From: Planctomycetota bacterium
GTDB taxonomy: Bacteria; Planctomycetota; Phycisphaerae; Phycisphaerales; SM1A02
Assembly (NCBI GenBank): GCA_027622195.1
Contig: JAQBZO010000001.1
Span: 62,001 to 126,000, forward strand
Direction: 5' to 3'
Length of the DNA stretch: 64,000 nucleotides
In this document: in pieces, positions 1 through 64,000 of the stretch
How the letters are laid out: the number at the start of each line of letters is the position of its first letter
Numbering within the stretch: the first letter of the stretch is position 1
The notes under the pieces: generated by a model
Databases searched by the model: none
Told to the model about the DNA's origin: nothing
Seen by the model: the letters and a program-made list of their open reading frames with translations, nothing else
Position numbers and translations under genes: made by a program

Positions 1-2
1 CG

Positions 3-764
3 GGTGGAATCGACCCGATGAGCGCCGATATGATCGAGAACATCGTGGAGTTCGCCGACACCACCGTGAGCGAGGTGATGACACCCCGCACCGAGGTGGA
101 AGGACTCGAATACACCGACGATCTCGCTGAAGTGCGCGCGTTTGTGACGACGGTGCCCCACTCGCGATTCCCCGTCTACGACGGATCTCTTGACCGCATC
201 ATTGGGGTCCTTCACATTCGCGATCTCGCCCCATTTCTTGGAACGAGCGGTCGTCCATTTCGAATGGTGGACATCCTTCGCCATCCTTTGCGCGTGCCTG
301 AAACAAAACGTGTGCGTGATCTCTTGCTCGACTTTCAAAAGTCAAAGGAACACCTTGCCATCGTGGTCGATGAGTTTGGTGGAACAGCGGGCCTCGCCAC
401 CATCGAAGATGTCCTCGAAGAACTCGTGGGAGAAATTGAAGGCGAACATGACCACGAGCGAGCCGAACCTGAGGTGATTCGCCAAGTTCGTCCCGGTGTG
501 TGGATTGTGCCTGGGCGCACGCGCGTCGATGTCGTCAATGAAACGACTGAACTTGAGATTCCAGAGGCAGCGGACTACGACACCGTGGCTGGTTTCGTGC
601 TCGACGCGACGGGGCGCATTCCTGTGGTCGGAGAGACACTCCACTTCGATGGGTTCTCGGTGGTCGTAAGGCAAGCCACGCCAAGCCGAATCGTTGAACT
701 GGAAGTCTTCGCGAAGGGGGCGATCCCTGCAACACCTGCATCATCCCCGTCGCCTTCCCGTTGA
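3..764 (+). CDS. CorC/HlyC-type CBS-domain protein, 5' truncated by window edge
   Basis: The C-terminal 253 residues of a hemolysin-C/CorC-like cytosolic protein; an internal ATG at 18 exists, but the frame is open to the window start and the sequence before it (GIDP) reads as ordinary protein, so the true start probably lies upstream. A paired CBS module follows, beginning at the diagnostic EVMTPR motif (about visible residue 25) and including the VVDEFGG...T segment that closes the second CBS repeat. From about residue 155 to 235 there is a CorC_HlyC transporter-associated domain (V-P-G-R-T-R...D-Y-D-T-V-A-G-F). Family members sit beside or fused to DUF21 membrane domains and are linked to Mg/Co efflux; whether a DUF21 region lies upstream cannot be seen. 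It converges on lptB with only 8 bp between the stops. Confidence 0.88.
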   Translation, partial: GGIDPMSADMIENIVEFADTTVSEVMTPRTEVEGLEYTDDLAEVRAFVTTVPHSRFPVYDGSLDRIIGVLHIRDLAPFLGTSGRPFRMVDILRHPLRVPETKRVRDLLLDFQKSKEHLAIVVDEFGGTAGLATIEDVLEELVGEIEGEHDHERAEPEVIRQVRPGVWIVPGRTRVDVVNETTELEIPEAADYDTVAGFVLDATGRIPVVGETLHFDGFSVVVRQATPSRIVELEVFAKGAIPATPASSPSPSR

Positions 765-772
765 ATCGCGAT

Positions 773-1507
773 TCAACCGAATTCGTCGCCTCGAAAAGTA
801 GAGGCGAGATACGCATCGCGAACGACTTCGTCGCGAATGAGATCTCGAGGGTTGCCATCGCGAAGATTGCGCCCTTCATGCAAGATGTACGCGCGGTCGC
901 AAATGCGCAGCGTCTGCTGAACATTGTGGTCGGTGACCAAGATGGCAATACCGCTATCCGCGAGTCTGCGAACCTCTTCCTGCAACTCTTCGACGGTGTG
1001 TGGATCCACTGCAGCGAATGGTTCGTCCAAGAGAATCAACTTCGGATTGGTGACGAGAGATCGTGCAATTTCGAGTCGTCGTCGCTCTCCTCCCGAGCAT
1101 GTTCGCGCGAGTTCTTGGCGCTTGTGTTCGAGTAAAAACTGTTTGAGGAGTTGATTGCATCGCTTCTGCTGCTGAGCCCGACTCATCGGTTGCGTTTCAA
1201 GGATCGCAAGGAGATTGTCCTCGCAGGTGAGTTTCTGAAACACGCTCGGCTCTTGGCAGAGGTATCCCATGCCCGCCCTCGCATGCTGATACATGGGTTG
1301 GAATGTCACATCCTCACCACCGAATCGAACCGAGCCCGCCTCGGGGCGGATCATCCCGACGACCATGCGAAAACTCGTCGTCTTTCCCGCTCCATTACGC
1401 CCGAGGAGTCCAACGATTTCGCCCGTATCCACATGAAACGAAACGCCGTCAACGACGCATCGTCCGTTGTAGGACTTGACCAATTTGTTCGCTTCCAACA
1501 ACGCCAT
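773..1507 (-). CDS. lptB: LPS export ABC transporter ATPase LptB
   Basis: A 244-residue ABC ATPase that would power lipopolysaccharide extraction from the inner membrane by the LptB2FGC complex. Walker A is GRNGAGKTT near residues 36-44, the ABC signature CSGGERRR near 138, Walker B LILLDEPFAAVDP follows, and the switch histidine is in VTDHN. The helical region carrying YLCQEPSVFQKLT and the NILAILE-like stretch is LptB-typical. An in-frame TTG at 1510 is possible, but ATG at 1507 lies exactly 6 nt after a TAGACT -10 box, so a leaderless start is preferred. LptF/G are not in this window; kdsC and an LptC/LptA-like gene lie 6 kb away. Confidence 0.93.
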   Translation of the reverse strand: MALLEANKLVKSYNGRCVVDGVSFHVDTGEIVGLLGRNGAGKTTSFRMVVGMIRPEAGSVRFGGEDVTFQPMYQHARAGMGYLCQEPSVFQKLTCEDNLLAILETQPMSRAQQQKRCNQLLKQFLLEHKRQELARTCSGGERRRLEIARSLVTNPKLILLDEPFAAVDPHTVEELQEEVRRLADSGIAILVTDHNVQQTLRICDRAYILHEGRNLRDGNPRDLIRDEVVRDAYLASTFRGDEFG

Positions 1508-1513
1508 CAACGG

Positions 1514-1519
1514 AGTCTA
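1514..1519 (-). promoter_or_regulatory. -10 box TAGACT of lptB (leaderless)
   Basis: TAGACT on the minus strand ends 6 nt before the lptB ATG. It lies in a perfect CTAGTCG-TG-CGACTAG inverted repeat (1518-1533) shared with the opposing promoter at 1530. Confidence 0.6.
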
Positions 1520-1529
1520 GTCGTGCGAC

Positions 1530-1535
1530 TAGTAT
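1530..1535 (+). promoter_or_regulatory. -10 box TAGTAT of PEGA lipoprotein gene (leaderless)
   Basis: TAGTAT ends 7 nt before the ATG at 1543. The two divergent start codons at this junction are only 35 bp apart, so any -35 element would overlap the opposite gene's start. Confidence 0.55.
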
Positions 1536-1542
1536 CCCTTTC

Positions 1543-2010
1543 ATGCAACCCCTTGGCCCGCATCATTCAGTCGCCCTTGTTGCGGTGGTCGGGTCCATCA
1601 CCACATTGTTCTGCGGAGGATGTGTCGAGCGCACCCTGCGTGTGACCTCTGATCCGCAGGGGGCGACTGTCCTTCTAAATCACCGTGAAGTAGGGACCAC
1701 GCCGTGCGAGGTTGAGTTTGTTCACTACGGCACATTCGATGTTGAGATTCGGCTGGATGGATACGACGCGTGGGTCGGACCGCGAGCCGTCGATGCTCCG
1801 ATGTGGGATGTTCCAGGTCCTGACCTCTTGGCACAGTTGCTGCCCACCCGCATTGAGTCGAAGGACGCATGGCACTTTGTCTTGGTCCAGACTGTGAAGG
1901 ATGAGCAGGGGGTGCGCATGCGTGCGAGCGAGCTTCGAGCACGTGTTGAGGCGCTCTGTCCGCCTCCGACTGCCGAGGGAGCAGTCGAACCAGCGGTTTT
2001 GGCTCCGTAA
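1543..2010 (+). CDS. PEGA-domain lipoprotein
   Basis: 155 residues. A hydrophobic signal of about 25 residues ends in a cysteine (FCGGC) suitable for lipid attachment, although the box is not a perfect LAGC. A PEGA-like domain follows directly (residues about 33-75): LRVTSDPQGATVLLNHREVGTTPCEVEF...YGTFDVEIRLDGYD, matching the usual beta-sandwich repeat found in surface proteins and sensor kinases. The rest (residues 80-155) is unassigned. The protein is probably anchored in an envelope membrane facing the periplasm. The specific function is unknown. It is transcribed divergently from lptB. Confidence 0.8.
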   Translation: MQPLGPHHSVALVAVVGSITTLFCGGCVERTLRVTSDPQGATVLLNHREVGTTPCEVEFVHYGTFDVEIRLDGYDAWVGPRAVDAPMWDVPGPDLLAQLLPTRIESKDAWHFVLVQTVKDEQGVRMRASELRARVEALCPPPTAEGAVEPAVLAP

Positions 2011-2075
2011 CCGGTGGGGGTTTGCCCAATTGCCGCCTCGTCCACAATCGCTGTTTATGAGCGCAACCATCTTTT

Positions 2076-2099
2076 TTGCAGTGATTTGCAACTTTTTTT
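2076..2099 (+). terminator. weak hairpin plus T7, possible terminator of PEGA gene
   Basis: TTGCA/TGCAA arms (5 bp) around a 6-nt loop are followed by a single C and seven T residues, 66 nt after the PEGA stop codon. The stem is short and AT-rich, so efficiency is doubtful. Confidence 0.35.
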
Positions 2100-2119
2100 C
2101 AGAAGTCGAGTATTCGATG

Positions 2120-2149
2120 TTGACGCGGTCGCGGCAGGCGCGATACTGT
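2120..2149 (+). promoter_or_regulatory. sigma70-type promoter for an ~80-nt transcript
   Basis: TTGACG at 2120-2125 is followed by GATACT (2142-2147, 16-nt spacer) overlapping TACTGT (2144-2149, 18-nt spacer). T-rich DNA lies just upstream. Predicted start about 2155. It is one of the best consensus promoters in the window and no start codon follows it closely. Confidence 0.55.
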
Positions 2150-2154
2150 CCCCC

Positions 2155-2235
2155 GTTCAAACTTCTTCGCGGTCCTTCACGGGACCCGAAAACCCGCGGT
2201 TCGGTCGTGTCGGAGCGATCGAACCGCGTTTTTTT
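2155..2235 (+). ncRNA. candidate small RNA or attenuator leader (two hairpins)
   Basis: In the 315-bp gap between the PEGA gene and the next reading frame, the stretch between a good promoter and a strong intrinsic terminator is about 81 nt long. It holds a small hairpin (GGTCC/GGACC, about 2171-2186) and then the terminator stem. No convincing ORF is inside. It could be a free-standing sRNA, or a leader whose terminator gates transcription of the 119-residue gene starting 90 nt downstream. No family is recognised. Confidence 0.4.
2195..2235 (+). terminator. intrinsic terminator
   Basis: Arms 2195-2207 and 2216-2228 pair as CGCGGTTCG-TCG with one mismatch (13 positions), with an 8-nt loop, followed directly by T7 (2229-2235). 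It is the clearest Rho-independent terminator in the window. Confidence 0.75.
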
Positions 2236-2325
2236 GTGAAGAGTTCATCAACGCCCGATAACACGCAATTGTGGAGTGATTGGGGTCGCGTTGCCGATGT
2301 TCCCAACTCAAGGGACAATACCCCC

Positions 2326-2685
2326 ATGCCGGACGCGAGCGTCTCAAGACCTGCGCCAATAACTACTGACATACAAAACCCGACGAAGCCCCTCGTCGAG
2401 TCGGTTCTTCGTTTGGCGGGTACGGCTCCGATCGACGCGGTTGCCAAGAATGATCCAGGGGTCATCCTCCTTCGGCAGTCCATGGCACTTCGCGACCAAT
2501 TGGCCTCGGCCATCCACGAACTCGAGCGCAAGGAGTCGGCGTCTGGTCGTCAAGACCCCATGCGACAGGTTCGGGGGCGCGGAAGCCTCGACCAAGCCCT
2601 CGCCGATGTCTCAGCCCTCGTTCGGTGTCTCGATGATGAGTTGCTCCGGCGACAGGCCGCAGCTCGTCGCGGCATGCCGTTCTAA
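2326..2685 (+). CDS. hypothetical protein, 119 aa
   Basis: The frame is open from 2014, but the upstream part crosses the terminator at 2195-2235 and looks non-coding. ATG 2326 is preferred because AGGGA (2311-2315) lies 10 nt before it. The product is soluble and rather helical: an N-terminal Pro/Thr-rich tail, then a segment LVESVLRLAGTAPIDAVAKND and a helical pair ending in repeated Arg/Ala. There is no signal peptide, no membrane segment and no recognisable domain. The stop codon interlocks with that of the convergent 101-aa gene in CTAA (2682-2685). Function unknown. Confidence 0.6.
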   Translation: MPDASVSRPAPITTDIQNPTKPLVESVLRLAGTAPIDAVAKNDPGVILLRQSMALRDQLASAIHELERKESASGRQDPMRQVRGRGSLDQALADVSALVRCLDDELLRRQAAARRGMPF

Positions 2686-2987
2686 GAGGCTCCCAGTTCG
2701 CGTCCAGATTCAACATCCAAGATTCGCACGGGGATCGTTTTGACCAACCGCATGATGTAGGGCCATGCGATGTCTTCGTCATCGATCGACATCAGAATCT
2801 GAGTCGGTTCGAGATCTGTGCTGGGCAATTCCATTGTCACGCCTGGGGCAAAAAGCTGATCGGATCCCACTGACTCTGGGTAGGTATTGATCGTCGCGAA
2901 CTGACTCAGCAATTCATCTCTGCGCCCGATGGGCGGCATCGACCCGTCGTCATTTCGATGTCGTGCAGAGATCGCAAACTGTCGCAT
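2682..2987 (-). CDS. hypothetical protein, 101 aa
   Basis: A small acidic soluble protein, last in a minus-strand operon (coiled-coil protein, acyltransferase, response regulator, this gene) with a 9-nt gap to the response regulator. The sequence includes a DDEDIAWPYIMRLVKTIPVRILDVESGREL segment that looks like a folded alpha/beta piece, but no family is recognised. Its position directly after a lone receiver domain could mean a partner or output role, which is inference from neighbourhood only. Confidence 0.6.
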   Translation of the reverse strand: MRQFAISARHRNDDGSMPPIGRRDELLSQFATINTYPESVGSDQLFAPGVTMELPSTDLEPTQILMSIDDEDIAWPYIMRLVKTIPVRILDVESGRELGAS

Positions 2988-2996
2988 GGAGGAAGG

Positions 2997-3404
2997 CTAC
3001 CTTGCCGTCGGAGTGGGCGGATCGGTCGTTGGGGAGATCACGCCACAGAGCGCCGCAAGAAGTCGCGAAAGAGCGACAGGTTTTTGGAGATAGCCACTCA
3101 CTCCTCGCAAGGTCGCATAGTCGCGGTGGCGTTGACCCTGATTCGCCGTGATCATGATGATGGGTGGTGGAGAGGGGGTAGCGTTGATCTCATCGACGAG
3201 GGCAAGCCCTGAAAAACTCGGCAGCATCATGTCGAGCACGATGGCATCCCACTTCTCGGTGTGCGCTGCATGGAGTGCTTCTGCGCCGTCCGTTCGACCG
3301 ACTCCAATCGCGCCGACTGACTCCAAGGCAAGCAGAATTCCTTGCAAGACATCTTCTTCATCATCCACGACCAAGACGCGTTTCCCAGCGAGTGGACTAG
3401 ACAT
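2997..3404 (-). CDS. stand-alone response regulator receiver protein
   Basis: 135 residues from ATG 3404; longer in-frame starts at 3431 and 3467 exist, but GGAAG 8 nt before 3404 and the immediate receiver beta-strand (KRVLVVDDEEDV) favour the short form, which overlaps the acyltransferase end by 8 nt. It has the acidic DD pair at the first strand, the phospho-acceptor Asp in IVLDMMLP, the Thr in IMITAN and the Lys in LQKPV. No DNA-binding or enzymatic output domain follows; only a short PTTDPPTPTAR tail. It would act by protein-protein contact, as CheY- or Spo0F-like proteins do. No histidine kinase is in the window. Confidence 0.88.
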   Translation of the reverse strand: MSSPLAGKRVLVVDDEEDVLQGILLALESVGAIGVGRTDGAEALHAAHTEKWDAIVLDMMLPSFSGLALVDEINATPSPPPIIMITANQGQRHRDYATLRGVSGYLQKPVALSRLLAALCGVISPTTDPPTPTAR

Positions 3405-4437
3405 GGGTCGCACTTCCGTTGGCAAGGACATTCGATCGATCAATGAATTCGTTCGCGCCCACTTCACTCATCCACGGAAGCGCGCGGAGTCGAGACTCGA
3501 TTCGAGGAGGAACTGGTTTTCCCTCGAGTTCGTGCTTCGGACGACTCTTCCATCTTCGATGAATCCAGAGGTATTGGTCGGGCGCGCCGCGGACACCCAT
3601 CTCGATGCCGTGGGTGAATCGAGCCGTGATCGCGAAGAGGGGATCCTCGTCGTTCGCCCAATCCTTCGGTTCAATGACATCGCTCACTTCAAGTCGATAG
3701 CGGAATCCATCCCCAACTCGAAATGCGCCTCCGACGATGATGGGGACCTCTTGTGTCATCGCGAGGAGCGCGATCGATTTGTACACGCTGGCGAATCGTC
3801 CAAAGAATGGAACGAACACGCCATCGCGTCCCGCATCCTGGTCGGCGATGAATGCGAGTCGACCTCCTTGGCGAAGGACGTCGACGGCGGCATCGCTCGC
3901 TCCAAACTTGGACAGGATTGAAAGTCCGCGCGCCTCGCGCACACCCACGATCCACTTGTCGAGATACGGGTTATCCACAGGACGCGCGAGTGCGGTCATC
4001 GGGAATCCGAGAAGGCTTAGCGCGAATCCGAGCAATTCCCAGTTGCCGCTGTGTCCCGTGACAAAGATGGCGGGACGACCCTCAAGCAAGATCTGAAGAG
4101 CTCGTTGAAACTTCGGATCGCCATCGGGAACCTCAACATGGCGATGCCAACTTCCAGGATGAATCAGTCGTGGTGTCTGAATCGTTTCCACCATGAACAT
4201 GCGAATCATGTGCCGAACGCTTCGCTCGGCGATCCGTCGCACCTCGGCGTCAGGCCACTCTGGATACGCCGCGCGAAGGTGGGTGATGGCGCGCTCGCGA
4301 TGGCGCGTGGACCAATTGAAAAAGACCGACCCGACGACATCCGCTGTGTGCAGATTCGCATTGATGGGAAAAGTGTGCAGGAAACCGTAGATGCCACGAA
4401 GGGCGGCGTACTGAGCGAAGTCGCGAACTCGGCTCAC
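3397..4437 (-). CDS. LpxL/HtrB-type lipid A acyltransferase
   Basis: 346 residues, the usual 300-350 for lysophospholipid-acyltransferase family members that add secondary acyl chains to Kdo-lipid A at the inner membrane. The catalytic HX4E motif is present as HSGNWE near residue 128. Downstream blocks typical of the family follow: GFPMTALARPVDNPYLDKWI, the IADQDAGRDGVFVPFFGR motif and a PDQYLWIHRRWK-type motif near the C-terminus. It overlaps the upstream coiled-coil gene by ATGA (4434-4437). Together with lptB, kdsC and kdsD it supports LPS synthesis. Acyl donor and exact position (LpxL versus LpxM) cannot be told. Confidence 0.87.
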   Translation of the reverse strand: MSRVRDFAQYAALRGIYGFLHTFPINANLHTADVVGSVFFNWSTRHRERAITHLRAAYPEWPDAEVRRIAERSVRHMIRMFMVETIQTPRLIHPGSWHRHVEVPDGDPKFQRALQILLEGRPAIFVTGHSGNWELLGFALSLLGFPMTALARPVDNPYLDKWIVGVREARGLSILSKFGASDAAVDVLRQGGRLAFIADQDAGRDGVFVPFFGRFASVYKSIALLAMTQEVPIIVGGAFRVGDGFRYRLEVSDVIEPKDWANDEDPLFAITARFTHGIEMGVRGAPDQYLWIHRRWKSRPKHELEGKPVPPRIESRLRALPWMSEVGANEFIDRSNVLANGSATHV

Positions 4438-5798
4438 CGATCCGATGCGCCTGTGAGCACCTGGAGGCGATTCCAGTTGAGAATTGGAATCTGCGCCTCG
4501 CTACCCGCTTGCATGAGTGATTCGTAACGCTCACGCACTTCTTCACGCGCGGCGAACGAAGCAAACTCAGCATCGGTCGCATCGAGTGCGGGTTGCGGAG
4601 CACGAGTTGGGCGAACGCCGATGACGACGAAGTCGACATCACCAGCGAGTCGATCGCCATCGACGATAGTGCCGTTCCAATCGATGATGCGCTGCTTCAC
4701 AAAGTCAGTCTCAGCTTGGCTCGGAGTGCCATCTCCATCCACATCGAACAGACCATGCACGATGAATCGATATTCGTGGTCGGGGCTATAAATGGCATTC
4801 GCGAGAATGTCGTTTCTGCTGACTGAGGCGCGCGGCTGGAGTCGTGTGACCCGTGCCTGAGAGGTCGTGTCGCCAACGCGAGTCACTTCGACGCTTGCCT
4901 TTCCAGCCGACTGGGATCCATTGGAATCCTGCCCGATCAGCGCGGCATCGGCATACAACTCAAAGGTCATGCCGGGACGCAATCGATCGCGGCGTCCAAG
5001 GTCGATGTACACCGTGCGTCCATCGGGAGAAACCTCGATCACGCGGGCATCAACCAATTCAGCGGCATCTTTGGCTCGAACGCGCGAGGCACTCACGACC
5101 GCTTGGAGTTCGCGTGTTTTCTCTTCGAGCGATGCACGGCGTTGATTCGCCTCATCGAGTTGTGTTTCGAGTTCAGCGCGACGAGCATCGAAGTCGGCGC
5201 GGAGGTCTCCCTCGTTGCGCGTGTAGCTGTCGCGGAGTTCTGACAATCCAGCTGAGAACTGTTCTGTGATGTCGGTGAACTTGGCAAGGTCAGCGCGGAT
5301 CTCTTCTGCGCCTCGCGTGAACGCTGCGCGTGCCTGCGCCAATTCGTCGCGTGCTGATTCCACTCCTGCTTGCGCTGTTTCAACATCAGCGGTCAACGCA
5401 GCGATTCGCTTATCGCGTGTCTCGACTGCAGTGCGAAGATCATTGAGCGTGCCCATCGCGGTTGCGGTTCCCGTGATCTTGAGCGCGGTGCGCATGTCGT
5501 CAATTCCCGCATCGGGATTGCTGGCGACGAAGGTGCCGATCTGTCCACGCTCGTCGGCGAGGAATCCGACGAGTGGAGATCCACCGGCCGCATTCTTGAG
5601 ACGGGCGACATCCGTTCGGCTCTTGACCGAAGCGGGGTACACCGAGTTGAGTTCATTCTCGCGCTCAGCCAATGTTCGCTCGAGCGCACCGTTGGCGTTG
5701 AACAACAACACAACGCCGACGATGAGGCCGACGGTGGTGATGACGAAAAGGATGAGGGACGCGATGAGTCCGGATCCGCCTGAGGATCGAATAGCCAT
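4434..5798 (-). CDS. membrane-anchored coiled-coil protein with possible BRCT-like C-terminus
   Basis: 454 residues. One N-terminal transmembrane helix (about residues 9-33) with few residues before it, then a long coiled coil (about 115-250, heptad-rich, repeated Glu/Arg/Ala/Leu). Next comes a small beta-rich module, ARVIEVSPDGRTVYIDLGRRDRLRPGMTFELYA (about 252-285), resembling the FlgT-C-like beta-barrel seen in periplasmic proteins. The region about 338-400 (YRFIVHGLFDVDGDG...TDFVKQRIIDWNGTIVDG...DVDFVVIG) has the order of a BRCT fold. The start at 5798 has GGAGA 6 nt upstream. First gene of a four-gene operon. Function unknown; a periplasmic scaffold is plausible. Confidence 0.75.
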   Translation of the reverse strand: MAIRSSGGSGLIASLILFVITTVGLIVGVVLLFNANGALERTLAERENELNSVYPASVKSRTDVARLKNAAGGSPLVGFLADERGQIGTFVASNPDAGIDDMRTALKITGTATAMGTLNDLRTAVETRDKRIAALTADVETAQAGVESARDELAQARAAFTRGAEEIRADLAKFTDITEQFSAGLSELRDSYTRNEGDLRADFDARRAELETQLDEANQRRASLEEKTRELQAVVSASRVRAKDAAELVDARVIEVSPDGRTVYIDLGRRDRLRPGMTFELYADAALIGQDSNGSQSAGKASVEVTRVGDTTSQARVTRLQPRASVSRNDILANAIYSPDHEYRFIVHGLFDVDGDGTPSQAETDFVKQRIIDWNGTIVDGDRLAGDVDFVVIGVRPTRAPQPALDATDAEFASFAAREEVRERYESLMQAGSEAQIPILNWNRLQVLTGASDR

Positions 5799-5899
5799 GA
5801 GTTCTCCGTGGGTAGACAGGTCAGTTTCCCCACTTTAGGCGTCCTCGTCAAGGCAGAGGCTGTGATGGGGGATGGAATCAGACTCGGTCGACCCCCGCC

Positions 5900-5928
5900 T
5901 TGCGCTCTCAGCGAATCTGTGAGATACT
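5900..5928 (+). promoter_or_regulatory. rpsT promoter TTGCGC-17-GATACT
   Basis: TTGCGC at 5900-5905 and GATACT at 5923-5928 with a 17-nt spacer; predicted start about 5935 gives a leader of about 29 nt carrying the AGAGGA ribosome-binding site. Confidence 0.6.
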
Positions 5929-5963
5929 TCCCAATTCTTCAGATTGACCCTAAAGAGGACCAC

Positions 5964-6242
5964 GTGCCCAATTCTCCATCAGCCGAAAAGCGAGTTCGTC
6001 AGAATGCCAAGCGCAACGCCTTGAACAATTGGCGCAAGCGTCAGGTGAAAGATCAGACCAAGACTTTCCTCCAGGCACTTCAGGACGGCGATCTTTCAGT
6101 TGCTGAACAGGAATTGCGCAAGGTGGCAGCTCTCCTCGACCGTTACGCGGTGACGAGCACCATGCATCGCAACACCGCTGCACGCCATAAGAGCCGACTC
6201 ACGATTCGGCTCAACAAGGCGCGCGCGGCAAAGGGTGCCTAA
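5964..6242 (+). CDS. rpsT: 30S ribosomal protein S20
   Basis: 92 residues starting at GTG; the longer upstream frame has no S20 homology and crosses the promoter. AGAGGA lies 4 nt before the GTG. The N-terminus (PNSPSAEKRVRQNAKRNALNNWRK) is the classic S20 opening that binds 16S rRNA, and the C-terminal helix RNTAARHKSRLTIRLNKA is also typical. Length matches the family (about 85-95). A CPBP protease gene begins 3 nt after the stop, probably as one transcript. Confidence 0.95.
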   Translation: MPNSPSAEKRVRQNAKRNALNNWRKRQVKDQTKTFLQALQDGDLSVAEQELRKVAALLDRYAVTSTMHRNTAARHKSRLTIRLNKARAAKGA

Positions 6243-6245
6243 TAC

Positions 6246-7073
6246 ATGGTGCGCCCAGGGCGCAAAAAATCGACGAAAGTTGCGCGGGCGACTACCGAGC
6301 GTTCACTTGCGAAGAGTGGCGATTCCTATTGGGAACTGTCCCTTGAGCCGATTCAAATCCTCGCGCTCGTTGCTCCAATCTGCATTGCCTATGAACTCAG
6401 CCTTGCGCTTTTCTTACGCAATGACGCGGGCGGAGTGATCACGAACCGCGCGCATGAAGGGATTCTTCGGGTTTTCTCTGCGCTCGGTGTGGATGGAACT
6501 CAAGTTGGACTTCCTGCTCTTTCCATTCCCGCAGTTGGCGTGGTACTGGTCCTCGTGTTGTGGCAAGTGATCGCGCGCAAGCCTTGGACGATTCGTATGC
6601 CCGTCGTGGCCGGTATGGCGCTCGAGAGTTTTCTTGCGGCGATTCCGTTGTATGTCGCCGGAATGGCGATCGGACTGGCGATGGCTGCGTCGGTGCACGC
6701 GTCTGAATCCGCGAACTCGGTTCCCCTCATCGGTCGCATCGGGATCGCACTGGGCGCTGGTTTGTACGAAGAGTTGCTCTTTCGCCTCGCCCTCGTCTCG
6801 TTGCTTCACGCGCTCCTCAAGGATGCCTGTGGTTTGAAGGATGCCCTCTCCACATGGGGAGCAGTGGTCATCGCTGCGATCGCCTTCACGATCTACCACC
6901 CACTCGCTGGAGTCAACGGAGCGATTGATGGTCGAAGGATGCTCTTCTTGTTCATCGCTGGATTGTGGTTCGGCGCACTCTTCGTCACCCGCGGATTTGG
7001 CATCGCGGTCGGCGCTCACGCGGTGTATGACATTCTCGCCGTGGCGGCAGTCGCGAACAGTCAAAGCGCGTAA
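6246..7073 (+). CDS. CPBP-family intramembrane metalloprotease
   Basis: 275 residues with about six to seven hydrophobic segments. The three signature motifs of the ABI/CPBP (Rce1-like) family are visible: EELLFR (E175, E176, R180), a histidine in FTIYH (H218), and HAVYD (H258, D262). Bacterial members are integral-membrane glutamic/metallo-endopeptidases of mostly unknown substrate. A basic N-terminal tail (RPGRKKSTKVARATT) probably remains cytosolic. It follows rpsT by 3 nt; kdsC then starts 24 nt later with its own -10 box. Confidence 0.85.
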   Translation: MVRPGRKKSTKVARATTERSLAKSGDSYWELSLEPIQILALVAPICIAYELSLALFLRNDAGGVITNRAHEGILRVFSALGVDGTQVGLPALSIPAVGVVLVLVLWQVIARKPWTIRMPVVAGMALESFLAAIPLYVAGMAIGLAMAASVHASESANSVPLIGRIGIALGAGLYEELLFRLALVSLLHALLKDACGLKDALSTWGAVVIAAIAFTIYHPLAGVNGAIDGRRMLFLFIAGLWFGALFVTRGFGIAVGAHAVYDILAVAAVANSQSA

Positions 7074-7085
7074 GACGCGTGGTCG

Positions 7086-7091
7086 TACACT
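7086..7091 (+). promoter_or_regulatory. -10 box TACACT of kdsC (leaderless)
   Basis: TACACT ends 6 nt before the kdsC ATG, in the 24-nt gap after the CPBP gene. Confidence 0.55.
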
Positions 7092-7097
7092 GACCGC

Positions 7098-7601
7098 ATG
7101 GACCTTGATGGAGCCTCTCTTTCTGCAGTGAAGTTGATCGTGATGGATGTCGACGGCGTCTTGACGGACGTGTCCATTTTTCTCGATTCGGCGGGAAGCG
7201 AGTACAAGCAATTCAATGCCAAAGATGGGCTGGGATTGTCCCGTTGGCGTGACGCAGGCGGACTGACAGCGATCATCACAGGGCGATCGAGTTTGGTGGT
7301 CGAGGCGCGCGCGCGCGAGTTGCGCATTGATCGACTCGTCCAACGCAGTCGCGACAAGGGGGCTGACCTCCGAGCGGTGTGCGAATCATTGAATGTTCGA
7401 CTCGAAGACACGGTCATGGTTGGCGATGATCTTCCCGATCTTCCCGCCTTCGCGTTGTGTGGACTCTCGATTGCCGTTGCGGACGCTGTGGACGAAGTCC
7501 GTGCTGCCGCGAAGTGGGTCACCCAAGCTCGCGGAGGCCACGGCGCACTTCGCGAAGTCACTGATCGTTTGTTGAAAGCGCGTGGAGCGCAACTCCCATG
7601 A
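7098..7601 (+). CDS. kdsC: 3-deoxy-D-manno-octulosonate 8-phosphate phosphatase
   Basis: 167 residues, HAD superfamily type C0 (no cap), the usual KdsC size. It removes the phosphate from Kdo-8-phosphate in the Kdo branch of LPS synthesis. DVDGVLTD (D17, D19) holds the nucleophile and acid/base aspartates; FNAKDGLGLSRWRDAGGLTAIITGRSS is a near-diagnostic KdsC block with the Thr of motif II; the lysine lies in RSRDKGADL and the metal-binding acids in VGDDLPDLPAF. It overlaps the following LptC/LptA-like gene by ATGA (7598-7601), so Kdo synthesis and LPS transport are translationally coupled. Confidence 0.93.
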   Translation: MDLDGASLSAVKLIVMDVDGVLTDVSIFLDSAGSEYKQFNAKDGLGLSRWRDAGGLTAIITGRSSLVVEARARELRIDRLVQRSRDKGADLRAVCESLNVRLEDTVMVGDDLPDLPAFALCGLSIAVADAVDEVRAAAKWVTQARGGHGALREVTDRLLKARGAQLP

Positions 7602-10252
7602 ATATCGGACGACTCATCGGACTTGCCGTCTCGCTCCTTGCCGCAGCGATCGTGATCGTCTTCGCGGTCATGTGGGATCGATCAGCGCCTGAACCAGTCG
7701 CCGTTCCAATGCCTTCCGACATTGCGGCGATGGGTCCCGCACCGTTGGATCCATCGCAAGTGCAATCGAAACCTGGGCTCGACATGGCGGATCCATCGGG
7801 GATGCGCCTTGAAAGGGGCGGATGGGTGCAGATTGCGCGCGAGAATGGAACACTCTCGCAGCAGTACAGCGCCGAGCGCATTGATCCAGAACCGGGACAG
7901 TGGCTCGCGATGGAGCAACCCCGCGCTGTCTTCTATCTCGAGAATGGACGCGTACTCACACTGCGCGCCGATGAGGGGCGCACATTCGTGCCGCACCGAG
8001 CCATGGAGCGCGGTGATTTTCGCGGCAATGTGATTGTCAAGTTGTTTGTGCCCGATTCACGCGGAGAAGTGCACTTGGGTGCGGACCGACCCGAGATGGT
8101 GTTTGAATCATCCGATCTGCGCGCTGACTTGCTCCACGGCACGGTGGTTTGTCCTGAAGATATTCGTGTGACCACAACAAGTTTGCATCTGGATGGATTG
8201 GGAATGGATCTTGCGATGGCGGATGATCGCAAGACCATCGAGCATCTGCACATTGAACAAATCGTGGGTCCCATCGTGATGGATCGTCGTTACGCCACGG
8301 CCCTTGAGCAAGCGAGTGGAGCCGCTGCCGAGAAGTCGGGAGGAGCACTCGGAAGTCCTGTCGCTGTCGTTCACGCGACACCCGCGTTGCAAGATGGCGT
8401 TCCCACCGACACTCGTCCACCGTTTCATCGAGTGGTGTTGACCGATTCAGTGCGCATCGTTCGCTACAACCAAGGTCCAAGCAGTTCGTATGTTGGAGAT
8501 CGACTCGAAGCGGTGCTCTCATTGAACAACGATCTCGTCGGTGCTGGAGACCTCGTCCTGCCGGGGGGACCCGATGAGGTATGGCACCTCCATCCTCGCG
8601 ATTTGCCCATGCTCGCGCTGGCTGCGGCGAGCGAGCATCAGCAATCACCACATCCAACGCAAGACATGATCGCGATTTGGACAGAGGGACCGCTCGAAGT
8701 CGTCCGAGTGAATGAGGGAGATCCTGTTCCTGCGAGTATCGATCAGATCGCACTGACGCTCGATGGTGCTCCGCTCTCGATTTCAGATGAACGAGGATTC
8801 GCGCTGACTTCGAAGTCGATGAATATCGAGATGGATCGAGCGAATGGAGAGACGCGCCCTCGCACACTCGTGGCGAAGGGCGGAGTGATGGCCACGGATT
8901 CACTTCAATCGATGTGGTCCGATTCGTTGCGACTGAGATTCCTTCCCATCGCGACGAAGAACACTGGCTCGGGAGTAGATCCATTGCTCGGAGGGTCCGA
9001 CATTGAACGGGCGGATGCCGAGGGCGGCGTTGAATTGCAACTGAAGCAGGGGGCGCGTGCGTGGGGAGATCGTGTGCAAGCCTGGCCTCTCAAGCAACAA
9101 GCAGACTTGGCTGGTCCTGGCGTTCAAGTGGTGCGAGGAAATGCTCGCTTGCACGAAGTCGATCGACTGCAGGTGGACGAAGCGACACGCACTATCTTGT
9201 CTCCTGGTTCAGGCCGCGCTGAGGTCTACGACCGCTCCATCATCGCGATCGACAAGAGTGGGCGAGTGGGACTTCCAACAGTGGACGGATTGACCCGTCA
9301 ATCCCACGCTCAGTGGGAACGCAGCATGCGTTTTCAGGACAGGGGACCAGAGGGGGCAGTCCTCGATATTGAGGGCAATGTGCAACTTCGATCCGAACCC
9401 GATGCTTCTGAGTTTGATCGTTTGGATGCATCGACCCTTTCATTGACTTTCCGATCTGCGCATCCCGTGACTACGGCGCAAAACGCTCCGACCGGCGGAG
9501 ATCTTGAGATTGACACCCTTCATGCGGTGGGTGCGGTTCGGCTCGAGAGTCAAGTGTGGCCCGGCGCGAAGGATGGCAGCGCGGGCGAGCCAGAACTGTT
9601 TCGTTTGCAGGGTGAAGATGTGCTGTGGAAGACCGCCACGAAAGAGGCGTTCGTTCCTGGTCCTGGCGAATTGCTGATGAATCGTCCGCGAGAAACATCA
9701 CGCGTTGCCGTGGGCATGGCGCGTGGTGCTTCAGAGGAAGGTCAGTCAAAGTCGGCAAAGGCGATGACGGGCGGACTCGGCACAACGCGATTCGCGTGGA
9801 AGGGATCGATGCAACTTGAATCGAGACCCGATGGACTTTCGCAAGCGAGACTCGAATCGGGTGTCGAAATTGTCCACCTCGCCCTCGACCGCGCAACGAA
9901 GATGACGATCTCGTGCGATCGAGCACTCGCAGTGATCGAACGGCGCACGGACAATGAACCAGAGGCGAAGACGAGCGACATTGATCCACTGCGTTTTGGT
10001 GCGGGAGGACAAGTGCGACGACTCTTCGCGGAGGGACGGACCTTTGTTCGCACTCCCGATTACGACATTGACTGCGAATCATTCGAGTACGACACCGCGA
10101 CTCGGATGGCGGTCATGAAGGCGCGCGCGAACCGAACCGTCACGATCACTCCGACGACGGGTGGAACTCCGATTCATGCGCAGGCTGCCACGTGGGATCT
10201 TTCCACGGGGCGTATGCAGGTGCAGAAAGTGTCTGGCGCGGTCGCGCGTTAG
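7598..10252 (+). CDS. giant LptC/LptA(OstA)-like LPS transport protein
   Basis: 884 residues with a single N-terminal transmembrane helix (about 8-28) and a long periplasmic beta-rich body. Residues about 75-240 read like LptC (an ENG...SQQYSAERIDP...GRVLTLRADEGRTF...RGDFRGNVIVKL pattern with gnV repeats). Later stretches repeat the same A-x-G-x-V logic (VAKGGVMATDS about 427, ADAEGGVELQ about 470, DIEGNVQL about 590, a C-terminal ESFEYDTATRMAVMKA...HAQAATWDL unit), suggesting several OstA/LptA beta-jellyroll units in tandem. E. coli LptC and LptA are each under 200 residues, so this is a fusion or a strongly expanded bridge. kdsC overlap and nearby lptB support LPS transport. Exact domain borders need structure prediction. 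Confidence 0.75.
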   Translation: MNIGRLIGLAVSLLAAAIVIVFAVMWDRSAPEPVAVPMPSDIAAMGPAPLDPSQVQSKPGLDMADPSGMRLERGGWVQIARENGTLSQQYSAERIDPEPGQWLAMEQPRAVFYLENGRVLTLRADEGRTFVPHRAMERGDFRGNVIVKLFVPDSRGEVHLGADRPEMVFESSDLRADLLHGTVVCPEDIRVTTTSLHLDGLGMDLAMADDRKTIEHLHIEQIVGPIVMDRRYATALEQASGAAAEKSGGALGSPVAVVHATPALQDGVPTDTRPPFHRVVLTDSVRIVRYNQGPSSSYVGDRLEAVLSLNNDLVGAGDLVLPGGPDEVWHLHPRDLPMLALAAASEHQQSPHPTQDMIAIWTEGPLEVVRVNEGDPVPASIDQIALTLDGAPLSISDERGFALTSKSMNIEMDRANGETRPRTLVAKGGVMATDSLQSMWSDSLRLRFLPIATKNTGSGVDPLLGGSDIERADAEGGVELQLKQGARAWGDRVQAWPLKQQADLAGPGVQVVRGNARLHEVDRLQVDEATRTILSPGSGRAEVYDRSIIAIDKSGRVGLPTVDGLTRQSHAQWERSMRFQDRGPEGAVLDIEGNVQLRSEPDASEFDRLDASTLSLTFRSAHPVTTAQNAPTGGDLEIDTLHAVGAVRLESQVWPGAKDGSAGEPELFRLQGEDVLWKTATKEAFVPGPGELLMNRPRETSRVAVGMARGASEEGQSKSAKAMTGGLGTTRFAWKGSMQLESRPDGLSQARLESGVEIVHLALDRATKMTISCDRALAVIERRTDNEPEAKTSDIDPLRFGAGGQVRRLFAEGRTFVRTPDYDIDCESFEYDTATRMAVMKARANRTVTITPTTGGTPIHAQAATWDLSTGRMQVQKVSGAVAR

Positions 10253-11031
10253 AGCCGTGTTCGAATCGCCCATAAGTCGGCGAAGAGGGGGCGAAAGAGC
10301 GTCTCGCGCAAGTACGACACGCCAGGACTTCCCCCTGTGCCTTGCTTGAATCCGATCGTTCGCTCGACCATTTTCACATGTCGGTATCGCCACTCTTGCA
10401 ACCCCTCATCGAGGTCGACGAGCAACTCGCAGATGGCGCGTTCTGCTGGTTGATGGCGATAAATCTCGAGTAATTGGTCTTGCACGGCGATGTTGGGTTC
10501 TGGAATAGCGGTGAGGTGTCCATCCATGACCTCGGTGGGCATGGGGCGTCCAGAGCGTGACATACGCTTCAAGAAACATTGCCAAATGGTGGGGCATTGC
10601 ATCGCCGCTTCAACAGCCGTTCGTTCCAGGGATCCTTCTGGAAATTGTTGCGCTGAACTCGCGCGGCGATTGCCAACGAGACTCTCAAAGACGCGAAACT
10701 GGGCGCTCTGAAATCCGCTTGATGATTCGAGCCGTTCGCGAAAGGAGAGGAATCCAAGTGGCGTCATGGTCTCGAGGACATCCAATTGACTCACCATCAC
10801 CTTCAGAATGGTGAGCATTCGTCGAAGTGTTGCCACGGCGAGTGGATCATTTCCATCTTCAAGGCATCGAGCGGCGAGGCGCAGTTCATGAATCTGCTGT
10901 TTGAACCAGAGTTCATACACCTGATGAATGATGATGAAGAGAGTCTCGTCATGCTCTGGACCAGGAGAAACATGTTTCTGGAGGTCGAGCAATTCTGGAA
11001 TCTTGAGGTAACTCGAGTAAGTGAGCTTCAT
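10249..11031 (-). CDS. kynA: tryptophan 2,3-dioxygenase
   Basis: 260 residues, slightly shorter than the usual ~280. It catalyses heme-dependent opening of the tryptophan indole ring to N-formylkynurenine, the first step of the kynurenine pathway. Typical features: LTYSSYLKIPELLDLQ at the start, HDETLFIIIHQVYELWFKQ with the distal-side His36, a histidine near 218 (YRHVKMVER) as likely proximal heme ligand, and the closing GTGGSPGVSYLRETL...LWAIRTRL. Its start overlaps the MsbA-like gene by 4 nt (11028-11031), and its stop interlocks with the LptC/A-like gene in TTAG. No other kynurenine-pathway gene is visible in the window. Confidence 0.93.
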   Translation of the reverse strand: MKLTYSSYLKIPELLDLQKHVSPGPEHDETLFIIIHQVYELWFKQQIHELRLAARCLEDGNDPLAVATLRRMLTILKVMVSQLDVLETMTPLGFLSFRERLESSSGFQSAQFRVFESLVGNRRASSAQQFPEGSLERTAVEAAMQCPTIWQCFLKRMSRSGRPMPTEVMDGHLTAIPEPNIAVQDQLLEIYRHQPAERAICELLVDLDEGLQEWRYRHVKMVERTIGFKQGTGGSPGVSYLRETLFRPLFADLWAIRTRL

Positions 11032-12998
11032 GGCGAAAGGATCGTAGCGTCCCGTTCTCGTCGGGGCGGTGGTGGTGGAGCGGTCTGGAGTGTGACCATC
11101 CGTTCGTATGTGCCGCTGCGCGCCATGAGTTCGGCGTGCGTTCCGCGTTCGGTGATGCGTCCCCGTTCGAGGACGAGGATTTGGTCCGCGTGCTGCACAG
11201 TGCTCAATCGGTGGGCGATCACGAAGCAGGTGCGACCTTCCATCAACTGGGCGAGACTGCGCTGGATTTGCGCCTCGCTCTCGCTATCCAGATTGCTCGT
11301 TGCTTCATCGAGGATAAGCACTCTTCCTCCAGCCAAAATGGCTCGCGCGATGGCGAGTCGTTGCCTCTGTCCACCAGAGAGTCGAACGCCTCGTTCTCCG
11401 ATGAGGGTTTCAAGTCCGAGTGGAATGGAGGCAATGAATTCAGAGAGCCCAGCGGCTGCGACCGCACGTTGAAGAGCCTCGTTCGAGCGATCATCTGCAC
11501 CGTAGCGAATGTTTTCGGCGATGGTCCCGTCGAAAAGAAAAACATCTTGTTCAACGATCGAGAGGAGCGAGCGCCAACTGAAGAGGCGCACATCACGAAG
11601 GTCTGTTGTGTCGAGGAAGAGCGCGCCACTCCCTGGATCAAAGAACCGAGCGACGAGATTGCACAGTGTGGACTTGCCGCTTCCTGAAGGTCCAACCAGC
11701 GCCGTCACTGAACCAGCGGGAGCGGTGAATGAAATGTCGTGCAGGACCGGAGTGGTCGTTGCGGGATAGGTGAACGAGAGGTGCTTCGCTTCGATGGTGC
11801 CGTGAATGGAGTTGGGATCCACCGAGGCGGCGTGCGGACGGTCAGGAAGTTCTTGTTCTTCTTGCAGGATGTCGAGAATGCGGTCGAGTGCCGCAAGCCC
11901 AGTTTGAAAAGTGGTCGCGCTTGAAGTGAGGACTTCGACGGGTCCGAGCAACATCGCGAGGTAGGCGAGGAAGAGAATGAGATCACCTGTGGTGATTGTT
12001 CCTTCGAGGACTTGCAATCCGCCGTACCACAACAATGCAGCCGTCGAAACAGGGACGATGATTGCCCAGACGATGTCGATCGCTCTCGACCACCACCAGA
12101 CATGAACTTCCTGTCGCATCATCAGGTGTCCAGAGAGAGCTTGCCGAGATGACTCGGCGGCGGTTTGTCCAAACGCACGAACGACGCGAATGCCACTGAA
12201 GACTTCTGCTGCGTGACCATCCACCACATCGCGCTGCTTGCGGATATCGCGAAAGAGCGGGCGAATGCGGCCGATCCATGTTTTGTGGGTAACCCAAATC
12301 AAGGGAAGCAAGATGAGACTTCCGAGTAAGAGGGTCCAGTCGGTGATCGCGAGCACGACCAAACTTCCAGCGAGCTGCACGATGGCGCGCCACGGGTTGT
12401 AGATCATGCTGAAGACCAGTTCGCCGACAGCTCCTGTGTCCTCGCGGAGCATGCTCGCCATCCCTCCAGACTTCATCTCTTGCACTCGGTGAAGAGGCAG
12501 GGTGGTGGAGTGGGCGAAGAGTTTGCGGCGAAGGATCGACTGCACTCGCTTCACTGTTCGTGTGGCTTGGTATCGACCTCCGATTCCAATGAAGATGGTG
12601 ATGACGGCGGCGACCACCACGCTCATTGCGAGAGCGGCGAGCAGTCCGCTCGGCGTATCGATCGAGGTCCACGATGCTGGAATCCAGGATCGCATCGCTG
12701 GCGAAAGGGGTTGCTTCGCGAAAACATTATCGATGGCAATCTTGGTGACTGCGGGGGGCATCAGTCCAAGCAGTGTGGAGAGTGTGACGGTTGAGAGTGC
12801 GATGAACATCCCTCGCCTCTGCGATCCAACAAGCGACCAAAACGATTGGAAGAGGAGCCAGAAGGATCGTTGCCGAACAGTGCCGACCTCGCGCCCGGTG
12901 CGAGACACGGTGGTTCCATCCGCGATTGCTTGGCGGCGCCTCGACGAGAGCCCTCGCAAGTATTCTGCAAACGAACTTCGACTGGACCGAACCGCCAT
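11028..12998 (-). CDS. MsbA-like ABC exporter (fused permease-ATPase)
   Basis: 656 residues from ATG 12998 (a further upstream ATG at 13028 lies in the promoter). The transmembrane domain (about 50-340) has six hydrophobic segments; the ATPase domain has Walker A GPSGSGKST, signature LSGGQRQRLAIARA, Walker B VLILDEATSNLDSESE and the switch His in IAHRLSTV. Lipid flippases of the MsbA/half-transporter type have this architecture; given the LPS genes nearby, lipid A export is the best guess, but peptide or drug export is possible. The C-terminus has an unusual Pro/Arg tail (PPPPPRRERD). The start lies 7 nt after a TACGAT -10 box. Confidence 0.85.
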   Translation of the reverse strand: MAVRSSRSSFAEYLRGLSSRRRQAIADGTTVSRTGREVGTVRQRSFWLLFQSFWSLVGSQRRGMFIALSTVTLSTLLGLMPPAVTKIAIDNVFAKQPLSPAMRSWIPASWTSIDTPSGLLAALAMSVVVAAVITIFIGIGGRYQATRTVKRVQSILRRKLFAHSTTLPLHRVQEMKSGGMASMLREDTGAVGELVFSMIYNPWRAIVQLAGSLVVLAITDWTLLLGSLILLPLIWVTHKTWIGRIRPLFRDIRKQRDVVDGHAAEVFSGIRVVRAFGQTAAESSRQALSGHLMMRQEVHVWWWSRAIDIVWAIIVPVSTAALLWYGGLQVLEGTITTGDLILFLAYLAMLLGPVEVLTSSATTFQTGLAALDRILDILQEEQELPDRPHAASVDPNSIHGTIEAKHLSFTYPATTTPVLHDISFTAPAGSVTALVGPSGSGKSTLCNLVARFFDPGSGALFLDTTDLRDVRLFSWRSLLSIVEQDVFLFDGTIAENIRYGADDRSNEALQRAVAAAGLSEFIASIPLGLETLIGERGVRLSGGQRQRLAIARAILAGGRVLILDEATSNLDSESEAQIQRSLAQLMEGRTCFVIAHRLSTVQHADQILVLERGRITERGTHAELMARSGTYERMVTLQTAPPPPPRRERDATILSP

Positions 12999-13005
12999 AC
13001 ACAGG

Positions 13006-13011
13006 ATCGTA
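13006..13011 (-). promoter_or_regulatory. -10 box TACGAT of MsbA-like gene (leaderless)
   Basis: TACGAT on the minus strand ends 7 nt before ATG 12998. Confidence 0.5.
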
Positions 13012-13023
13012 ACGCGACCGAGA

Positions 13024-13029
13024 TACACT
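13024..13029 (+). promoter_or_regulatory. -10 box TACACT of the EEP-family gene
   Basis: TACACT lies 21 nt before the ATG at 13051; the leader of about 15 nt carries AGGAG (13039-13043), so this is a leadered counter-example to the leaderless genes. Confidence 0.5.
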
Positions 13030-13050
13030 GCCTCGACAGGAGATTATTGA

Positions 13051-14190
13051 ATGATGACCCGCTCTACCCTTGTTGTTGCCTCGTTGCTCGCCTTGCTCAC
13101 CGCGATGCGGGGACCACTCGCGTGCGCAAGTACAAGACCTCTCGCTGAGTCGTCCGATGACAAAACCGCAGGGGTGATCAAATACGGACAGAAAGACGCT
13201 CCGAAGAAGGAGAAGGGCAACATCCGCCTTGCTGCTTACAACCTCGAAAACATGTTCGATGACAAGGATGATCCAACACTGACCGGCGATCGGGAGGACA
13301 AAGACCTCACTGCATCGAAGTCACAGTGCAACGCGATTGCGAAGGCGATCAAGGAACTCGACGCGGATATCCTCTGTGTGCAAGAGGTCGAGAGCGAAGA
13401 GGCGCTCGTCTGGTTTCGCGACACCTACTTGAAGGGGTTGGGTTACGAGTACGCGCGGTCACTCGATGCGGGATACGAGCGGGGCGTCGAACAGGGCGTC
13501 CTCTCGCGGTTTCCGATCAAAGCGGTGAACGGCTTTCCAGAAGAGTCACTCACCGATGTCAAACGCATCGGCGAGGGATGGACCGCAATCGAAGAGGGGA
13601 CGGGACCAACCAAGTTTGCACGAAGCCCACTTCGCGCGGTGATCGACGGTCCTGGGGAATACGAATTGATCGTGTACTCCATCCACCTGAAGTCGGGTGG
13701 AAAAAAAGAGAACAAGGCTCAGCGAGAAGCTGAGGCGTTGCAACTTCGTGAGTATGTCGCCGCTGATCTTGTGGCGAATCCGCTCGCGAATGTGGCGGTG
13801 CTTGGTGATTTCAATGCGATGCCATCCGACCGCACCTATGCCTTGATGATTGATGGGTCGAAGAACGGCGATGGCGCCGGAACGATGGACGGCGCCTACG
13901 ACTTCCGCAATCGGAAACGATCCAGGGATGAGCTCACCACGCATGTTTCAGGTCGTACGATCGATTACATCGCGATGTCGAAGGGACTCGCCGCCGATGC
14001 AGTTCGAGACTCTTTCTTTGTCCTCGGAACTCCTTACCCTGGCGACGAGCAGCAGAAAGAAGTCATAAAGTGGATCAAGGCGGGATACCCCAAGGGGGAG
14101 GAGCCTGAACGCCATCCTAAGCAGGGCAGTGATCACTATCCCATCGCGATTGATCTGGATCCATCTTCGGACAAGCAGAGTGCGAATTAG
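13051..14190 (+). CDS. secreted endonuclease/exonuclease/phosphatase-family protein
   Basis: 379 residues with a Sec signal peptide (about 1-27, ending near GPLACAS). The mature protein is an EEP-fold metal-dependent phosphoesterase: [11 protein letters not shown] (Asn for metal), CVQEVES (metal Glu), YSIHLKSGG (His), [10 protein letters not shown] (Asp/Asn) and the closing [11 protein letters not shown] (Asp-His pair). All catalytic blocks are intact. Exported members act on extracellular DNA, phosphates or lipids; the substrate here is not predictable. AGGAG 8 nt before ATG. The stop interlocks with trpB in TTAG (14187-14190). Confidence 0.87.
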
Positions 14191-15380
14191 TTCTTCGCAT
14201 TCTCTCGAATGCGGATGACTTCCATCACATCCTTGTCGCCGCGACCGCTCGCATTGATGACGACGTGCTCGTCTCGGTGCATGGTGCGTGCGGCAGCAAC
14301 GCCCGCCGCGATGGCGTGCGCTGTTTCAAGCGCAGGGATGATCCCTTCTTGACGAGCGAGCAAGTCGAAAGATTCGAGTGCTGCCGCGTCGGTGACTGAG
14401 GTGTAGCGAACACGCTTCGTGTCTCTCCAATGAGAATGCTCTGGTCCGACGCCGGGATAATCGAGTCCAGCACTGCACGAATGGACATTCGCTGTTTGTC
14501 CATTCTCATCTTGGAGGACATACGAGTACGAACCGTGCAAGACGCCTGGTGCGCCGAGCGAGAGTGGGGCGGCATGATCGCCCGCGAGAGGGCCGCGTCC
14601 TCCAGCTTCGACGCCGAGCAGTTGAACCGATGCGTCGCCGATGAATGCGGTGAAGATGCCCGCGGCATTGCTTCCTCCGCCCACGCAAGCGACGACGAGA
14701 TTCGGAAGTTGTCCGATGCGCCCGAGGGCTTGCGCACGACACTCGTCGCCGATGACGCGTTGAAAGTCGCGGACGATCGTCGGAAATGGGTGTGGGCCGA
14801 CCACGCTGCCAAGGATGTAGTGTGTTTCTCCGACCGATGCCATCCAATCGCGGAGTGCTTCGTTCGTCGCATCTTTGAGTGTGCGTGACCCTGCGTTCAC
14901 TTCATTCACACGAGCGCCGAGCAAGCGCATCCGAAACACATTGAGGGATTGTCTGCGCACATCTTCTGCGCCCATGTAGATCTCGCAGGGGATTCCAAAA
15001 TGGGCACAAGCGGTCGCTGTCGCGACGCCGTGTTGTCCTGCCCCCGTTTCGGCGATGATTCGACTCTTGCCCATCCGCCGCGCGAGCAGCACTTGACCCA
15101 TCGTGTTATTGATCTTGTGCGCTCCCGTGTGAGCAAGGTCTTCGCGCTTGAGCCAAATCTTCGCGCCGCCCGCGTATTTGCTGAGTCGAGGACACTCAGT
15201 GAAGGCGGTCGGTCGACCGACAAAATCTCGAAGTAAATCGGCAAGTTCTCTCGCAAACGAAGGATCGTTTCGCGCATCGAGGTACGCCGTTTCAAGTTCG
15301 ATCAGCGCGGGGACAAGTGTTTCTGGAACATATCGTCCACCGTAGCAACCAAACTGCGCGGATGTGGAAGCGAAGGTCAT
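14187..15380 (-). CDS. trpB: tryptophan synthase beta chain
   Basis: 397 residues from ATG 15380, which overlaps the pssA stop as ATGA; the longer frame upstream is pssA read out of frame. PLP-dependent synthesis of tryptophan from indole and serine. Diagnostic blocks: [13 protein letters not shown], the PLP lysine in [26 protein letters not shown], the phosphate loop [10 protein letters not shown], and [13 protein letters not shown]. Normal TrpB1 length. The trpA gene and the rest of the pathway are not in the window; here it is the last gene of a membrane-lipid operon (AsmA-like, LOG, lipoprotein, pssA), an unusual address. Confidence 0.96.
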
Positions 15381-16276
15381 GCCGTTGGAACTGCGCGTGA
15401 TTGGCGGCGAAGCAGCATGATGGCGAGGGCGATCGGGCCGCTCATCGAGTAGGCGACAAACGAGATGGCGAGCGATTCCTGCAACCACCAGACGAAAATC
15501 GGAATGGGGAGAACGATGCGAATGAGCGTGCTGAAGTCACGGCGTCCACGCAACGATCGATTGACAAAGTGGCTGTACCGAATTGTGCTCACCATGAGGA
15601 GTCCGGCGACGAGCACGCCAGCGGGAATGGCGAGACTTGAAAAACGCTCGAGCGCGGCAGGGAGTTCTCCAGTCGAAACGGCAAGGAGATGCTGATGCAA
15701 AATCACCAGACTCACGACGAGACCTGCCGCACCTGGCGATGGAAGTCCTCTAAATGAGCGATGCGCATCCTCTTCCAGCGCGGGATGCTCTGCGTTGTAC
15801 CGAGCCAATCGCAGTGCGGTGCAGCAGATGTAGAGACCAGCAATGCCCCACGTTGCCTTCGCGTAGACATTCGTCGCATCAGGACTGAAGATCGATGTTT
15901 CTGCCTCTCCGAAATAATAGCTCACGAGGCGCAGCATCATCATCGCGGGAGCGACGCCAAACGTGACCATGTCCGCCATCGAATCGAGTTGCGCGCCGAA
16001 GTCGCTCGCGGTCTTCGTGAGTCGCGCCACGAGTCCATCGATCGCATCGAAGAACATCCCCACGAAGACGAGTGTCGCCGCGACAGTTAAGGTGCTCCAA
16101 CCAAAGATCGACGTTGCCGCAACGGGCTTCGAGGCATAGTGGATCGCTGCGAATCCACAGACGAGGTTGCCCAAGGTCATGATCGTGGGAGCCACGCCGA
16201 TGGCGGGAATCGGACGGCGAAAACCGAGGAATCTCAGTCGTCGCACTCGAGGTTGAGGTGGAGTAAGCGAGGTCAT
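15377..16276 (-). CDS. pssA: CDP-diacylglycerol-serine O-phosphatidyltransferase
   Basis: 299 residues from ATG 16276 (ATGA overlap with the lipoprotein gene). It makes phosphatidylserine, the precursor of phosphatidylethanolamine, at the inner membrane. The CDP-alcohol phosphotransferase signature D-G-x2-A-R-x8-G-x3-D-x3-D is complete in [26 protein letters not shown] (within about residues 74-100). There are about seven to eight hydrophobic segments and the family-typical opening [17 protein letters not shown]. The ORF can be read further upstream, but only through the shadow of the neighbouring gene. A phosphatidylserine decarboxylase is not in the window. Confidence 0.92.
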
Positions 16277-17130
16277 GGGGTCGGCGTGGGCAATTCTACG
16301 CTGCCCTCTGCCGAATCGTCGCCACTGGGCAAGATTGGAACAAAGAGCAGAATCGTCACGATGGGATCCGATCCATATGTCGAGGTGAGAAGCAATTCTC
16401 CAGGAGTGGGTGGAACATCCGCTTCGACGCCTGAATCTGGACCGCGTGACGACCGAGTGCGAGCCGTGGGCGCGGAGGTGACGAGTCCCAACTCGCCCGA
16501 GTGAAGAGAGAAAAATGCCGAAGTGCCCGCGAGAAATTGTCCGATGCGAGTTCCAGCGAGCGTTGGTTTCACCGTGACGCTGAGCGATCCTGCACTCTCG
16601 GCGAGAGCCGATGCAACGAATGTGACATCGACCACTGTTCCGTCTGGTTCGGGGACGGTCCATCCCATGCACAACAACGAGACTGCTCCAGTCCCCGCGG
16701 TGCGCATGCGGCCGTCGACAAAGATGCGAGGAACATCGACGAGCATCGCGCGCGTGGCCGATTGCCATGAGGTGCACTGTCCGAACCAACTCCGTTTCTC
16801 AGCGAGCACGCCTCCCATCGAAGTAATGAGCGCGACGAGTTGTGATTCGTTCAAGACGACAAGCGAAATGCCGTTGCGTTGAAGACGCTCTGCGTGGTCG
16901 GGATTCACGCCGTCTGGAGTTCGCAGTGCTGCGAGGAAGGATCGAAGCGCGGGGTCGTTTCTGCGAACGGTCAGAGAAACCAACTCGAGTCCGTACTCGT
17001 TCGAAGGACGTGGTTCGACGAGAGCAGGACGAGACTCTGTGACCTCGGTGGGAATGCCCGTACAACCGGTGATCTCCAACAGCATCAGTGTGGCAACAAC
17101 CATGCGAACCATGAGGCACATCGCGTTCAT
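16273..17130 (-). CDS. hypothetical lipoprotein, 285 aa
   Basis: Signal peptide with a plausible lipobox (LLEITGC, Cys23). The mature region has a central alpha/beta segment (NGISLVVLNESQLVALITSMGG...) followed by beta-rich sequence and a Pro/Ser/Glu-rich C-terminal tail. No domain is recognised; the layout (a short helical part, then a part resembling secretin-associated or type II secretion-like accessory proteins) is only suggestive. It overlaps the LOG gene upstream (17127-17130) and pssA downstream (16273-16276) by 4 nt each, so it is translationally coupled on both sides. Confidence 0.65.
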   Translation of the reverse strand: MNAMCLMVRMVVATLMLLEITGCTGIPTEVTESRPALVEPRPSNEYGLELVSLTVRRNDPALRSFLAALRTPDGVNPDHAERLQRNGISLVVLNESQLVALITSMGGVLAEKRSWFGQCTSWQSATRAMLVDVPRIFVDGRMRTAGTGAVSLLCMGWTVPEPDGTVVDVTFVASALAESAGSLSVTVKPTLAGTRIGQFLAGTSAFFSLHSGELGLVTSAPTARTRSSRGPDSGVEADVPPTPGELLLTSTYGSDPIVTILLFVPILPSGDDSAEGSVELPTPTP

Positions 17131-18233
17131 GACTTTCGCACTCTTTGCATCGGCAGCGAGTTGAGCGTGTCGATGAGTTGTCGAACGAGTCCGTAGTCCC
17201 GTCTTGTGTGCGCGAAGACGAGCCTTGCAAGTTCAGGGAATTCGCCACCTTCCGCCGCGAGTGGTTTGGACTGCGAAAAAGTGCCGCGTGCGAGAAGTCG
17301 GTCATAGCGAGACTTCAAGAGTTCGAGATCCTCAGGGCGGAGGGGTGCATGGAGGCGGATGACGAGTCGGTCACCGACATATCGGCTCGAGTGGTATCGA
17401 CGATAGAAACGAAGGATTCGCCGCGATGCATCAGCAGGACTCTTCGCTAACTCGAAGAGGGACGAATCCTCGGGGGAAATCCAATGTTCGTCGAGCAGTC
17501 GGCGACGCATCCAACGCACGGCGTCGCTCCACCAACCGCGACTTCGACCTTTCACTGATTCGCCTTCCACCAACAAGACAGGGACGATGGCTCCGCGTCC
17601 TGTTTGGATCAAGGTGAGGGCTTCGAAGAGTTCATCCATCGTGCCGAATCCGCCCGGAAATGCCGCGATTGCATCGGCGTGGCTGAGGAAGGCGACCTTG
17701 CGAGTGAAGAAGTAGCGGAATCGGATGGACTTGTGGTCGCCCGCAATCACATCGTTCTCGCGCGTCTCGAATGGAAGATGAATGACGAGTCCGAACGACT
17801 TGTCTCGTGCAGGTCCGACGAGTCCTGCGCGCATGATCCCTTCGCCGCCTCCGGTAATTGCCATCCATCCCGATGATGCCATCGCATGGCCGAATTCCAC
17901 CGCAGCGGTGTAATCAGCGTGATTCTCTGGAGTTCGTGCTGATCCAAAGATGGCGACCTTTCGCACACCTCGATAGCGATTGAAGACGAGGAACGCTTCT
18001 CGCACTTCGCGCATCGCGGTGCGGGTGAGGCGCATCTGGTGAAGTTCAGTCTTATCCGTGGTCGCACCAATGGCGACCTCCATCGCTTCAACGATGGCTC
18101 GCATATGAACGGGATCGACATCCTTGTTCCCCGCAGCAGAACGAACGGCCGCTTCGACGATCGCGAATTGATCGGCGCGCAGAGGAAGAGGAGTGTCTGG
18201 TCCGCGAGGACCTTTGGAAAACGAATCTTTCAT
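17127..18233 (-). CDS. LOG-family protein (TIGR00730-like fold)
   Basis: 368 residues. The Rossmann-like LOG/lysine-decarboxylase-like core is at about 95-240 with FGSART, the ITGGGEGIMRAG loop and the PGGFGTMDELFE motif that binds nucleotide phosphate in cytokinin-riboside phosphohydrolases. An N-terminal ~90-residue helical extension and a ~120-residue C-terminal extension make it longer than minimal LOG proteins (about 180-200). It resembles the larger LOG proteins (PpnN-like) in size class, though PpnN-specific domains cannot be confirmed. Likely cleaves a nucleoside monophosphate N-glycosidic bond. It starts 13 nt after the AsmA-like stop. Confidence 0.82.
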   Translation of the reverse strand: MKDSFSKGPRGPDTPLPLRADQFAIVEAAVRSAAGNKDVDPVHMRAIVEAMEVAIGATTDKTELHQMRLTRTAMREVREAFLVFNRYRGVRKVAIFGSARTPENHADYTAAVEFGHAMASSGWMAITGGGEGIMRAGLVGPARDKSFGLVIHLPFETRENDVIAGDHKSIRFRYFFTRKVAFLSHADAIAAFPGGFGTMDELFEALTLIQTGRGAIVPVLLVEGESVKGRSRGWWSDAVRWMRRRLLDEHWISPEDSSLFELAKSPADASRRILRFYRRYHSSRYVGDRLVIRLHAPLRPEDLELLKSRYDRLLARGTFSQSKPLAAEGGEFPELARLVFAHTRRDYGLVRQLIDTLNSLPMQRVRKS

Positions 18234-18246
18234 AATGTCGACTGAC

Positions 18247-21200
18247 TTACGATGCGACCTTCGATCTGTTTGTCGGCACGGGCAGTATCGTCGGAAGCGG
18301 GACGATGCGCACCTTTGAATTGGAGAGGGTTCCGCTCAATTCAAGTTGGACGAATGGGTCGGTGATGAATCCCAAAAGTGGTCCGAGAATCGGGATCTTG
18401 TATTGACCTCGCAGCCGCAACAGGATGATCCCAGAGTCGAGATTCAAAGTTCCAGTGCCGAGGAGGCTCACGCTGTTTGCCCCAAGTTCGAGCGAGTCGG
18501 TCTTGAGTTCATCTCCTTGGATGGAGAACGCGCCTTCGAGTGTGGTGAGGTGTTCAGGATGACCGAGGCGAGTGGGGGTCAGCAAGTTGGGCGGTGTCTC
18601 ACCGAAGTTGCCTCCCGTCAACGAAATGGTTCCCGATCCTGCGAGTGGTGTGTTCGGACGTCCTTGAAGTGCAACAGTTCCGTCAAAGATTCCAGGCGCG
18701 TTGCCGTGTACCCCCCATCCTGCGATGAGGTCAGCCCATGCGACGCGATGCCCATCCAGTTGAACATTCCAACCGCCGTCGGGGAGCACGATTGCGTTGG
18801 TCACGACAGTGCCGAGTCCGAGTGGAATGTCAGCTTCAATGCGAATGTCACTCTCGCCCATTCCCCTTCTGACGGATGCCGTTGCCCCAGCCGTCGTGGT
18901 GCCCATGATGCACACCGTGTCGGCTTCGATCGATGTGGACCAACCCTCCGCGGCGATGGCGACATTCACTTGACCGGCGATATGCGCGATGTCGATGCCA
19001 GCACGAAGACTGATGTCGGTGACTTCAAGAGGAATGTGAATCGTCGGTTCTCCATGATCGACAGAAACAGATGCGCCCTTCGATGAAACGCGTCCACTCG
19101 GTCTGAGATCCAACTGCTCGAGCGCGATTCGCGTGGAGTCTGGAAGGAGCGAAAGCAGCGCAGGGGATCCGTCTCCATCGAAATCAAAGTCAAGTGAGTA
19201 ATGATCGTTCGCTTGATCGCCGCTGAGTTGAGCGGTGAGCGTTCCCCCTTGGATCGGTGCGTGGAGTCCTGTGGATTGCAGCGCACCACCGGCCCAAACC
19301 ACTCGTGCATCATCGAAGTGGAGTGCCAATGGAGCGGGGAGTCGCGATCCAAAGGTGATCGAGTGGACTGTCGCCGTCGCGCTGAGCATGGATCCGTCGG
19401 CGTACTGAGCCGCGAGATCAAAATTGGTTGAGAGATCGAGCGAGTCAATCGTTGGAAGGAGTTCTCGTGCTCCCGCCAATGAGAGCAATGTGCGCCCGAC
19501 GCGAGAGGATGGAGAGAAGCGTGTGAGTCCAATATGCATGTCGAGACCGCGCGACCGGTCCATATTGAATTGTCCGTGCAGATTCACTTGGAGCGGCGTC
19601 TCATCCTCGAAAGCAGTCACATTCAAATGAAGATCGGTGAAGTTCACTTTGCCATCGTGTGCATCAATCGAGCCAGAGGTTCGACGAGCACGAATCTGTT
19701 CGCCTTCCAATGTGAACTCCACTGATGCAGGTTCGACACGGAACATCGCATCATTGCCGTGGATCGAGACTGATCCGCTCACGCGTCCAACAGGACGCGA
19801 CTGAGCCGACCACGATGAAAGCGTTTCATCGGGCCAGGTGGCGAGCACGCTCGGAATGAGCTGCGCGATCGAGAGGTCTGCGCCGTGCACTTCGAAATCT
19901 CGGTCTAGACCGTTCAGCACGCCAGCGGCGGTCACGGTGCCTCCGCACGAGTGACCGAGCGCGCGATCGAGCGTGACCGACGACTCGTTGATGATGACTC
20001 TTGCATCAAGATCATGAATCGCGATGCCTCGCGGCCAACCGAGGTCGGCGATCGAACTGCTCGCACTCTCTGGCACCATCGCTCCGTCGGCGATGGTGGC
20101 GATGATTTCATATTTCGGAGTGGATCCGAATGAGGTGACACTGCCTGAAATCGAGAGATCTCCGACGAGTCCGAGATCGGAGACGAGTGATCCTGTGGGG
20201 GGAGGAATCGCAGCGATCAGAAGGGCGTTGATCGGCTCATCGTCGATGGTGAAGTGAAAGGATGGAACGGCAAGAGGTCCACCCTCGGGTTGCGGCACAA
20301 GGGCCACGCTTCCCGAGAGTTGTCCGTGTCCACCCGCGAGGGTGTTGAAAACAATCGACTCTAGAAGTGAAATGCGATCGGGTGCGATTTTGACGACTCC
20401 TGACGAGGCGCGTAGAGGAATCGGAAATGCGGTCAGGAGCACATTCGCCTCAAGGATTCGCACGGTTCCATCGAGTGCGACAGGAACTTCCGCTCGTTCG
20501 GTGCGCGCAATGTGCAGAGAGAACGACGCGCGTCCGCCTGGCTCAAAGGTGCCTTGACGAAGACGCAAATCGGCCGCGGCCGCCTCGGCGGTGAGGGCGT
20601 TGATCTGCTCTGGTGTCGAAAGTGGATCCAGACAAGCCGCCTCGAGTGCGTCCATCGTCTTTTGAGCGCGCTCACTCAGCAGTGCCGCTTCCGACTCGAC
20701 CGAGATGAGTCCCTTCTTGGCGAGTGTTGCCGCCGAAGTGGAATCAAAAATCTGATCGAGCACCGGTCCAATGTTCTTTGCGATGGCTGCTCGCAGCGTG
20801 GTGTCGAGTGCGACATCGGCACACGAAATGGTGAGGTCAATTGCTGGAGGTCCATCGATGCCCAGAAGCGATCCGCGCAAAACCACATTGGATCCATGAG
20901 GACTCTTGCCCACAAGGTGCTCAATGGTGGCATCGAGTCCTGCGAATCGAACGACGGCCTCGAGGCCAGTCAATCGATACGGAAACTCTGGAATCGTCGC
21001 TGCGCCATCGCGAAAAATCAGTGTTGCCCGACTCTCGACAGAGGCCGATTCACCAGACGCAAGAATCGGTCCTCGAGAAAAAGTCGAGTCCAAGTCGAAT
21101 GCGAGCTCATCGATCTGCATGCGACGCATGAACTCGGCAGCGGCTCGAGGGAGCTCGATGCAAGAACCAGGTCCCGTGGATTGCAGGCGAAATCCCGTGG

Positions 21201-22371
21201 ATTGCAGGCGCAACGAGAATGGAGCGCGGTCCATAGCGAGGTCGACCCAACTCCTTCCGCCCTTCGTGTCCACTCCAGTCGGAGCAGGAATCGCACCGAG
21301 ATCGACTTCGAAAGATGCATGGAGAGGGAGTTCAACAGTCGAATCATTCGCATCGCCCGATGAGAGATGGCAATCAAGATCTTTGAGCGCGAGATGGGTT
21401 GGACTCACCACGAGATGAGCGTGCGCAATGTGAAGGTGTGGAAACTCACTTGCTGGAAGGATTGCGCCTCTACAAAGACGAACCCAATGGGTGGATTGAG
21501 CGAGCGCTGGAAGCGAGGCATCGCAGTCACGCAGTTGCAACGAAAATGTGGGAGGCTGTTGGGGAGCAACCACGAGTGAGGCTTGTGTGATCTCTCCTCG
21601 AGGCGACGCGGAATTTAAAAAAGCACGCGCACGCGCTGGGAAAAACGCCTCAAGACGGCGATCCCATGCCATGGGGTTCAGTTCAAGCGAGAGCGATCCC
21701 GTGGATCCGTCGAAGGCGCCAGTGACCTGAGCGCCGGTGAGTTCCATTTCGGCAGCAATGGTCCAGAACAGTGGTTTGGAGTGATCTCGAACCACGGTGA
21801 TGGACGCATCGCTTGTCTCCCGCATCACGAGTTCGTCGCCAACCTGTGTTGCGACTCGGCACTGCATCCCTCGGACAAACAAGTCGTCGACTGGAAGCGT
21901 CTTCGCCTGCGTGGTCGCCGCCCTTGGCGTGCGTTGTGTTTGAACAGTACGAAGGGATTGCAGGTTGATCTTCGATGAATCAGCGCCATCCTCAACGATG
22001 GTGAACTCGCCGTCCTGCAGAGTCAAGACGGCAACGCGAGGGTTCAGCATTAAGGTCGAGAGCCAATCGACATCGATCTTTACTGTGCCAACGCGCGCGA
22101 CTTCAGCACCAGGTCCCTTCCAAAGAGGAGCGTTGAATCGAACCTCCTTCGCGACGATCTCAAACCCCTCGAGGCGCAATCGACCGATTGAGACATCGGC
22201 TCCAACGGTGTTGCCGAGCGCCCAACCTGCAATGAGCCTTGGGGCGCGCCCATCGATCATGACTCCAACCAAAAGGACTACCCCGATCGCAAGAACGCGC
22301 AGTTTGATTCTCACCACACGCCGAATCCAACCCCTGAGGCGACGAATTGGCTGGGGTTCTCGATTCTGCAT
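18247..22371 (-). CDS. giant AsmA/TamB-like inner-membrane anchored protein
   Basis: 1374 residues from ATG 22371; upstream frame is discarded because it has no signal and runs into the divergent SDR gene's promoter. One N-terminal transmembrane helix (about residues 24-44, after a basic RRLRGWIRRVVR stretch) then a very long beta-rich periplasmic body. The end (about 1290-1360) has the AsmA-like C-terminal pattern: GSGTISLTGGNFGETPPNLLTPTRLG...LEGAFSIQGDELKTDSLELGANSVSLLGTGTLNLDSG...ILGPLLGFITDPFVQLELSGTLSNSKVRIVPL. Such bridge proteins are believed to conduct phospholipids to the outer membrane; pssA in the same operon fits that. A 21-bp tandem duplication occurs at 21172-21213. Confidence 0.82.
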   Translation of the reverse strand: MQNREPQPIRRLRGWIRRVVRIKLRVLAIGVVLLVGVMIDGRAPRLIAGWALGNTVGADVSIGRLRLEGFEIVAKEVRFNAPLWKGPGAEVARVGTVKIDVDWLSTLMLNPRVAVLTLQDGEFTIVEDGADSSKINLQSLRTVQTQRTPRAATTQAKTLPVDDLFVRGMQCRVATQVGDELVMRETSDASITVVRDHSKPLFWTIAAEMELTGAQVTGAFDGSTGSLSLELNPMAWDRRLEAFFPARARAFLNSASPRGEITQASLVVAPQQPPTFSLQLRDCDASLPALAQSTHWVRLCRGAILPASEFPHLHIAHAHLVVSPTHLALKDLDCHLSSGDANDSTVELPLHASFEVDLGAIPAPTGVDTKGGRSWVDLAMDRAPFSLRLQSTGFRLQSTGPGSCIELPRAAAEFMRRMQIDELAFDLDSTFSRGPILASGESASVESRATLIFRDGAATIPEFPYRLTGLEAVVRFAGLDATIEHLVGKSPHGSNVVLRGSLLGIDGPPAIDLTISCADVALDTTLRAAIAKNIGPVLDQIFDSTSAATLAKKGLISVESEAALLSERAQKTMDALEAACLDPLSTPEQINALTAEAAAADLRLRQGTFEPGGRASFSLHIARTERAEVPVALDGTVRILEANVLLTAFPIPLRASSGVVKIAPDRISLLESIVFNTLAGGHGQLSGSVALVPQPEGGPLAVPSFHFTIDDEPINALLIAAIPPPTGSLVSDLGLVGDLSISGSVTSFGSTPKYEIIATIADGAMVPESASSSIADLGWPRGIAIHDLDARVIINESSVTLDRALGHSCGGTVTAAGVLNGLDRDFEVHGADLSIAQLIPSVLATWPDETLSSWSAQSRPVGRVSGSVSIHGNDAMFRVEPASVEFTLEGEQIRARRTSGSIDAHDGKVNFTDLHLNVTAFEDETPLQVNLHGQFNMDRSRGLDMHIGLTRFSPSSRVGRTLLSLAGARELLPTIDSLDLSTNFDLAAQYADGSMLSATATVHSITFGSRLPAPLALHFDDARVVWAGGALQSTGLHAPIQGGTLTAQLSGDQANDHYSLDFDFDGDGSPALLSLLPDSTRIALEQLDLRPSGRVSSKGASVSVDHGEPTIHIPLEVTDISLRAGIDIAHIAGQVNVAIAAEGWSTSIEADTVCIMGTTTAGATASVRRGMGESDIRIEADIPLGLGTVVTNAIVLPDGGWNVQLDGHRVAWADLIAGWGVHGNAPGIFDGTVALQGRPNTPLAGSGTISLTGGNFGETPPNLLTPTRLGHPEHLTTLEGAFSIQGDELKTDSLELGANSVSLLGTGTLNLDSGIILLRLRGQYKIPILGPLLGFITDPFVQLELSGTLSNSKVRIVPLPTILPVPTNRSKVAS
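21172..21213 (-). repeat. 21-bp tandem duplication inside AsmA-like gene
   Basis: Two copies of a 21-nt unit (differing in one of the last bases) encode RLQSTGF-RLQSTGP in the giant AsmA-like protein; it keeps the frame and looks recent. Confidence 0.85.
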
Positions 22372-22439
22372 AGCCAAGTAATGCGATGTTAGTCGTGAAG
22401 CGTCGGGTGGCGGTCCGTGCAGCCATCGAGATGCCACCC

Positions 22440-22445
22440 TATCGT
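22440..22445 (+). promoter_or_regulatory. -10 box TATCGT of SDR gene (leaderless)
   Basis: TATCGT ends 7 nt before ATG 22453. Confidence 0.5.
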
Positions 22446-22452
22446 TGTGGAT

Positions 22453-23223
22453 ATGCCGCCGAATGCAATCCGCCCTGTACGAACGCATGCACTCGTGACA
22501 GGTGGTGCCGTACGCGTCGGACGCGCGATTGCACTCTCGTTCGCTCGAGCCCACTGCGATGTGACATTGACTTATCGCCGCTCAGCAGTGGAGGCGCGCG
22601 CTCTCTCACTCGAAATCAGAGCACTCGGCGTTCAATGCAATCTCATTCGTGCGGACTTCAAGGATGCCGCGGCTGCGGTGGCGGCGATTGCCAAAGAACT
22701 CGGACGCGCTCCGCTCGACATTCTTGTTCATAATGCTGCGGACTATCGCCACGATCCACGAAGCGGTGCATCGGCGAGGACGCAGAGTCTTCATTTCAAC
22801 GAGCACATGGAAGTGAACGCGCTCGCTCCACTCCTCTTGACACGGTCACTCGCGAATCGACTGGCGAAGAGTCGAAACGCTGGAGGAGGCGCAGTCGTGT
22901 GTATCGGTGATATTCACGCGATGGGAAGGTCGCGCGCGGGATGGGCTTCGTACCTCGCCTCGAAGGGGGCACTCTTGCAAATCATGGAATCGCTCGCGCT
23001 CGAACTGGCTCCACAGGTGCGCGTCAACATGGTTGCGCCGGGAGTTGTTGCATGGCCGGATTCTGAATCGGCTGCGCAGAGAGTGAAATACCTTCAGCGC
23101 GTTCCACTCGGTCGCGCGGGCACGGTCGAAGATGCAGCAGAAGCCGTCCGGTGGCTCGCGATGGATGCCCACTACACCACTGGAGCAACGCTACGGGTTG
23201 ACGGTGGTCGATGGTTGCGGTGA
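22453..23223 (+). CDS. SDR oxidoreductase, pteridine-reductase-like
   Basis: 256 residues from ATG 22453. NAD(P)-binding loop TGGAVRVGRAIA with an arginine, as in PTR1/FolM-type reductases that use NADPH; a NAAD-like motif (HNAADYRHD) follows. The catalytic region reads CIGDIHAMGRSRAGWASYLASKGAL: Asp replaces the usual Ser, with Tyr and Lys in YxxxK, exactly the Asp-Tyr-Lys triad of pteridine reductases. C-terminal P-G loop VAPGVVAWP. It probably reduces dihydropterins/dihydrofolate. The 3' end overlaps the convergent TPR lipoprotein gene by 33 bp. Confidence 0.82.
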   Translation: MPPNAIRPVRTHALVTGGAVRVGRAIALSFARAHCDVTLTYRRSAVEARALSLEIRALGVQCNLIRADFKDAAAAVAAIAKELGRAPLDILVHNAADYRHDPRSGASARTQSLHFNEHMEVNALAPLLLTRSLANRLAKSRNAGGGAVVCIGDIHAMGRSRAGWASYLASKGALLQIMESLALELAPQVRVNMVAPGVVAWPDSESAAQRVKYLQRVPLGRAGTVEDAAEAVRWLAMDAHYTTGATLRVDGGRWLR

Positions 23224-24249
23224 TGGTGACGGTGTTGGCGATGTGCTGCCTCGACCGATTTCAACCACCTTGTGCCTGAGGATTTCTTCTTGCGCTGGAG
23301 TGAATCCGCCTGCGCGGACTCGATTCACCCAGAAGATTGCACGATCGATCATGCCCGAATGAGCACAGGCGAGTGCGGTCGCTTCGAGGAGTGCGCCATC
23401 GGTTGGATGTTCGACAGCAGAGCGCTCGAGTGCATCGGCTGCTTCGGCGTGCCGCCCGAGCATCGTGAGTGACGCACCAAGTTCCATCGCGGCAGCGGGG
23501 TCTGTGCGCGCGATGGCATCCATCGCGAAGAGGAGTCGCACCGCACGATCAGGTTGTTGGGCAAGGCGAACGATGCGCGCTTCCATGATGCGCACCACTC
23601 CATCATTGGGGGCAATCTCGCGTGCTCGACTCGCCGTCGAAATGGCGAGATCCATTTGCCCTGTGCGCGCGTACGCCTCAGCGAGTGCAGCGAGACACAT
23701 CGCATTTGATGGGGCGATGGCGACCGATCGAGCGAGTGGAGCAATCGCCTGCATTGGCAATGCACTGCGGCTGAGCGCGAGCCCTTCATAGAGTGGATAC
23801 GACGGCGACAACGGATCAATCTCACCAGCGCGTCGATACCACTCGATCGCGGTGGGCGTGCGTCCGAGCAAGTCGGCGACGACTCCCGCGGCGTGCGCCA
23901 GACCAGCGTGATGGGGCGTCAACCGCGCTGCTGTTTCGTAGGCGACGAGCGCTTCTTCCTGTGACGCGCGGGCTGTTGGACCTCCAACCGAAGTCGCGCG
24001 AGCAAGAAGGGCTCGCCCGAGCGTCTCTTGCAGAATCGGATCTTCTGGGGCGATGAGAACGAGTTTGCGCGCGATGGTGACTGCAGCGTCGGTGTGTCCG
24101 GCAGTCAGACTCTGATCAATCGCGCGGAGTGCCGCAGAAACCTCGGCGGAGTTGGTTTGTGGGGTCGATTCCGAACCCTGCTCTTCGCATCCAACGAGCA
24201 ACATCCATGAGACAGAAAGCAAAAGAAGTGTGCCGTATAATCGCCGCAT
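23191..24249 (-). CDS. TPR-repeat lipoprotein
   Basis: 352 residues with a lipoprotein signal (LLVGC, Cys21). About seven tetratricopeptide-like repeats run from residue 36 to 320 (e.g. AAVTIARKLVLIAPEDPILQETLGRALLA; TAIEWYRRAGEIDPLSPSYPLYEGLALS; LAISTASRAREIAPNDGVVRIMEARI). The tail is Ser/Pro/Thr-rich. A periplasmic-side scaffold is likely. Its ATG (24247-24249) is one base from the divergent valS ATG (24251), so its upstream signals lie inside valS; GAGG sits 6 nt before the start. Confidence 0.82.
   Translation of the reverse strand: MRRLYGTLLLLSVSWMLLVGCEEQGSESTPQTNSAEVSAALRAIDQSLTAGHTDAAVTIARKLVLIAPEDPILQETLGRALLARATSVGGPTARASQEEALVAYETAARLTPHHAGLAHAAGVVADLLGRTPTAIEWYRRAGEIDPLSPSYPLYEGLALSRSALPMQAIAPLARSVAIAPSNAMCLAALAEAYARTGQMDLAISTASRAREIAPNDGVVRIMEARIVRLAQQPDRAVRLLFAMDAIARTDPAAAMELGASLTMLGRHAEAADALERSAVEHPTDGALLEATALACAHSGMIDRAIFWVNRVRAGGFTPAQEEILRHKVVEIGRGSTSPTPSPSPQPSTTVNP
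24236..24241 (+). promoter_or_regulatory. -10 box TATAAT of valS
   Basis: A perfect TATAAT inside the divergent lipoprotein's first codons, 9 nt before the valS ATG; the predicted start lies 0-3 nt before the ATG. Confidence 0.55.
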
Positions 24250-24250
24250 T

Positions 24251-27200
24251 ATGCCTCAGTCTGTGCCCGCTCCAGTGGCTGTTGAATCCAAAGCGCTGGC
24301 AAAATCTTACATTCCAAGCGACCACGAGGCAGGGGTCTCACAGCGGTGGGTTGATGCACGCGCTTTTCACGCCGAGCCGGGAACAGGACGCGCTCCCTAT
24401 TGCGTCATGATTCCGCCGCCGAATGTGACGGCTGCTCTGCATCTTGGACATGCACTCAATAACACACTCCAAGATGTGCTCGTGCGAATCCACCGGATGA
24501 AAGGGTTTGAGACACTGTGGATGCCAGGCACCGATCATGCGGGCATTGCGACGCAATCCGTGGTCGAAAAGAGGTTGCTCCAGCAGGGACAACGCCGAAC
24601 CGATTTCACGCGCGACGCATTCATCTCCAAGGTGCAGGAGTGGAAGGATGAATACGAAGCGGTCATTCTTTCTCAACTCAAAGTGATGGGCGCATCATGC
24701 GATTTCGATCGCACTCGTTTTACGATGGATCCTGTTTGCGCTCGCGCCGTTCGCGAAGCATTCTTCAGACTGTTTTCGGATGGACTCATCGAACGCGGAA
24801 AGCGCCTCGTGAACTGGGATCCCGTCAGCCAGACGGCACTCGCTGATGACGAGGTCGAGATGGAAGAGGTGGATGGTCACTTCTGGTATTTGCGGTACCC
24901 ACTCGAAGATGGAACAGGACATGTCACCGTGGCGACGACTCGTCCAGAGACGATGCTCGGTGACACTGCCGTTGCGATGAATCCTCGGGATCCGCGCGCT
25001 GCAGCTCTTCGTGGAAAGCGCGTTCGACTTCCAATCGTGGGGCGCATCATTCCAATCATCGAAGATGATGCTGTGGTTCTCAGTGTCGACATGGGCGGAG
25101 ATCCTGCGGATCCAAAATCCGCGATGTCATCGGGATTCTTGAAGGTGACACCCGCGCACGATCAAAACGACTGGGAGATTGGACTTCGGCACAAACTCCC
25201 TGCGATCAATGTCATGGGTCCAGACGGATCCATCAGCGACCATCACGGTTGGACGGATCTCTCGGAAGAAGCACGCTCTCTCGTCGGACTCACACGCGAA
25301 TTGGCGCGCGAGAAGATCGTGGCGTGGTTTCGCGACCACGGACTGCTCGAGCAAGCGAAGCCGTACCGCCACGCCGTTGGCCACAGTTACCGCAGTCATG
25401 TTCCCGTCGAGCCGTACCTTTCAGATCAGTGGTATGTGCGCGTGACGGATGATCGACTGCGCGGGAGTGCGTTGAGAGCGATGGCCGCCGATCAACGAAC
25501 GAGCACTTCGTCGTCGTCGGAGTCGAATCAACCCGTTGCTCTGGGCGATGGTGAACTTCGGTTCTTCCCAGCGCGCTACGCAAAGACGTTTCAATTGTGG
25601 CACGAGGGGATTCGCGACTGGTGTATTTCGAGGCAATTGTGGTGGGGACATCGCATCCCAGTCTGGTCGAAGCGGATCACTCCGTCCCACGCGACATGGA
25701 GCGAAGAGTTCGCTGCACAACAACTCACTTCGTTGAAAGACGGAATCGTGATCCGAATCGTGCGCGTCGACGATGGAAAGTCGGTGGACCCCAAGAGCGC
25801 GATCTCAACGACAAAGGAGTACGACCTCTTCGCCTGTTTGCACTCGGACGATCTCGCGCCCTCCATTGAAGCACTCGGATTCGGGCAGGATCCAGATGTT
25901 CTTGACACGTGGTTCTCGAGCGCGTTGTGGCCACTCTCGACCCTCGGTTGGCCCGACGACCGCGCAGCAGGAATGGCTGGAATGGTCGAAGCATTCAATC
26001 CAACCTCGGTCCTTTCCACCGCGCGTGAGATCATCACTCTTTGGGTGAGCCGAATGGTGATGTTCAATCGGTACTTGAATCATGGCAAGCTGCCATTTCG
26101 TGAAGTCTTCATTCACAGTGTCGTGCAGGATGGCTTCGGACAGAAGATGTCGAAGTCACTCGGCAATGGAGTCGATCCGCGCGACATCATCCACACGCAC
26201 GGCACCGATGCGATGCGCTTTGTGATGGTGCAGATGAGTACGACGACTCAGGATGTGCGTCTTCCTGTCGATGTGCTCTGCCCCTTCTCGGGTGAAGCGT
26301 TTACGCCCAAGACCATCGTGACTCCTGCGGGTTACACCGTGGCTGCTCCCATCCAACAATCGCCGAAGAATCCTGCCGCCCGCATGGTGTCGGCGTATGG
26401 AGCGGCGAGCGGAGAGGCAACGGCCACACCAGAAATGCCACTCGCGCGCAACACGAGCGCTCGCTTCGACATTGGTCGGAACTTCTCGAACAAGTTATGG
26501 AACGCAACGCGTTTCGCACTCTCAAGTGTGACCTCCGATGCGTTGGCGGTGCCGTTGGACATGAAGCCAACATGCATCGCGGACCGATGGATTCTCAGCC
26601 GTCTTGAGGCAACAGCACAGCGCATCGAGTCGTCCACCGCACAGTACTCGTTCAATGAGTATGCCGAGGCAATGTATGACTTTGTGTGGAGAGACTTCTG
26701 CGATTGGTATCTCGAAGCGATCAAGCCCACGGTGAAGTCTGATCCCATGCAGCAACGGGTCCTGCTCACGGTGCTCAATGCAACGATGCGACTCGTGCAT
26801 CCTGTCATGCCATTCGTCACCGAGGCATTGTGGCCCGCTGTGCAGCAGGCTGGACGGGCAGGAGTCGCAGGAATCATCCTTCCACCCTCTGAACTGCTCT
26901 GCCAAGCGGCGTGGCCAACACCTTGTGGAGTTCACAACGCCGAAGTGGAGTCGATTGTCGAGAGAGTGCAGTCACTCGTGCTCGCCATTCGCAATCTTCG
27001 CGGTGAACTAAGAGTCGAGCCAAAGCGTCGTATCACGATGATCCCATCGACGAACACGGCCGCGCTCATCGTCTCTGGTCAGGGAATGGTCGAGGCGCTC
27101 GCTGGAATCGGCGAATTGTCTGCTCCGCTGACGGCTCGTCCCGCGGGATCGATCGTCTTCGCCTTCGAAGGAGATGAACAGGCGCTCGCCAATCTGTTGG

Positions 27201-27412
27201 ATTCAGTCGACAAGGGGAGCGAGCGCACCCGATTGGCGGGAGTGATTGCCGACCGAGAAAGGGCGATCAAGGGGTACCGCTCCAAACTGGACAATGCGGG
27301 ATATCTTGCCAAGGCGCCCGCGAATGTGGTCGAAGAGACGCGCACCATGTGTCTGCGTGCTGAGGCAGATCTCGAAGCTGCAAGGCGCGCGTTTGAATCG
27401 GTTGAGTTATGA
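24251..27412 (+). CDS. valS: valyl-tRNA synthetase
   Basis: 1053 residues from ATG 24251. Class I signature HLGH in PPNVTAALHLGHALNN (about residue 63), editing-domain blocks (TTRPETMLGDTAVAMNP, DQNDWEIGLRH), the catalytic-side WCISRQLWWGHRIPVW, and KMSKS (about 632-636) in FGQKMSKSLGNGVDPRD. After KMSKS, where most ValRS read directly into the anticodon-binding domain, there is a ~60-residue insertion (PFSGEAFTPKTIVTPAGYTVAAPI...ATPEMPLA) before RNFSNKLWNATRFAL. A C-terminal coiled coil (YRSKLDNAGYLAKAPANVVEE) is normal. A metalloprotease lipoprotein gene overlaps its stop by ATGA. Confidence 0.95.
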   Translation: MPQSVPAPVAVESKALAKSYIPSDHEAGVSQRWVDARAFHAEPGTGRAPYCVMIPPPNVTAALHLGHALNNTLQDVLVRIHRMKGFETLWMPGTDHAGIATQSVVEKRLLQQGQRRTDFTRDAFISKVQEWKDEYEAVILSQLKVMGASCDFDRTRFTMDPVCARAVREAFFRLFSDGLIERGKRLVNWDPVSQTALADDEVEMEEVDGHFWYLRYPLEDGTGHVTVATTRPETMLGDTAVAMNPRDPRAAALRGKRVRLPIVGRIIPIIEDDAVVLSVDMGGDPADPKSAMSSGFLKVTPAHDQNDWEIGLRHKLPAINVMGPDGSISDHHGWTDLSEEARSLVGLTRELAREKIVAWFRDHGLLEQAKPYRHAVGHSYRSHVPVEPYLSDQWYVRVTDDRLRGSALRAMAADQRTSTSSSSESNQPVALGDGELRFFPARYAKTFQLWHEGIRDWCISRQLWWGHRIPVWSKRITPSHATWSEEFAAQQLTSLKDGIVIRIVRVDDGKSVDPKSAISTTKEYDLFACLHSDDLAPSIEALGFGQDPDVLDTWFSSALWPLSTLGWPDDRAAGMAGMVEAFNPTSVLSTAREIITLWVSRMVMFNRYLNHGKLPFREVFIHSVVQDGFGQKMSKSLGNGVDPRDIIHTHGTDAMRFVMVQMSTTTQDVRLPVDVLCPFSGEAFTPKTIVTPAGYTVAAPIQQSPKNPAARMVSAYGAASGEATATPEMPLARNTSARFDIGRNFSNKLWNATRFALSSVTSDALAVPLDMKPTCIADRWILSRLEATAQRIESSTAQYSFNEYAEAMYDFVWRDFCDWYLEAIKPTVKSDPMQQRVLLTVLNATMRLVHPVMPFVTEALWPAVQQAGRAGVAGIILPPSELLCQAAWPTPCGVHNAEVESIVERVQSLVLAIRNLRGELRVEPKRRITMIPSTNTAALIVSGQGMVEALAGIGELSAPLTARPAGSIVFAFEGDEQALANLLDSVDKGSERTRLAGVIADRERAIKGYRSKLDNAGYLAKAPANVVEETRTMCLRAEADLEAARRAFESVEL

Positions 27413-28476
27413 CGCGATCGTTGTTCCAGATCTTCTGCTTCACCATCGTCACAGGGACGATGGCGATGGGCTGCGCGAGTTCAACGAAGTCCACCTCGCT
27501 TCGACCTCATCCACTTGCTACACGAGCGGCGGAAAAATCGAATGCAGAGAATCCATCCCATGATCACATCGCGGGTGGATTTCTCGCAGCGGTCCCAGTG
27601 GTGATTGACGAGAACGCGCGGGGGGTGACTCTTCGCAGTGAGGATTATTCGATTCACACCACGCTGCGCGATGCGCGTCTTCGCACGCTCTTGCCGTATT
27701 TCATGGAGCAAGCCCTCCTTCATTACTCGACTTCCATTGCGAGTCTTCCGTTACCGTCGGATCCGCTGGAAATGTGGGTGTACGGCACGCGCGAAGAGTG
27801 GATCACGCACATCAATGGGCATCTCGGAGACGAGGCTGCTCCGTACCGCAAGATGGGTCGCGGCGGATACACGAGTGGAGGCAAGAGCGTTCTCTATGAC
27901 CTCGGATTCCTCGACACGCTGACAATCGCAGCGCACGAGGGTTGGCATCAGTATGTGCAGCAAACCTTCCGCACTCCCATCCCACCTTGGCTTGATGAAG
28001 GGACGGCGACTTGGATGGAGGGTTTTTCAGGAACGCGCGATGAGCAAGGTCCAACCTTTATTCCGTGGCGCAATATGGAGCGATACGGTGCCCTTCGAGA
28101 AGTCGTTCGCGCCGATGCACTGCGTCCACTCGATGCGATCGTCTCGGGCACTCCTCAAGGATTCTTGCTCGAAGGACGCGATGCCTTGCTCGATTATTAC
28201 GCGCATGTTTGGGCACTCATCCACTTCCTCAATGAGTATGAAGGCAGTCGTTATCGCGCCGCCCTCGGAGAAATGCTCGAGCGTTCCGCGAGTGGACGAC
28301 TTCAGGGCGCGGTCGGTCCGCGAGCACTTGCCCGCCAGTTCGAGCGCCAGTTCGGATCATCCATGGCTGAGATGGATCGACAGTTCAAGCTGTTCGTCAC
28401 GGATATCACGCGCCGCGGTGCAGGCAACTTGGTCTACCTCGGACGCAGTCCGTACCTCGAACGCTCAACTCAATAG
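27409..28476 (+). CDS. lipoprotein zinc metalloprotease-like (HEGWH)
   Basis: 355 residues. Signal peptide with MAMGC (Cys22) as lipobox. The catalytic-looking core has HEGWH (an HExxH zinc motif, about residue 179) followed by PPWLDEGTATWMEGF, the downstream glutamate of gluzincin peptidases (DUF1570/MA-like clan). The C-terminal part is helical (ALARQFERQFGSSMAEMDRQFKLFV). The fold and motifs predict a periplasm-facing peptidase; the substrate is unknown. It overlaps valS by ATGA (27409-27412), and its end overlaps the convergent hydrolase by 12 bp. Confidence 0.78.
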   Translation: MTRSLFQIFCFTIVTGTMAMGCASSTKSTSLRPHPLATRAAEKSNAENPSHDHIAGGFLAAVPVVIDENARGVTLRSEDYSIHTTLRDARLRTLLPYFMEQALLHYSTSIASLPLPSDPLEMWVYGTREEWITHINGHLGDEAAPYRKMGRGGYTSGGKSVLYDLGFLDTLTIAAHEGWHQYVQQTFRTPIPPWLDEGTATWMEGFSGTRDEQGPTFIPWRNMERYGALREVVRADALRPLDAIVSGTPQGFLLEGRDALLDYYAHVWALIHFLNEYEGSRYRAALGEMLERSASGRLQGAVGPRALARQFERQFGSSMAEMDRQFKLFVTDITRRGAGNLVYLGRSPYLERSTQ

Positions 28477-29256
28477 TGCCGAGCGGATGAACTCTGTGCC
28501 CAGTTCCTTCGCCTCACCGTGCTTGTTTCCGAATCCCGCGTGCTCATTCGGTGCACCAGTGGATTTCCACGAATGCAATCGAATGTGATCGGGATGCCTC
28601 GCGTGAGAACGCAGCGCGTCGATGAATCGGCGCTGTCCAGAAACGGGCACCACGGCGTCCGCCTCGCTATGCAGTGCAAGAACCTTGGTTTCTTGCCAAC
28701 TCGATAATCGATCGATGGGATTCACTCCAGCGAGTCGTCTTCGCTGCGTCGATTCCTCTTGAACATGATGAAGCGAAAGGAAGTCGCCCGTTGTGGATTC
28801 GAGCAATACCGCCTTGAACGAATGGGGTTCACACAATCGAGCGATCGCAATCATTCCGCCCGCACTCATCCCTCCGATCGCGATCGATTCCTCGGTCGTG
28901 ACGCCGCGTGAGACGAGTGCGTTCACCACTGCGTCTATTTCTGGCACGCACCAATCGATCAAGTCCGCAAGACTCTCTGGACCCTGAAGTGTGAGGTCGC
29001 GCCTTTCTCCATGACCAGGAAGATCGATCGCGCAGACGGCGTACCCCGCATGAAACGCCCGTTGATAGCGGCCTGGATCCAATTCCTTCGAGACCGTTCG
29101 ACCATGCAACCAGAGGAGCGTGGGCGCGGGGTGATCGGGCCAAGCGATCCCTTCTCGCAGAGCAGGGTGGATGATGACCGACGGCACTCCAGCCAATCGA
29201 GTCCATCTCGAGTGATGCGCAAGCGAGCGAGGAAAAGTCCCAATAGGTTGCGGCAT
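28465..29256 (-). CDS. alpha/beta hydrolase (dienelactone-hydrolase/esterase-like)
   Basis: 263 residues. Classic fold order: oxyanion region LLWLHGRTVSKE, the strand ending AIDLPGHGERRD, the nucleophile elbow GGMSAGG (Ser about residue 130), a likely acid Asp in LHSEADAVVPVSGQRRF and the C-terminal His in NEHAGFGNKH. The catalytic triad is visible. The prolyl-oligopeptidase-like HG-R motif suggests esterase/acyl-peptidase activity. It starts 15 nt after rsmD, so probably co-transcribed. Confidence 0.8.
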   Translation of the reverse strand: MPQPIGTFPRSLAHHSRWTRLAGVPSVIIHPALREGIAWPDHPAPTLLWLHGRTVSKELDPGRYQRAFHAGYAVCAIDLPGHGERRDLTLQGPESLADLIDWCVPEIDAVVNALVSRGVTTEESIAIGGMSAGGMIAIARLCEPHSFKAVLLESTTGDFLSLHHVQEESTQRRRLAGVNPIDRLSSWQETKVLALHSEADAVVPVSGQRRFIDALRSHARHPDHIRLHSWKSTGAPNEHAGFGNKHGEAKELGTEFIRSALLS

Positions 29257-29271
29257 AAAAATCTTCGCTCG

Positions 29272-29937
29272 TCAAATCAGGGGAGGAAGATCCTGCTCAT
29301 CGTCGACGATCGTCGCCTTGTTGACCGCATTTCCATCGAATGGAAGAACGGCCACGCCGGCCTTCGGTGCAAAGAGCAACACATGCTGCTCATCTCCGTA
29401 TCCGTGATACTCTGGTCCATCGAACAACGGGAGTTCAATCGGATCCTCGGCGGTCGGCGCATCGGGCACGCGAAGGACAAGAAAACTTTTGGGCGCCATC
29501 ACTGGAGCCAACGCGTTGAGTGCTTCAAGAATCCGCACAAGCGATGCGCGTCGTTTCATCGCCGCAAAGGGTGGATCAGCGAAAACGATGTCGATCGGTT
29601 TCGGAGCCTGATGGAGGAGGTCGGCAGAAAGCACATCAATGCTCGCCACGCGCGCACGATCGCCACACTGAAGGGCGCGAATGTTGGCATTCAGGCACTC
29701 GAGCACCCTGCGATCCTTCTCGACCAAAACAACTTCGGCGGCTCCGCGGCTGACCGCCTCGAGTCCCATCGTGCCGACTCCGGCGTAAAGATCGAGCACT
29801 CTCGCTCCCCCAAACCATCCTCGAAGGAGGTTGAAAATCGCCTCTTTCGTGCGACTTCCCATCGGTCGCGTGAGGTGCGCGCCTTCAGGAGTGACAAGGT
29901 GCCGAGATCGAAATGCGCCACCAGTGATTCGAAGCAT
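29272..29937 (-). CDS. rsmD: 16S rRNA (guanine966-N2)-methyltransferase
   Basis: 221 residues from ATG 29937 (the frame is open to 30165, but homology begins at MLRITGGAFRSRHLVTPEG). RsmD signature: TRPMGSRTKEAIFNLL, SAM loop LDLYAGVGTMGLEAVSRGA, and catalytic DPPF in IVFADPPFAA. Modifies 16S rRNA in the 30S subunit. The start lies 7 nt after a TAGAAT -10 box. Confidence 0.93.
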   Translation of the reverse strand: MLRITGGAFRSRHLVTPEGAHLTRPMGSRTKEAIFNLLRGWFGGARVLDLYAGVGTMGLEAVSRGAAEVVLVEKDRRVLECLNANIRALQCGDRARVASIDVLSADLLHQAPKPIDIVFADPPFAAMKRRASLVRILEALNALAPVMAPKSFLVLRVPDAPTAEDPIELPLFDGPEYHGYGDEQHVLLFAPKAGVAVLPFDGNAVNKATIVDDEQDLPPLI

Positions 29938-29944
29938 TGGATTG

Positions 29945-29950
29945 ATTCTA
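29945..29950 (-). promoter_or_regulatory. -10 box TAGAAT of rsmD (leaderless)
   Basis: TAGAAT on the minus strand ends 7 nt before ATG 29937. Confidence 0.5.
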
Positions 29951-29986
29951 CTTGGGATGATCGACGCCAATCGATCGGCGCTCGCG

Positions 29987-29992
29987 TACATT
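29987..29992 (+). promoter_or_regulatory. -10 box TACATT of secreted alpha-toroid protein (leaderless)
   Basis: TACATT ends 6 nt before ATG 29999; the divergent rsmD start is 61 bp away. Confidence 0.55.
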
Positions 29993-29998
29993 GGTTCC

Positions 29999-31189
29999 AT
30001 GCGAATCCACTGCATCGGCGCACTTGCTGTTGTCCTCGTCATCGCCTCAATCTGCACCGCGCAGAATCCAGCCCACACGGCGCGTGTTGAAGCATGCGTC
30101 AAGGCCGGGTGGAGTTCAGAACTTGCCGAACAGGGAGCCATTGCCGTTGAGCGACTCGTTGCCATGCAGGAAGATCCTGGACAGTGGCCGTACGAAGGGG
30201 TCTACCGAGTGGGCGGAGAAATCCCCGTTGGATATCGAATCGGTGGCACCTCGATTTGCGGCGAGTCACTTCTCACGACGCCCGGCTACGCCGACGATAG
30301 CGCACGCAAAGTAGCGGTTGAACGGGCGATCGCGTTCGTCTGCGCTGGACGCAACGAGTCACTCATGAATCCAGTGACCTACAAGGGCGGATACGACGTG
30401 CGCGCCTGGGGTCATTGTTACGGAGCGCGATTCCTCTTGCTTGCTCGAAAGCTCGGCGCTGTTCCCGCCGGATTAAAAGACGAAGTAGAGAGTTCGATTG
30501 ACTGGTATGTCGACGCGATTCAGAAAATGGAAATCGCCAAGATTGGCGGATGGAACTATGCACTGCAGGGCGATCGCACCGATCCAAGCCCAGTGAGTCC
30601 GTTCATGACGCCCCCATGTCTTGAGTCACTCTTCCTCGCGCGCGAGCAGGGGGAAACGGTCGACGCGGCCATTGTCGAGCGTGCACTGAAGGCTCTCGAA
30701 ATGTGTCGCGGTGAGAGCGGATACTTTGATTACAGCGCACAGCGAGCAATCAAGGATCAGCCGAAACAGATTCCAGGATCGGTGGGACGCATGTGTGCGG
30801 GAGAAGCGGCCCTCGTACTGGCAAGTCGCGGATCGACTGAACATCTCGCGAGCGCTGTCAACGCATTCCATGCCCATTGGGACGCGCTTGAAGCACGCCG
30901 TGCCAAGAGTGGAACCCATCTGGCGCCGTACGGAGTGGCTCCCTATTACTTCATGTTTGCCCATTGGCGCGCAGCCATTGCGGTTCAATTGGCGAGTACT
31001 GAGGATCGACCCGCACTCCGCGCCAAGGTCCTCGAGTGCCTTGCTCGAACGCGCGCCACCGGGGGAACTTGGAACGATCGAGTCTTTCCGCGCAGCGCGA
31101 ACTTTGGAACAGCGTGCGCGCTGCTTGTGCTTGGAGCTCCGACTGCACCGCCGCCAGCGGGATGGGCTGAACTTCCGAAAAAGAATTGA
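29999..31189 (+). CDS. secreted prenyltransferase/squalene-oxidase-repeat-like protein
   Basis: 396 residues from ATG 29999. Signal peptide about 1-21 (VLVIASICTAQ). The body resembles alpha6-alpha6 toroid proteins of the terpene-cyclase/prenyltransferase repeat class: repeated helices with LVAMQEDPGQWPYEG, GGWNYAL, ESGYFDYSA and GTWNDRVF patterns in which W/Y and G recur, as in QW-type repeats. No acidic DxDD catalytic motif is obvious, so it may be a structural or binding protein rather than a cyclase. No same-strand partner. It has its own -10 box. Confidence 0.72.
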   Translation: MRIHCIGALAVVLVIASICTAQNPAHTARVEACVKAGWSSELAEQGAIAVERLVAMQEDPGQWPYEGVYRVGGEIPVGYRIGGTSICGESLLTTPGYADDSARKVAVERAIAFVCAGRNESLMNPVTYKGGYDVRAWGHCYGARFLLLARKLGAVPAGLKDEVESSIDWYVDAIQKMEIAKIGGWNYALQGDRTDPSPVSPFMTPPCLESLFLAREQGETVDAAIVERALKALEMCRGESGYFDYSAQRAIKDQPKQIPGSVGRMCAGEAALVLASRGSTEHLASAVNAFHAHWDALEARRAKSGTHLAPYGVAPYYFMFAHWRAAIAVQLASTEDRPALRAKVLECLARTRATGGTWNDRVFPRSANFGTACALLVLGAPTAPPPAGWAELPKKN

Positions 31190-31197
31190 TGACTTCA

Positions 31198-31226
31198 CTT
31201 GGAGCGCGCTCCAGAACAAGTACAAT
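31198..31226 (+). promoter_or_regulatory. speA promoter CTTGGA-17-TACAAT
   Basis: CTTGGA (31198-31203) and TACAAT (31221-31226), 17-nt spacer; predicted start about 31233 gives a ~46-nt leader. The same -35 hexamer occurs in the promoter at 63158. Confidence 0.6.
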
Positions 31227-31278
31227 GACAGTTTGGTAGCCATCGAGATCATTCGCACTCTTAGGGTTTCACTTCGAC

Positions 31279-33318
31279 ATGACCACTCCTGATGTTTCGT
31301 TCCCCGCCTCGACTGATGCGCAGCGCGAATCGCCTGCCCGAGGGTGCGCGGTTGCTCCCGCCACTGAACCTGCGTGGTCGACCGAAGATTCGGTCGATCT
31401 CTACCAGACTCGTCTCTGGGGTAAGGGGTTCTTCGATGTGAATGCAGAGGGTCATGTGGTCGTGCGTCCTGAGCGTGACCCGGTCCGCGAGATTGATCTG
31501 CACGCCGTCGTGGAAGGTTTGCGCGAGCGAGGATTCAAGACTCCCGTCCTCATTCACTTCAGCGATCTGTTGAACCGCCGCATGGCTGATTTGCATGAGG
31601 CATTTCAAAACGCCATTCGCGAGAACACCTACCGCGGTGCGTACATCGGTGTCTATCCCATCAAGGTGAACCAACAGCGTCGTGTCGTCGAAGAGATTCG
31701 ACAATATGGTGAAGCATTCAATTCTGGACTCGAGGTGGGATCGAAGCCCGAACTCCTCGCCGTGATGGGACTCACCACCGACTCACGCGATCGACTCATC
31801 ATTTGCAATGGCTTCAAAGAAGATCGTTACATCGAGTTCACGATGCTCGCTGCGAAGCTCGGCCGTCAGATCATCCCCGTGATCGAAAACCTGACAGAAC
31901 TTCGGCTCATTTTGTCGCACGCCGACCGACTCGGAGTGCGACCGCGCATCGGCGTTCGTGTGAATCTCTCGGCGAAGGGAGCGGGGCGGTGGCGCCACTC
32001 GTCGGGCGCCAAGGCCAAGTTTGGCCTGACACTGCTCGAAGTGCTTGAGGTCTTTGAGGTGCTCAAGGCTCGAAAAATGGAAGACTGCCTTGAGTTGCTC
32101 CATTGCCACATGGGCTCGCAGATTCACGATATCCGCCAAGTGGTGAGTGGAGTCAATGAACTCGCTCGCATCTATGTCCAACTTCGCAAGATGGGCGCAG
32201 GAGTTCAATTCATGGATGTGGGAGGCGGACTCGGCGTCGACTACGACGGAAGCCAGACTTCATTCGAGTTCAGCACGAATTACACGCTGCAGGAGTATGC
32301 CAGCAGCATCGTCTACAAGATCATGGCGGTGTGCGATGAAGAGGGTGTCGATCACCCCACCATCATCACCGAGAGCGGTCGTGCGATGGTGGCGCAGCAG
32401 AGTGTTCTCGTCTTTGATGTTCTTGGCGCGAATCGACCTGACCGCCACACGCCGCCCGCTGAACTTCCACCACTCATCGATGGAGAAGCTGCCCCTCGTC
32501 CCCTCACCGACATGTGGGAAACATTCCGCGCGGTGAATGAACGGAGACTCGTCGAGCGTTACCACGATGCACTTGAAGCACGCGATGAGGCGATGAGACT
32601 TTTCAGCGTCGGCTATATGGGACTTCAAGCGCGCGCAATGGTCGACCAACTGTTCTGGGCAACCTGCGCCAAGATCCGAGACAAGGTGCGCGAATTGGGC
32701 GACAACGCGCCGGAAGAACTCGCTGAACTCGAAAGCAGCATGTCGGACACCTATTTCTGCAACCTCTCGATTTTCCAGAGTTTGCCCGACATTTGGGCGA
32801 TCCGTCAACTCTTCCCGATTATGCCGATCCATCGGCTCAATGAGCATCCATCGCGTCGTGCGACCCTTGCCGACATCACCTGCGACAGCGACGGAAAAAT
32901 TGACCGATTCGTCGACGATCACGATGTCAAGAAGAGCCTACAACTCCACGATTTTCAGGAAGGTGAGAGTTACCTTCTCGGCGCATTCCTCGTGGGCGCG
33001 TACCAAGAGACACTCGGTGACTTGCACAACCTCTTCGGCGACACGCACGCCGCCCATGTCCGCCTCGATGAAAACGGACAGTGGTGGTTGGACGAGGTGA
33101 TCGAGGGCGATTCGGTGCGCGAAGTCTTGCAGTATGTGCAATACGACCCGCTCAAATTGTCAGCGGCCATCCGTCGAGAGTGTGAACTTGCCGTGCGCGA
33201 TAAGCGGATGGCGGCGATCGAGAGTCAGAAAGTGGTTCGTGCGTACGAGGCTGGGCTCGACGGTTACACCTATCTCGAGTCGGGTGAATCGCCAGTGTTC
33301 GACCACGACGCAGGATGA
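31279..33318 (+). CDS. speA: biosynthetic arginine decarboxylase
   Basis: 679 residues, a little over the usual 630-660. PLP enzyme converting arginine to agmatine in polyamine synthesis. Diagnostic blocks: TRLWGKGFFDVNAEGHVVVRP near the start, the PLP lysine in YIGVYPIKVNQQRRVVEEI, GLEVGSKPELLAVM, HCHMGSQIHDI, the glycine-rich phosphate site GGGLGVDYDGS and a C-terminal LGAYQETLGDLHNLFGD with the substrate Asp/Cys region. A homologous Orn/Lys/Arg group IV decarboxylase. No speB (agmatinase) nearby. Confidence 0.95.
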   Translation: MTTPDVSFPASTDAQRESPARGCAVAPATEPAWSTEDSVDLYQTRLWGKGFFDVNAEGHVVVRPERDPVREIDLHAVVEGLRERGFKTPVLIHFSDLLNRRMADLHEAFQNAIRENTYRGAYIGVYPIKVNQQRRVVEEIRQYGEAFNSGLEVGSKPELLAVMGLTTDSRDRLIICNGFKEDRYIEFTMLAAKLGRQIIPVIENLTELRLILSHADRLGVRPRIGVRVNLSAKGAGRWRHSSGAKAKFGLTLLEVLEVFEVLKARKMEDCLELLHCHMGSQIHDIRQVVSGVNELARIYVQLRKMGAGVQFMDVGGGLGVDYDGSQTSFEFSTNYTLQEYASSIVYKIMAVCDEEGVDHPTIITESGRAMVAQQSVLVFDVLGANRPDRHTPPAELPPLIDGEAAPRPLTDMWETFRAVNERRLVERYHDALEARDEAMRLFSVGYMGLQARAMVDQLFWATCAKIRDKVRELGDNAPEELAELESSMSDTYFCNLSIFQSLPDIWAIRQLFPIMPIHRLNEHPSRRATLADITCDSDGKIDRFVDDHDVKKSLQLHDFQEGESYLLGAFLVGAYQETLGDLHNLFGDTHAAHVRLDENGQWWLDEVIEGDSVREVLQYVQYDPLKLSAAIRRECELAVRDKRMAAIESQKVVRAYEAGLDGYTYLESGESPVFDHDAG

Positions 33319-33327
33319 TCGGTCGAC

Positions 33328-34329
33328 TCATTCACTGATGACGCGCAGGGAGATGAGGTCCTGCACATCAATGAGTCCTATGGGACGACCCGCATCGTCG
33401 ACGACTGGGATTTCGTCGATGCGGCGTTCGCGAACCATTCGCACCGCATCGCGCACCAGCGCATCGCTCGAGAGAGCGCGCGGACTTCGACTCATGACCT
33501 GGGTGATTGGTGCCGTCAGAGCGTTCGCCCCGCGTTCATTGAGAAGTCGCCGAAGGTCACCATCGGTCATGATCCCTGAAAGTTTTCCAGACTCATTGAC
33601 CACCATGATGGCACCGGCGCGCCGTCCTGATCCTGCTTGCGAGAGTGCTTCCTGAACCGAGAGCGACTCGCTGAGGCACGGAAGATTGTCGCCCACACGA
33701 AACCGAAGGACTTCCGTCACTGGGCGTAGTCCCGCTCCGAGCATTCCGCCTGGATGATGTTTATGGAAGTCATCCGCCGCGAAATTGCGCCGCCTTGAGA
33801 GGGCGAGTGCGAGTGCGTCTCCGACCGCCATCATCGCCGTCGTACTCGCCGTGGGAGCCAAATTGTGGGGACAGGCCTCAACGAGATTGCCGAGGGGAAT
33901 GTGGGCATCGCAGGCGCGCGCGAGCGAAGAGTTGCCAGAAGATGAGATGCCAATTCGGTGAATGCCATCCGCCTTCAGAATCAGCGCGAGGTCGACGACT
34001 TCGCTTGTTTCTCCGCTGAAACTCAGGAGGATCGCGACATCGCCGCGTCGAATCCTGCCGAGATCTCCGTGCACAGCATCGGCGGGGTGGATGACATGGG
34101 ATGGCTGTCCAAGGCTGGCCAGTGTCGCCGAAATCTTTTGCCCGACTAATCCGCTCTTTCCCATTCCAGAGACGACGACATGGCCGCGGCATTCGTTCAA
34201 CAGATCAAGGGCGGCGCACCAGTGGGGCGACGATTCTCCCTCGATGCTCGCACGAAGTGATTCGAGCGCGTTTGCTTCAGCGGCGATGACCGCGCCGAGA
34301 AATGCCAATTCGCCTGCATCAAGTGTCAT
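33328..34329 (-). CDS. kdsD: arabinose-5-phosphate isomerase (KdsD/KpsF type)
   Basis: 333 residues: N-terminal SIS domain (about 35-185; VVSGMGKSGLVGQKISATLASLG...HPADAVHGDLGRI) and two C-terminal CBS domains (about 200-325). It converts ribulose-5-phosphate to arabinose-5-phosphate, the first committed step of Kdo synthesis, so it pairs functionally with kdsC at 7098. The usual Kdo operon (kdsA/B) is absent here. The start lies 6 nt after a TAGTCT -10 box. Confidence 0.94.
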   Translation of the reverse strand: MTLDAGELAFLGAVIAAEANALESLRASIEGESSPHWCAALDLLNECRGHVVVSGMGKSGLVGQKISATLASLGQPSHVIHPADAVHGDLGRIRRGDVAILLSFSGETSEVVDLALILKADGIHRIGISSSGNSSLARACDAHIPLGNLVEACPHNLAPTASTTAMMAVGDALALALSRRRNFAADDFHKHHPGGMLGAGLRPVTEVLRFRVGDNLPCLSESLSVQEALSQAGSGRRAGAIMVVNESGKLSGIMTDGDLRRLLNERGANALTAPITQVMSRSPRALSSDALVRDAVRMVRERRIDEIPVVDDAGRPIGLIDVQDLISLRVISE

Positions 34330-34335
34330 GGGTGC

Positions 34336-34341
34336 AGACTA
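34336..34341 (-). promoter_or_regulatory. -10 box TAGTCT of kdsD (leaderless)
   Basis: TAGTCT on the minus strand ends 6 nt before ATG 34329. Confidence 0.55.
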
Positions 34342-34370
34342 TCCGCCGCGGGGATTGGGTGCAGAGCGGG

Positions 34371-34376
34371 TAGATT
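34371..34376 (+). promoter_or_regulatory. -10 box TAGATT of scpA (leaderless, GTG start)
   Basis: TAGATT ends 6 nt before GTG 34383; divergent from kdsD, with 53 bp between the two starts. Confidence 0.55.
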
Positions 34377-34382
34377 CTGGCT

Positions 34383-35159
34383 GTGCCGCTTCAGGACGAC
34401 TACCAGATTCGACTTTCGCATTTTCAAGGTCCCCTTGATTTGCTGCTGTACCTCGTGAAGCGGCATGAAGTCGACATTCAAGATATTCCGATTCACGCCA
34501 TCACGAATCGCTACCTCTCCTTTCTCAAGCAGATCGATTCGATTGAAGTCGATACTGCGGCGGAGTTTCTCGTGATGGCGGCGACGCTCGTGGAAATCAA
34601 GAGCCGCACGCTCGCTCCGAACCCCGTTTCAGAAGCTGGAGTTCCCGCGGCAGAGGACTTGCTCGATCCTCGTCACGAACTAGTGCGGCAACTCGTGGCC
34701 TATCAGCGATTCCGTTCAGCGAGTGATCTCCTTTCACAGATTCGTCACGAGTATTCGCTTCGGTATCCCATCGGTGGACGGCGGTCAGGGGACGAGGCAA
34801 GCGCAGGAGACGACGAGACATTCCCAGAGACAGACCTTGAGGATCTCCACATCCTCGATCTGCTCGAGGCGTACGAAAGGATTGTCTCCACAATCGATTT
34901 CAATCGCATGGGCGACCACCGAGTGGAATATGACGACACGCCGATTGCACTTTTCCAAGAAGATCTCGTCGACCAGATGCGGCGCGAACCCTCGAGGCGG
35001 ATGACGCTTCAGCGCATTTTTGAGGGACGAACCCGCGGCGAAATGCTTGGGCTCTTCCTCGCACTCCTTGAACTTGCACGTCAACAGACGATCAAGATCG
35101 CGCAAGAGAGGAATGATGCTGAGATTGAGATTGAACTTGCCGAACCGGCGGCCGCTTAG
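34383..35159 (+). CDS. scpA: segregation and condensation protein A
   Basis: 258 residues with a GTG start. Kleisin subunit that bridges SMC heads and recruits ScpB. N-terminal SMC-binding region YQIRLSHFQGPLDLLLYLVKRHEVDIQDIPIHAITNRYLSFL is near-diagnostic; the middle is acidic (residues about 130-155), the C-terminus winged helix ends MTLQRIFEGRTRGEMLGLFLALLELARQQTIKI. scpB and smc are not in the window. The stop interlocks with dacB in TTAG (35156-35159). Confidence 0.93.
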   Translation: MPLQDDYQIRLSHFQGPLDLLLYLVKRHEVDIQDIPIHAITNRYLSFLKQIDSIEVDTAAEFLVMAATLVEIKSRTLAPNPVSEAGVPAAEDLLDPRHELVRQLVAYQRFRSASDLLSQIRHEYSLRYPIGGRRSGDEASAGDDETFPETDLEDLHILDLLEAYERIVSTIDFNRMGDHRVEYDDTPIALFQEDLVDQMRREPSRRMTLQRIFEGRTRGEMLGLFLALLELARQQTIKIAQERNDAEIEIELAEPAAA

Positions 35160-36664
35160 CCGCCGAGCCGCGCCTTGGATGACTCGAGCGATTTGGCGAG
35201 CAATGTGGCGACAGCATCTTGAAGTGCCTTGGCTTTCCCAACGGCACCGGTCTCGGTCAGGTCATTGCCAAGCACGCTAAAGGCATAGGCGCGACCATCG
35301 GGTGATTCAACGAGACCAGAGAGACAACTCACACCGTGGATGTATCCCGTCTTGCAGAGGACCACCGCATCGGCGCGGTCGATGTTGCGCATGCGACTCT
35401 TGACCGTTCCAGATGTACCAGCGACGGCGAGACTTCGGCGAAAGATCGCGCCGACGGCAGGGTCGTTCGCGAGCCGTGTGATCCACATTGTCATTCCATC
35501 GGCGGTGACTCGGTTCGTTCGAGCGAGTCCTGATCCATCCACGATGAGGAATCCTGAAGCGTCGCTTCCCATCTCCTTGGCAAGCATTTCGGCGACCGCA
35601 TCACATCCCTTGCTCCAATTGCCGGGAGCGCCGTGCGATCGCACTCCGACTTGCTTGAGAAGTGATTCAGCGTGAAGGTTGGAACTATCGGTGTTGGCGC
35701 GCGTCACAGCATCTTCGATGGGTGACCGAAGGATCGGAGCAATCGATGTTCCGCGAGGAGTTCCATCCGCCGCGGTCGCCGTTCGCACTCGCGCCACCGT
35801 GATCCCCTTGGCGCGAAGACGACTCGCGAGATATTCGCCGAAGTACAGCGCTGGGTCATGCAAGCAAGCAGGAATGGGAGCGGTGTAACTCTCTCTCGCA
35901 TTCCCCATGAGTGTGAAGGTGTCTCCGTCATTCGCGCGTCGCACCCACGCCGAGTTCTTGTCCGATTTGCCTCGCTTGTGCGTTGCCTTGATTTGGATAT
36001 CCATCCAAGGACTACTTGGAATTGTCCGTACAGAAACACTTCCGCCATTCACCTGAGGAATGACTTGGAGGACATTGTTGTTGAAGTTCACTCCACATGG
36101 AAACGCGCAATACTCCGCGGTAAGTTGATCGGCGGGCCATCCTGGATGCGCTCCTTCGCGCGAGAGAATGCGGTCATCGACGACCAGTTCATCGACCGCA
36201 GTCATGGCCGACTTGGTGACAGCCGTCACCCAAAAATCGACAAGAGCCTCATGGGTCAGTCCCTTCGATCGGGTTCCATCGGGATGGGTGACCATCACGC
36301 GCGAGAGGATTGAATCGTCACCGAAGCAGGGGTCTCCCGAACCGACCACGGTCAATCGATTGCCGTCGCGCAGTAATTTGGTTTCGAATCGAAAGTCGGC
36401 GCCGAGTGCGAGGAGCGCTGCGCCTGTGGTCACGATTTTCTGATTGCTCGCGGGAGCCATCGGCGTGGTCCCATCGATCGATGCAACCAACTTCCCCGTT
36501 CTCAGATCTCGAATAGAAACGGCGAAATCTGCTTTCTTGAGTCCGGTGGCTCGCAGCGCGGCGCGAACATCTGAGCCGATGTCTGCCGCCGCGATGGCGG
36601 TCGCGCTCAGAGCCAAAAGTGCGACAGAAAAGAGAAGTCGAAGTGTGGCGGAGCCAGTGCGCAT
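35156..36664 (-). CDS. dacB: D-alanyl-D-alanine carboxypeptidase/endopeptidase, PBP4 type (peptidase S13)
   Basis: 502 residues with a Sec signal (about 1-27). Serine-active penicillin-binding motifs: SNQK at 73-76 (SxxK), a TDSSNLHAE segment with SxN, and CKTGYIHG with KTG near residue 435. S13 enzymes trim or cut peptidoglycan cross-links in the periplasm, consistent with a walled planctomycete. The 20-24-residue insertion domains usual for PBP4 are present as the middle region. The start lies 6 nt after a TAGTGT -10 box. Confidence 0.9.
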   Translation of the reverse strand: MRTGSATLRLLFSVALLALSATAIAAADIGSDVRAALRATGLKKADFAVSIRDLRTGKLVASIDGTTPMAPASNQKIVTTGAALLALGADFRFETKLLRDGNRLTVVGSGDPCFGDDSILSRVMVTHPDGTRSKGLTHEALVDFWVTAVTKSAMTAVDELVVDDRILSREGAHPGWPADQLTAEYCAFPCGVNFNNNVLQVIPQVNGGSVSVRTIPSSPWMDIQIKATHKRGKSDKNSAWVRRANDGDTFTLMGNARESYTAPIPACLHDPALYFGEYLASRLRAKGITVARVRTATAADGTPRGTSIAPILRSPIEDAVTRANTDSSNLHAESLLKQVGVRSHGAPGNWSKGCDAVAEMLAKEMGSDASGFLIVDGSGLARTNRVTADGMTMWITRLANDPAVGAIFRRSLAVAGTSGTVKSRMRNIDRADAVVLCKTGYIHGVSCLSGLVESPDGRAYAFSVLGNDLTETGAVGKAKALQDAVATLLAKSLESSKARLGG

Positions 36665-36670
36665 GCCACA

Positions 36671-36676
36671 ACACTA
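36671..36676 (-). promoter_or_regulatory. -10 box TAGTGT of dacB (leaderless)
   Basis: TAGTGT on the minus strand ends 6 nt before ATG 36664, in the 46-bp gap after tsf. Confidence 0.5.
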
Positions 36677-36710
36677 TCGGACGGAACACCTCGCCGCCTT
36701 CAGCGATGAT

Positions 36711-37520
36711 TTAGCCTCCGACCACAGCGCGCCAGAATCCAGTCAACTTCGTTCCAGCGGGAACGACTGACTTGACTTGCACCTTGTCGTCGCGGACGTA
36801 CGGCTGTCCGAGAAGGGTCACTTCCTCGAAGTACTTGCGGATCTTGCCTTCAGCAATCTTGGAGGCAATCTGCGCAGGTTTTCCAGTCGCTTCGGCCTCT
36901 GCTTGGGCAGTAGCACGCACCTTGGCAACCTCGTCGGGGCAGATGCCTGACTCGTCGATGGCGGCAGGAGTCGGCACTGCAGCGGCAACATGCTGGCAAA
37001 TACCGACACCCACATCATCGGGAAGCGTTCCCTCATAACTGAGGATCACGCCGAGTCGATGGTCGTGGTGGAGGTACTTGGCAAAGGAAGTCGCATCGAT
37101 GCGCACACCCTTACCGAATTGAACATTCTCGCCCGTCTTGAGTCGGACTTCATCGAGTCGCGCGGTCATGGCAGGAGTCATCGTGACGGCTCCCGCAGGA
37201 AGTGCGAGGGCCATCTTGGCGAGGTCTTGCGCCATCGCTCGGAACTCATCATTGCGCGCAGTGAAATCGGTCTCGCTGCGAACATCCATGATGACGGCCT
37301 TGTTACCGTCGATCAGAATGGCAACGCAACCCTCTCCAGCGGCACGCTCGGTGCGAGAGTCCATCTTGTCCTTCATTTGCGCGCGAAGAACTTTTTCAGC
37401 AGCAACGGCATCGCCATTTGCTGCGACCAATGCGTCTTTGCATGCACCCATTCCCAGACCTGTCTTCTGACGAAGGGACATGACAGCCTTGGGATCGATT
37501 TTCACAGTGACATCGCTCAT
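36711..37520 (-). CDS. tsf: elongation factor Ts
   Basis: 269 residues. Guanine-nucleotide exchange factor for EF-Tu. N-terminal UBA-like domain with MSLRQKTGLGMGACKDALVAANGDAVAAEKVLR, and the TDFTARNDEF motif that inserts near the EF-Tu Mg site. A long core domain follows, ending KVQVKSVVPAGTKLTGFWRAVVGG. Follows rpsB in the canonical rpsB-tsf order with a 33-bp gap; GGAG lies 8 nt before the ATG. Confidence 0.96.
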   Translation of the reverse strand: MSDVTVKIDPKAVMSLRQKTGLGMGACKDALVAANGDAVAAEKVLRAQMKDKMDSRTERAAGEGCVAILIDGNKAVIMDVRSETDFTARNDEFRAMAQDLAKMALALPAGAVTMTPAMTARLDEVRLKTGENVQFGKGVRIDATSFAKYLHHDHRLGVILSYEGTLPDDVGVGICQHVAAAVPTPAAIDESGICPDEVAKVRATAQAEAEATGKPAQIASKIAEGKIRKYFEEVTLLGQPYVRDDKVQVKSVVPAGTKLTGFWRAVVGG

Positions 37521-37553
37521 GGTGTTTCTCCAATCAATGAAAGTCGGGCAGGA

Positions 37554-38411
37554 TTAGGCTTCAGCAGTCGTGGCCGCTGGAGCAGATTCGTCTTGTGCTG
37601 GTGCGGATGGAGCAGGTGCTGATCCATCATCCATGCGGAAACGGCTGCGGGTCGAGCGGCGACGAGGAGCCTGTTGCGAGTCTCCACGAATCTGCGTTTC
37701 ACCCTCTGACGATTGATCACCTGGCTCAGGTCGTGACTGCTTGCCTTCTGCAATCGCCGCGCACAATTCGCGCACCACGATGTCGATCGAGCGCATCGAA
37801 TCATCGTTTCCTGGGATCGGAATATCAGCGAAATCAGGATTGCCATCGGTGTCGATCAAGCACACCGTTGGGATGCCGAGATTCTTCGCTTCGCGCAGCG
37901 CATTCATTTCACGATTCACATCGATCACGACGATCGCCGCTGGGAGTCGACCCATCGAACGAATGCCGCTGAGGTTTCGATTGATCTTCGCGTGTTCGCG
38001 AGTGAGCTGCGCTTCCATCTTCTTCGAGTACTTCGTCTTGATCTCGCCCGATTGAATGAGCGCGTCGAGTTCTTCGAGTCGTCGAAGTCGTTCACGAATC
38101 GTTCGGAAGTTCGTGAGGATGCCACCGAGCCAACGCTCAGTGACGTAGGGCATGTTCACTTCTTTGCAGTGCTGCTCAATCGACGCGCGCGCTTGGCGCT
38201 TGGTGCCGACAAAGAGCACATCTTGATTCTTGGTGACGACCTGAGCGAGGAACTTCTTCGCAAGAAGGATTCCCTTGATCGTTTCCTTAATGTCAATCAC
38301 ATGGATCTGGTTCTTGACTCCATGGATATACGGTCCCATTTTGGGATTCCAATTTGACCGACGTTGACCAAAGTGGATACCGGCTTCAACGAGTTCATTC
38401 ACGAGCGACAT
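37554..38411 (-). CDS. rpsB: 30S ribosomal protein S2
   Basis: 285 residues from ATG 38411 (MSLVNELVEAGIHFGQRRSNWNPKM is the classic start); the frame extends upstream, but only through the leader. GGAG 8 nt before the ATG. Family blocks: KNQDVLFVGTKRQARASI, VTERWLGGILTNFRTI, IVVIDVNREMNALREAKNLGIP and PGNDDSMRSI. The C-terminus is extended by ~45 residues rich in Arg/Ser/Pro/Ala (RRRSTRSRFRMDDG...APAPSAPAQ), which is longer than in E. coli. It has a ~195-nt structured leader (38412-38607). Confidence 0.96.
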   Translation of the reverse strand: MSLVNELVEAGIHFGQRRSNWNPKMGPYIHGVKNQIHVIDIKETIKGILLAKKFLAQVVTKNQDVLFVGTKRQARASIEQHCKEVNMPYVTERWLGGILTNFRTIRERLRRLEELDALIQSGEIKTKYSKKMEAQLTREHAKINRNLSGIRSMGRLPAAIVVIDVNREMNALREAKNLGIPTVCLIDTDGNPDFADIPIPGNDDSMRSIDIVVRELCAAIAEGKQSRPEPGDQSSEGETQIRGDSQQAPRRRSTRSRFRMDDGSAPAPSAPAQDESAPAATTAEA

Positions 38412-38448
38412 GAGAGATTCTCCAAATGCAGCGACACCGACGAAGAGG

Positions 38449-38549
38449 CGAGATGGACCCGCGAGGGCGCCTTTTCGTCTGAGGGCGCTTGTCGTGGCAC
38501 TGCGGAATGCAGCGCAAGACAAAAAACGTTTCGGACACGGTCCATCTCG
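38449..38549 (-). promoter_or_regulatory. structured rpsB leader: three-way-junction-like fold
   Basis: On the minus-strand transcript, an 11-bp perfect closing stem (38539-38549 with 38449-38459) encloses two hairpins: a longer one closed by TTGTC/GACAA (38518-38522 with 38489-38493) with a 7-bp GCGCTGC/GCAGTGC inner stem (38509-38515 with 38497-38503, ATTCC loop, one G-U), and a second with GCGCC/GGCGC (38484-38488 with 38467-38471). Ribosomal proteins often repress their own operon through such leaders; an S2- or S2/EF-Ts-responsive element is inferred. It could instead be attenuation or RNA stability. Confidence 0.55.
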
Positions 38550-38613
38550 GCCGCGCCGTGCCTTCCAAGCACCGATCCCAAACGGGGGCGGAGTCCTCGA
38601 AAAGCGAAACGGA

Positions 38614-38642
38614 AAGATACCTGAATTGGCGCAGGGGATCAA
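38614..38642 (-). promoter_or_regulatory. rpsB-tsf promoter TTGATC-17-TATCTT
   Basis: On the minus strand TTGATC (38637-38642) and TATCTT (38614-38619) with a 17-nt spacer; predicted start about 38607, giving a leader of about 195 nt that contains the junction fold. Confidence 0.55.
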
Positions 38643-38676
38643 CCCCCGTCGACCTGCCTGAGAAGGGATTCGTACC

Positions 38677-40083
38677 ATGGCACCGCCCATGCTTTCCTCC
38701 TGCTACAAAGCATATGACGTTCGCGCCGTATATCCGCAGCCGCTGAGCGAAGATGTCGCGTGGAGGACTGGTTGGGGAACCGCGGCATTCCTCTCCCAGC
38801 GCGTTCGTGAGACTGGATTCGATGGTCCGATGGCGCGACATGTCGTGGTGGGACGGGACATGCGACTGAGTTCGCCTTCACTCGTTGCGGCACTCAAGGA
38901 AGGCATTCGTGCCTTTGGATTGAGCGTGATCGATGTCGGACTGGTCGACACTCCGTTCGTGTATTTCGCAATCAATCATCTTGGCGCGTGTGGAGGAGTG
39001 CAGGTGACCGCGAGTCACAATCCAGCGCAGTACAACGGATTCAAGGTATCGCAGGCGTACGCCAAGCCAGTTGGAAGTGGAATCGGACTCGAGCGAGTGA
39101 AAGCATTCGCAGAGCAAGTGAATCCAACGGACCATGATCCGAAGGGAATGGAATCATCGCGTGATTTGTGGGCGGCGTACCGAGATCATCTTCTGCGTCG
39201 ACTGGATCCGACCATCCTCGATGGCACGACCACACTGCGCGTCGCGATTGATGCCAGTAACGGCATGGCTGGAACGGCCGTTCCCAAAGTATTCGCTGGT
39301 GTTGCCGGACTCAATCTCTTGCCCATTCACTTTGACAATTCAACCGGGGTCTTCGTGCACGATCCCAATCCGCTCGTCGAGGCGAATCTTGCAGAGGTTC
39401 GCGCGGCAGTGGTTCGAGAAAAAGCGCACTTTGGAGTCTGCTTCGACGGAGACGCAGATCGCTGCATGGTGGTGGATGAAAACGCGGCGGTGGTGGGGTG
39501 CGACTTGCTCCTAGCAGCACTCGTTGCGGATGCGCTCGCCCAGAATCCTGGCGCAGCCATCGTGTACGACTTGCGATCGAGCCGTGCGGTGCGCGTCGCC
39601 ATCGAATCGGCGGGTGGTATTCCCGTTGAGTCGCGTGTCGGTCATGTGTTCATGAAGGCGCGCATGGCGGAGACCGCTGCTCCCATTGGCGGAGAACTTT
39701 CTGGACACTTTTACTTCGCAGACATGTGGAACACTGATAGCGGCATGCGTGCATTCATCGCGGTGGCTTCGATGTTGGCGCGTCGCCGTGTGCCACTCTC
39801 CACCATCATTGCGCCGTTTCGTCAGTTCGCACAAAGCGGTGAAATCAATTTCAAGACTGAAGACACCGCGAAGACGATCGACGCGCTCGTGCAGGCACAT
39901 CCCAATGCGACGATCACTCGTCTCGATGGAGTGAGCATCGACGCGGGTGATTGGTGGTGCAATGTGCGTGCGAGCAATACTGAACCACTGCTGCGCCTCA
40001 ATCTCGAGTCGGCATCGGTCGAACTCACCGCATCGAAAGTTGCATCGATCGGCGCGATGCTCGGCACGCGCGTCGAACACTAG
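38677..40083 (+). CDS. phosphomannomutase/phosphoglucomutase
   Basis: 468 residues, alpha-D-phosphohexomutase family. Active-site serine in TASHNPAQYNGFK (about residue 110), metal loop DGDADRCMVVDE (three Asp), and the sugar-specificity/phosphate C-terminal elements GGELSGHFYFAD and RASNTEPLLRLNLES. Supplies Man-1-P or Glc-1-P for polysaccharide/LPS precursors. AAGGG lies 9 nt before the ATG. It is followed by a KAP-like ATPase gene 3 nt after the stop. Substrate preference (Man versus Glc) cannot be read from sequence alone. Confidence 0.93.
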   Translation: MAPPMLSSCYKAYDVRAVYPQPLSEDVAWRTGWGTAAFLSQRVRETGFDGPMARHVVVGRDMRLSSPSLVAALKEGIRAFGLSVIDVGLVDTPFVYFAINHLGACGGVQVTASHNPAQYNGFKVSQAYAKPVGSGIGLERVKAFAEQVNPTDHDPKGMESSRDLWAAYRDHLLRRLDPTILDGTTTLRVAIDASNGMAGTAVPKVFAGVAGLNLLPIHFDNSTGVFVHDPNPLVEANLAEVRAAVVREKAHFGVCFDGDADRCMVVDENAAVVGCDLLLAALVADALAQNPGAAIVYDLRSSRAVRVAIESAGGIPVESRVGHVFMKARMAETAAPIGGELSGHFYFADMWNTDSGMRAFIAVASMLARRRVPLSTIIAPFRQFAQSGEINFKTEDTAKTIDALVQAHPNATITRLDGVSIDAGDWWCNVRASNTEPLLRLNLESASVELTASKVASIGAMLGTRVEH

Positions 40084-40086
40084 ACC

Positions 40087-41574
40087 ATGGACCTCGAAGA
40101 CTTCCTTCGCCATCACCACCTCTCTTCGAATCCTTTTGCAGGAGAAGAAGCGGCGCAGGACGGTGTTTTTGCGCGGTCGGGCCTCGCGTATCGGCATCCT
40201 GAGTTCAGTCGTATTCGCGGAGATGTCGCGATTCCCTCGACAAGTCTTGTCTTCGGTGAGCAGGGGGCTGGCAAGACCGCGCTTCGCATGCAGATCGCTG
40301 CCGAGTACGAGGCTGCCGCCGCCGAGGCGCACAGTCGAGGTCCGCTCCCCGTGGTGCTTGGTGCCTTCGATGGACTTCTCGATCGCACGAATGGACATCC
40401 CTCCGCCGCCGATTGGCTTGACTTGATTCTGATGGAATCGGTTCCTCCTCTCGTGGATGCGGTGATGGAAGAGCCTCTTCAGGGAGCGGCGCGTGTCCCT
40501 GTCAAAGATCTTCGCAAAGCCCTTCGTGAAGAGGGCGGACGACCACTTCGCGATCTCTTGGTTCTGCAAGCGTGTTATGACAGGCAGGGCGAGGCGAGCG
40601 CGAGATCGGCTGCGCTGCGCCGTGTGCTTCGCTTTCGAGGACGACTCCGCACGGGTCTCTATCTTTGGATGGGCATCGGGCTTCTCATCCTCGCGCTGCT
40701 CTGGAGCATGCTCGTGGATCGAGATCTTTTCAAAGAAAACGAGGCGTGGCAAACACTGGCACTCCAAGGGATCGGCGTTGCCGTTGCACTCGCTGGTTCC
40801 ATCCTTCTTTTCCGCTGGGTTCGGCGTGAGTGGCTCTTGTGGACTTCTGCCCGCCGCGTCGCCTTATCTTGCAGGGCGACAGGGCGAAGAGCGAGCGATT
40901 TTCGAAGCTCGTTTGGTCAACTCCGCGAGACAGATCTTGCCCGACTTCCGCGAGGCACAGCACTCGACGAGCGATATGAAATGATCGAGCGATTACTGCG
41001 TGTCGTGCGCGTCGGAGGTTGGCGCAGCGTCGCGGTCTTTGTCGATCGCGTGGACGAACCACAATCCGTCGCCGGTGAACCGAGCGCGATGAAAGCACTC
41101 GTGTGGCCAATCATGGATCACGCTGTTTTGCAGTTTCCAGGATTGGCATTCAAAGTCTTTCTTCCCCTCGATGTGCGTCGCCTTGCCGAAGAAGAGGGAG
41201 ATGCATTCCATCGCCGTGCGCGACTCGACAAACAATCAGTGGTCGAGCGATTGGAATGGAGCGGTCCAGCGTTGTACGACCTCGTCATGGCGAGGATGCG
41301 AGCATGCGCTGCACCGGGGACGAGTCCTCCATTCTTGCATGAATTGTTCGATGACTCGGTGACACCGCAGCGCATCGCCGATTTGCTTGGACGCATTCGC
41401 GCCCCACGCGGCGCGTGCCGATTCTTGCACGAGGTATTGCTTGAGCATGCGTCAGCGCAGGCATCGCTGACTCCGCAGCATCAGATTTCAGCGGCAACGC
41501 TTGATTCGGTGTGGAGGCGGTGGGAACTCGGCCTCGGCATGGCGCGCGGATTCACTCTCCAGGGATCGAAGTAA
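40087..41574 (+). CDS. KAP-like P-loop NTPase with two internal membrane helices
   Basis: 495 residues. Walker A GEQGAGKT at 57-64; two hydrophobic helices (about 190-209 and 223-243) inserted between Walker A and Walker B, the defining trait of KAP-family (Kidins220/ARMS, PifA) NTPases; Walker [11 protein letters not shown] near 315-323, followed by an Arg-finger-like region and helical C-terminus. The start follows the phosphomutase stop by 3 nt, so co-expression is likely. Bacterial KAP ATPases are associated with signalling or phage exclusion, but none of that is provable here. Confidence 0.72.
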
Positions 41575-42442
41575 TCGTCCCTTCCCAAGGACTACTCGCG
41601 GTGGCGTAGAGTTTTTTGGCAATGCGACCAGCGCGCGCGCCGAGCCATCCTGCATCACATCCAAGGCGCATCGCCGCAGCCATTCGCACGGGGTCGGACG
41701 CGTGCGCGATCCCTGTATTCAAGAGGACTCCATCCGCGCCGAGTTCCATCGCGAGCGTGACATCGCTTGGCGTGCCGACTCCTGCATCGACAATGACTGG
41801 ATAGTCAGGAGATCCACCATGCGCAGGTGATTTCAGCAATTCAAGAATGATGCGAATTGCTGCTGGATTGGCAATGCCGCGACCTGTTCCGATGGGACTT
41901 CCTGCGGGCATCACGCTGGTGGCTCCTGCATCGCGAAGTCGACACGCCATGATTGGATCGTCGCTCGAATAGCACAGGACAGCGAATCCATCGTTCACTA
42001 GTTCTCTGCACGCCTCAAGCGTTCCAATCGGATCGGGAAGGAGTGTGGCGCGGTCTCCAAGCACTTCGAGTTTGACCCACGACGAACCCGCGTTGCCAAG
42101 TTGCTCGAGGAGATCGCGACCGAGCCGAGCGATTCGCACCGCATCATCGGCATTGAAGCATCCTGCGGTGTTGGGAAGAATGGTCAACTGGTCGAGCGGT
42201 AACTCGTCGAGGAGTGATCGTCCTTCCGCATTGAAGAGTCGCTCGCGTCGCACGGCGACGGTGACGCAGTCGGCACCAGATGCGGCGATCGCAGCGCGCA
42301 TCGTGGTCCCATCGATGTACTTGCCTGTGCCCACGACCAATCGACTTCGAAGCGTCATCGGTCCAACAACAAGTGGCGGAACGGCTGGTTCGGTCATCAA
42401 CAAAGTCGGCGACGATGGCATCGCTCCATCGTATCCATTCAC
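41552..42442 (-). CDS. thiG: thiazole synthase
   Basis: 296 residues; ATG 42442 overlaps the thiS stop as ATGA, so a coupled start is chosen over later ATGs. Builds the thiazole phosphate moiety of thiamine from DXP, ThiS thiocarboxylate and dehydroglycine. TIM-barrel with [10 protein letters not shown], the Schiff-base lysine in [21 protein letters not shown] and [10 protein letters not shown]. The 22-bp overlap with the KAP gene's 3' end is convergent. Confidence 0.94.
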
Positions 42443-42639
42443 CCTCCGCCAACAAGAGTCACGACCTCAATCGCCTCGCCCGCTGCAAGAATCCTCGTTT
42501 CGTGCTCGCGCCGTGGGACGAGTTTCTTGTTGATCTCAACGGCGCACGGTCGATCGCCCATGCCGAGGTGGACGATTAACTCCCGCAGCGACATCTTCGG
42601 CGGAATCTCAAGCGATTCTCCATTCACATGAACGATCAC
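42439..42639 (-). CDS. thiS: sulfur carrier protein ThiS
   Basis: 66 residues from GTG 42639, 7 nt after TAGGAT. Ubiquitin-like fold ([12 protein letters not shown]...[11 protein letters not shown]) with the C-terminal VTLVGGG whose terminal Gly is thiocarboxylated. Sits upstream of thiG in the usual order. Confidence 0.93.
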
Positions 42640-42645
42640 GGTGTC

Positions 42646-42652
42646 TATCCTA
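42646..42652. promoter_or_regulatory. bidirectional overlapping -10 element (thiS / lipoprotein)
   Basis: The 7-mer TATCCTA reads TATCCT on plus (6 nt before ATG 42658) and TAGGAT on minus (7 nt before thiS GTG 42639). Two opposed leaderless genes share one -10 element. Confidence 0.6.
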
Positions 42653-42657
42653 ATGGG

Positions 42658-43440
42658 ATGTTGAGATCAAAGGCAGTGGTTGGATTGGTCGTCGCAGCGC
42701 TGATGGGCGGATGCGGGAAGTCTGCTGAATACGACACGTCGACTCCGCAAGCGACCCTCGACTCGCTGCAGAAGATGATCGAGGATGGCCATCCCGAAGA
42801 ACTTCCTCGCCTCATCGAGATTCCCGCGCGTGATGTCACCTTTGCGGATGGTGTCACCGAAGCGAGTGCGATTGGGGATGTCAAAACCAAGCTGCATGAC
42901 ATGCTCGCGCAGCTCTGGCGCATCACGCTCAAACTCAAGGAGCGGTATCCCGCCGAATTCGGGACGGAAACGGCGAATGCAAGTGGAGCGCTTCGCGAGT
43001 TTCTGCCCCTTCAAATGGTCGGAGTCGCCACGGCGAAAATTCTCTCCGACCCATTTCAATTCATTCGCGATCAGCGCGAACATTTGACCGTGGAAGACAT
43101 GGGAGATGGAACCGCCGCGGTGCTCTACGACGACGAGCCCATCATGGAGGGAGCAGTCTCGATGATCGAAACCGATGCAGGTTGGATGTTCCTTGTTCCC
43201 GTCGACACGCTGAGATCGAGCGAGTACTTCCCCGACACGAGGGAAGAGTGGGCGATCCTTGCGAGTTTGTTGCTCGGCATTGAGAACTCTTTGAAAGATT
43301 TCGAGGATGAAATCGACGACGGACATTTCAAGTCGATGCGTGCAGCAAGCGAGCGAGCTGGAATGCTGCTCGGTGAAAGTCTCGTCGTGCAAGGCGTCAT
43401 CTACGCCATGATGGATCGTGATCGTCAGACGACGAAGTAA
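42658..43440 (+). CDS. hypothetical lipoprotein, 260 aa
   Basis: From ATG 42658, 6 nt after TATCCT (upstream ATG 42628 lies inside thiS and the promoter). Signal and lipobox VVAALMGGC (Cys19). The mature part is helical, with two segments (TLDSLQKMIEDGHPEELPRLIEIPARDV and LREFLPLQMVGVATAKILSD) and a beta-like module VEDMGDGTAAVLYDDEPIMEGAVSMIETDAGWMFLVP. No family recognised. Convergent with the antiporter gene, 16-bp overlap. Confidence 0.7.
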   Translation: MLRSKAVVGLVVAALMGGCGKSAEYDTSTPQATLDSLQKMIEDGHPEELPRLIEIPARDVTFADGVTEASAIGDVKTKLHDMLAQLWRITLKLKERYPAEFGTETANASGALREFLPLQMVGVATAKILSDPFQFIRDQREHLTVEDMGDGTAAVLYDDEPIMEGAVSMIETDAGWMFLVPVDTLRSSEYFPDTREEWAILASLLLGIENSLKDFEDEIDDGHFKSMRAASERAGMLLGESLVVQGVIYAMMDRDRQTTK

Positions 43441-44762
43441 CTCACGATCACCAAGAGTGGGATGAGCACCGCGCCGCTGAGCGCCATGTATCCGAAGAAA
43501 CTTGGCATTCGCACTCCACTCCGCTCGGCGATCGCTTTCACCATGAAGTTTGGGCCATTGCCGATGTAGGTGTTGGCTCCCATGAAGACGGCGCCGAGTG
43601 AAATGGCTCGAAGAAAATCTTCGCGCACCGATCCATTGTGGAGCGGAATCATCGTGGAGCCATCCGACCCCTGTGCCTGAGCGGTCGCGAGGAAGGCGAG
43701 GTAGGTCGGAGCGTTGTCGAGCACGCCGCTAAGGATCCCCGTCGCCCAGAAAAACTGAACGGGTGAATCCAGTCCGAGTGATGGTCCCTTAGCGTGAAGA
43801 ACAGCGAGTGGAACTTGCATCGCGATGAAGATGCCGAAGAAGAGTGCGGCGACTTCGACGATCGGCGACCAGTGGAATTCGTTCTCTTCGCGCAGCGTGC
43901 GTGGAGTCACCAACAAAGACAAGATCGAAATGCCGATGAGCATTCCCTCGCGAAAGAAGATCGGTGGATGCCACTCTGTCCCAACCACCGCGCGGGTTGG
44001 ATCGAGCAGTGCGATCGAGGCAATAAGCATCAGCAGCAGCGGAAGATTGCGGAGCCCGCTGATCCCAACCGGTTCGATGGTGCGTTCATCGCGCACGAGA
44101 TCTATCACGCCCTCGCGTCGATACTCGATCGTGTCCCAGACCCAGTAGATCGCAAGGAGCGCGCCGCACAAGAGAAGCCATCCCTTCCAGAGAGAGAGTG
44201 TCCACCAGAACGGAACGCCCTTCAAATAGCCGAGATACAAAGGAGGGTCGCCCATCGGAAGGAGTGATCCACCGATGTTGCTCACGAGGAAAATGAAGAA
44301 GACGATGGTGTGCGCCTGTCGCCTTCTTTCGCTATTGACCTTGAGCAAGAATCGAATGAGGAGCATGCTCGCACCCGTCGTGCCGATGAAACTCGCGAGC
44401 AACGCGCCGATGGCCAAGATGGCAACATTGGTGGATGGATGCGCGGGAAGATCGCCGCGTATCACGATCCCTCCCGAAACGACGAAGAGCGAGGTCAGCA
44501 AGACCATGAAGGGGAAGAACTCACCGATCATCGAGTGGTGGAGTGCTGATCCGACGGCGTCCCAGGGCGATGACGGAGCGGTGGCAAAGAGAAACACGAG
44601 CGCGGCGAACGAGCATCCCAATGACACGATGAACTTGGATCGATTGTGCTCCCACCAAAGTGAAGCGCGCCCAGTCAGTGGCAATACTGCAATCGCCCCG
44701 AGAAGGAGTATGAATGGAATCGTGCCGATGGGCCACGATGCAGGAAGTGCCTTGTCGATCAT
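43425..44762 (-). CDS. NhaD-like sodium:proton antiporter (ion transporter superfamily)
   Basis: 445 residues from ATG 44762. About 11-12 hydrophobic segments. Motifs shared with NhaD/ArsB-type permeases: GTTGASMLLIRFLLKVN (fifth-sixth segment), LGVLDNAPTYLAFLATAQ and MGANTYIGNGPNFMVKAIAE near the end. A Na+/H+ exchanger fits marine life; a citrate- or arsenite-type substrate is the alternative. The start lies 8 nt after TACATT, 32 bp from the divergent NHL gene. Confidence 0.85.
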   Translation of the reverse strand: MIDKALPASWPIGTIPFILLLGAIAVLPLTGRASLWWEHNRSKFIVSLGCSFAALVFLFATAPSSPWDAVGSALHHSMIGEFFPFMVLLTSLFVVSGGIVIRGDLPAHPSTNVAILAIGALLASFIGTTGASMLLIRFLLKVNSERRRQAHTIVFFIFLVSNIGGSLLPMGDPPLYLGYLKGVPFWWTLSLWKGWLLLCGALLAIYWVWDTIEYRREGVIDLVRDERTIEPVGISGLRNLPLLLMLIASIALLDPTRAVVGTEWHPPIFFREGMLIGISILSLLVTPRTLREENEFHWSPIVEVAALFFGIFIAMQVPLAVLHAKGPSLGLDSPVQFFWATGILSGVLDNAPTYLAFLATAQAQGSDGSTMIPLHNGSVREDFLRAISLGAVFMGANTYIGNGPNFMVKAIAERSGVRMPSFFGYMALSGAVLIPLLVIVSYFVV

Positions 44763-44770
44763 GTGGCACC

Positions 44771-44776
44771 AATGTA
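44771..44776 (-). promoter_or_regulatory. -10 box TACATT of antiporter gene
   Basis: TACATT on the minus strand ends 8 nt before ATG 44762. Confidence 0.45.
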
Positions 44777-44782
44777 GCGCAC

Positions 44783-44788
44783 TACACT
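44783..44788 (+). promoter_or_regulatory. -10 box TACACT of NHL gene (leaderless, GTG start)
   Basis: TACACT ends 6 nt before GTG 44795. Confidence 0.55.
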
Positions 44789-44794
44789 TCAAGC

Positions 44795-46696
44795 GTGTCA
44801 CGACCTCTTGCATTCCTCTTCGTGTGTCTCGCGGCGATGGTGGCGATCGAGCCCGTCGATGCTGCACCACAAGATGCAACCCTCTACGCGGTGCCACTGG
44901 GCGTGGTCGATGATCTTCGTGGAGTCACGGCGATTGCCCCATGGGATGCGGCGCGTTGGCTGCTTGCGACAGAGAAGGGGGTTGTTCTGCTGGCTGAAAA
45001 TGGTCAGCGCACGCTGATCGAGAATCCAACAGGGACCCCGTTTCGTCCAGTGGGAATCTGCGCTGCGAGTGAGGGCACATTCCTCGTGACGGATCTCATC
45101 GGTGGTCGAATCTGGCAACTCGATTGTTCGCCGTCCACGGAACCGCAACTGCGCGATGCCGGGATTGACTACACCTTCCATGAACCAGGAGCCATTGCGT
45201 ATCACGATGGATTCATCGCCGTTGCGGAGTGTGGATTGCAGCGTGTTGTGCTCCTCAATCCCGCAGGCGTTCTTCAATTTGCAACGACTCCTGATGTGGA
45301 AGTGTCTCGTCCAACGGGTATCGCGTTTATGAAAGATGGATCCGTCGTCGTCGCCGATGCAGACCGACACCACCTTGTCCAATTGAACGGGAAGGGCGAA
45401 GTGACTCGCGAGGTCGGTTCGAGGGGGTCCTTCCCCGGGCAATTCAAGGAGCCTTGCTCGATTGTCGCAGTGGATGATCTTTTCTATGTCGCCGACCGAT
45501 TGAATCACAGAGTGGTTCGACTCGATGGACGGTTGAATTTTCTGGACCAATGGGGCATGCACTCGGTGTGGCCGCGCGAAGCACGAGGCGCGACGCATTA
45601 TCCCGTTGCTGCAGCGGTGTCGAATGATCGACTCCGTGCGATTGTGGCGGAACCCTTCGAGCGGCGCGTCCAACTCTTTGGTCCAGTGACCGACGAAGAA
45701 CGCACGCGATTGGCTGGTCTCACATTGCCATCCACCGAAGGAGTACAAAGTCACTTTGGTCCATCGATCGATGCAGCAGGATCACGACTCGTCGTCTTCG
45801 ACCCCGAGGGAGGATCCGTCATTGTCTTCCTGCATGACCTTCCCGAACCTGTTCATGTCACCACGATTGGAACTCCAGGAACGCGAAAAGGGGGAGAGTC
45901 TCGCAGTGATTGCAACGCCAACATGTTGATCGAGGGACCAGGGCGCATCGGGCGTGTCGGCGGTCTCGCCCTTCGTGCTGATGGACAGAGGCTTTTGATC
46001 CTCGACGGCGCAGCGAACACGATGCAACTCTGGCTCATCGGCTCAACCCCCGATCCGCTCGTCTTTGATCCATTCATGTCGAAACTGATTCGCATCGCGA
46101 TGCCGTCGACGCTCTCGATCGACTCGACACATGTCCCTCATCCTGACGATGTGTGCGCCGCGCCGAACGGTTGGATTGTGAATCTCGATAAAGGAAAAAA
46201 CATCGCATTCCTCCACGATGATCTCACTCTGGATCGCATCGTGGCTGGTCCCGTTGGATTGCAATCGCGTGCCACGCGCCTCGCGCGAGCGTCTGATGGT
46301 CGCGTGGGACTCCTTGAACCGCAATCCAAAAGCCTGTGGGTTCTTGATGCGCAAGAGAAGTGGAGTGCGATTCATCTTCCATCGCTTCAACAACCAGTGG
46401 ATGTGCAGCACAGCGAGCGAGGTTGGTGTATCGCGGATGGTGCACGCGATGTCATCGCAATCATCGACGAACGCGGGACCGAAGTCGCTGTCATCGGCCA
46501 AACGGGAATGAGTGACGGACGGTTCTGGAGTCCAGAAGCGTTGGTTGTTGACTCGGCAGGACGCATCACCGTCGTCGACGGCGGCAACCATCGTCTTCAG
46601 CGCTTTCTTTCCGACGGAGCATGGTCAACAACCTATAGCCTCGGACGCACCTTCACACGCCCACGCAATCTTGATTCCGGAGACATCTTCGAATGA
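44795..46696 (+). CDS. secreted NHL-repeat (six-bladed beta-propeller) protein
   Basis: 633 residues from GTG 44795 (the frame is open to 44714, but the first 27 residues read as the antiporter's antisense). Signal peptide about 1-23 (FLFVCLAAMVAIEPVDAA). NHL-type repeats: RPTGIAFMKDGSVVVADADRHHLVQLNGKGEVTREVGSRGSFPGQFKEPCSIVAVDDLFYVADRLNHRVVRLDG is the clearest, with weaker ones before and after (VDSAGRITVVDGGNHRLQRF at the end). Such propellers bind protein or sugar partners. It starts a three-gene, translationally coupled operon (ATGA then GTGA) with a YtkA-like lipoprotein and a di-heme peroxidase. Confidence 0.85.
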   Translation: MSRPLAFLFVCLAAMVAIEPVDAAPQDATLYAVPLGVVDDLRGVTAIAPWDAARWLLATEKGVVLLAENGQRTLIENPTGTPFRPVGICAASEGTFLVTDLIGGRIWQLDCSPSTEPQLRDAGIDYTFHEPGAIAYHDGFIAVAECGLQRVVLLNPAGVLQFATTPDVEVSRPTGIAFMKDGSVVVADADRHHLVQLNGKGEVTREVGSRGSFPGQFKEPCSIVAVDDLFYVADRLNHRVVRLDGRLNFLDQWGMHSVWPREARGATHYPVAAAVSNDRLRAIVAEPFERRVQLFGPVTDEERTRLAGLTLPSTEGVQSHFGPSIDAAGSRLVVFDPEGGSVIVFLHDLPEPVHVTTIGTPGTRKGGESRSDCNANMLIEGPGRIGRVGGLALRADGQRLLILDGAANTMQLWLIGSTPDPLVFDPFMSKLIRIAMPSTLSIDSTHVPHPDDVCAAPNGWIVNLDKGKNIAFLHDDLTLDRIVAGPVGLQSRATRLARASDGRVGLLEPQSKSLWVLDAQEKWSAIHLPSLQQPVDVQHSERGWCIADGARDVIAIIDERGTEVAVIGQTGMSDGRFWSPEALVVDSAGRITVVDGGNHRLQRFLSDGAWSTTYSLGRTFTRPRNLDSGDIFE

Positions 46697-47124
46697 CGCG
46701 CGTGTTGACTTTCGCTTTTTTCTTCATGCTCCTCGCGCATGGATGCGATCGTGCCCACGAGCCATCGACCACCGCATGGGGACCCTGGCAGGAATCATCC
46801 TCGACGCTCGACGGCGCGACGGTTCGGTATCGATGCACTCCATGGCCGATTCCTGTGGGACGGTCGGTCGCGATCGATGTTGAAATCACGCACACGCTCA
46901 CCCACGCCACTGTTCTCGTTGACGCGAGCATGCCGCACCACGGCCACGGCATGAATGTCTCTTCTCCGTGCGCCGCGCTCGAGCCTCGAAGCGGCACTGT
47001 GCAGGGGGCGATCGTCCGCGACTTGCTCTTTCACATGCCGGGTCGTTGGCAAGTCACCTTCGACCTCGATTCCAAGAATGGATTCATCGATCGATCCGAG
47101 TCCACTCAAGAGGTTTCAAGGTGA
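46693..47124 (+). CDS. YtkA/FixH-like small lipoprotein
   Basis: 143 residues. Signal with LLAHGC lipobox (Cys17). The rest is a beta-rich domain similar to the YtkA/FixH-like family with a His/Met-rich motif MPHHGHGMN near residue 89 that looks like a metal (copper) site; it ends DLDSKNGFIDRSE. It overlaps the NHL gene (ATGA) and the following peroxidase (GTGA), so the three are made together. Several Trp residues (WGPWQ, CTPWP, RWQVTF) are exposed candidates for oxidation (inference). Confidence 0.72.
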   Translation: MTRVLTFAFFFMLLAHGCDRAHEPSTTAWGPWQESSSTLDGATVRYRCTPWPIPVGRSVAIDVEITHTLTHATVLVDASMPHHGHGMNVSSPCAALEPRSGTVQGAIVRDLLFHMPGRWQVTFDLDSKNGFIDRSESTQEVSR

Positions 47125-48311
47125 GGACCGCGAGACCTGGGCGTCGACGCGCGGTCTTCGCTTTGTGCGTGGTGGTACTCCTTCTCGTTGGTGAAGATCG
47201 TTCAAAGAGACGAGTCCACGATGCTTCTTCATTTGCGTTTGGTTGGACTCACCGCGCCTACAAGTCCATCCTTAAGATGAGTCCGATGCCAAGCGCTCCG
47301 GTCGACTCGACAAACCGAGTGAGTGGCAGCACCCAAGCCGCCGCGCTTGGAGAATTACTCTTCTTCGACACCTCTCTCTCTGCGAATGGACAAGTGGCAT
47401 GCGCCACCTGTCACGACTCGAAGCGATCATTCACCGATGGTCAGCGCGTCTCGGTCGCGCTGGGCACTGGATCACGCAACGCGCCCACGATCATCGATTC
47501 CGCGCACCAACGATGGCTCACATGGGACGGTCGCGCGGATAGTTTGTGGGGACAAGCACTCCATCCATTCATCTCGCCCGTGGAGATGGGATTGACACGA
47601 TCAGAAGTGATCACGCTCGTTGGAAAGAGCGACCCGTTGTCTCGCGGATACCGCGAGGTCTTTGGCCGTTCCATTCAAGACGAGCCGATCGATCACGCAT
47701 TCGCCAACATTGGCAAAGCGATTGCGGCGTACGAACGAACGATTGTCTCGTCTCCTGGAATGTTCGACGACTATGTCGACGCGCTTCGGCGAGGCGATGC
47801 GCGAGCCGTTGAACAGTATCCCGAATCGGCTCGTCGCGGACTCGTCCTCTTCGTCGGTCGAGCCGGCTGCGTTCGTTGTCATCACGGTCCCTTCTTGACG
47901 GACGGCGAATTCCATCTCGTCGGAGTTCCCGACGCGAAGGGTCAGCTTCCAAGAGATGTAGGACGACTGCAAGGTATCGACGTCCTCCTCGCGGATCCTT
48001 TCAATACCTCGGGCATTCACAGTGATGACCCCCAAGGTGAACAAGCGCGCATCACCCGTTCGCTCATTCGCCAACCAGAAATGTGGGGCGCCGTTCGAAC
48101 GCCATCACTCAGACAAGCTGCGAAGACCGCCCCGTACATGCACGCTGGGCAATTCGCCACACTGCTCGAAGTCGTTCATTTTTACAACACACTCGAGGGC
48201 GCCGCCGCGCTCGACCATCATGCCGAGCGAATGCTCGCGCCGCTGCGATTGACTTCGCAAGAAGAAACCGACCTCGTCGCCTTCCTCGAATCGCTCGCGC
48301 CTAGCAAATGA
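47121..48311 (+). CDS. di-heme cytochrome c peroxidase/MauG-family protein
   Basis: 396 residues from GTG 47121 (GTGA overlap; GAGG 8-9 nt upstream). N-terminal membrane/signal segment (about 8-24). Two CxxCH heme sites: CATCHDSKRSF (first) and CVRCHHGPF (second), with the bridging block WLTWDGRADSLWGQALHPFISPVEMG that contains the conserved Trp between hemes. The family covers bacterial cytochrome c peroxidases and MauG/MbnH enzymes that oxidise protein residues. The neighbouring small lipoprotein is a plausible substrate or partner. Confidence 0.88.
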   Translation: MRTARPGRRRAVFALCVVVLLLVGEDRSKRRVHDASSFAFGWTHRAYKSILKMSPMPSAPVDSTNRVSGSTQAAALGELLFFDTSLSANGQVACATCHDSKRSFTDGQRVSVALGTGSRNAPTIIDSAHQRWLTWDGRADSLWGQALHPFISPVEMGLTRSEVITLVGKSDPLSRGYREVFGRSIQDEPIDHAFANIGKAIAAYERTIVSSPGMFDDYVDALRRGDARAVEQYPESARRGLVLFVGRAGCVRCHHGPFLTDGEFHLVGVPDAKGQLPRDVGRLQGIDVLLADPFNTSGIHSDDPQGEQARITRSLIRQPEMWGAVRTPSLRQAAKTAPYMHAGQFATLLEVVHFYNTLEGAAALDHHAERMLAPLRLTSQEETDLVAFLESLAPSK

Positions 48312-48322
48312 CACTTCGCGGT

Positions 48323-48346
48323 AAAAAGTGCTCTTATTGAGGGCAC
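48323..48346 (-). terminator. possible minus-strand terminator
   Basis: Read on minus, GTGCCC/GAGCAC (6 bp with one G-U) around a 7-nt loop is followed by T5. No minus-strand gene precedes it, so it would only stop antisense transcription into the peroxidase gene. Confidence 0.35.
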
Positions 48347-48374
48347 AATCGCACCGTAAACGGGGGAACTCGAT

Positions 48375-48402
48375 TTGGCAACGAAACCCGATGGGGTACA
48401 CT
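48375..48402 (+). promoter_or_regulatory. promoter TTGGCA-16-TACACT of choice-of-anchor B gene (leaderless)
   Basis: TTGGCA (48375-48380), 16-nt spacer, TACACT (48397-48402), then 6 nt to ATG 48409. One of few leaderless -10 boxes with a clear -35. Confidence 0.6.
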
Positions 48403-48408
48403 TGGCCT

Positions 48409-50661
48409 ATGCCCCACGGAATGAAAACCGCTCTCGGTCTGCTTTCGCTTGGATTGGTCTGCGCTACCGTTATCGCCCACGAAGGCGACGAGAAATGGCG
48501 AGACCGTCAAGGTCCTTATCAGGGGTCGATCTACCGCGCCGCCGATGGAGGCGTTGCCGATGTCGCCTTTGATGCCGTGGGCGTTTCTCTGCTGAGTTGG
48601 TTCCCACTCAACACCCTCAGCCCTGGTGCCACATCCGCCGCCGATTGTTGGGGATACGTCACTCCGACCGGACGCGAGATCGCGATCATCGGAGTGTCCA
48701 CGGGCACCGCGTTCGTCGACATCACCAATCCAACTTCGCCGACGCAGATCGGATTCGTGACGGGTCCAACGAGCCTCTGGCGCGATGTGCAGGTGTTCGA
48801 CAAGTATGCGTATTCGGTGAGCGAAGGAGGCGGCGGAATCCAAGTCATTTCAATGGTGAGTGCTGACTCGGGCCAAGTGGGATTGACCAACACCGTCACC
48901 ACGGGCGGCGTTGCTTCGACGCACACCGTCATCATCAACGAGCAGAGCGGATTCCTCTACCGATGCGGCGGCGGAAGCAACATCGGTCTTCGAATCTACG
49001 ACTTGAATCAGAGCAAGACCAACCCTCCATTCGTTGGACAGTGGCTCGATCGATATGTGCATGAAGCGCAAATCGTCTCGTACACCACCGGTCCCTACGC
49101 TGGTAAAGAAATCGCCTTCTGCTGCGGCGGCTTCAATAATGGAAGCGGATCGACTGGATTGTTCATCGTCGATGTCACGAACAAAGCGGCGCCGGTGTTG
49201 ATGGGTTCGCTCCAGTATCCCAACGCTGCGTACTGCCACCAAGGTTGGTTGTCCGCTGACCGCCAGTATTACTATGTGGATGATGAACTCGATGAGGGTG
49301 CGTCGGTGTCCACGACCACGATCATCATCCTGGATGTGTCCAACCTCTCTGCGCCGACCTTTGTTTCGGCTCCGAACAATGGCAACCCGGCGATCGGTCA
49401 CAACCTGTATGTGAAGAACAACAAGATCTATGCCGCGAACTATCGATCTGGCCTTCGCGTCTTCGATATCACGGGCAACGGACTCACCCTCACTGAAACG
49501 TCGTACTTCGATACCTATGCGGGTTCCGATTCTCCGAACTTCAATGGACTCTGGGGAAACTACCCATTCTTTCCAAGCGGAGTCGTCATCGGAAGCGATC
49601 TCGAGAGCGGCCTCTTTGTATGGCGCGTCGGACCCAATCCAATTCAATTCCAATTCCCAACACCAGTCCCAGCGATGATTGATCCCGTTGGACTCATGGT
49701 GGATGTCAATCTCATCCTTCAACCGGGTGTGATCGTCGTCCCAGGATCCGAGCGATTGCTCGTCAGCGTGGGCGGTGTGGAGACATCCATTCCGATGATG
49801 CAGTTGGGAACAACCTCGTACCGAGTCACGATTCCCGCGAAGGCGTGTGGCACCACCGGTGGCATCGCATTCCGTGCGCAAGAAGGTGGAGGCGAAGTCT
49901 TCCGCTCGCCCGTGTCTGGATTCACGCCGCTGATCTGGGCGTACGGCACCACGACGGGGGCGATCGACAATCTTGAAACGCCAACAGCATGGGTCATCGG
50001 TGGCACAGGCGATGCAGCGACCACTGGAATCTGGACGCGAGTGGATCCCAACGGCACCGCCGCTCAGCCAGAAGATGATCACACTCCGATCGGAACGAAC
50101 TGCTTCGTCACAGGGCAGGGCACCGTTGGCGGAGCGATTGGAGAGGCGGATGTGGATGGAATCCAAACAACGCTGACATCACCCACGATGAACGCGACCG
50201 TGGCTGGATCTCCAGTCATTTCGTTCTGGTACTGGTACAGCAACAACGGCGGATCGAATCCGAACGAAGATCCGTTCGTCGTCGACATGTCGAACAATGG
50301 CGGAACAACGTGGACGAATGTCCTCACCACCTTGGTCTCGACTGGCGCATGGACGGAACATCGCATCCAAGTGGAAAATTACTTGCCTCCAACGGCAACA
50401 ATGAAGTTGCGATTCCGAGCCACAGACGCGGGCGCCGGTGGATCCATCGTTGAGGCCGCGATCGACGACATCTCAGTCTTCGGTTACGACTGCGATGCGC
50501 CGACGAACCCAGGCGATGTGAACGCAGACGGACTCGTCGACGGACAAGATCTCGCACTGATGCTCGGCGCGTGGGGTACAGCGAATGCTGCAGCGGACAT
50601 CAGCGGCGACGGACTCGTTGACGGACAAGACCTCGCGATCCTCGTCGCGAACTGGGGATAA
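48409..50661 (+). CDS. secreted choice-of-anchor B/LVIVD-type protein with C-terminal dockerin-like repeat
   Basis: 750 residues; signal peptide about 1-22. N-terminal region (about 40-430) carries LVIVD-like repeats typical of choice-of-anchor B proteins: AIIGVSTGTAFVDITNPTSPTQIGFV, LRIYDLNQSK, GLFIVDVTNKAAPVLMGSL, TIIILDVSNLSAPTFV, LRVFDITGNG. A middle beta-sandwich (about 555-690, IWTRVDPNGTAAQPEDDHT...) follows. The end is a dockerin-like pair: NPGDVNADGLVDGQDLALMLGAWG and ADISGDGLVDGQDLAILVANWG, each a Ca-binding loop. No cohesin gene is in the window. Confidence 0.85.
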   Translation: MPHGMKTALGLLSLGLVCATVIAHEGDEKWRDRQGPYQGSIYRAADGGVADVAFDAVGVSLLSWFPLNTLSPGATSAADCWGYVTPTGREIAIIGVSTGTAFVDITNPTSPTQIGFVTGPTSLWRDVQVFDKYAYSVSEGGGGIQVISMVSADSGQVGLTNTVTTGGVASTHTVIINEQSGFLYRCGGGSNIGLRIYDLNQSKTNPPFVGQWLDRYVHEAQIVSYTTGPYAGKEIAFCCGGFNNGSGSTGLFIVDVTNKAAPVLMGSLQYPNAAYCHQGWLSADRQYYYVDDELDEGASVSTTTIIILDVSNLSAPTFVSAPNNGNPAIGHNLYVKNNKIYAANYRSGLRVFDITGNGLTLTETSYFDTYAGSDSPNFNGLWGNYPFFPSGVVIGSDLESGLFVWRVGPNPIQFQFPTPVPAMIDPVGLMVDVNLILQPGVIVVPGSERLLVSVGGVETSIPMMQLGTTSYRVTIPAKACGTTGGIAFRAQEGGGEVFRSPVSGFTPLIWAYGTTTGAIDNLETPTAWVIGGTGDAATTGIWTRVDPNGTAAQPEDDHTPIGTNCFVTGQGTVGGAIGEADVDGIQTTLTSPTMNATVAGSPVISFWYWYSNNGGSNPNEDPFVVDMSNNGGTTWTNVLTTLVSTGAWTEHRIQVENYLPPTATMKLRFRATDAGAGGSIVEAAIDDISVFGYDCDAPTNPGDVNADGLVDGQDLALMLGAWGTANAAADISGDGLVDGQDLAILVANWG

Positions 50662-50676
50662 TCCCCGTGCGCGCAC
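50654..50676 (+). other. GC palindromes at the dockerin gene's stop
   Basis: GGGGA-TAA-TCCCC (the stop codon is the loop) directly followed by GTGCGCGCAC. It may act as a weak 3' structure; there is no T-run. Confidence 0.3.
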
Positions 50677-50703
50677 GTTGGTGCTTGTCGGTAGTTCATT
50701 GCG

Positions 50704-50709
50704 TATAGT
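50704..50709 (+). promoter_or_regulatory. -10 box TATAGT of SUMF1-like gene (leaderless)
   Basis: TATAGT ends 6 nt before ATG 50716. Confidence 0.55.
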
Positions 50710-50715
50710 GCGCCC

Positions 50716-51462
50716 ATGGTGTTTCGGTCCTTCACGGCTCTGTGCCTTGCGTGTCTTCCACTCTGTTCGAGCGAAGAATCGGATCTGACGCTCAAGGTCG
50801 AAGGAACGCTGCACTCGATTCGTCTCGTGAAGGTCACCGTCGAAGGAACGCCCCTTTGGGTCGCAGTCCACGAGACGCCGTGGGAACTGTATGACACGCT
50901 GATCTTTAAGTTTGACCAGAAGGATGGCAAGAGTGACTCGTCGAAAGCCGATGCGGTCACTCGACCGACGAAGCCGTACGTCGCTGCAGACCGAGGATTT
51001 GGGCACAATGGATTTCCAGCAGTGAGCGTCTCGTTCTCAGGAGCGAAAAGCTACTGTGAGTGGCTCTCGGCAAAGACAGGTCGCACGGTTAGACTTCCAT
51101 CGCAGAGCGAACGCGAGTCGATCGCGCGTCAGGCAACCGTTGATCCTTCGACCATGACCGAATTCGCCGTCTTCGCTGACAACGCCAAGGCGGCAACGCA
51201 AAAAGTTGGATCAAAGAAAGCCGATGCCCTTGGACTTCATGATCTCTTCGGTAACGCTGGAGAGTGGGCCGTCGCAGCGGATGGCACAGGAGTCCTCATG
51301 GGCGGATCATTCGAAGAACCCATCGGTGATCTTGAAGTCACCGATGCTCGGAAGCCATCCGCCGATTGGAATGCGAGCGATCCGCAGTTTCCAAAAAGTG
51401 TTTGGTGGCTCACCGATGCTCCGTTCGCAGGATTTCGCATCGTGATCGAAGACGCGCCATAA
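50716..51462 (+). CDS. formylglycine-generating-enzyme (SUMF1)-like secreted protein
   Basis: 248 residues with a short signal (about 1-17; CLACLPLC). The sulfatase-modifying-factor fold is visible: ETPWELYDT..., FPAVSVSFSGAKSYCEWLSAKTGRTVRLPSQSERESIAR (with the standard YCEWLS and RLP-E blocks) and LGLHDLFGNAGEWAV...MGGSFEE. The C-terminal catalytic Cys pair of FGE is not clearly present, so it may be a non-catalytic or other-function member, as many bacterial SUMF1 domains are. Followed by a Gfo/Idh oxidoreductase 19 nt downstream. Confidence 0.82.
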   Translation: MVFRSFTALCLACLPLCSSEESDLTLKVEGTLHSIRLVKVTVEGTPLWVAVHETPWELYDTLIFKFDQKDGKSDSSKADAVTRPTKPYVAADRGFGHNGFPAVSVSFSGAKSYCEWLSAKTGRTVRLPSQSERESIARQATVDPSTMTEFAVFADNAKAATQKVGSKKADALGLHDLFGNAGEWAVAADGTGVLMGGSFEEPIGDLEVTDARKPSADWNASDPQFPKSVWWLTDAPFAGFRIVIEDAP

Positions 51463-51481
51463 GAACGCAAGGGTGACTCCC

Positions 51482-52771
51482 ATGCCGACACGTTTCAATT
51501 CATCCATCTCGAATCAATGGAATCGCCGCACCTTTCTTGCGGCGGCGGGTGCGATCGCCGTCGCTCCATCGACTATTCGCCGTTCGCACGGACATCAAGA
51601 TCAGCCACTTCTGAAGGTAGGCGTCATCGGGTGTGGGAGTCGGGGCACCGGCGCCGCCGTCAATGCACTCGAAGCGAGCGAAGAGGTTCAGATCGTCGCC
51701 CTCGGCGACCTCTTCGCTGACAAGGTCAAGAGTGCGCAGGATGGACTCGCCAAACATTTTCAACGAGGCAATGTCCCTGCCGATCGCCTCTTCGTTGGAT
51801 TCGATTGTTACAAGGGAGTCCTCGCGACCGACTGCGACATCGTCATCCTCGCCACGCCGCCAGGTTTTCGTCCGGGACATTTTGAAGCCGCCGTCGCCGC
51901 AGGAAAACATGTCTTCATGGAAAAACCAGTGGCGGTCGATCCTGTGGGAATCCGCAAGGTCATTGCCGCAGCACGATTGGCCGACGAGAAAAAACTCTCA
52001 GTCGTTGCAGGCACGCAGCGTCGACATGAGCAGTGTTACATCGAGGCGATGGAGCGCATTCACACGGGAGCACTGGGAAAACTCGTTGCAGCGCGCGCTT
52101 ACTGGAACATGGGCGGACTCTGGGTCATCGAGCCCACTGCCGAGCGATCCGACATGGAAAATCAGATTCGCAATTGGCTTTACTACACATGGCTTTCGGG
52201 CGACCACATCGTTGAGCAGCATGTCCACAATCTTGATGTCATCAACTGGGCATTCCAATCTGTGCCAGAATCGTGCATCGCAGTGGGAGGTCGACAAGCG
52301 CGCACCGATCCAAAGTTCGGCCACATCTTCGACCACTTCGCGGTGGACTACGAGTATCCAGAAGGCCGAGTGGCGATGAGCATGGTTCGACAGCAAGATG
52401 GCACGGATGGACGGGTCGAAGAACAGATTCTCGGAAGCGAAGGCCGTGCCACACTGAGTACTGGAGTCGCCAAGATCGACGGACTTCACGAGTGGCAATT
52501 CAAGGGACCGCAGCGCAATCCGTATGTGCAAGAGCACATCGATTTGCAAACCGCCATTCGCAGCGGCACGCCGATCAACGAGGGTGTGCGCGTTGCCGAG
52601 AGCACGCTGACTGCCATCATGGGACGGATGGCGGCGTACACCGGTAAGACCATCACATGGGATGACGCAATGTCGAGCAATCTCGACCTCATGCCCGCGG
52701 TGCTCGACTTCGTTTCGATCGCGATGCCCGCTGTCGCAATTCCCGGTCGTCCTATCGCTGCGCCTCAGTGA
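51482..52771 (+). CDS. Tat-exported Gfo/Idh/MocA-family oxidoreductase
   Basis: 429 residues from ATG 51482 (AAGGG 8 nt upstream; GTG 51473 in frame is the alternative). Twin-arginine signal NRRTFLAAAGAIAVAP, then KVGVIGCGSRGTGAAV (NAD(P)-binding GxGxxG-like) and EKPVAVDPVGIRKV with the catalytic-side lysine, plus the C-terminal HIVEQHVHNLDVINWAF block. Abundant paralogues in planctomycetes use sugars or inositols. Upstream SUMF1-like gene may be co-transcribed. Confidence 0.9.
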   Translation: MPTRFNSSISNQWNRRTFLAAAGAIAVAPSTIRRSHGHQDQPLLKVGVIGCGSRGTGAAVNALEASEEVQIVALGDLFADKVKSAQDGLAKHFQRGNVPADRLFVGFDCYKGVLATDCDIVILATPPGFRPGHFEAAVAAGKHVFMEKPVAVDPVGIRKVIAAARLADEKKLSVVAGTQRRHEQCYIEAMERIHTGALGKLVAARAYWNMGGLWVIEPTAERSDMENQIRNWLYYTWLSGDHIVEQHVHNLDVINWAFQSVPESCIAVGGRQARTDPKFGHIFDHFAVDYEYPEGRVAMSMVRQQDGTDGRVEEQILGSEGRATLSTGVAKIDGLHEWQFKGPQRNPYVQEHIDLQTAIRSGTPINEGVRVAESTLTAIMGRMAAYTGKTITWDDAMSSNLDLMPAVLDFVSIAMPAVAIPGRPIAAPQ

Positions 52772-53756
52772 GAGACGCCCAGTTCGACGAAGTCCACTGC
52801 ACAACTCCTGTTTCATCGATGCGCGTGACTCGGCAGGCGCAGCCTTTCAATGCCGTGGGCGATGCGGCCGCTGAGATTGGGCCTATGACACACAACGCGG
52901 TTGCGAGTGCATCGACTGCTGCGCCATTCGATCCGACGACCGTCGCGGCGGTGGGTTGGCGAAGTGCGAATCCAGTTCGAGGGTCAAGAATGTGGCTGAA
53001 TCGAATCCCATCGATCATCGAATACTGCTCGAGATCTCCCGACGTGGAAACACTTGCATCGCAAAGCACGATGGTCGGATCATCACCAGGTATTCCATCT
53101 TCGATCTGAATTCGCCATCCATTCGCGGCGGGAGGATGTCCCTGGGCGCGAATGTCTCCAGCGACGGTGACGAGCGATGCCACGGCACCAGCCTCGTGTG
53201 CGCGAAGTGCAGCGCGATGCGCGGCGAGTCCCTTGCCGATGGCACCGAATTCGATCGTGACGCGAGGATCCACGCATCGCACCCGACGAGTCGCTGGGTC
53301 GAGTTCGATTCGATTCCATCCCACGCTCTCGAGCGCGCAGGCCATCGAGTCAGAGCGCGGAAGTGCGCAAGATGTGCGACTTTCTTTCCACAACGCATTG
53401 AGTGGAGCGCACGTCGGATCGAATGCGCCGTCGGTTGCGCGAGCAACACGCACTGACTCGAAGAGTGCGCTCCAGAGAGGATCAGAGAGATCGACCCAAT
53501 CGCTCCATTTGTGGGTGACTTGACGAACCTCGCTCCATTCGAGGACATTCGAGAGCGACTCATCACACAGAACCAATTCTTTGAAGGCAGCCTCGATGGC
53601 GCGCGTTGCCATGTGTTCATCGCCGGCGTACACAGTGACCTTCGCCTCAACCCCCATCACGATTTGCGTTGCGGATTGTCGAATCTCCTCACCGTGTGCG
53701 ACGGCGACCAAGAGAGTGGTGAGTGCAGCGCAGACCCACGCGGATCGATTACACAT
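52752..53756 (-). CDS. apbE: FAD:protein FMN transferase
   Basis: 334 residues from ATG 53756 (longer frame upstream is antisense to, and overlaps, the PIN gene). Signal peptide about 1-22 (AALTTLLVAVAHG). ApbE/NqrC-maturation blocks: DGAFDPTCAPLNALW, IEFGAIGKGLAAHRA, VTVAGDIRAQG, VSTSGDLEQYS and FSHILDPRTGFALRQ. It attaches FMN covalently to a Thr of periplasmic flavoproteins (Rnf, Nqr, or others); no client is in the window. It starts 8 nt inside the PIN-TRAM gene's end. It converges with the oxidoreductase (20-bp overlap). Confidence 0.87.
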   Translation of the reverse strand: MCNRSAWVCAALTTLLVAVAHGEEIRQSATQIVMGVEAKVTVYAGDEHMATRAIEAAFKELVLCDESLSNVLEWSEVRQVTHKWSDWVDLSDPLWSALFESVRVARATDGAFDPTCAPLNALWKESRTSCALPRSDSMACALESVGWNRIELDPATRRVRCVDPRVTIEFGAIGKGLAAHRAALRAHEAGAVASLVTVAGDIRAQGHPPAANGWRIQIEDGIPGDDPTIVLCDASVSTSGDLEQYSMIDGIRFSHILDPRTGFALRQPTAATVVGSNGAAVDALATALCVIGPISAAASPTALKGCACRVTRIDETGVVQWTSSNWASLTEAQR

Positions 53757-54975
53757 GGCGACGCGGATTCGCTCGCGATGGACCGCTCTCGCCGTCTCGT
53801 TGTGGCGATGAGTCGGATGCCGTGTCTTGGTGCGACACACCGCGCGCGAGACCGGGTTCGAGATCTCGAATGCGACCGAAGTAAATCGTCCCTGCGGCCG
53901 TTCGTGCAAAGTTTGCGACATCGACATCAAGCGTTTCACCGACGCGCTCAGCGGCTTCTTCGACGACGACCATCATGCCGTCAGAGGTGTATCCAACACC
54001 TTGCTGCCGTTGATCTCCGCGCCGTGTGATCTCGACACGCAGCGAGTCGCCAATCGTGGTCGATGTGCCAAGCACGCTGGCCAAGGTATGGAGATTGAGA
54101 ACGCGAACCCCTTGAATCGATCCAACCTTCGCGAGTCCAGAGTCCAGCGTCACGATGCGATAGTCCGATTGGCGTGCGAGGTCCATCAATTGTTGATCGA
54201 CGCCGCGTCCATCGCTCGCGACAGGCTCAATCGTGAGATTCGCCATCGCTTCGCGCTGCAGTTGTTCGACGACTTCGAGTCCTCGGCGCCCTTTTGCTCG
54301 CTTCATCCGATCACCACTATCGGCGAGCGTTTGGAGTTCACTCAGCACGAATTGAGGCACAACGAGAGGGGCATCGAGGAACTGAATCTCGGCGAGTCCA
54401 CCAATGCGTCCATCGATGAGAACCGATGTATCCAGAACGAGCGGTCGGACCCCACGCACTTGTTTGGAGAACTCAACATAGGGAATCACGAGGCGAAAAT
54501 CATCCTTTGTGGTCAAAACGGCGCTCACCGAGAGGTAGCACAGCACGATGCCAAGAATGACTTTCGTGAGCGCGACATAGAGTCCACCCACGCCCTCGTG
54601 AAGTTCCCACGCACCTGCGATCGTGTCGATGAGTGTTCCCACGGCGATCGCAGCGACGAGTCCAAGGCAGAGTCCGAGATACACGCCCACGACGCTGGTG
54701 AGACGCTTGTTCGGAGTCATCGCATCGAGGACAACGACTGCGAGTCCGAGTGCGGCCGATGCGACGATCAGTCCCAGAACGGTTGAGAATCCAAACTCAT
54801 TGACCGTCTTCGTGCTCGACACAATGAGCATCGTCACGACGATGAGCAGCACCAAGAAGAAAAGTCTCACCGCGACAAGGAGAAACGATCGTTCGTCGGG
54901 AGCGCCCTTGCGATTCTGTTTGGATGGAGTCGCAGTGGGACTCGTCGTCGGTGTGGGGGAGTCTCGGTCTGGCAC
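53749..54975 (-). CDS. PIN-TRAM domain membrane protein (YacL-like)
   Basis: 408 residues from GTG 54975, 6 nt after TACAGT; the frame extends past it, but only over the SRP RNA gene. An N-terminal part with about four transmembrane helices (about 30-170), then a PIN RNase-like domain with VLDTSVLIDGRIGGLAEI (first catalytic Asp), VLSELQTLADSG (Glu) and IVTLDSGLAKVG (Asp), then a TRAM RNA-binding domain (LRVEITRRGDQRQQGVGYTSDGMMVVVEEA). YacL-type proteins are predicted membrane-bound RNases. The C-terminus is Ser/Arg-rich. Confidence 0.85.
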   Translation of the reverse strand: MPDRDSPTPTTSPTATPSKQNRKGAPDERSFLLVAVRLFFLVLLIVVTMLIVSSTKTVNEFGFSTVLGLIVASAALGLAVVVLDAMTPNKRLTSVVGVYLGLCLGLVAAIAVGTLIDTIAGAWELHEGVGGLYVALTKVILGIVLCYLSVSAVLTTKDDFRLVIPYVEFSKQVRGVRPLVLDTSVLIDGRIGGLAEIQFLDAPLVVPQFVLSELQTLADSGDRMKRAKGRRGLEVVEQLQREAMANLTIEPVASDGRGVDQQLMDLARQSDYRIVTLDSGLAKVGSIQGVRVLNLHTLASVLGTSTTIGDSLRVEITRRGDQRQQGVGYTSDGMMVVVEEAAERVGETLDVDVANFARTAAGTIYFGRIRDLEPGLARGVSHQDTASDSSPQRDGESGPSRANPRRHV

Positions 54976-54981
54976 AAGTGA

Positions 54982-54987
54982 ACTGTA
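54982..54987 (-). promoter_or_regulatory. -10 box TACAGT of PIN-TRAM gene (leaderless, GTG start)
   Basis: TACAGT on the minus strand ends 6 nt before GTG 54975. Confidence 0.55.
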
Positions 54988-55006
54988 CCCATCGACTCGA
55001 CTGGTG

Positions 55007-55012
55007 TACGAT
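55007..55012 (+). promoter_or_regulatory. -10 box TACGAT of SRP RNA/dnaX transcript
   Basis: TACGAT with predicted start about 55019, just before the SRP RNA 5' stem (55029). It faces the PIN-TRAM promoter 20 bp away. Confidence 0.5.
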
Positions 55013-55028
55013 CCCTTTGCGTGGTGTA

Positions 55029-55134
55029 GAGGACGGCCGGGCCCGAAGGTCGGTTGACTCGTGAAATTGGTCAGGGCCTGACGGCAGCAGCCATAAGCGT
55101 CGTGATCCGAGCTTTCGGTCACCTGGCCGTCCTC
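55029..55134 (+). ncRNA. ffs: signal recognition particle RNA (small bacterial, 4.5S-type)
   Basis: About 106 nt. The ends pair as GAGGACGGCC (55029-55038) with GGCCGTCCTC (55125-55134). The Ffh-binding apex at about 55068-55091 aligns base for base with E. coli: GGTCAGG, then GCC-TGAC-GGC, then AGCAGCC. The inner pair U-A of E. coli is G-C here (compensatory), and the tetraloop is TGAC (URRC type) in place of GGAA. It sits directly upstream of dnaX, as in many bacteria. Its function is co-translational targeting with Ffh. Confidence 0.92.
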
Positions 55135-55162
55135 CTCACCTCGCATACTCGTTGAGAACTGC

Positions 55163-56584
55163 ATGGCGAAACGGAAGGAACAGAACACCGCCGCGACTCC
55201 TGCCGATGCACCCACCTACCAAGTGCTCGCTCGACGCTATCGGTCGCGGTCATTCGACGAACTCGTCGGTCAGGACGCGATCGCCAAGACCCTTCAGAAC
55301 GCAATCGTCCTCGGACGAACGGCACACGCCTATCTCTTCTGCGGGACGCGCGGTGTGGGCAAGACCAGCATGGCGCGCATCTTCGCGCGTGCAATCAATT
55401 CAGAAGGATCGATCCTCGAGACCGATGCGATTGGCGACGCCATCCTGAAGGGTCAGGACATGGATGTCATCGAGATCGACGGGGCGAGTAATCGCGGAGT
55501 CGATGATGCGCGCAATCTCATCGCCAACGCTGGGATCTCTCCGACACGATCGCAGTACAAGGTGTACATCATCGACGAAGTGCACATGCTGACGCAGCCT
55601 GCCTTCAATGCACTCCTCAAGACGATGGAGGAACCTCCAGCGCATGTGAAGTTCATTCTGTGCACGACTGAGCCGCACAAAGTGCCTGCGACCATTCAAA
55701 GTCGTTGTCAGCGATTCGATTTCCGAACCATCTCGGCCGCGAAGATCAGCGCGCATCTTGAGCATGTGCTGAAGAGCGAGTCGATTGGATGGGACTCAGA
55801 AGCGATCGCCCAAGTCGCTCGTCTTGCAAACGGTTCGATGCGCGATGGATTGAGTGTGTTGGAGCGGTTGGTCGCTGCATCGAATGGAAAGATCACCGCC
55901 GAGTTGGCACGCGAGATTCTCGGAGTCCCTGACGAAGTTCTGCTCGATGAGATCATCCAATCCGTCGCCTCGGCGAATCCATCAGCGGCTCTCCAAGCGG
56001 GCGCGCGGATGGTCGAGAGGGGAGTGTCAGCCGATTATCTGTTGGAACTGCTCGCCGATCGATTCCGAATCGCAATGGTGGTGTCGGTCTGCGGCGAAAC
56101 AGCACTTCCAGAAGATTTTTCGATCGAACACTGCCGACCAGCGTTCGCGGCATCGCTGGGCATGGCCACTGAAGACCTTGTTCACGCGGTCGCCCTTTGC
56201 GATGCATCGTCTCGCACGGCGAGGACAAGCTCGATTCCGCGCGCCATTCTGGATGCGATCTTGGTTCGATTGGCACTCGCCGAACGATTCGCAACAGCGG
56301 GCGCGAGCGATACGACTCAAAAAAAAAGAGTCGTTAGCGCACTCCCCGCGACTGCTCCTCGCGAAGTCGTGACCCCTCGTGTAGTGCCCGCCGTCATCGC
56401 AACGAGTCCAGCTATTCCATCTATTCCATCCATTCCAGCTATTCCAGTCACAAAGCCCGTGATGCAATCAGTCGAGTCGATGCCATTCATTCGCGATTTG
56501 CTTGAGGTCTTTGATGCCAGCGTCGTGAGTGTCGTGCCATCCGCCAGCGTCTCGGTCGCTCGCGCGCAAGAGGAATCCGAATGA
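55163..56584 (+). CDS. dnaX: DNA polymerase III subunit tau/gamma
   Basis: 473 residues. Clamp-loader AAA+ ATPase: Walker A GTRGVGKTS, DEVHMLT (Walker B), sensor region LCTTEPHKVPATIQSRCQRF (SRC). The zinc module (four Cys between Walker A and the DLIEID block in most bacteria) is absent: that stretch reads INSEGSILETDAIGDAILKGQDMDVIEID, with no Cys. Near codons 386-389 there is an A9 run; see the slippage feature. After about residue 390 comes a Pro/Ile/Ala repeat (IPSIPAIP) and a short C-terminus; tau normally carries polymerase- and helicase-binding domains there, so this tail is much shorter than E. coli tau (643 aa). Confidence 0.94.
   Translation: MAKRKEQNTAATPADAPTYQVLARRYRSRSFDELVGQDAIAKTLQNAIVLGRTAHAYLFCGTRGVGKTSMARIFARAINSEGSILETDAIGDAILKGQDMDVIEIDGASNRGVDDARNLIANAGISPTRSQYKVYIIDEVHMLTQPAFNALLKTMEEPPAHVKFILCTTEPHKVPATIQSRCQRFDFRTISAAKISAHLEHVLKSESIGWDSEAIAQVARLANGSMRDGLSVLERLVAASNGKITAELAREILGVPDEVLLDEIIQSVASANPSAALQAGARMVERGVSADYLLELLADRFRIAMVVSVCGETALPEDFSIEHCRPAFAASLGMATEDLVHAVALCDASSRTARTSSIPRAILDAILVRLALAERFATAGASDTTQKKRVVSALPATAPREVVTPRVVPAVIATSPAIPSIPSIPAIPVTKPVMQSVESMPFIRDLLEVFDASVVSVVPSASVSVARAQEESE
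56312..56337 (+). other. A9 slippery run with flanking 7-bp inverted repeat in dnaX (predicted gamma-forming site)
   Basis: A9 at 56319-56327, between ACGACTC (56312-56318) and GAGTCGT (56328-56334). In frame it reads CAA AAA AAA AGA. In the -1 frame AAG AGT CGT is followed by TAG at 56335, giving a 391-residue product; in the +1 frame a stop also follows at 56370. By family analogy it generates gamma (short) versus tau (full) protein. Confidence 0.65.
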
Positions 56585-57225
56585 GCCAGTCCCGTGCGGG
56601 TAGTTATCCAGAATCGGTGAGTCGATTGGTCGAGAAACTTCAATCTCTTCCAGGTGTTGGTCGTCGCAGTGCCGAGCGCATTGCGTTTTGGGTTCTGAAG
56701 GCCCGGACCGATGAGGCACTCGCGCTGTCCGAAGCGATCGCCGAGGTCAAGCGGTCGGTGCGGCACTGCAAGGTCTGTTGGAATCTCACCGATCATGATC
56801 CATGCGCGATTTGCGCTGATAGCACACGAGATGGATCACTGATTCTCGTCGTGGAGCAACCAAGAGACCTCGTGAGGCTCGATCAAGCGGGGATGTTTCG
56901 CGGCGTGTTTCATGTGCTCATGGGTCGACTTGATCCGCTTGATGGAGTGGGTCCTGAGAGTCTCACGATCAACGATCTCATCGCGCGTGTGACGACTCCA
57001 ACGCGCAATGCGCGCGGCACGGAAGTTCAAGAAGTCATTCTTGGACTGAACCCCGATCTCGAAGGAGATAGCACCGCGATGTGGATCGCCCAAGCGCTCT
57101 CTGGAAGCGGCGTGCGCGTCACGCGACTTGCCCGTGGGATTCCAACAGGATCGCAAATCGAGTTCGCCAATAGCGCGGTACTCGCCGATGCTTTTGCAGG
57201 ACGCCGATCCGTGACCGAGCATTGA
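56581..57225 (+). CDS. recR: recombination protein RecR
   Basis: 214 residues, ATGA overlap with dnaX. HhH near the N-terminus (LPGVGRRSAERIAFW), C4 zinc finger CKVCWNLTDHDPCAIC, and a Toprim domain with LVVEQPRDL and the DP motif. Loads RecF/RecO-type repair at gaps. Usual dnaX-recR neighbourhood. Confidence 0.96.
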   Translation: MSQSRAGSYPESVSRLVEKLQSLPGVGRRSAERIAFWVLKARTDEALALSEAIAEVKRSVRHCKVCWNLTDHDPCAICADSTRDGSLILVVEQPRDLVRLDQAGMFRGVFHVLMGRLDPLDGVGPESLTINDLIARVTTPTRNARGTEVQEVILGLNPDLEGDSTAMWIAQALSGSGVRVTRLARGIPTGSQIEFANSAVLADAFAGRRSVTEH

Positions 57226-57226
57226 C

Positions 57227-58651
57227 ATGTCCGAACCACGACTTGAACAACGAATGCGCCTTGGACAGCAGCAGAAGCTCTCTCCGCGGATGATTCAGTC
57301 GATGGAAATCCTCGAGATGGCAGGGGATGACCTCGAAGAGCGTGTCGGACGAGAACTCGAAACGAATGTGGCACTCGAGCGCAAGGTGGTGCGCGAAAGC
57401 AAGCATGATGGATTGAACGATTCGAGAAGTCCTCACCGACTCTCGGAAGATGCGAGCGCGGCGCGCGACGCGATGTTGTCGCAGGCCACCGATCGAACGG
57501 CGTCTCCCCAGATGCTGCTCGAAATGCAGTGGGGGTCGGTCGAAACATCGCAGGCGAATTCTCTCCTCGGCGATTTTCTCTTGACCCGAATGGATGGAAA
57601 TGGTTTTCTCACAGAGTCCGATGCAGTCTTGGCCGAACTCGCAGCAGGAGCGCTCTCGACTTCGATCACGGTGAGTGACATTGCCGAGGTGCGAGAACTG
57701 ATGGTCGAGAATCTCGAGCCGGCGGGAGTCGGTGCGCGCGACCGCGCCGATGCGTTTCGTTTGCAGCTCGCTCGACTTCCTGAAATGGCCGCGGACAAGG
57801 AGCTGCGAGTCGACGCATTGTTGATCATTGCATCGCATCTCGATGACCTCGAGCGCAATCGCCTTCCCAGACTTGCACGCGCATTGAAGTTCTCGTTGGA
57901 ACGAGTTCAGCAAGTGCGCGACCTGATCCTCGCGCTCGATCCTTCTCCCCTTCACCAACTCGAGGCACGCTCGGCCATGAGTGTGCGTCCCGATGCATTC
58001 GTGGCATTCGACTCGAACGCAGACAAGTTCGTCGTGGCACTCTCGCGTGGTGCGCAACCATCACTTCGCATTAGTCCTCAATACGAAAAGATGGCGGAGG
58101 ACAAGGAAACGCCGGCGGATGCGCGCAAAATGCTTCAGGCGGGGATGCAAAGAGCGAAGTGGTTTATCGAGGCGATTGATCAGCGCGCCACGACACTCCA
58201 AAAGGTGGTCGAACAGGTGGTCGAATTGCAGCGGGACTGGCTTGAGAAGGGACCTGGGTTTTTGCATCCGATGCAGATGACGCAGGTCGCCGGTCGAATT
58301 GGATTCGCGATCAGTACCGTGAGTCGCGCCGTCGCAGGAAAGTGGATTGCCACTCCGCGAGGAGTCATTGAACTGCGCCTCTTTTTCAGCGGCGGAACGA
58401 CTGGATCCGATGGTCGTCCTCTTGCGTGGGATGCCGTGAAGCGCATGGTGCAGGAACTCATCGCTGCCGAAGACTCAGCCAATCCACTGAGTGACGAACG
58501 CATCACGAAAGAACTCGCTGCGAATGGAGTCATCCTCGCAAGGCGCACCGTCGTGAAGTATCGAGTGGCGCTTGGCATTCCGTCATCACGACTTCGCCGC
58601 CGACACGCGCCGAAGGTGCAACCGGTGTCCAAGAATCGTCGAGGTCAATGA
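57227..58651 (+). CDS. rpoN: RNA polymerase sigma-54 factor
   Basis: 474 residues starting one base after recR's stop codon. Region I QQQKLSPRMIQSMEILEM at the N-terminus, core-binding middle (about 100-300), the HTH block with MTQVAGRIGFAISTVSRAVAGKWIATPRGVIELRLFFS, and the RpoN box ARRTVVKYR near the C-terminus. Required for sigma-54 promoters; the lone response regulator at 2997 has no sigma-54-activation domain. A clear -24/-12 promoter was not found in the window. Confidence 0.96.
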   Translation: MSEPRLEQRMRLGQQQKLSPRMIQSMEILEMAGDDLEERVGRELETNVALERKVVRESKHDGLNDSRSPHRLSEDASAARDAMLSQATDRTASPQMLLEMQWGSVETSQANSLLGDFLLTRMDGNGFLTESDAVLAELAAGALSTSITVSDIAEVRELMVENLEPAGVGARDRADAFRLQLARLPEMAADKELRVDALLIIASHLDDLERNRLPRLARALKFSLERVQQVRDLILALDPSPLHQLEARSAMSVRPDAFVAFDSNADKFVVALSRGAQPSLRISPQYEKMAEDKETPADARKMLQAGMQRAKWFIEAIDQRATTLQKVVEQVVELQRDWLEKGPGFLHPMQMTQVAGRIGFAISTVSRAVAGKWIATPRGVIELRLFFSGGTTGSDGRPLAWDAVKRMVQELIAAEDSANPLSDERITKELAANGVILARRTVVKYRVALGIPSSRLRRRHAPKVQPVSKNRRGQ

Positions 58652-58652
58652 G

Positions 58653-59555
58653 ATGCGATGCCCATCGTGTCGATACGAACTGTGGAATCTGAAACCTGGA
58701 CCCTGTCCAGAATGCAGCAGGGTGTTTTCCACGACCGAGTTCACGCTCGTTCCATCGAAGGTGCACTTCCTCTGCCCGCACTGTGAACAGGAGTACCTCG
58801 GCAATGGCGAGGACGGACTGCCTGCGCCGCGGCAGTTTGAATGTGGACGCTGCCACGAGAGCGTTGATGTCGCACTCATGTCCGCGCGACCTGCCCCAGG
58901 AGTGACCTCCCAGCAGTGCTATACCGATGATCATCCATGGCTCGACCGAGGTGACCGAGGTTGGATCAGCACCTTCTTCACAACCATGTATCGCCTTTCT
59001 TTCCAGCCCGCCATTACGGCGAGGGCATTGCATGGGCGATCTTCACTCTTGCCGTCTCTCGTGTTCGCGGCGGGACTATCGTTGATCGCGCTCCTCTGTT
59101 GGACATTGATTTCTCTGGGCATTGCGGGGGTGACTGGTGCGCTCAACGCAGCGTTGCTCAAAACAACAGCAATCGTCTTCGCGGGCGGCTTGGCTTGGCT
59201 TGTGATCGTTCTCGCCATTGGATTCTGTGCGTGCCTCACCCACCTGATCCTTCGTTTTGGAATCCCCGCACCACGACCGTTGTCGTACACATTGAGTTCC
59301 ATTCTCTGGAGCAGTGCGCCGATTCTGGTAGGAACCTCTCCTCTGTTGACAACGGGATGTTGTGCCGTCCCTTTGGGCTGGGGTTGGTTCACAGTCAACG
59401 CATCGATCGCCCTCTCGGTGGCGCACAGTATCTCAGTGCGACGCGCGGTTGTCGCCATGATCGCTCCCTTTGTACTCGTGTTCGCCTTCGTCTTTTTCGG
59501 GTTGGCGTTTGCGGTCGTGTCCGTCGGGGGGGCGGTGGGCGGGGCAACCTCATAG
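58653..59555 (+). CDS. zinc-ribbon membrane protein, hypothetical
   Basis: 300 residues from ATG 58653, one nucleotide after rpoN's stop. An N-terminal rubredoxin-like/zinc-ribbon CPSC...CPEC (residues 3-6 and about 18-21) and a second CPHC...CGRCHE pair (about 47-76), then from about residue 125 on four or more transmembrane helices with VFGGLA..., a Yip1-like membrane layout. No catalytic motif. Last gene in the SRP-dnaX-recR-rpoN chain. Confidence 0.72.
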   Translation: MRCPSCRYELWNLKPGPCPECSRVFSTTEFTLVPSKVHFLCPHCEQEYLGNGEDGLPAPRQFECGRCHESVDVALMSARPAPGVTSQQCYTDDHPWLDRGDRGWISTFFTTMYRLSFQPAITARALHGRSSLLPSLVFAAGLSLIALLCWTLISLGIAGVTGALNAALLKTTAIVFAGGLAWLVIVLAIGFCACLTHLILRFGIPAPRPLSYTLSSILWSSAPILVGTSPLLTTGCCAVPLGWGWFTVNASIALSVAHSISVRRAVVAMIAPFVLVFAFVFFGLAFAVVSVGGAVGGATS

Positions 59556-59579
59556 TGGATTGCAGCGCATCTTTGGCGA

Positions 59580-61142
59580 CTACACCTTGATCCGCTCCCA
59601 CGCCCCCCATTTGAACCGTGCGAAGAAGAAGAGTCCGCGGAGGACGAGTTCGACGCAGAGCCCAATCCAAATGCCGGTGAGTCCGAGTCCCATCCACAAT
59701 CCAAAGATCCAAGCGAGCGGAAGTCGAATGGCGTAGCAACTCACTGCGGTGATGCCGAGCATCCACATCGTGTCACCGACACCGCGCAGTCCATTGCGAA
59801 TGACCATGGCCATGGCGAAGAAAACTTGGATGAATCCGCACACGAATAGCAATCGTGGCGCCTCGTGAAGGTGCACCGGCGCATCGCTGATCACGGATGT
59901 AAGTTGCCGTCCAAATAAGATAAACACAATTCCGAGGACACCCATCAAGATCATCGCAATCCACAGGCAGTGCATGATGCTGCGCCGTGCGAGCACAGTG
60001 TTGCCGGCACCGAGGTATTGCCCCGCGAGCGCGGCCGCGGCACTGCCTAGCGCGAATCCAGGAAGGAATGAAAACGCTTCCCATTGGACGGCGATCATGT
60101 GCGCGCCGACGAGTCCTTCGCGCGGCGAATCTCCGATGCCCCGCGCGGCGATTTCTCCGATGAAGAGAAGAATCACGAGGTTGACTCCCCAGAGTGCGAT
60201 TCCCTCGAGAAAGTTCGGTATCCCCACGCGAAGCACGCGCCATGTGAGTGCCCACTGTGGACGAAGATGGATGCGCCGAGGACGCATGTCCTTGACACCT
60301 CTCCACAAGACGGTGAGCGTGAGCATCGCACCGACGAAATAGGAAACGGCCGTGCCCATCGCAATGCCCTGCACTCCGTGCTCAAGTGGATCGATGCCAA
60401 GAAGATTGGGAAGTTCGATGGGGCCAAGTCGAAGCACGACACCAGACAAGAGCCATCCAACAATGACATTCACAAGATTGACGACCACAGCGATCAATGC
60501 AGGAAGCATCGCCTCACCCGCGCCGTGGAGTGCCATCGAACCAACCGTCATCAGTCCTGTGCAAGGCATGGCGAGGGCGACAATGCGCACATAGTCGATG
60601 CAATGGGTGCTCGCTTCCGGAGAGAGATGGATGAATGCAACAAGCGCGGGAGCGACCCACCACAAGACACCACCGACGAAAGCGCCCCACACGAGCGATA
60701 GGCAGATCGATTGCCCTGATGCAGCATTGGCTTCTTCGGTTTGTCCAGAACCCATCGCGCGAGTGATGATCGCTTGAGTGCCGACTCCTAGACCAGTCAT
60801 CGCAATGCCGATGAACCATCCCACATACGACCCAATGCCAATCGCGTCCATCGCTGGCACCATGACTGGTTCAGGAATCGCACCCGCAATCATTTTGTCC
60901 ACGAGTCCCACCGTGGCCGCCAAGGTCTGTTGCAGCAGAACCGGGACGGCAAGCATCCAGATCGCCGCGTTGAGTGACTTGCCAGCGAGTTTTCCGCTGC
61001 GAATCGTCCCCGATTGATCGATCGCAGCGTCCAACTCATCCGCTGTAATGTCAATCCCTGGTGGATCATCAGGATCCACATTCGTGACGTGCCAACGCCC
61101 ATCGTCATGCGGTGGTGTTTCGCGTTTCATGAATTGTTTCAA
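59580..61142 (-). CDS. MATE-family efflux transporter
   Basis: 520 residues. 12 hydrophobic segments typical of Na+- or H+-coupled multidrug/NorM-like exporters, with an N-terminal cytosolic extension of ~50 residues (DDPPGIDITADELDAAIDQSG) before the first helix. Family blocks: the first-segment VPVLLQQTLAATVGLVDKMIAGAIPE and VGTQAIITRAMGSGQTEEAN. ATGA overlap (61139-61142) with the HEAT gene. Substrate unknown. Confidence 0.9.
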   Translation of the reverse strand: MKQFMKRETPPHDDGRWHVTNVDPDDPPGIDITADELDAAIDQSGTIRSGKLAGKSLNAAIWMLAVPVLLQQTLAATVGLVDKMIAGAIPEPVMVPAMDAIGIGSYVGWFIGIAMTGLGVGTQAIITRAMGSGQTEEANAASGQSICLSLVWGAFVGGVLWWVAPALVAFIHLSPEASTHCIDYVRIVALAMPCTGLMTVGSMALHGAGEAMLPALIAVVVNLVNVIVGWLLSGVVLRLGPIELPNLLGIDPLEHGVQGIAMGTAVSYFVGAMLTLTVLWRGVKDMRPRRIHLRPQWALTWRVLRVGIPNFLEGIALWGVNLVILLFIGEIAARGIGDSPREGLVGAHMIAVQWEAFSFLPGFALGSAAAALAGQYLGAGNTVLARRSIMHCLWIAMILMGVLGIVFILFGRQLTSVISDAPVHLHEAPRLLFVCGFIQVFFAMAMVIRNGLRGVGDTMWMLGITAVSCYAIRLPLAWIFGLWMGLGLTGIWIGLCVELVLRGLFFFARFKWGAWERIKV

Positions 61143-62005
61143 CCTGCTGGAGTTGTTGCAGGAGCAACTGGCGTATCGCGAATCTCACCAGTCGAACGAT
61201 GTCCAGGGTCGGGCATGCCGCGGGGCAATCCAGGAAGTTCCCAGACATTCTTGCCGAAGGGCCAAACCTTCTCAAAGAGGCTTGGACGCCTCGCGTAGGT
61301 GAGATACAGATACAAATCAGGCGCGGTGAATCGTTGATCGCGCGGTACCGACTCATACCATTGAAGCCACGCCACCCGATTGAGTCCATGATCCTGCCCT
61401 GTCATGATCCACAGGCTCCACTGCGCGGCTGTATTGACCGAGAGTTCTGGTTGATCGAGCGCCGCAATCAGCGCTTGAAATGCCGAGTCGGATCGATACT
61501 GCCCCAGCGCGAGCGCAAGTTCCGCACGGATGTCTTCCCGTTCGTCATTAGCGAGCAAGAGTCCCGTCCAAATCGCTGTCTCAGCAGAGGGCAGATACAA
61601 CCGCTGGAGTCCACGCGCGGCCGACCAACGAATCTGGTTGTTGGGATTGCGGAGTTGCTTCGCGATCAGCGTCGCATCCTCAGGAGTGCCATGTCGAGCA
61701 AGCGCGGTAATCGCTGCTGACTTGACCAACGGATCAGGTGACTCCTCGATCGTAAACCGATAGAGCTCGAGGTACTCGTTGTTGCCTCCGAACGACGCAC
61801 TCGAAAGCAGCGCGAGTCCCTTTCGTTGCATCGTTGGATTGGTCGGATCCACAGCCCACGCCGCCGCTTCGCCTGGTGTGGGTGGCGAAAAGGACTGCGA
61901 CATCATCTGAAAATCGCTCGACATCGTGTCGCATCCCACGATCGATGAGACGACGACAAGGAAGGTCAGCGAGAGGCGATGTGCGGTCAAAGTGTTCCTT
62001 GTCAT
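61139..62005 (-). CDS. HEAT-repeat lipoprotein
   Basis: 288 residues from ATG 62005 (the frame runs further up as shadow). Signal with VVSSIVGC lipobox (Cys22). Five or so HEAT-like armadillo helices (e.g. LVKSAAITALARHGTPEDATLIAKQLRNPNNQIRWSAARGLQRL, AELALALGQYRSDSAFQALIAALDQP) fill the middle. The C-terminus is Pro-rich. Function unknown, perhaps a scaffold facing the periplasm. The preceding cupin gene's stop is 1 nt before its ATG. Confidence 0.82.
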   Translation of the reverse strand: MTRNTLTAHRLSLTFLVVVSSIVGCDTMSSDFQMMSQSFSPPTPGEAAAWAVDPTNPTMQRKGLALLSSASFGGNNEYLELYRFTIEESPDPLVKSAAITALARHGTPEDATLIAKQLRNPNNQIRWSAARGLQRLYLPSAETAIWTGLLLANDEREDIRAELALALGQYRSDSAFQALIAALDQPELSVNTAAQWSLWIMTGQDHGLNRVAWLQWYESVPRDQRFTAPDLYLYLTYARRPSLFEKVWPFGKNVWELPGLPRGMPDPGHRSTGEIRDTPVAPATTPAG

Positions 62006-62006
62006 C

Positions 62007-62375
62007 TCAACTTCCTGGCACCGATTCGCCGCACGAATGTTGTTGCGGAACAAGGCAAATGAACGAGAGCGGCGCGGGTCCAGGATTCGTGAACTGGTGC
62101 ATCGCTCCGGGTTCCATGTACAGCACATCTCCCTTTTGAATGGGATGGAGCGAACCGTTGTGCTCGACGCGTCCCTCACCCTCCACAACGATGACCTCAT
62201 GTTCATAGGGATGCGAATGGCGAGGGGTGTGTCCACCAGGGGTCACATCGAACAATCGCATTGAAAAGGTTGGCGCTCCATCGGACTTTCCAACGAGCAA
62301 GCGCATCGACACTCCAGCAACGCCGTCCATCTGCACCGATTGTGCTTCGACAGATTCGGGACGGCGAATGAACAT
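62007..62375 (-). CDS. single-domain cupin protein
   Basis: 122 residues, one cupin barrel: the GGHTPRHSHPYEHEVIVVEGEG first motif with three His and one Glu and the second PGAMHQFTN. Metal-dependent binding or enzyme function; substrate not predictable. The start lies 7 nt after a TACTAT -10 box; divergent from the MBL gene. Confidence 0.85.
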   Translation of the reverse strand: MFIRRPESVEAQSVQMDGVAGVSMRLLVGKSDGAPTFSMRLFDVTPGGHTPRHSHPYEHEVIVVEGEGRVEHNGSLHPIQKGDVLYMEPGAMHQFTNPGPAPLSFICLVPQQHSCGESVPGS

Positions 62376-62382
62376 GCTGTGG

Positions 62383-62388
62383 ATAGTA
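62383..62388 (-). promoter_or_regulatory. -10 box TACTAT of cupin gene (leaderless)
   Basis: TACTAT on the minus strand ends 7 nt before ATG 62375. Confidence 0.5.
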
Positions 62389-62399
62389 CGCCCAGTCGC

Positions 62400-62405
62400 T
62401 ACGCT
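62400..62405 (+). promoter_or_regulatory. -10 box TACGCT of MBL-fold gene, overlapping the RBS position
   Basis: TACGCT ends 6 nt before ATG 62412; GGAGG (62407-62411) sits in the same 6-nt gap, so a leaderless start and a Shine-Dalgarno start cannot be told apart here. Confidence 0.4.
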
Positions 62406-62411
62406 CGGAGG

Positions 62412-63092
62412 ATGCCGAATATCCGAGTTGAAGGAATGCCTTTGGGTGACTATGAAACAAACGGTTTTGTCGTCTGGGATGCCGATGACTCCACGCGATC
62501 ATGTTGGATTGTCGACACGGGCGAGAATCCAGAACCGTTGCTCGCGCGCGTCCGACATGAGGAACTCAATCCCATCGCCATTCTCTACACCCATGCGCAT
62601 GTCGATCACATCATGGGGGCAGGAATGGTCGCAGGGGCGTACCCCAAGGTTCCACGCCTCGCCCATCCCCTCGAACACGATTGGTTTCGAAATCCAAAGA
62701 GCAACCTCTCCGAGTGGAGTGGAAATCCCATCACCGTCCCAGCGCCAACGGGATCACTCGAAGATGGTCAACAACTCACGCTTGGATCATCCAAGTGGCG
62801 CGTCGCGCACACGCCAGGACACAGCCCAGGTTCCATTGCACTCGTCTGTGAGACTGCTCCCATCGCGCTGGTCGGTGACACGATTTTTGCAGGCAGTATT
62901 GGGCGCGTGGATTTACCAGGAGCCGACTGGCACGCATTCGAAGTTTCGCTCTTCGATGTGCTTCTCGCGCTCGATGATTCAGTCGTCATTCATCCCGGTC
63001 ATGGTCCGTCCACGACGATTGGCATTCAGCGCACCACGAATCCCTTCCTTTCGAAGGGTCGGTCGCATTACCGTGCGATGATGGGCGAGTGA
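62412..63092 (+). CDS. MBL-fold metallo-hydrolase (glyoxalase II-like)
   Basis: 226 residues from ATG 62412. Metallo-beta-lactamase fold with THAHVDHIMGAG (HxHxDH), HTPGHSPGS (His) and VGDTIFAGSIGRVD (Asp), then HPGHGPST (final His). The arrangement matches glyoxalase II-type hydrolases of small thioesters, but broad specificity is common. Upstream GGAGG. Confidence 0.88.
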   Translation: MPNIRVEGMPLGDYETNGFVVWDADDSTRSCWIVDTGENPEPLLARVRHEELNPIAILYTHAHVDHIMGAGMVAGAYPKVPRLAHPLEHDWFRNPKSNLSEWSGNPITVPAPTGSLEDGQQLTLGSSKWRVAHTPGHSPGSIALVCETAPIALVGDTIFAGSIGRVDLPGADWHAFEVSLFDVLLALDDSVVIHPGHGPSTTIGIQRTTNPFLSKGRSHYRAMMGE

Positions 63093-63157
63093 CGAGAGCC
63101 AAAGTCGGTTGGTTGGACCACGAGAGCGATTTGACTCCCCGATCGGCGCAGAATTGG

Positions 63158-63186
63158 CTTGGATCTGGTCCAAACGGTGCTACCCT
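63158..63186 (+). promoter_or_regulatory. promoter CTTGGA-17-TACCCT of secreted dockerin gene
   Basis: CTTGGA (63158-63163), 17-nt spacer, TACCCT (63181-63186); predicted start about 63193, leaving a ~20-nt leader with AAGGAG. Confidence 0.55.
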
Positions 63187-63212
63187 ACCCCCACAAGGAG
63201 ACTCAGATCACC

Positions 63213-64000
63213 ATGCGCACCGCCCTTGCACTGGCTACTTATTCGTCAACTCTCTTCCTCGCCGCAGGAGCACTCGCTCAAGCGACGTCCAATGTCACCG
63301 TCCCAGCAGGACAGACCTGCAGCGTGGCGACCACCATCACAATCACCCATAACACATTCGGTACCGATTCCGATAGTCAGACCAAGGCGCACGCGCTGAC
63401 TGGAGGAGGTCACTTGGCGTTTGTTCAGTCGGCTCCTCCGTTCACGAGTCTGACCGCGAACCCATTCGAGATCCATCTCGGACCCAACAACTACACCTTC
63501 AGTTTCTTTTGCTTCCCATTCATTGGGTGCCAGACGCTGAATGTCAGCATCACGCAGATCACAGCGATTCCCGCGGCTCCGATCAGTTCGACCATTTCGG
63601 GTACTGGGGCATTCAGTGCACCGAATACGTTGTGGAATCTCACCGCGGACTACTCGACTTCTGGTATCGACACGGGAACCTATATGTTGATCGATACGGC
63701 AACGGCGAGCTTCAGCGGTCAACTCACGACGACAGGGCAGACGCTCAAGTTGGATCAACTCAGCATGGGCACCGTGCACTTTGATGTGCCCGCCCTGAGC
63801 CTCCCTGCGGGTATCAGCGCGATCGGACTCGATATAGCGATCAACCTGTCGACCAACACGATGACTGGCCCTTGGTCTGTTGCATGCGCTTCAGTCGATC
63901 TCAACTGCGATGGATCGGTGAATGGTGTTGATCTTGGCATCATGCTCGCAAGCTGGGGACTGCAGGGTGGAGATACGAACGGCGACGGGACGACCGACGG
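63213..64000 (+). CDS. secreted protein with C-terminal dockerin-like repeat, 3' truncated
   Basis: At least 262 residues, open to the window end. Signal peptide about 1-23 (STLFLAAGALAQ). A beta-sandwich-like body rich in Thr/Ser with TITHNTFGTDSD follows. Near the window end it enters VDLNCDGSVNGVDLGIMLASWGLQGGDTNGDGTTDG, the first half of a dockerin-like domain like that of the protein at 48409. Probably exported and attached to a surface. AAGGAG lies 12 nt before the ATG. Confidence 0.82.
   Translation, partial: MRTALALATYSSTLFLAAGALAQATSNVTVPAGQTCSVATTITITHNTFGTDSDSQTKAHALTGGGHLAFVQSAPPFTSLTANPFEIHLGPNNYTFSFFCFPFIGCQTLNVSITQITAIPAAPISSTISGTGAFSAPNTLWNLTADYSTSGIDTGTYMLIDTATASFSGQLTTTGQTLKLDQLSMGTVHFDVPALSLPAGISAIGLDIAINLSTNTMTGPWSVACASVDLNCDGSVNGVDLGIMLASWGLQGGDTNGDGTTD

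Follow-up and report, generated by a model that had tools for sequence, protein, structure and literature searches.

The rpsB-tsf mRNA of the Phycisphaerales probably begins with a lineage-specific ribosomal-protein leader RNA through which S2 represses its own synthesis, a reading to which we assign a probability of roughly 0.75. That the leader holds a conserved, cis-acting structured RNA is almost certain, and, judging from aligned leaders, its shape is kept across more than 40 related genera. The element was previously uncatalogued; its kind, the ribosomal-protein leader, is known. A regulated, structured leader had been proposed in the first-pass annotation of the window, the whole stretch of 64,000 nt that was analyzed, and that proposal is strongly supported by compensatory changes, a conserved promoter, and the tie of the element to rpsB alone.

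The rpsB-tsf locus and its promoter

On the minus strand of the window, rpsB is followed by tsf, and about 265 bases separate rpsB from a divergent phosphomannomutase-like gene on the plus strand (start, 38677). The features of the locus are as follows.

36711..37520, minus strand: tsf, elongation factor Ts (PF00889, E 3e-40)
37554..38411, minus strand: rpsB, ribosomal protein S2 (PF00318, E 9.6e-80)
38420..38423, minus strand: Shine-Dalgarno-like GGAG, a few bases 3' of hairpin H2 (from the sequence and its spacing over relatives)
38614..38619, minus strand: putative -10 hexamer TATCTT, identical and in the same place in two congeners
38637..38642, minus strand: putative -35 hexamer TTGATC of the rpsB promoter, its place conserved in relatives

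The promoter-like sequence TTGATC-17-TATCTT had been noted earlier, with a start about 195 nt ahead of rpsB (38411), and it is indeed present at 38642-38614 on the minus strand. It agrees with the consensus at 8 of 12 positions, which is under the cut-off of a generic promoter scan. Two congeners (L032 and L033) have TTGCC-17-TATCTT at an equal distance from rpsB, and the best promoter-like site in 83 representative leaders had a mean score of 8.87 compared to 6.97 in shuffles. Because the place of the promoter is conserved, transcription most likely starts near 38607, which would give a leader of about 195 nt; nothing was found that places the start downstream of 38460. Elsewhere in the window, a bacterial small SRP RNA (RF00169, 50.9 bits) at 55034-55132 on the plus strand was the sole Rfam match.

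Collection of related leaders

Relatives were needed because the fold of a single sequence cannot tell which pairs matter. A DNA similarity search with the leader over the family gave strong matches limited to two congeners and one other species. In view of this weak similarity the rpsB genes were used as anchors, and the regions upstream of rpsB were gathered from most of the family's 45 genera, with more leaders from the order's other families. Covariation in H2 was evaluated over 72 sequences, both in a MAFFT alignment, which is independent of structure, and after realignment to the model. The MAFFT figures are given first because model-based realignment leans towards the structure. The covariance model, designated R1, comprises 72 sequences.

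Hairpin H2 covaries across genera

Nearly all leaders of the family carry the string AAGCGCCC, followed by GGTGTCGCTG, usually 30 to 80 nt further on; the latter ends 9 to 76 nt (median, 18) ahead of the start codon. In the window these strings close a hairpin, designated H2, at its base, within the following set of elements.

38534..38562, minus strand: hairpin H1, GGCACGG/CCGUGUC, with a 15-nt loop (38555-38541), assigned by homology of place
38539..38549, minus strand: 5' strand of P1, also one strand of the 11-bp stem of the first-pass annotation, with core AGAUGGA at 38547-38541; conserved P1
38497..38515, minus strand: hairpin P2, variable, moderately supported
38483..38490, minus strand: AAGCGCCC (J2/3), 5' base of H2, near-invariant in 104 unique cores
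38474..38479, minus strand: 5' strand of P4, GACGAA, covarying helix
38471-38468 / 38450-38447, minus strand: P4b, a 4-bp helix enclosing P3, pairs checked
38458..38467, minus strand: apical hairpin P3, CCC-UCGC-GGG; H2 of the window and of one g5 species fold alike
38449..38459, minus strand: P1', 3' strand of P1, with core UCCAUCU at 38457-38451 in the H2 loop; conserved P1 and g5 model
38439..38444, minus strand: 3' strand of P4, UUCGUC, covarying helix
38429..38438, minus strand: GGUGUCGCUG, 3' base of H2, whose CGCU pairs with AGCG; near-invariant, with compensatory changes in L096, L121 and L122

The string pair AAGCGCCC/GGUGUCGCUG occurs once in the window's genome. The AGCG-CGCU pairing at the base of H2 holds in all sequences, and where the strings do vary, the variation is matched: AAGUGCCC is accompanied by GGUGCCACUG in L096, and AAGCACCC by GGUGAUGCUG in L121 and L122. 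Above an internal loop of H2 sits P4, the sequences of which are unrelated between genera while the pairing is kept, as in GACGAA/UUCGUC of the window versus CGAGUG/CACUCG of genus g5. Over ten H2 pairs in the 72 sequences, 80 cells were changed on both sides compared to 31.7 in shuffles. The covariation score was 0.256 versus 0.121 in shuffled alignments; none of 500 shuffles scored as high, and slid registers were all far lower. Realignment to the model gave similar figures. When H2 was folded alone, the window and the g5 species had the same minimum-energy shape despite their unlike sequences.

Some leaders depart from the common form. In L127-L135 and L138 (genus g37 and relatives), AAGCGUCC occurs with GGUGACGC, and the C/U mismatch that flanks the H2 base has become a U-A pair, giving a six-pair stem. 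L117 shows a near duplication of the 3' motif (GGGTGTCGCTGC ... CCGGTGTCGCTGA), again ahead of rpsB.

The loop of H2 pairs with an upstream hairpin

The contact designated P1 was evaluated by comparing the upstream region with the 16-base stretch that ends a few bases before GGUGUCGCUG. Over 82 representatives the best helix had a mean score of 18.24, compared to 15.50 for upstream regions exchanged between species (standard deviation of the mean, 0.24). Scores of at least 18 were obtained for 59% of representatives versus 16% of swapped pairs and 2% in a control window, and GUGG/CCAC is frequent within the P1 of relatives. A search for P1 free of any constraint on place was not above controls; it rose above controls once restricted to the place beside the 3' motif.

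H2 encloses the 3' strand of P1, and the 5' strand of P1 is located far upstream, so that P1 and H2 are interleaved as a pseudoknot. Where P1 is good, its 5' strand falls in a hairpin loop in 70% of leaders, compared to 18% of random places. For the 16 sequences of genus g5, a model consisting of H1, the contact, the H2 base, P4 and P3 (34 pairs) was 95.4% paired. None of 500 shuffles reached this value, and slid versions were 31 to 43% paired. Compensatory changes in this genus were found in 8 of 9 H1 pairs and 2 of 6 contact pairs. The results for P1, H1 and genus g5 show that the conserved architecture is two hairpins with paired loops. Covariation across the aligned leaders documents the H2 base, P4, the P1 contact and, in genus g5, H1. 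In the window, H1 is placed by homology of position rather than by covariation of its own, and the segment folded alone favors a different pairing.

Distribution of the element

Of 129 rpsB leaders in the family, the covariance model found the element in 127, among them leaders outside its training set (L094, L099, L100, L103, L116, L119 and L158-L160). The sole failures were both sampled species of genus g14 (L123 and L124), in which the element has apparently been lost. In the order's other families R1 matched 15 of 29 leaders, plus L194 and L196; it matched none of 29 leaders sampled in the class's other orders and gave no clear case in other phyla. The element is dispensable, since it is missing from about half of the leaders sampled in the order's other families, from the two g14 species and from every sampled leader of the class's other orders.

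An exact-pattern scan of named genomes gave, among the matches listed, rpsB-linked copies in records labeled Phycisphaerae, Phycisphaerales, Phycisphaeraceae, Phycisphaera and Planctomycetota, and the lone exception among them was a record labeled Cyanobacteria. That record (RHKP01000006.1; L242/L341), from a metagenome-assembled genome titled 'Cyanobacteria bacterium CYA', has a Phycisphaerales leader together with a Phycisphaerales-like S2, and its label or binning is probably wrong. The four distant genomes L201-L204, also of the phylum, gave matches that were without an S2-like start motif and were treated as chance, as were pattern matches away from rpsB among those listed.

Relation to known S2 leaders

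In general terms the element has the hallmarks of a ribosomal-protein leader: its structure covaries, sits in the 5' UTR of a ribosomal-protein operon and is specific to that operon. It resembles in this respect the candidates of Eckert and Weinberg 2020 (PMC7247131), which are lineage-restricted structured 5' UTRs of ribosomal-protein genes with presumed autogenous control; the main text of that paper names neither an S2 leader nor Planctomycetes. No such element was named in Planctomycetes in the open-access literature searched.

Rfam holds two S2 leaders, RF00127 (t44) and RF01815 (rpsB). Neither matched the window at E values up to 10 or ten relatives at E values up to 1, in agreement with the earlier remark that the fold was not a recognized one. 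As positive controls, the E. coli leader scored 83.5 bits with RF00127, a Pseudomonas leader matched, and L332 matched RF01815. The t44 leader likewise precedes rpsB-tsf but differs in that its model has no match in the window or the relatives.

The rpsB motif RF01815, described from Alphaproteobacteria and others (Meyer et al. 2009, PMC2704228), has P1 and a three-stem junction in which J2-3 pairs with an extension after P1 (PMC2704228). Both elements lie in the 5' UTR of rpsB, and both have the helix order P1, P2, J2/3, P3, P1' and 3' extension. In each, J2/3 forms a pseudoknot with that extension, and the paired extension lies directly ahead of the Shine-Dalgarno sequence. The RF01815 topology is thus present in the Phycisphaerales element, with H1 as an addition. 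The conserved letters differ: RF01815 has CCUCCGGU/AACCGG and CACAC..GUGG around P1, whereas the Phycisphaerales element has AAGCGCCC/GGUGUCGCUG. The proportions differ as well, since RF01815 combines a long P1 with a pseudoknot of about 5 bp, and the Phycisphaerales element combines a short P1, which a separate hairpin (H1) usually presents, unlike in RF01815, with a long pseudoknot stem (base, P4 and P4b). By sequence and by model, then, the Phycisphaerales element is not a member of RF01815, though it probably works in a similar way and a distant kinship is possible.

We are evenly divided over whether the element is an independently evolved class of S2-responsive leader, in which S2, or S2 with S1, would recognize two hairpins joined by a loop-loop contact and thereby shut the ribosome-binding site, unrelated to the proteobacterial motif despite the same topology. 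A divergent member of the described rpsB motif (RF01815; t44, RF00127), inherited from a shared ancestral leader, seems less probable. The same gene, the same helix order and the pairing of J2/3 with the 3' extension (PMC2704228; RF01815 alignment) speak for common descent; against it, neither Rfam model matches, the conserved letters differ, and no intermediate was seen among the leaders sampled from the class's other orders.

Proposed regulation by S2

Gene context and precedent suggest that S2 would bind the leader, and S2 is the probable ligand; the structure itself is documented by covariation. In E. coli, S2 with S1 represses translation of rpsB-tsf via the leader (PMC10931766), and repression by S2 in vivo was reported by Aseev et al. 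2008, as cited in PMC10931766. Following the presumed start near 38607, the leader folds into H1, the variable P2, and H2 (AAGCGCCC ... GGUGUCGCUG), and the H1 loop pairs with the H2 loop, the contact P1 being interleaved with the H2 stem. Excess S2, perhaps together with S1 as in E. coli, might bind the composite H1-H2 fold and hold H2 closed next to the ribosome-binding site, which would block loading of the 30S subunit. Output of S2 would fall, and that of EF-Ts would follow through coupling.

The E. coli operator as reviewed excludes the ribosome-binding site (PMC10931766), whereas H2 of the Phycisphaerales ends beside it. In genus g29 the 3' strand of H2 continues directly into the Shine-Dalgarno sequence. 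The distance from the end of H2 to the start codon exceeds 30 nt in some leaders, and direct blocking is less obvious there.

That the leader senses S1, EF-Ts, some general signal of translation or anything else in place of S2 is improbable. S1 is a partner of S2 in E. coli, and tsf shares the operon. However, the element occurs once per genome and ahead of rpsB, a placement that favors the first-encoded protein as the ligand.

Other readings of the leader

The first-pass annotation had drawn a three-way junction, with two hairpins closed by an 11-bp stem. The 121-nt stretch does fold better than its shuffles (z = -3.1; 0 of 200), and its lowest-energy fold contains the drawn junction. The 11-bp complementarity CGAGATGGACC/GGTCCATCTCG (38549-38539 / 38459-38449) is real, but its role is that of the loop-loop contact rather than of a junction-closing stem. 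The first hairpin, P2 (38515-38497), also stands: a stem of at least 6 bp precedes AAGCGCCC in 37% of relatives compared to 4% of shuffles. The second hairpin, GCGCC..GGCGC (38488-38467), does not, as it occurs in 14.5% of relatives (12 of 83) versus 14.4% of shuffled sequences, which is chance, and it would consume the near-invariant AAGCGCCC. Compensatory changes are present in relatives, and in place of the second hairpin it is the H2 base and P4 that covary; the junction topology is not the conserved feature. The segment proposed for a covariance search (38449-38549) does not include the most conserved 3' part (38444-38429).

With the loop contact left out, the junction (-43.4 kcal/mol) and the H1-H2 model (-42.4 kcal/mol) are equal in energy in the window, and because of this equality before loop contact, alternation between the two folds is conceivable. 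Nevertheless, the chance-level occurrence of the second hairpin and the covariation of H2 make it very unlikely that the leader uses the junction, either as its working fold or as one of the states of a switch.

The idea that an upstream open frame is translated, so that the conservation would reflect an N-terminal extension of S2 or DNA sites, can be dismissed: no stop interrupts the rpsB frame back to an ATG at 38690 in the window's genome (37554-38690, minus strand; 378 aa), but that ATG lies upstream of the conserved promoter, 68 of 134 leaders have an in-frame stop in the stretch that runs from about 60 nt ahead of AAGCGCCC to the start codon, and distances from AAGCGCCC to the start codon are spread evenly over the three frames (46, 47 and 41). 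Gene callers may wrongly annotate an N-terminal extension of S2 over the leader.

Mimicry of 16S rRNA and intrinsic attenuation were also rejected. Metagenome-assembled genomes commonly lack a 16S rRNA gene, and none was found in the 46 contigs of the window's genome; compared with the 16S region of a relative, both conserved strings did no better than chance. The sole terminator-like site on the leader strand (38544-38532) was not above chance. This weak stem and the six T residues after it (38544-38523, minus strand) lie in the H1 region, and the T run is missing in the congeners.

Implications

The leader adds a strongly covarying RNA family that is missing from Rfam, in a phylum without a ribosomal-protein leader in the open-access literature searched. 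Together with the proteobacterial rpsB motif, it provides two sequence-unrelated RNAs of equal topology that probably have one protein as their reader. What S2 recognizes on its own mRNA would thereby become testable by comparison of the two RNAs.
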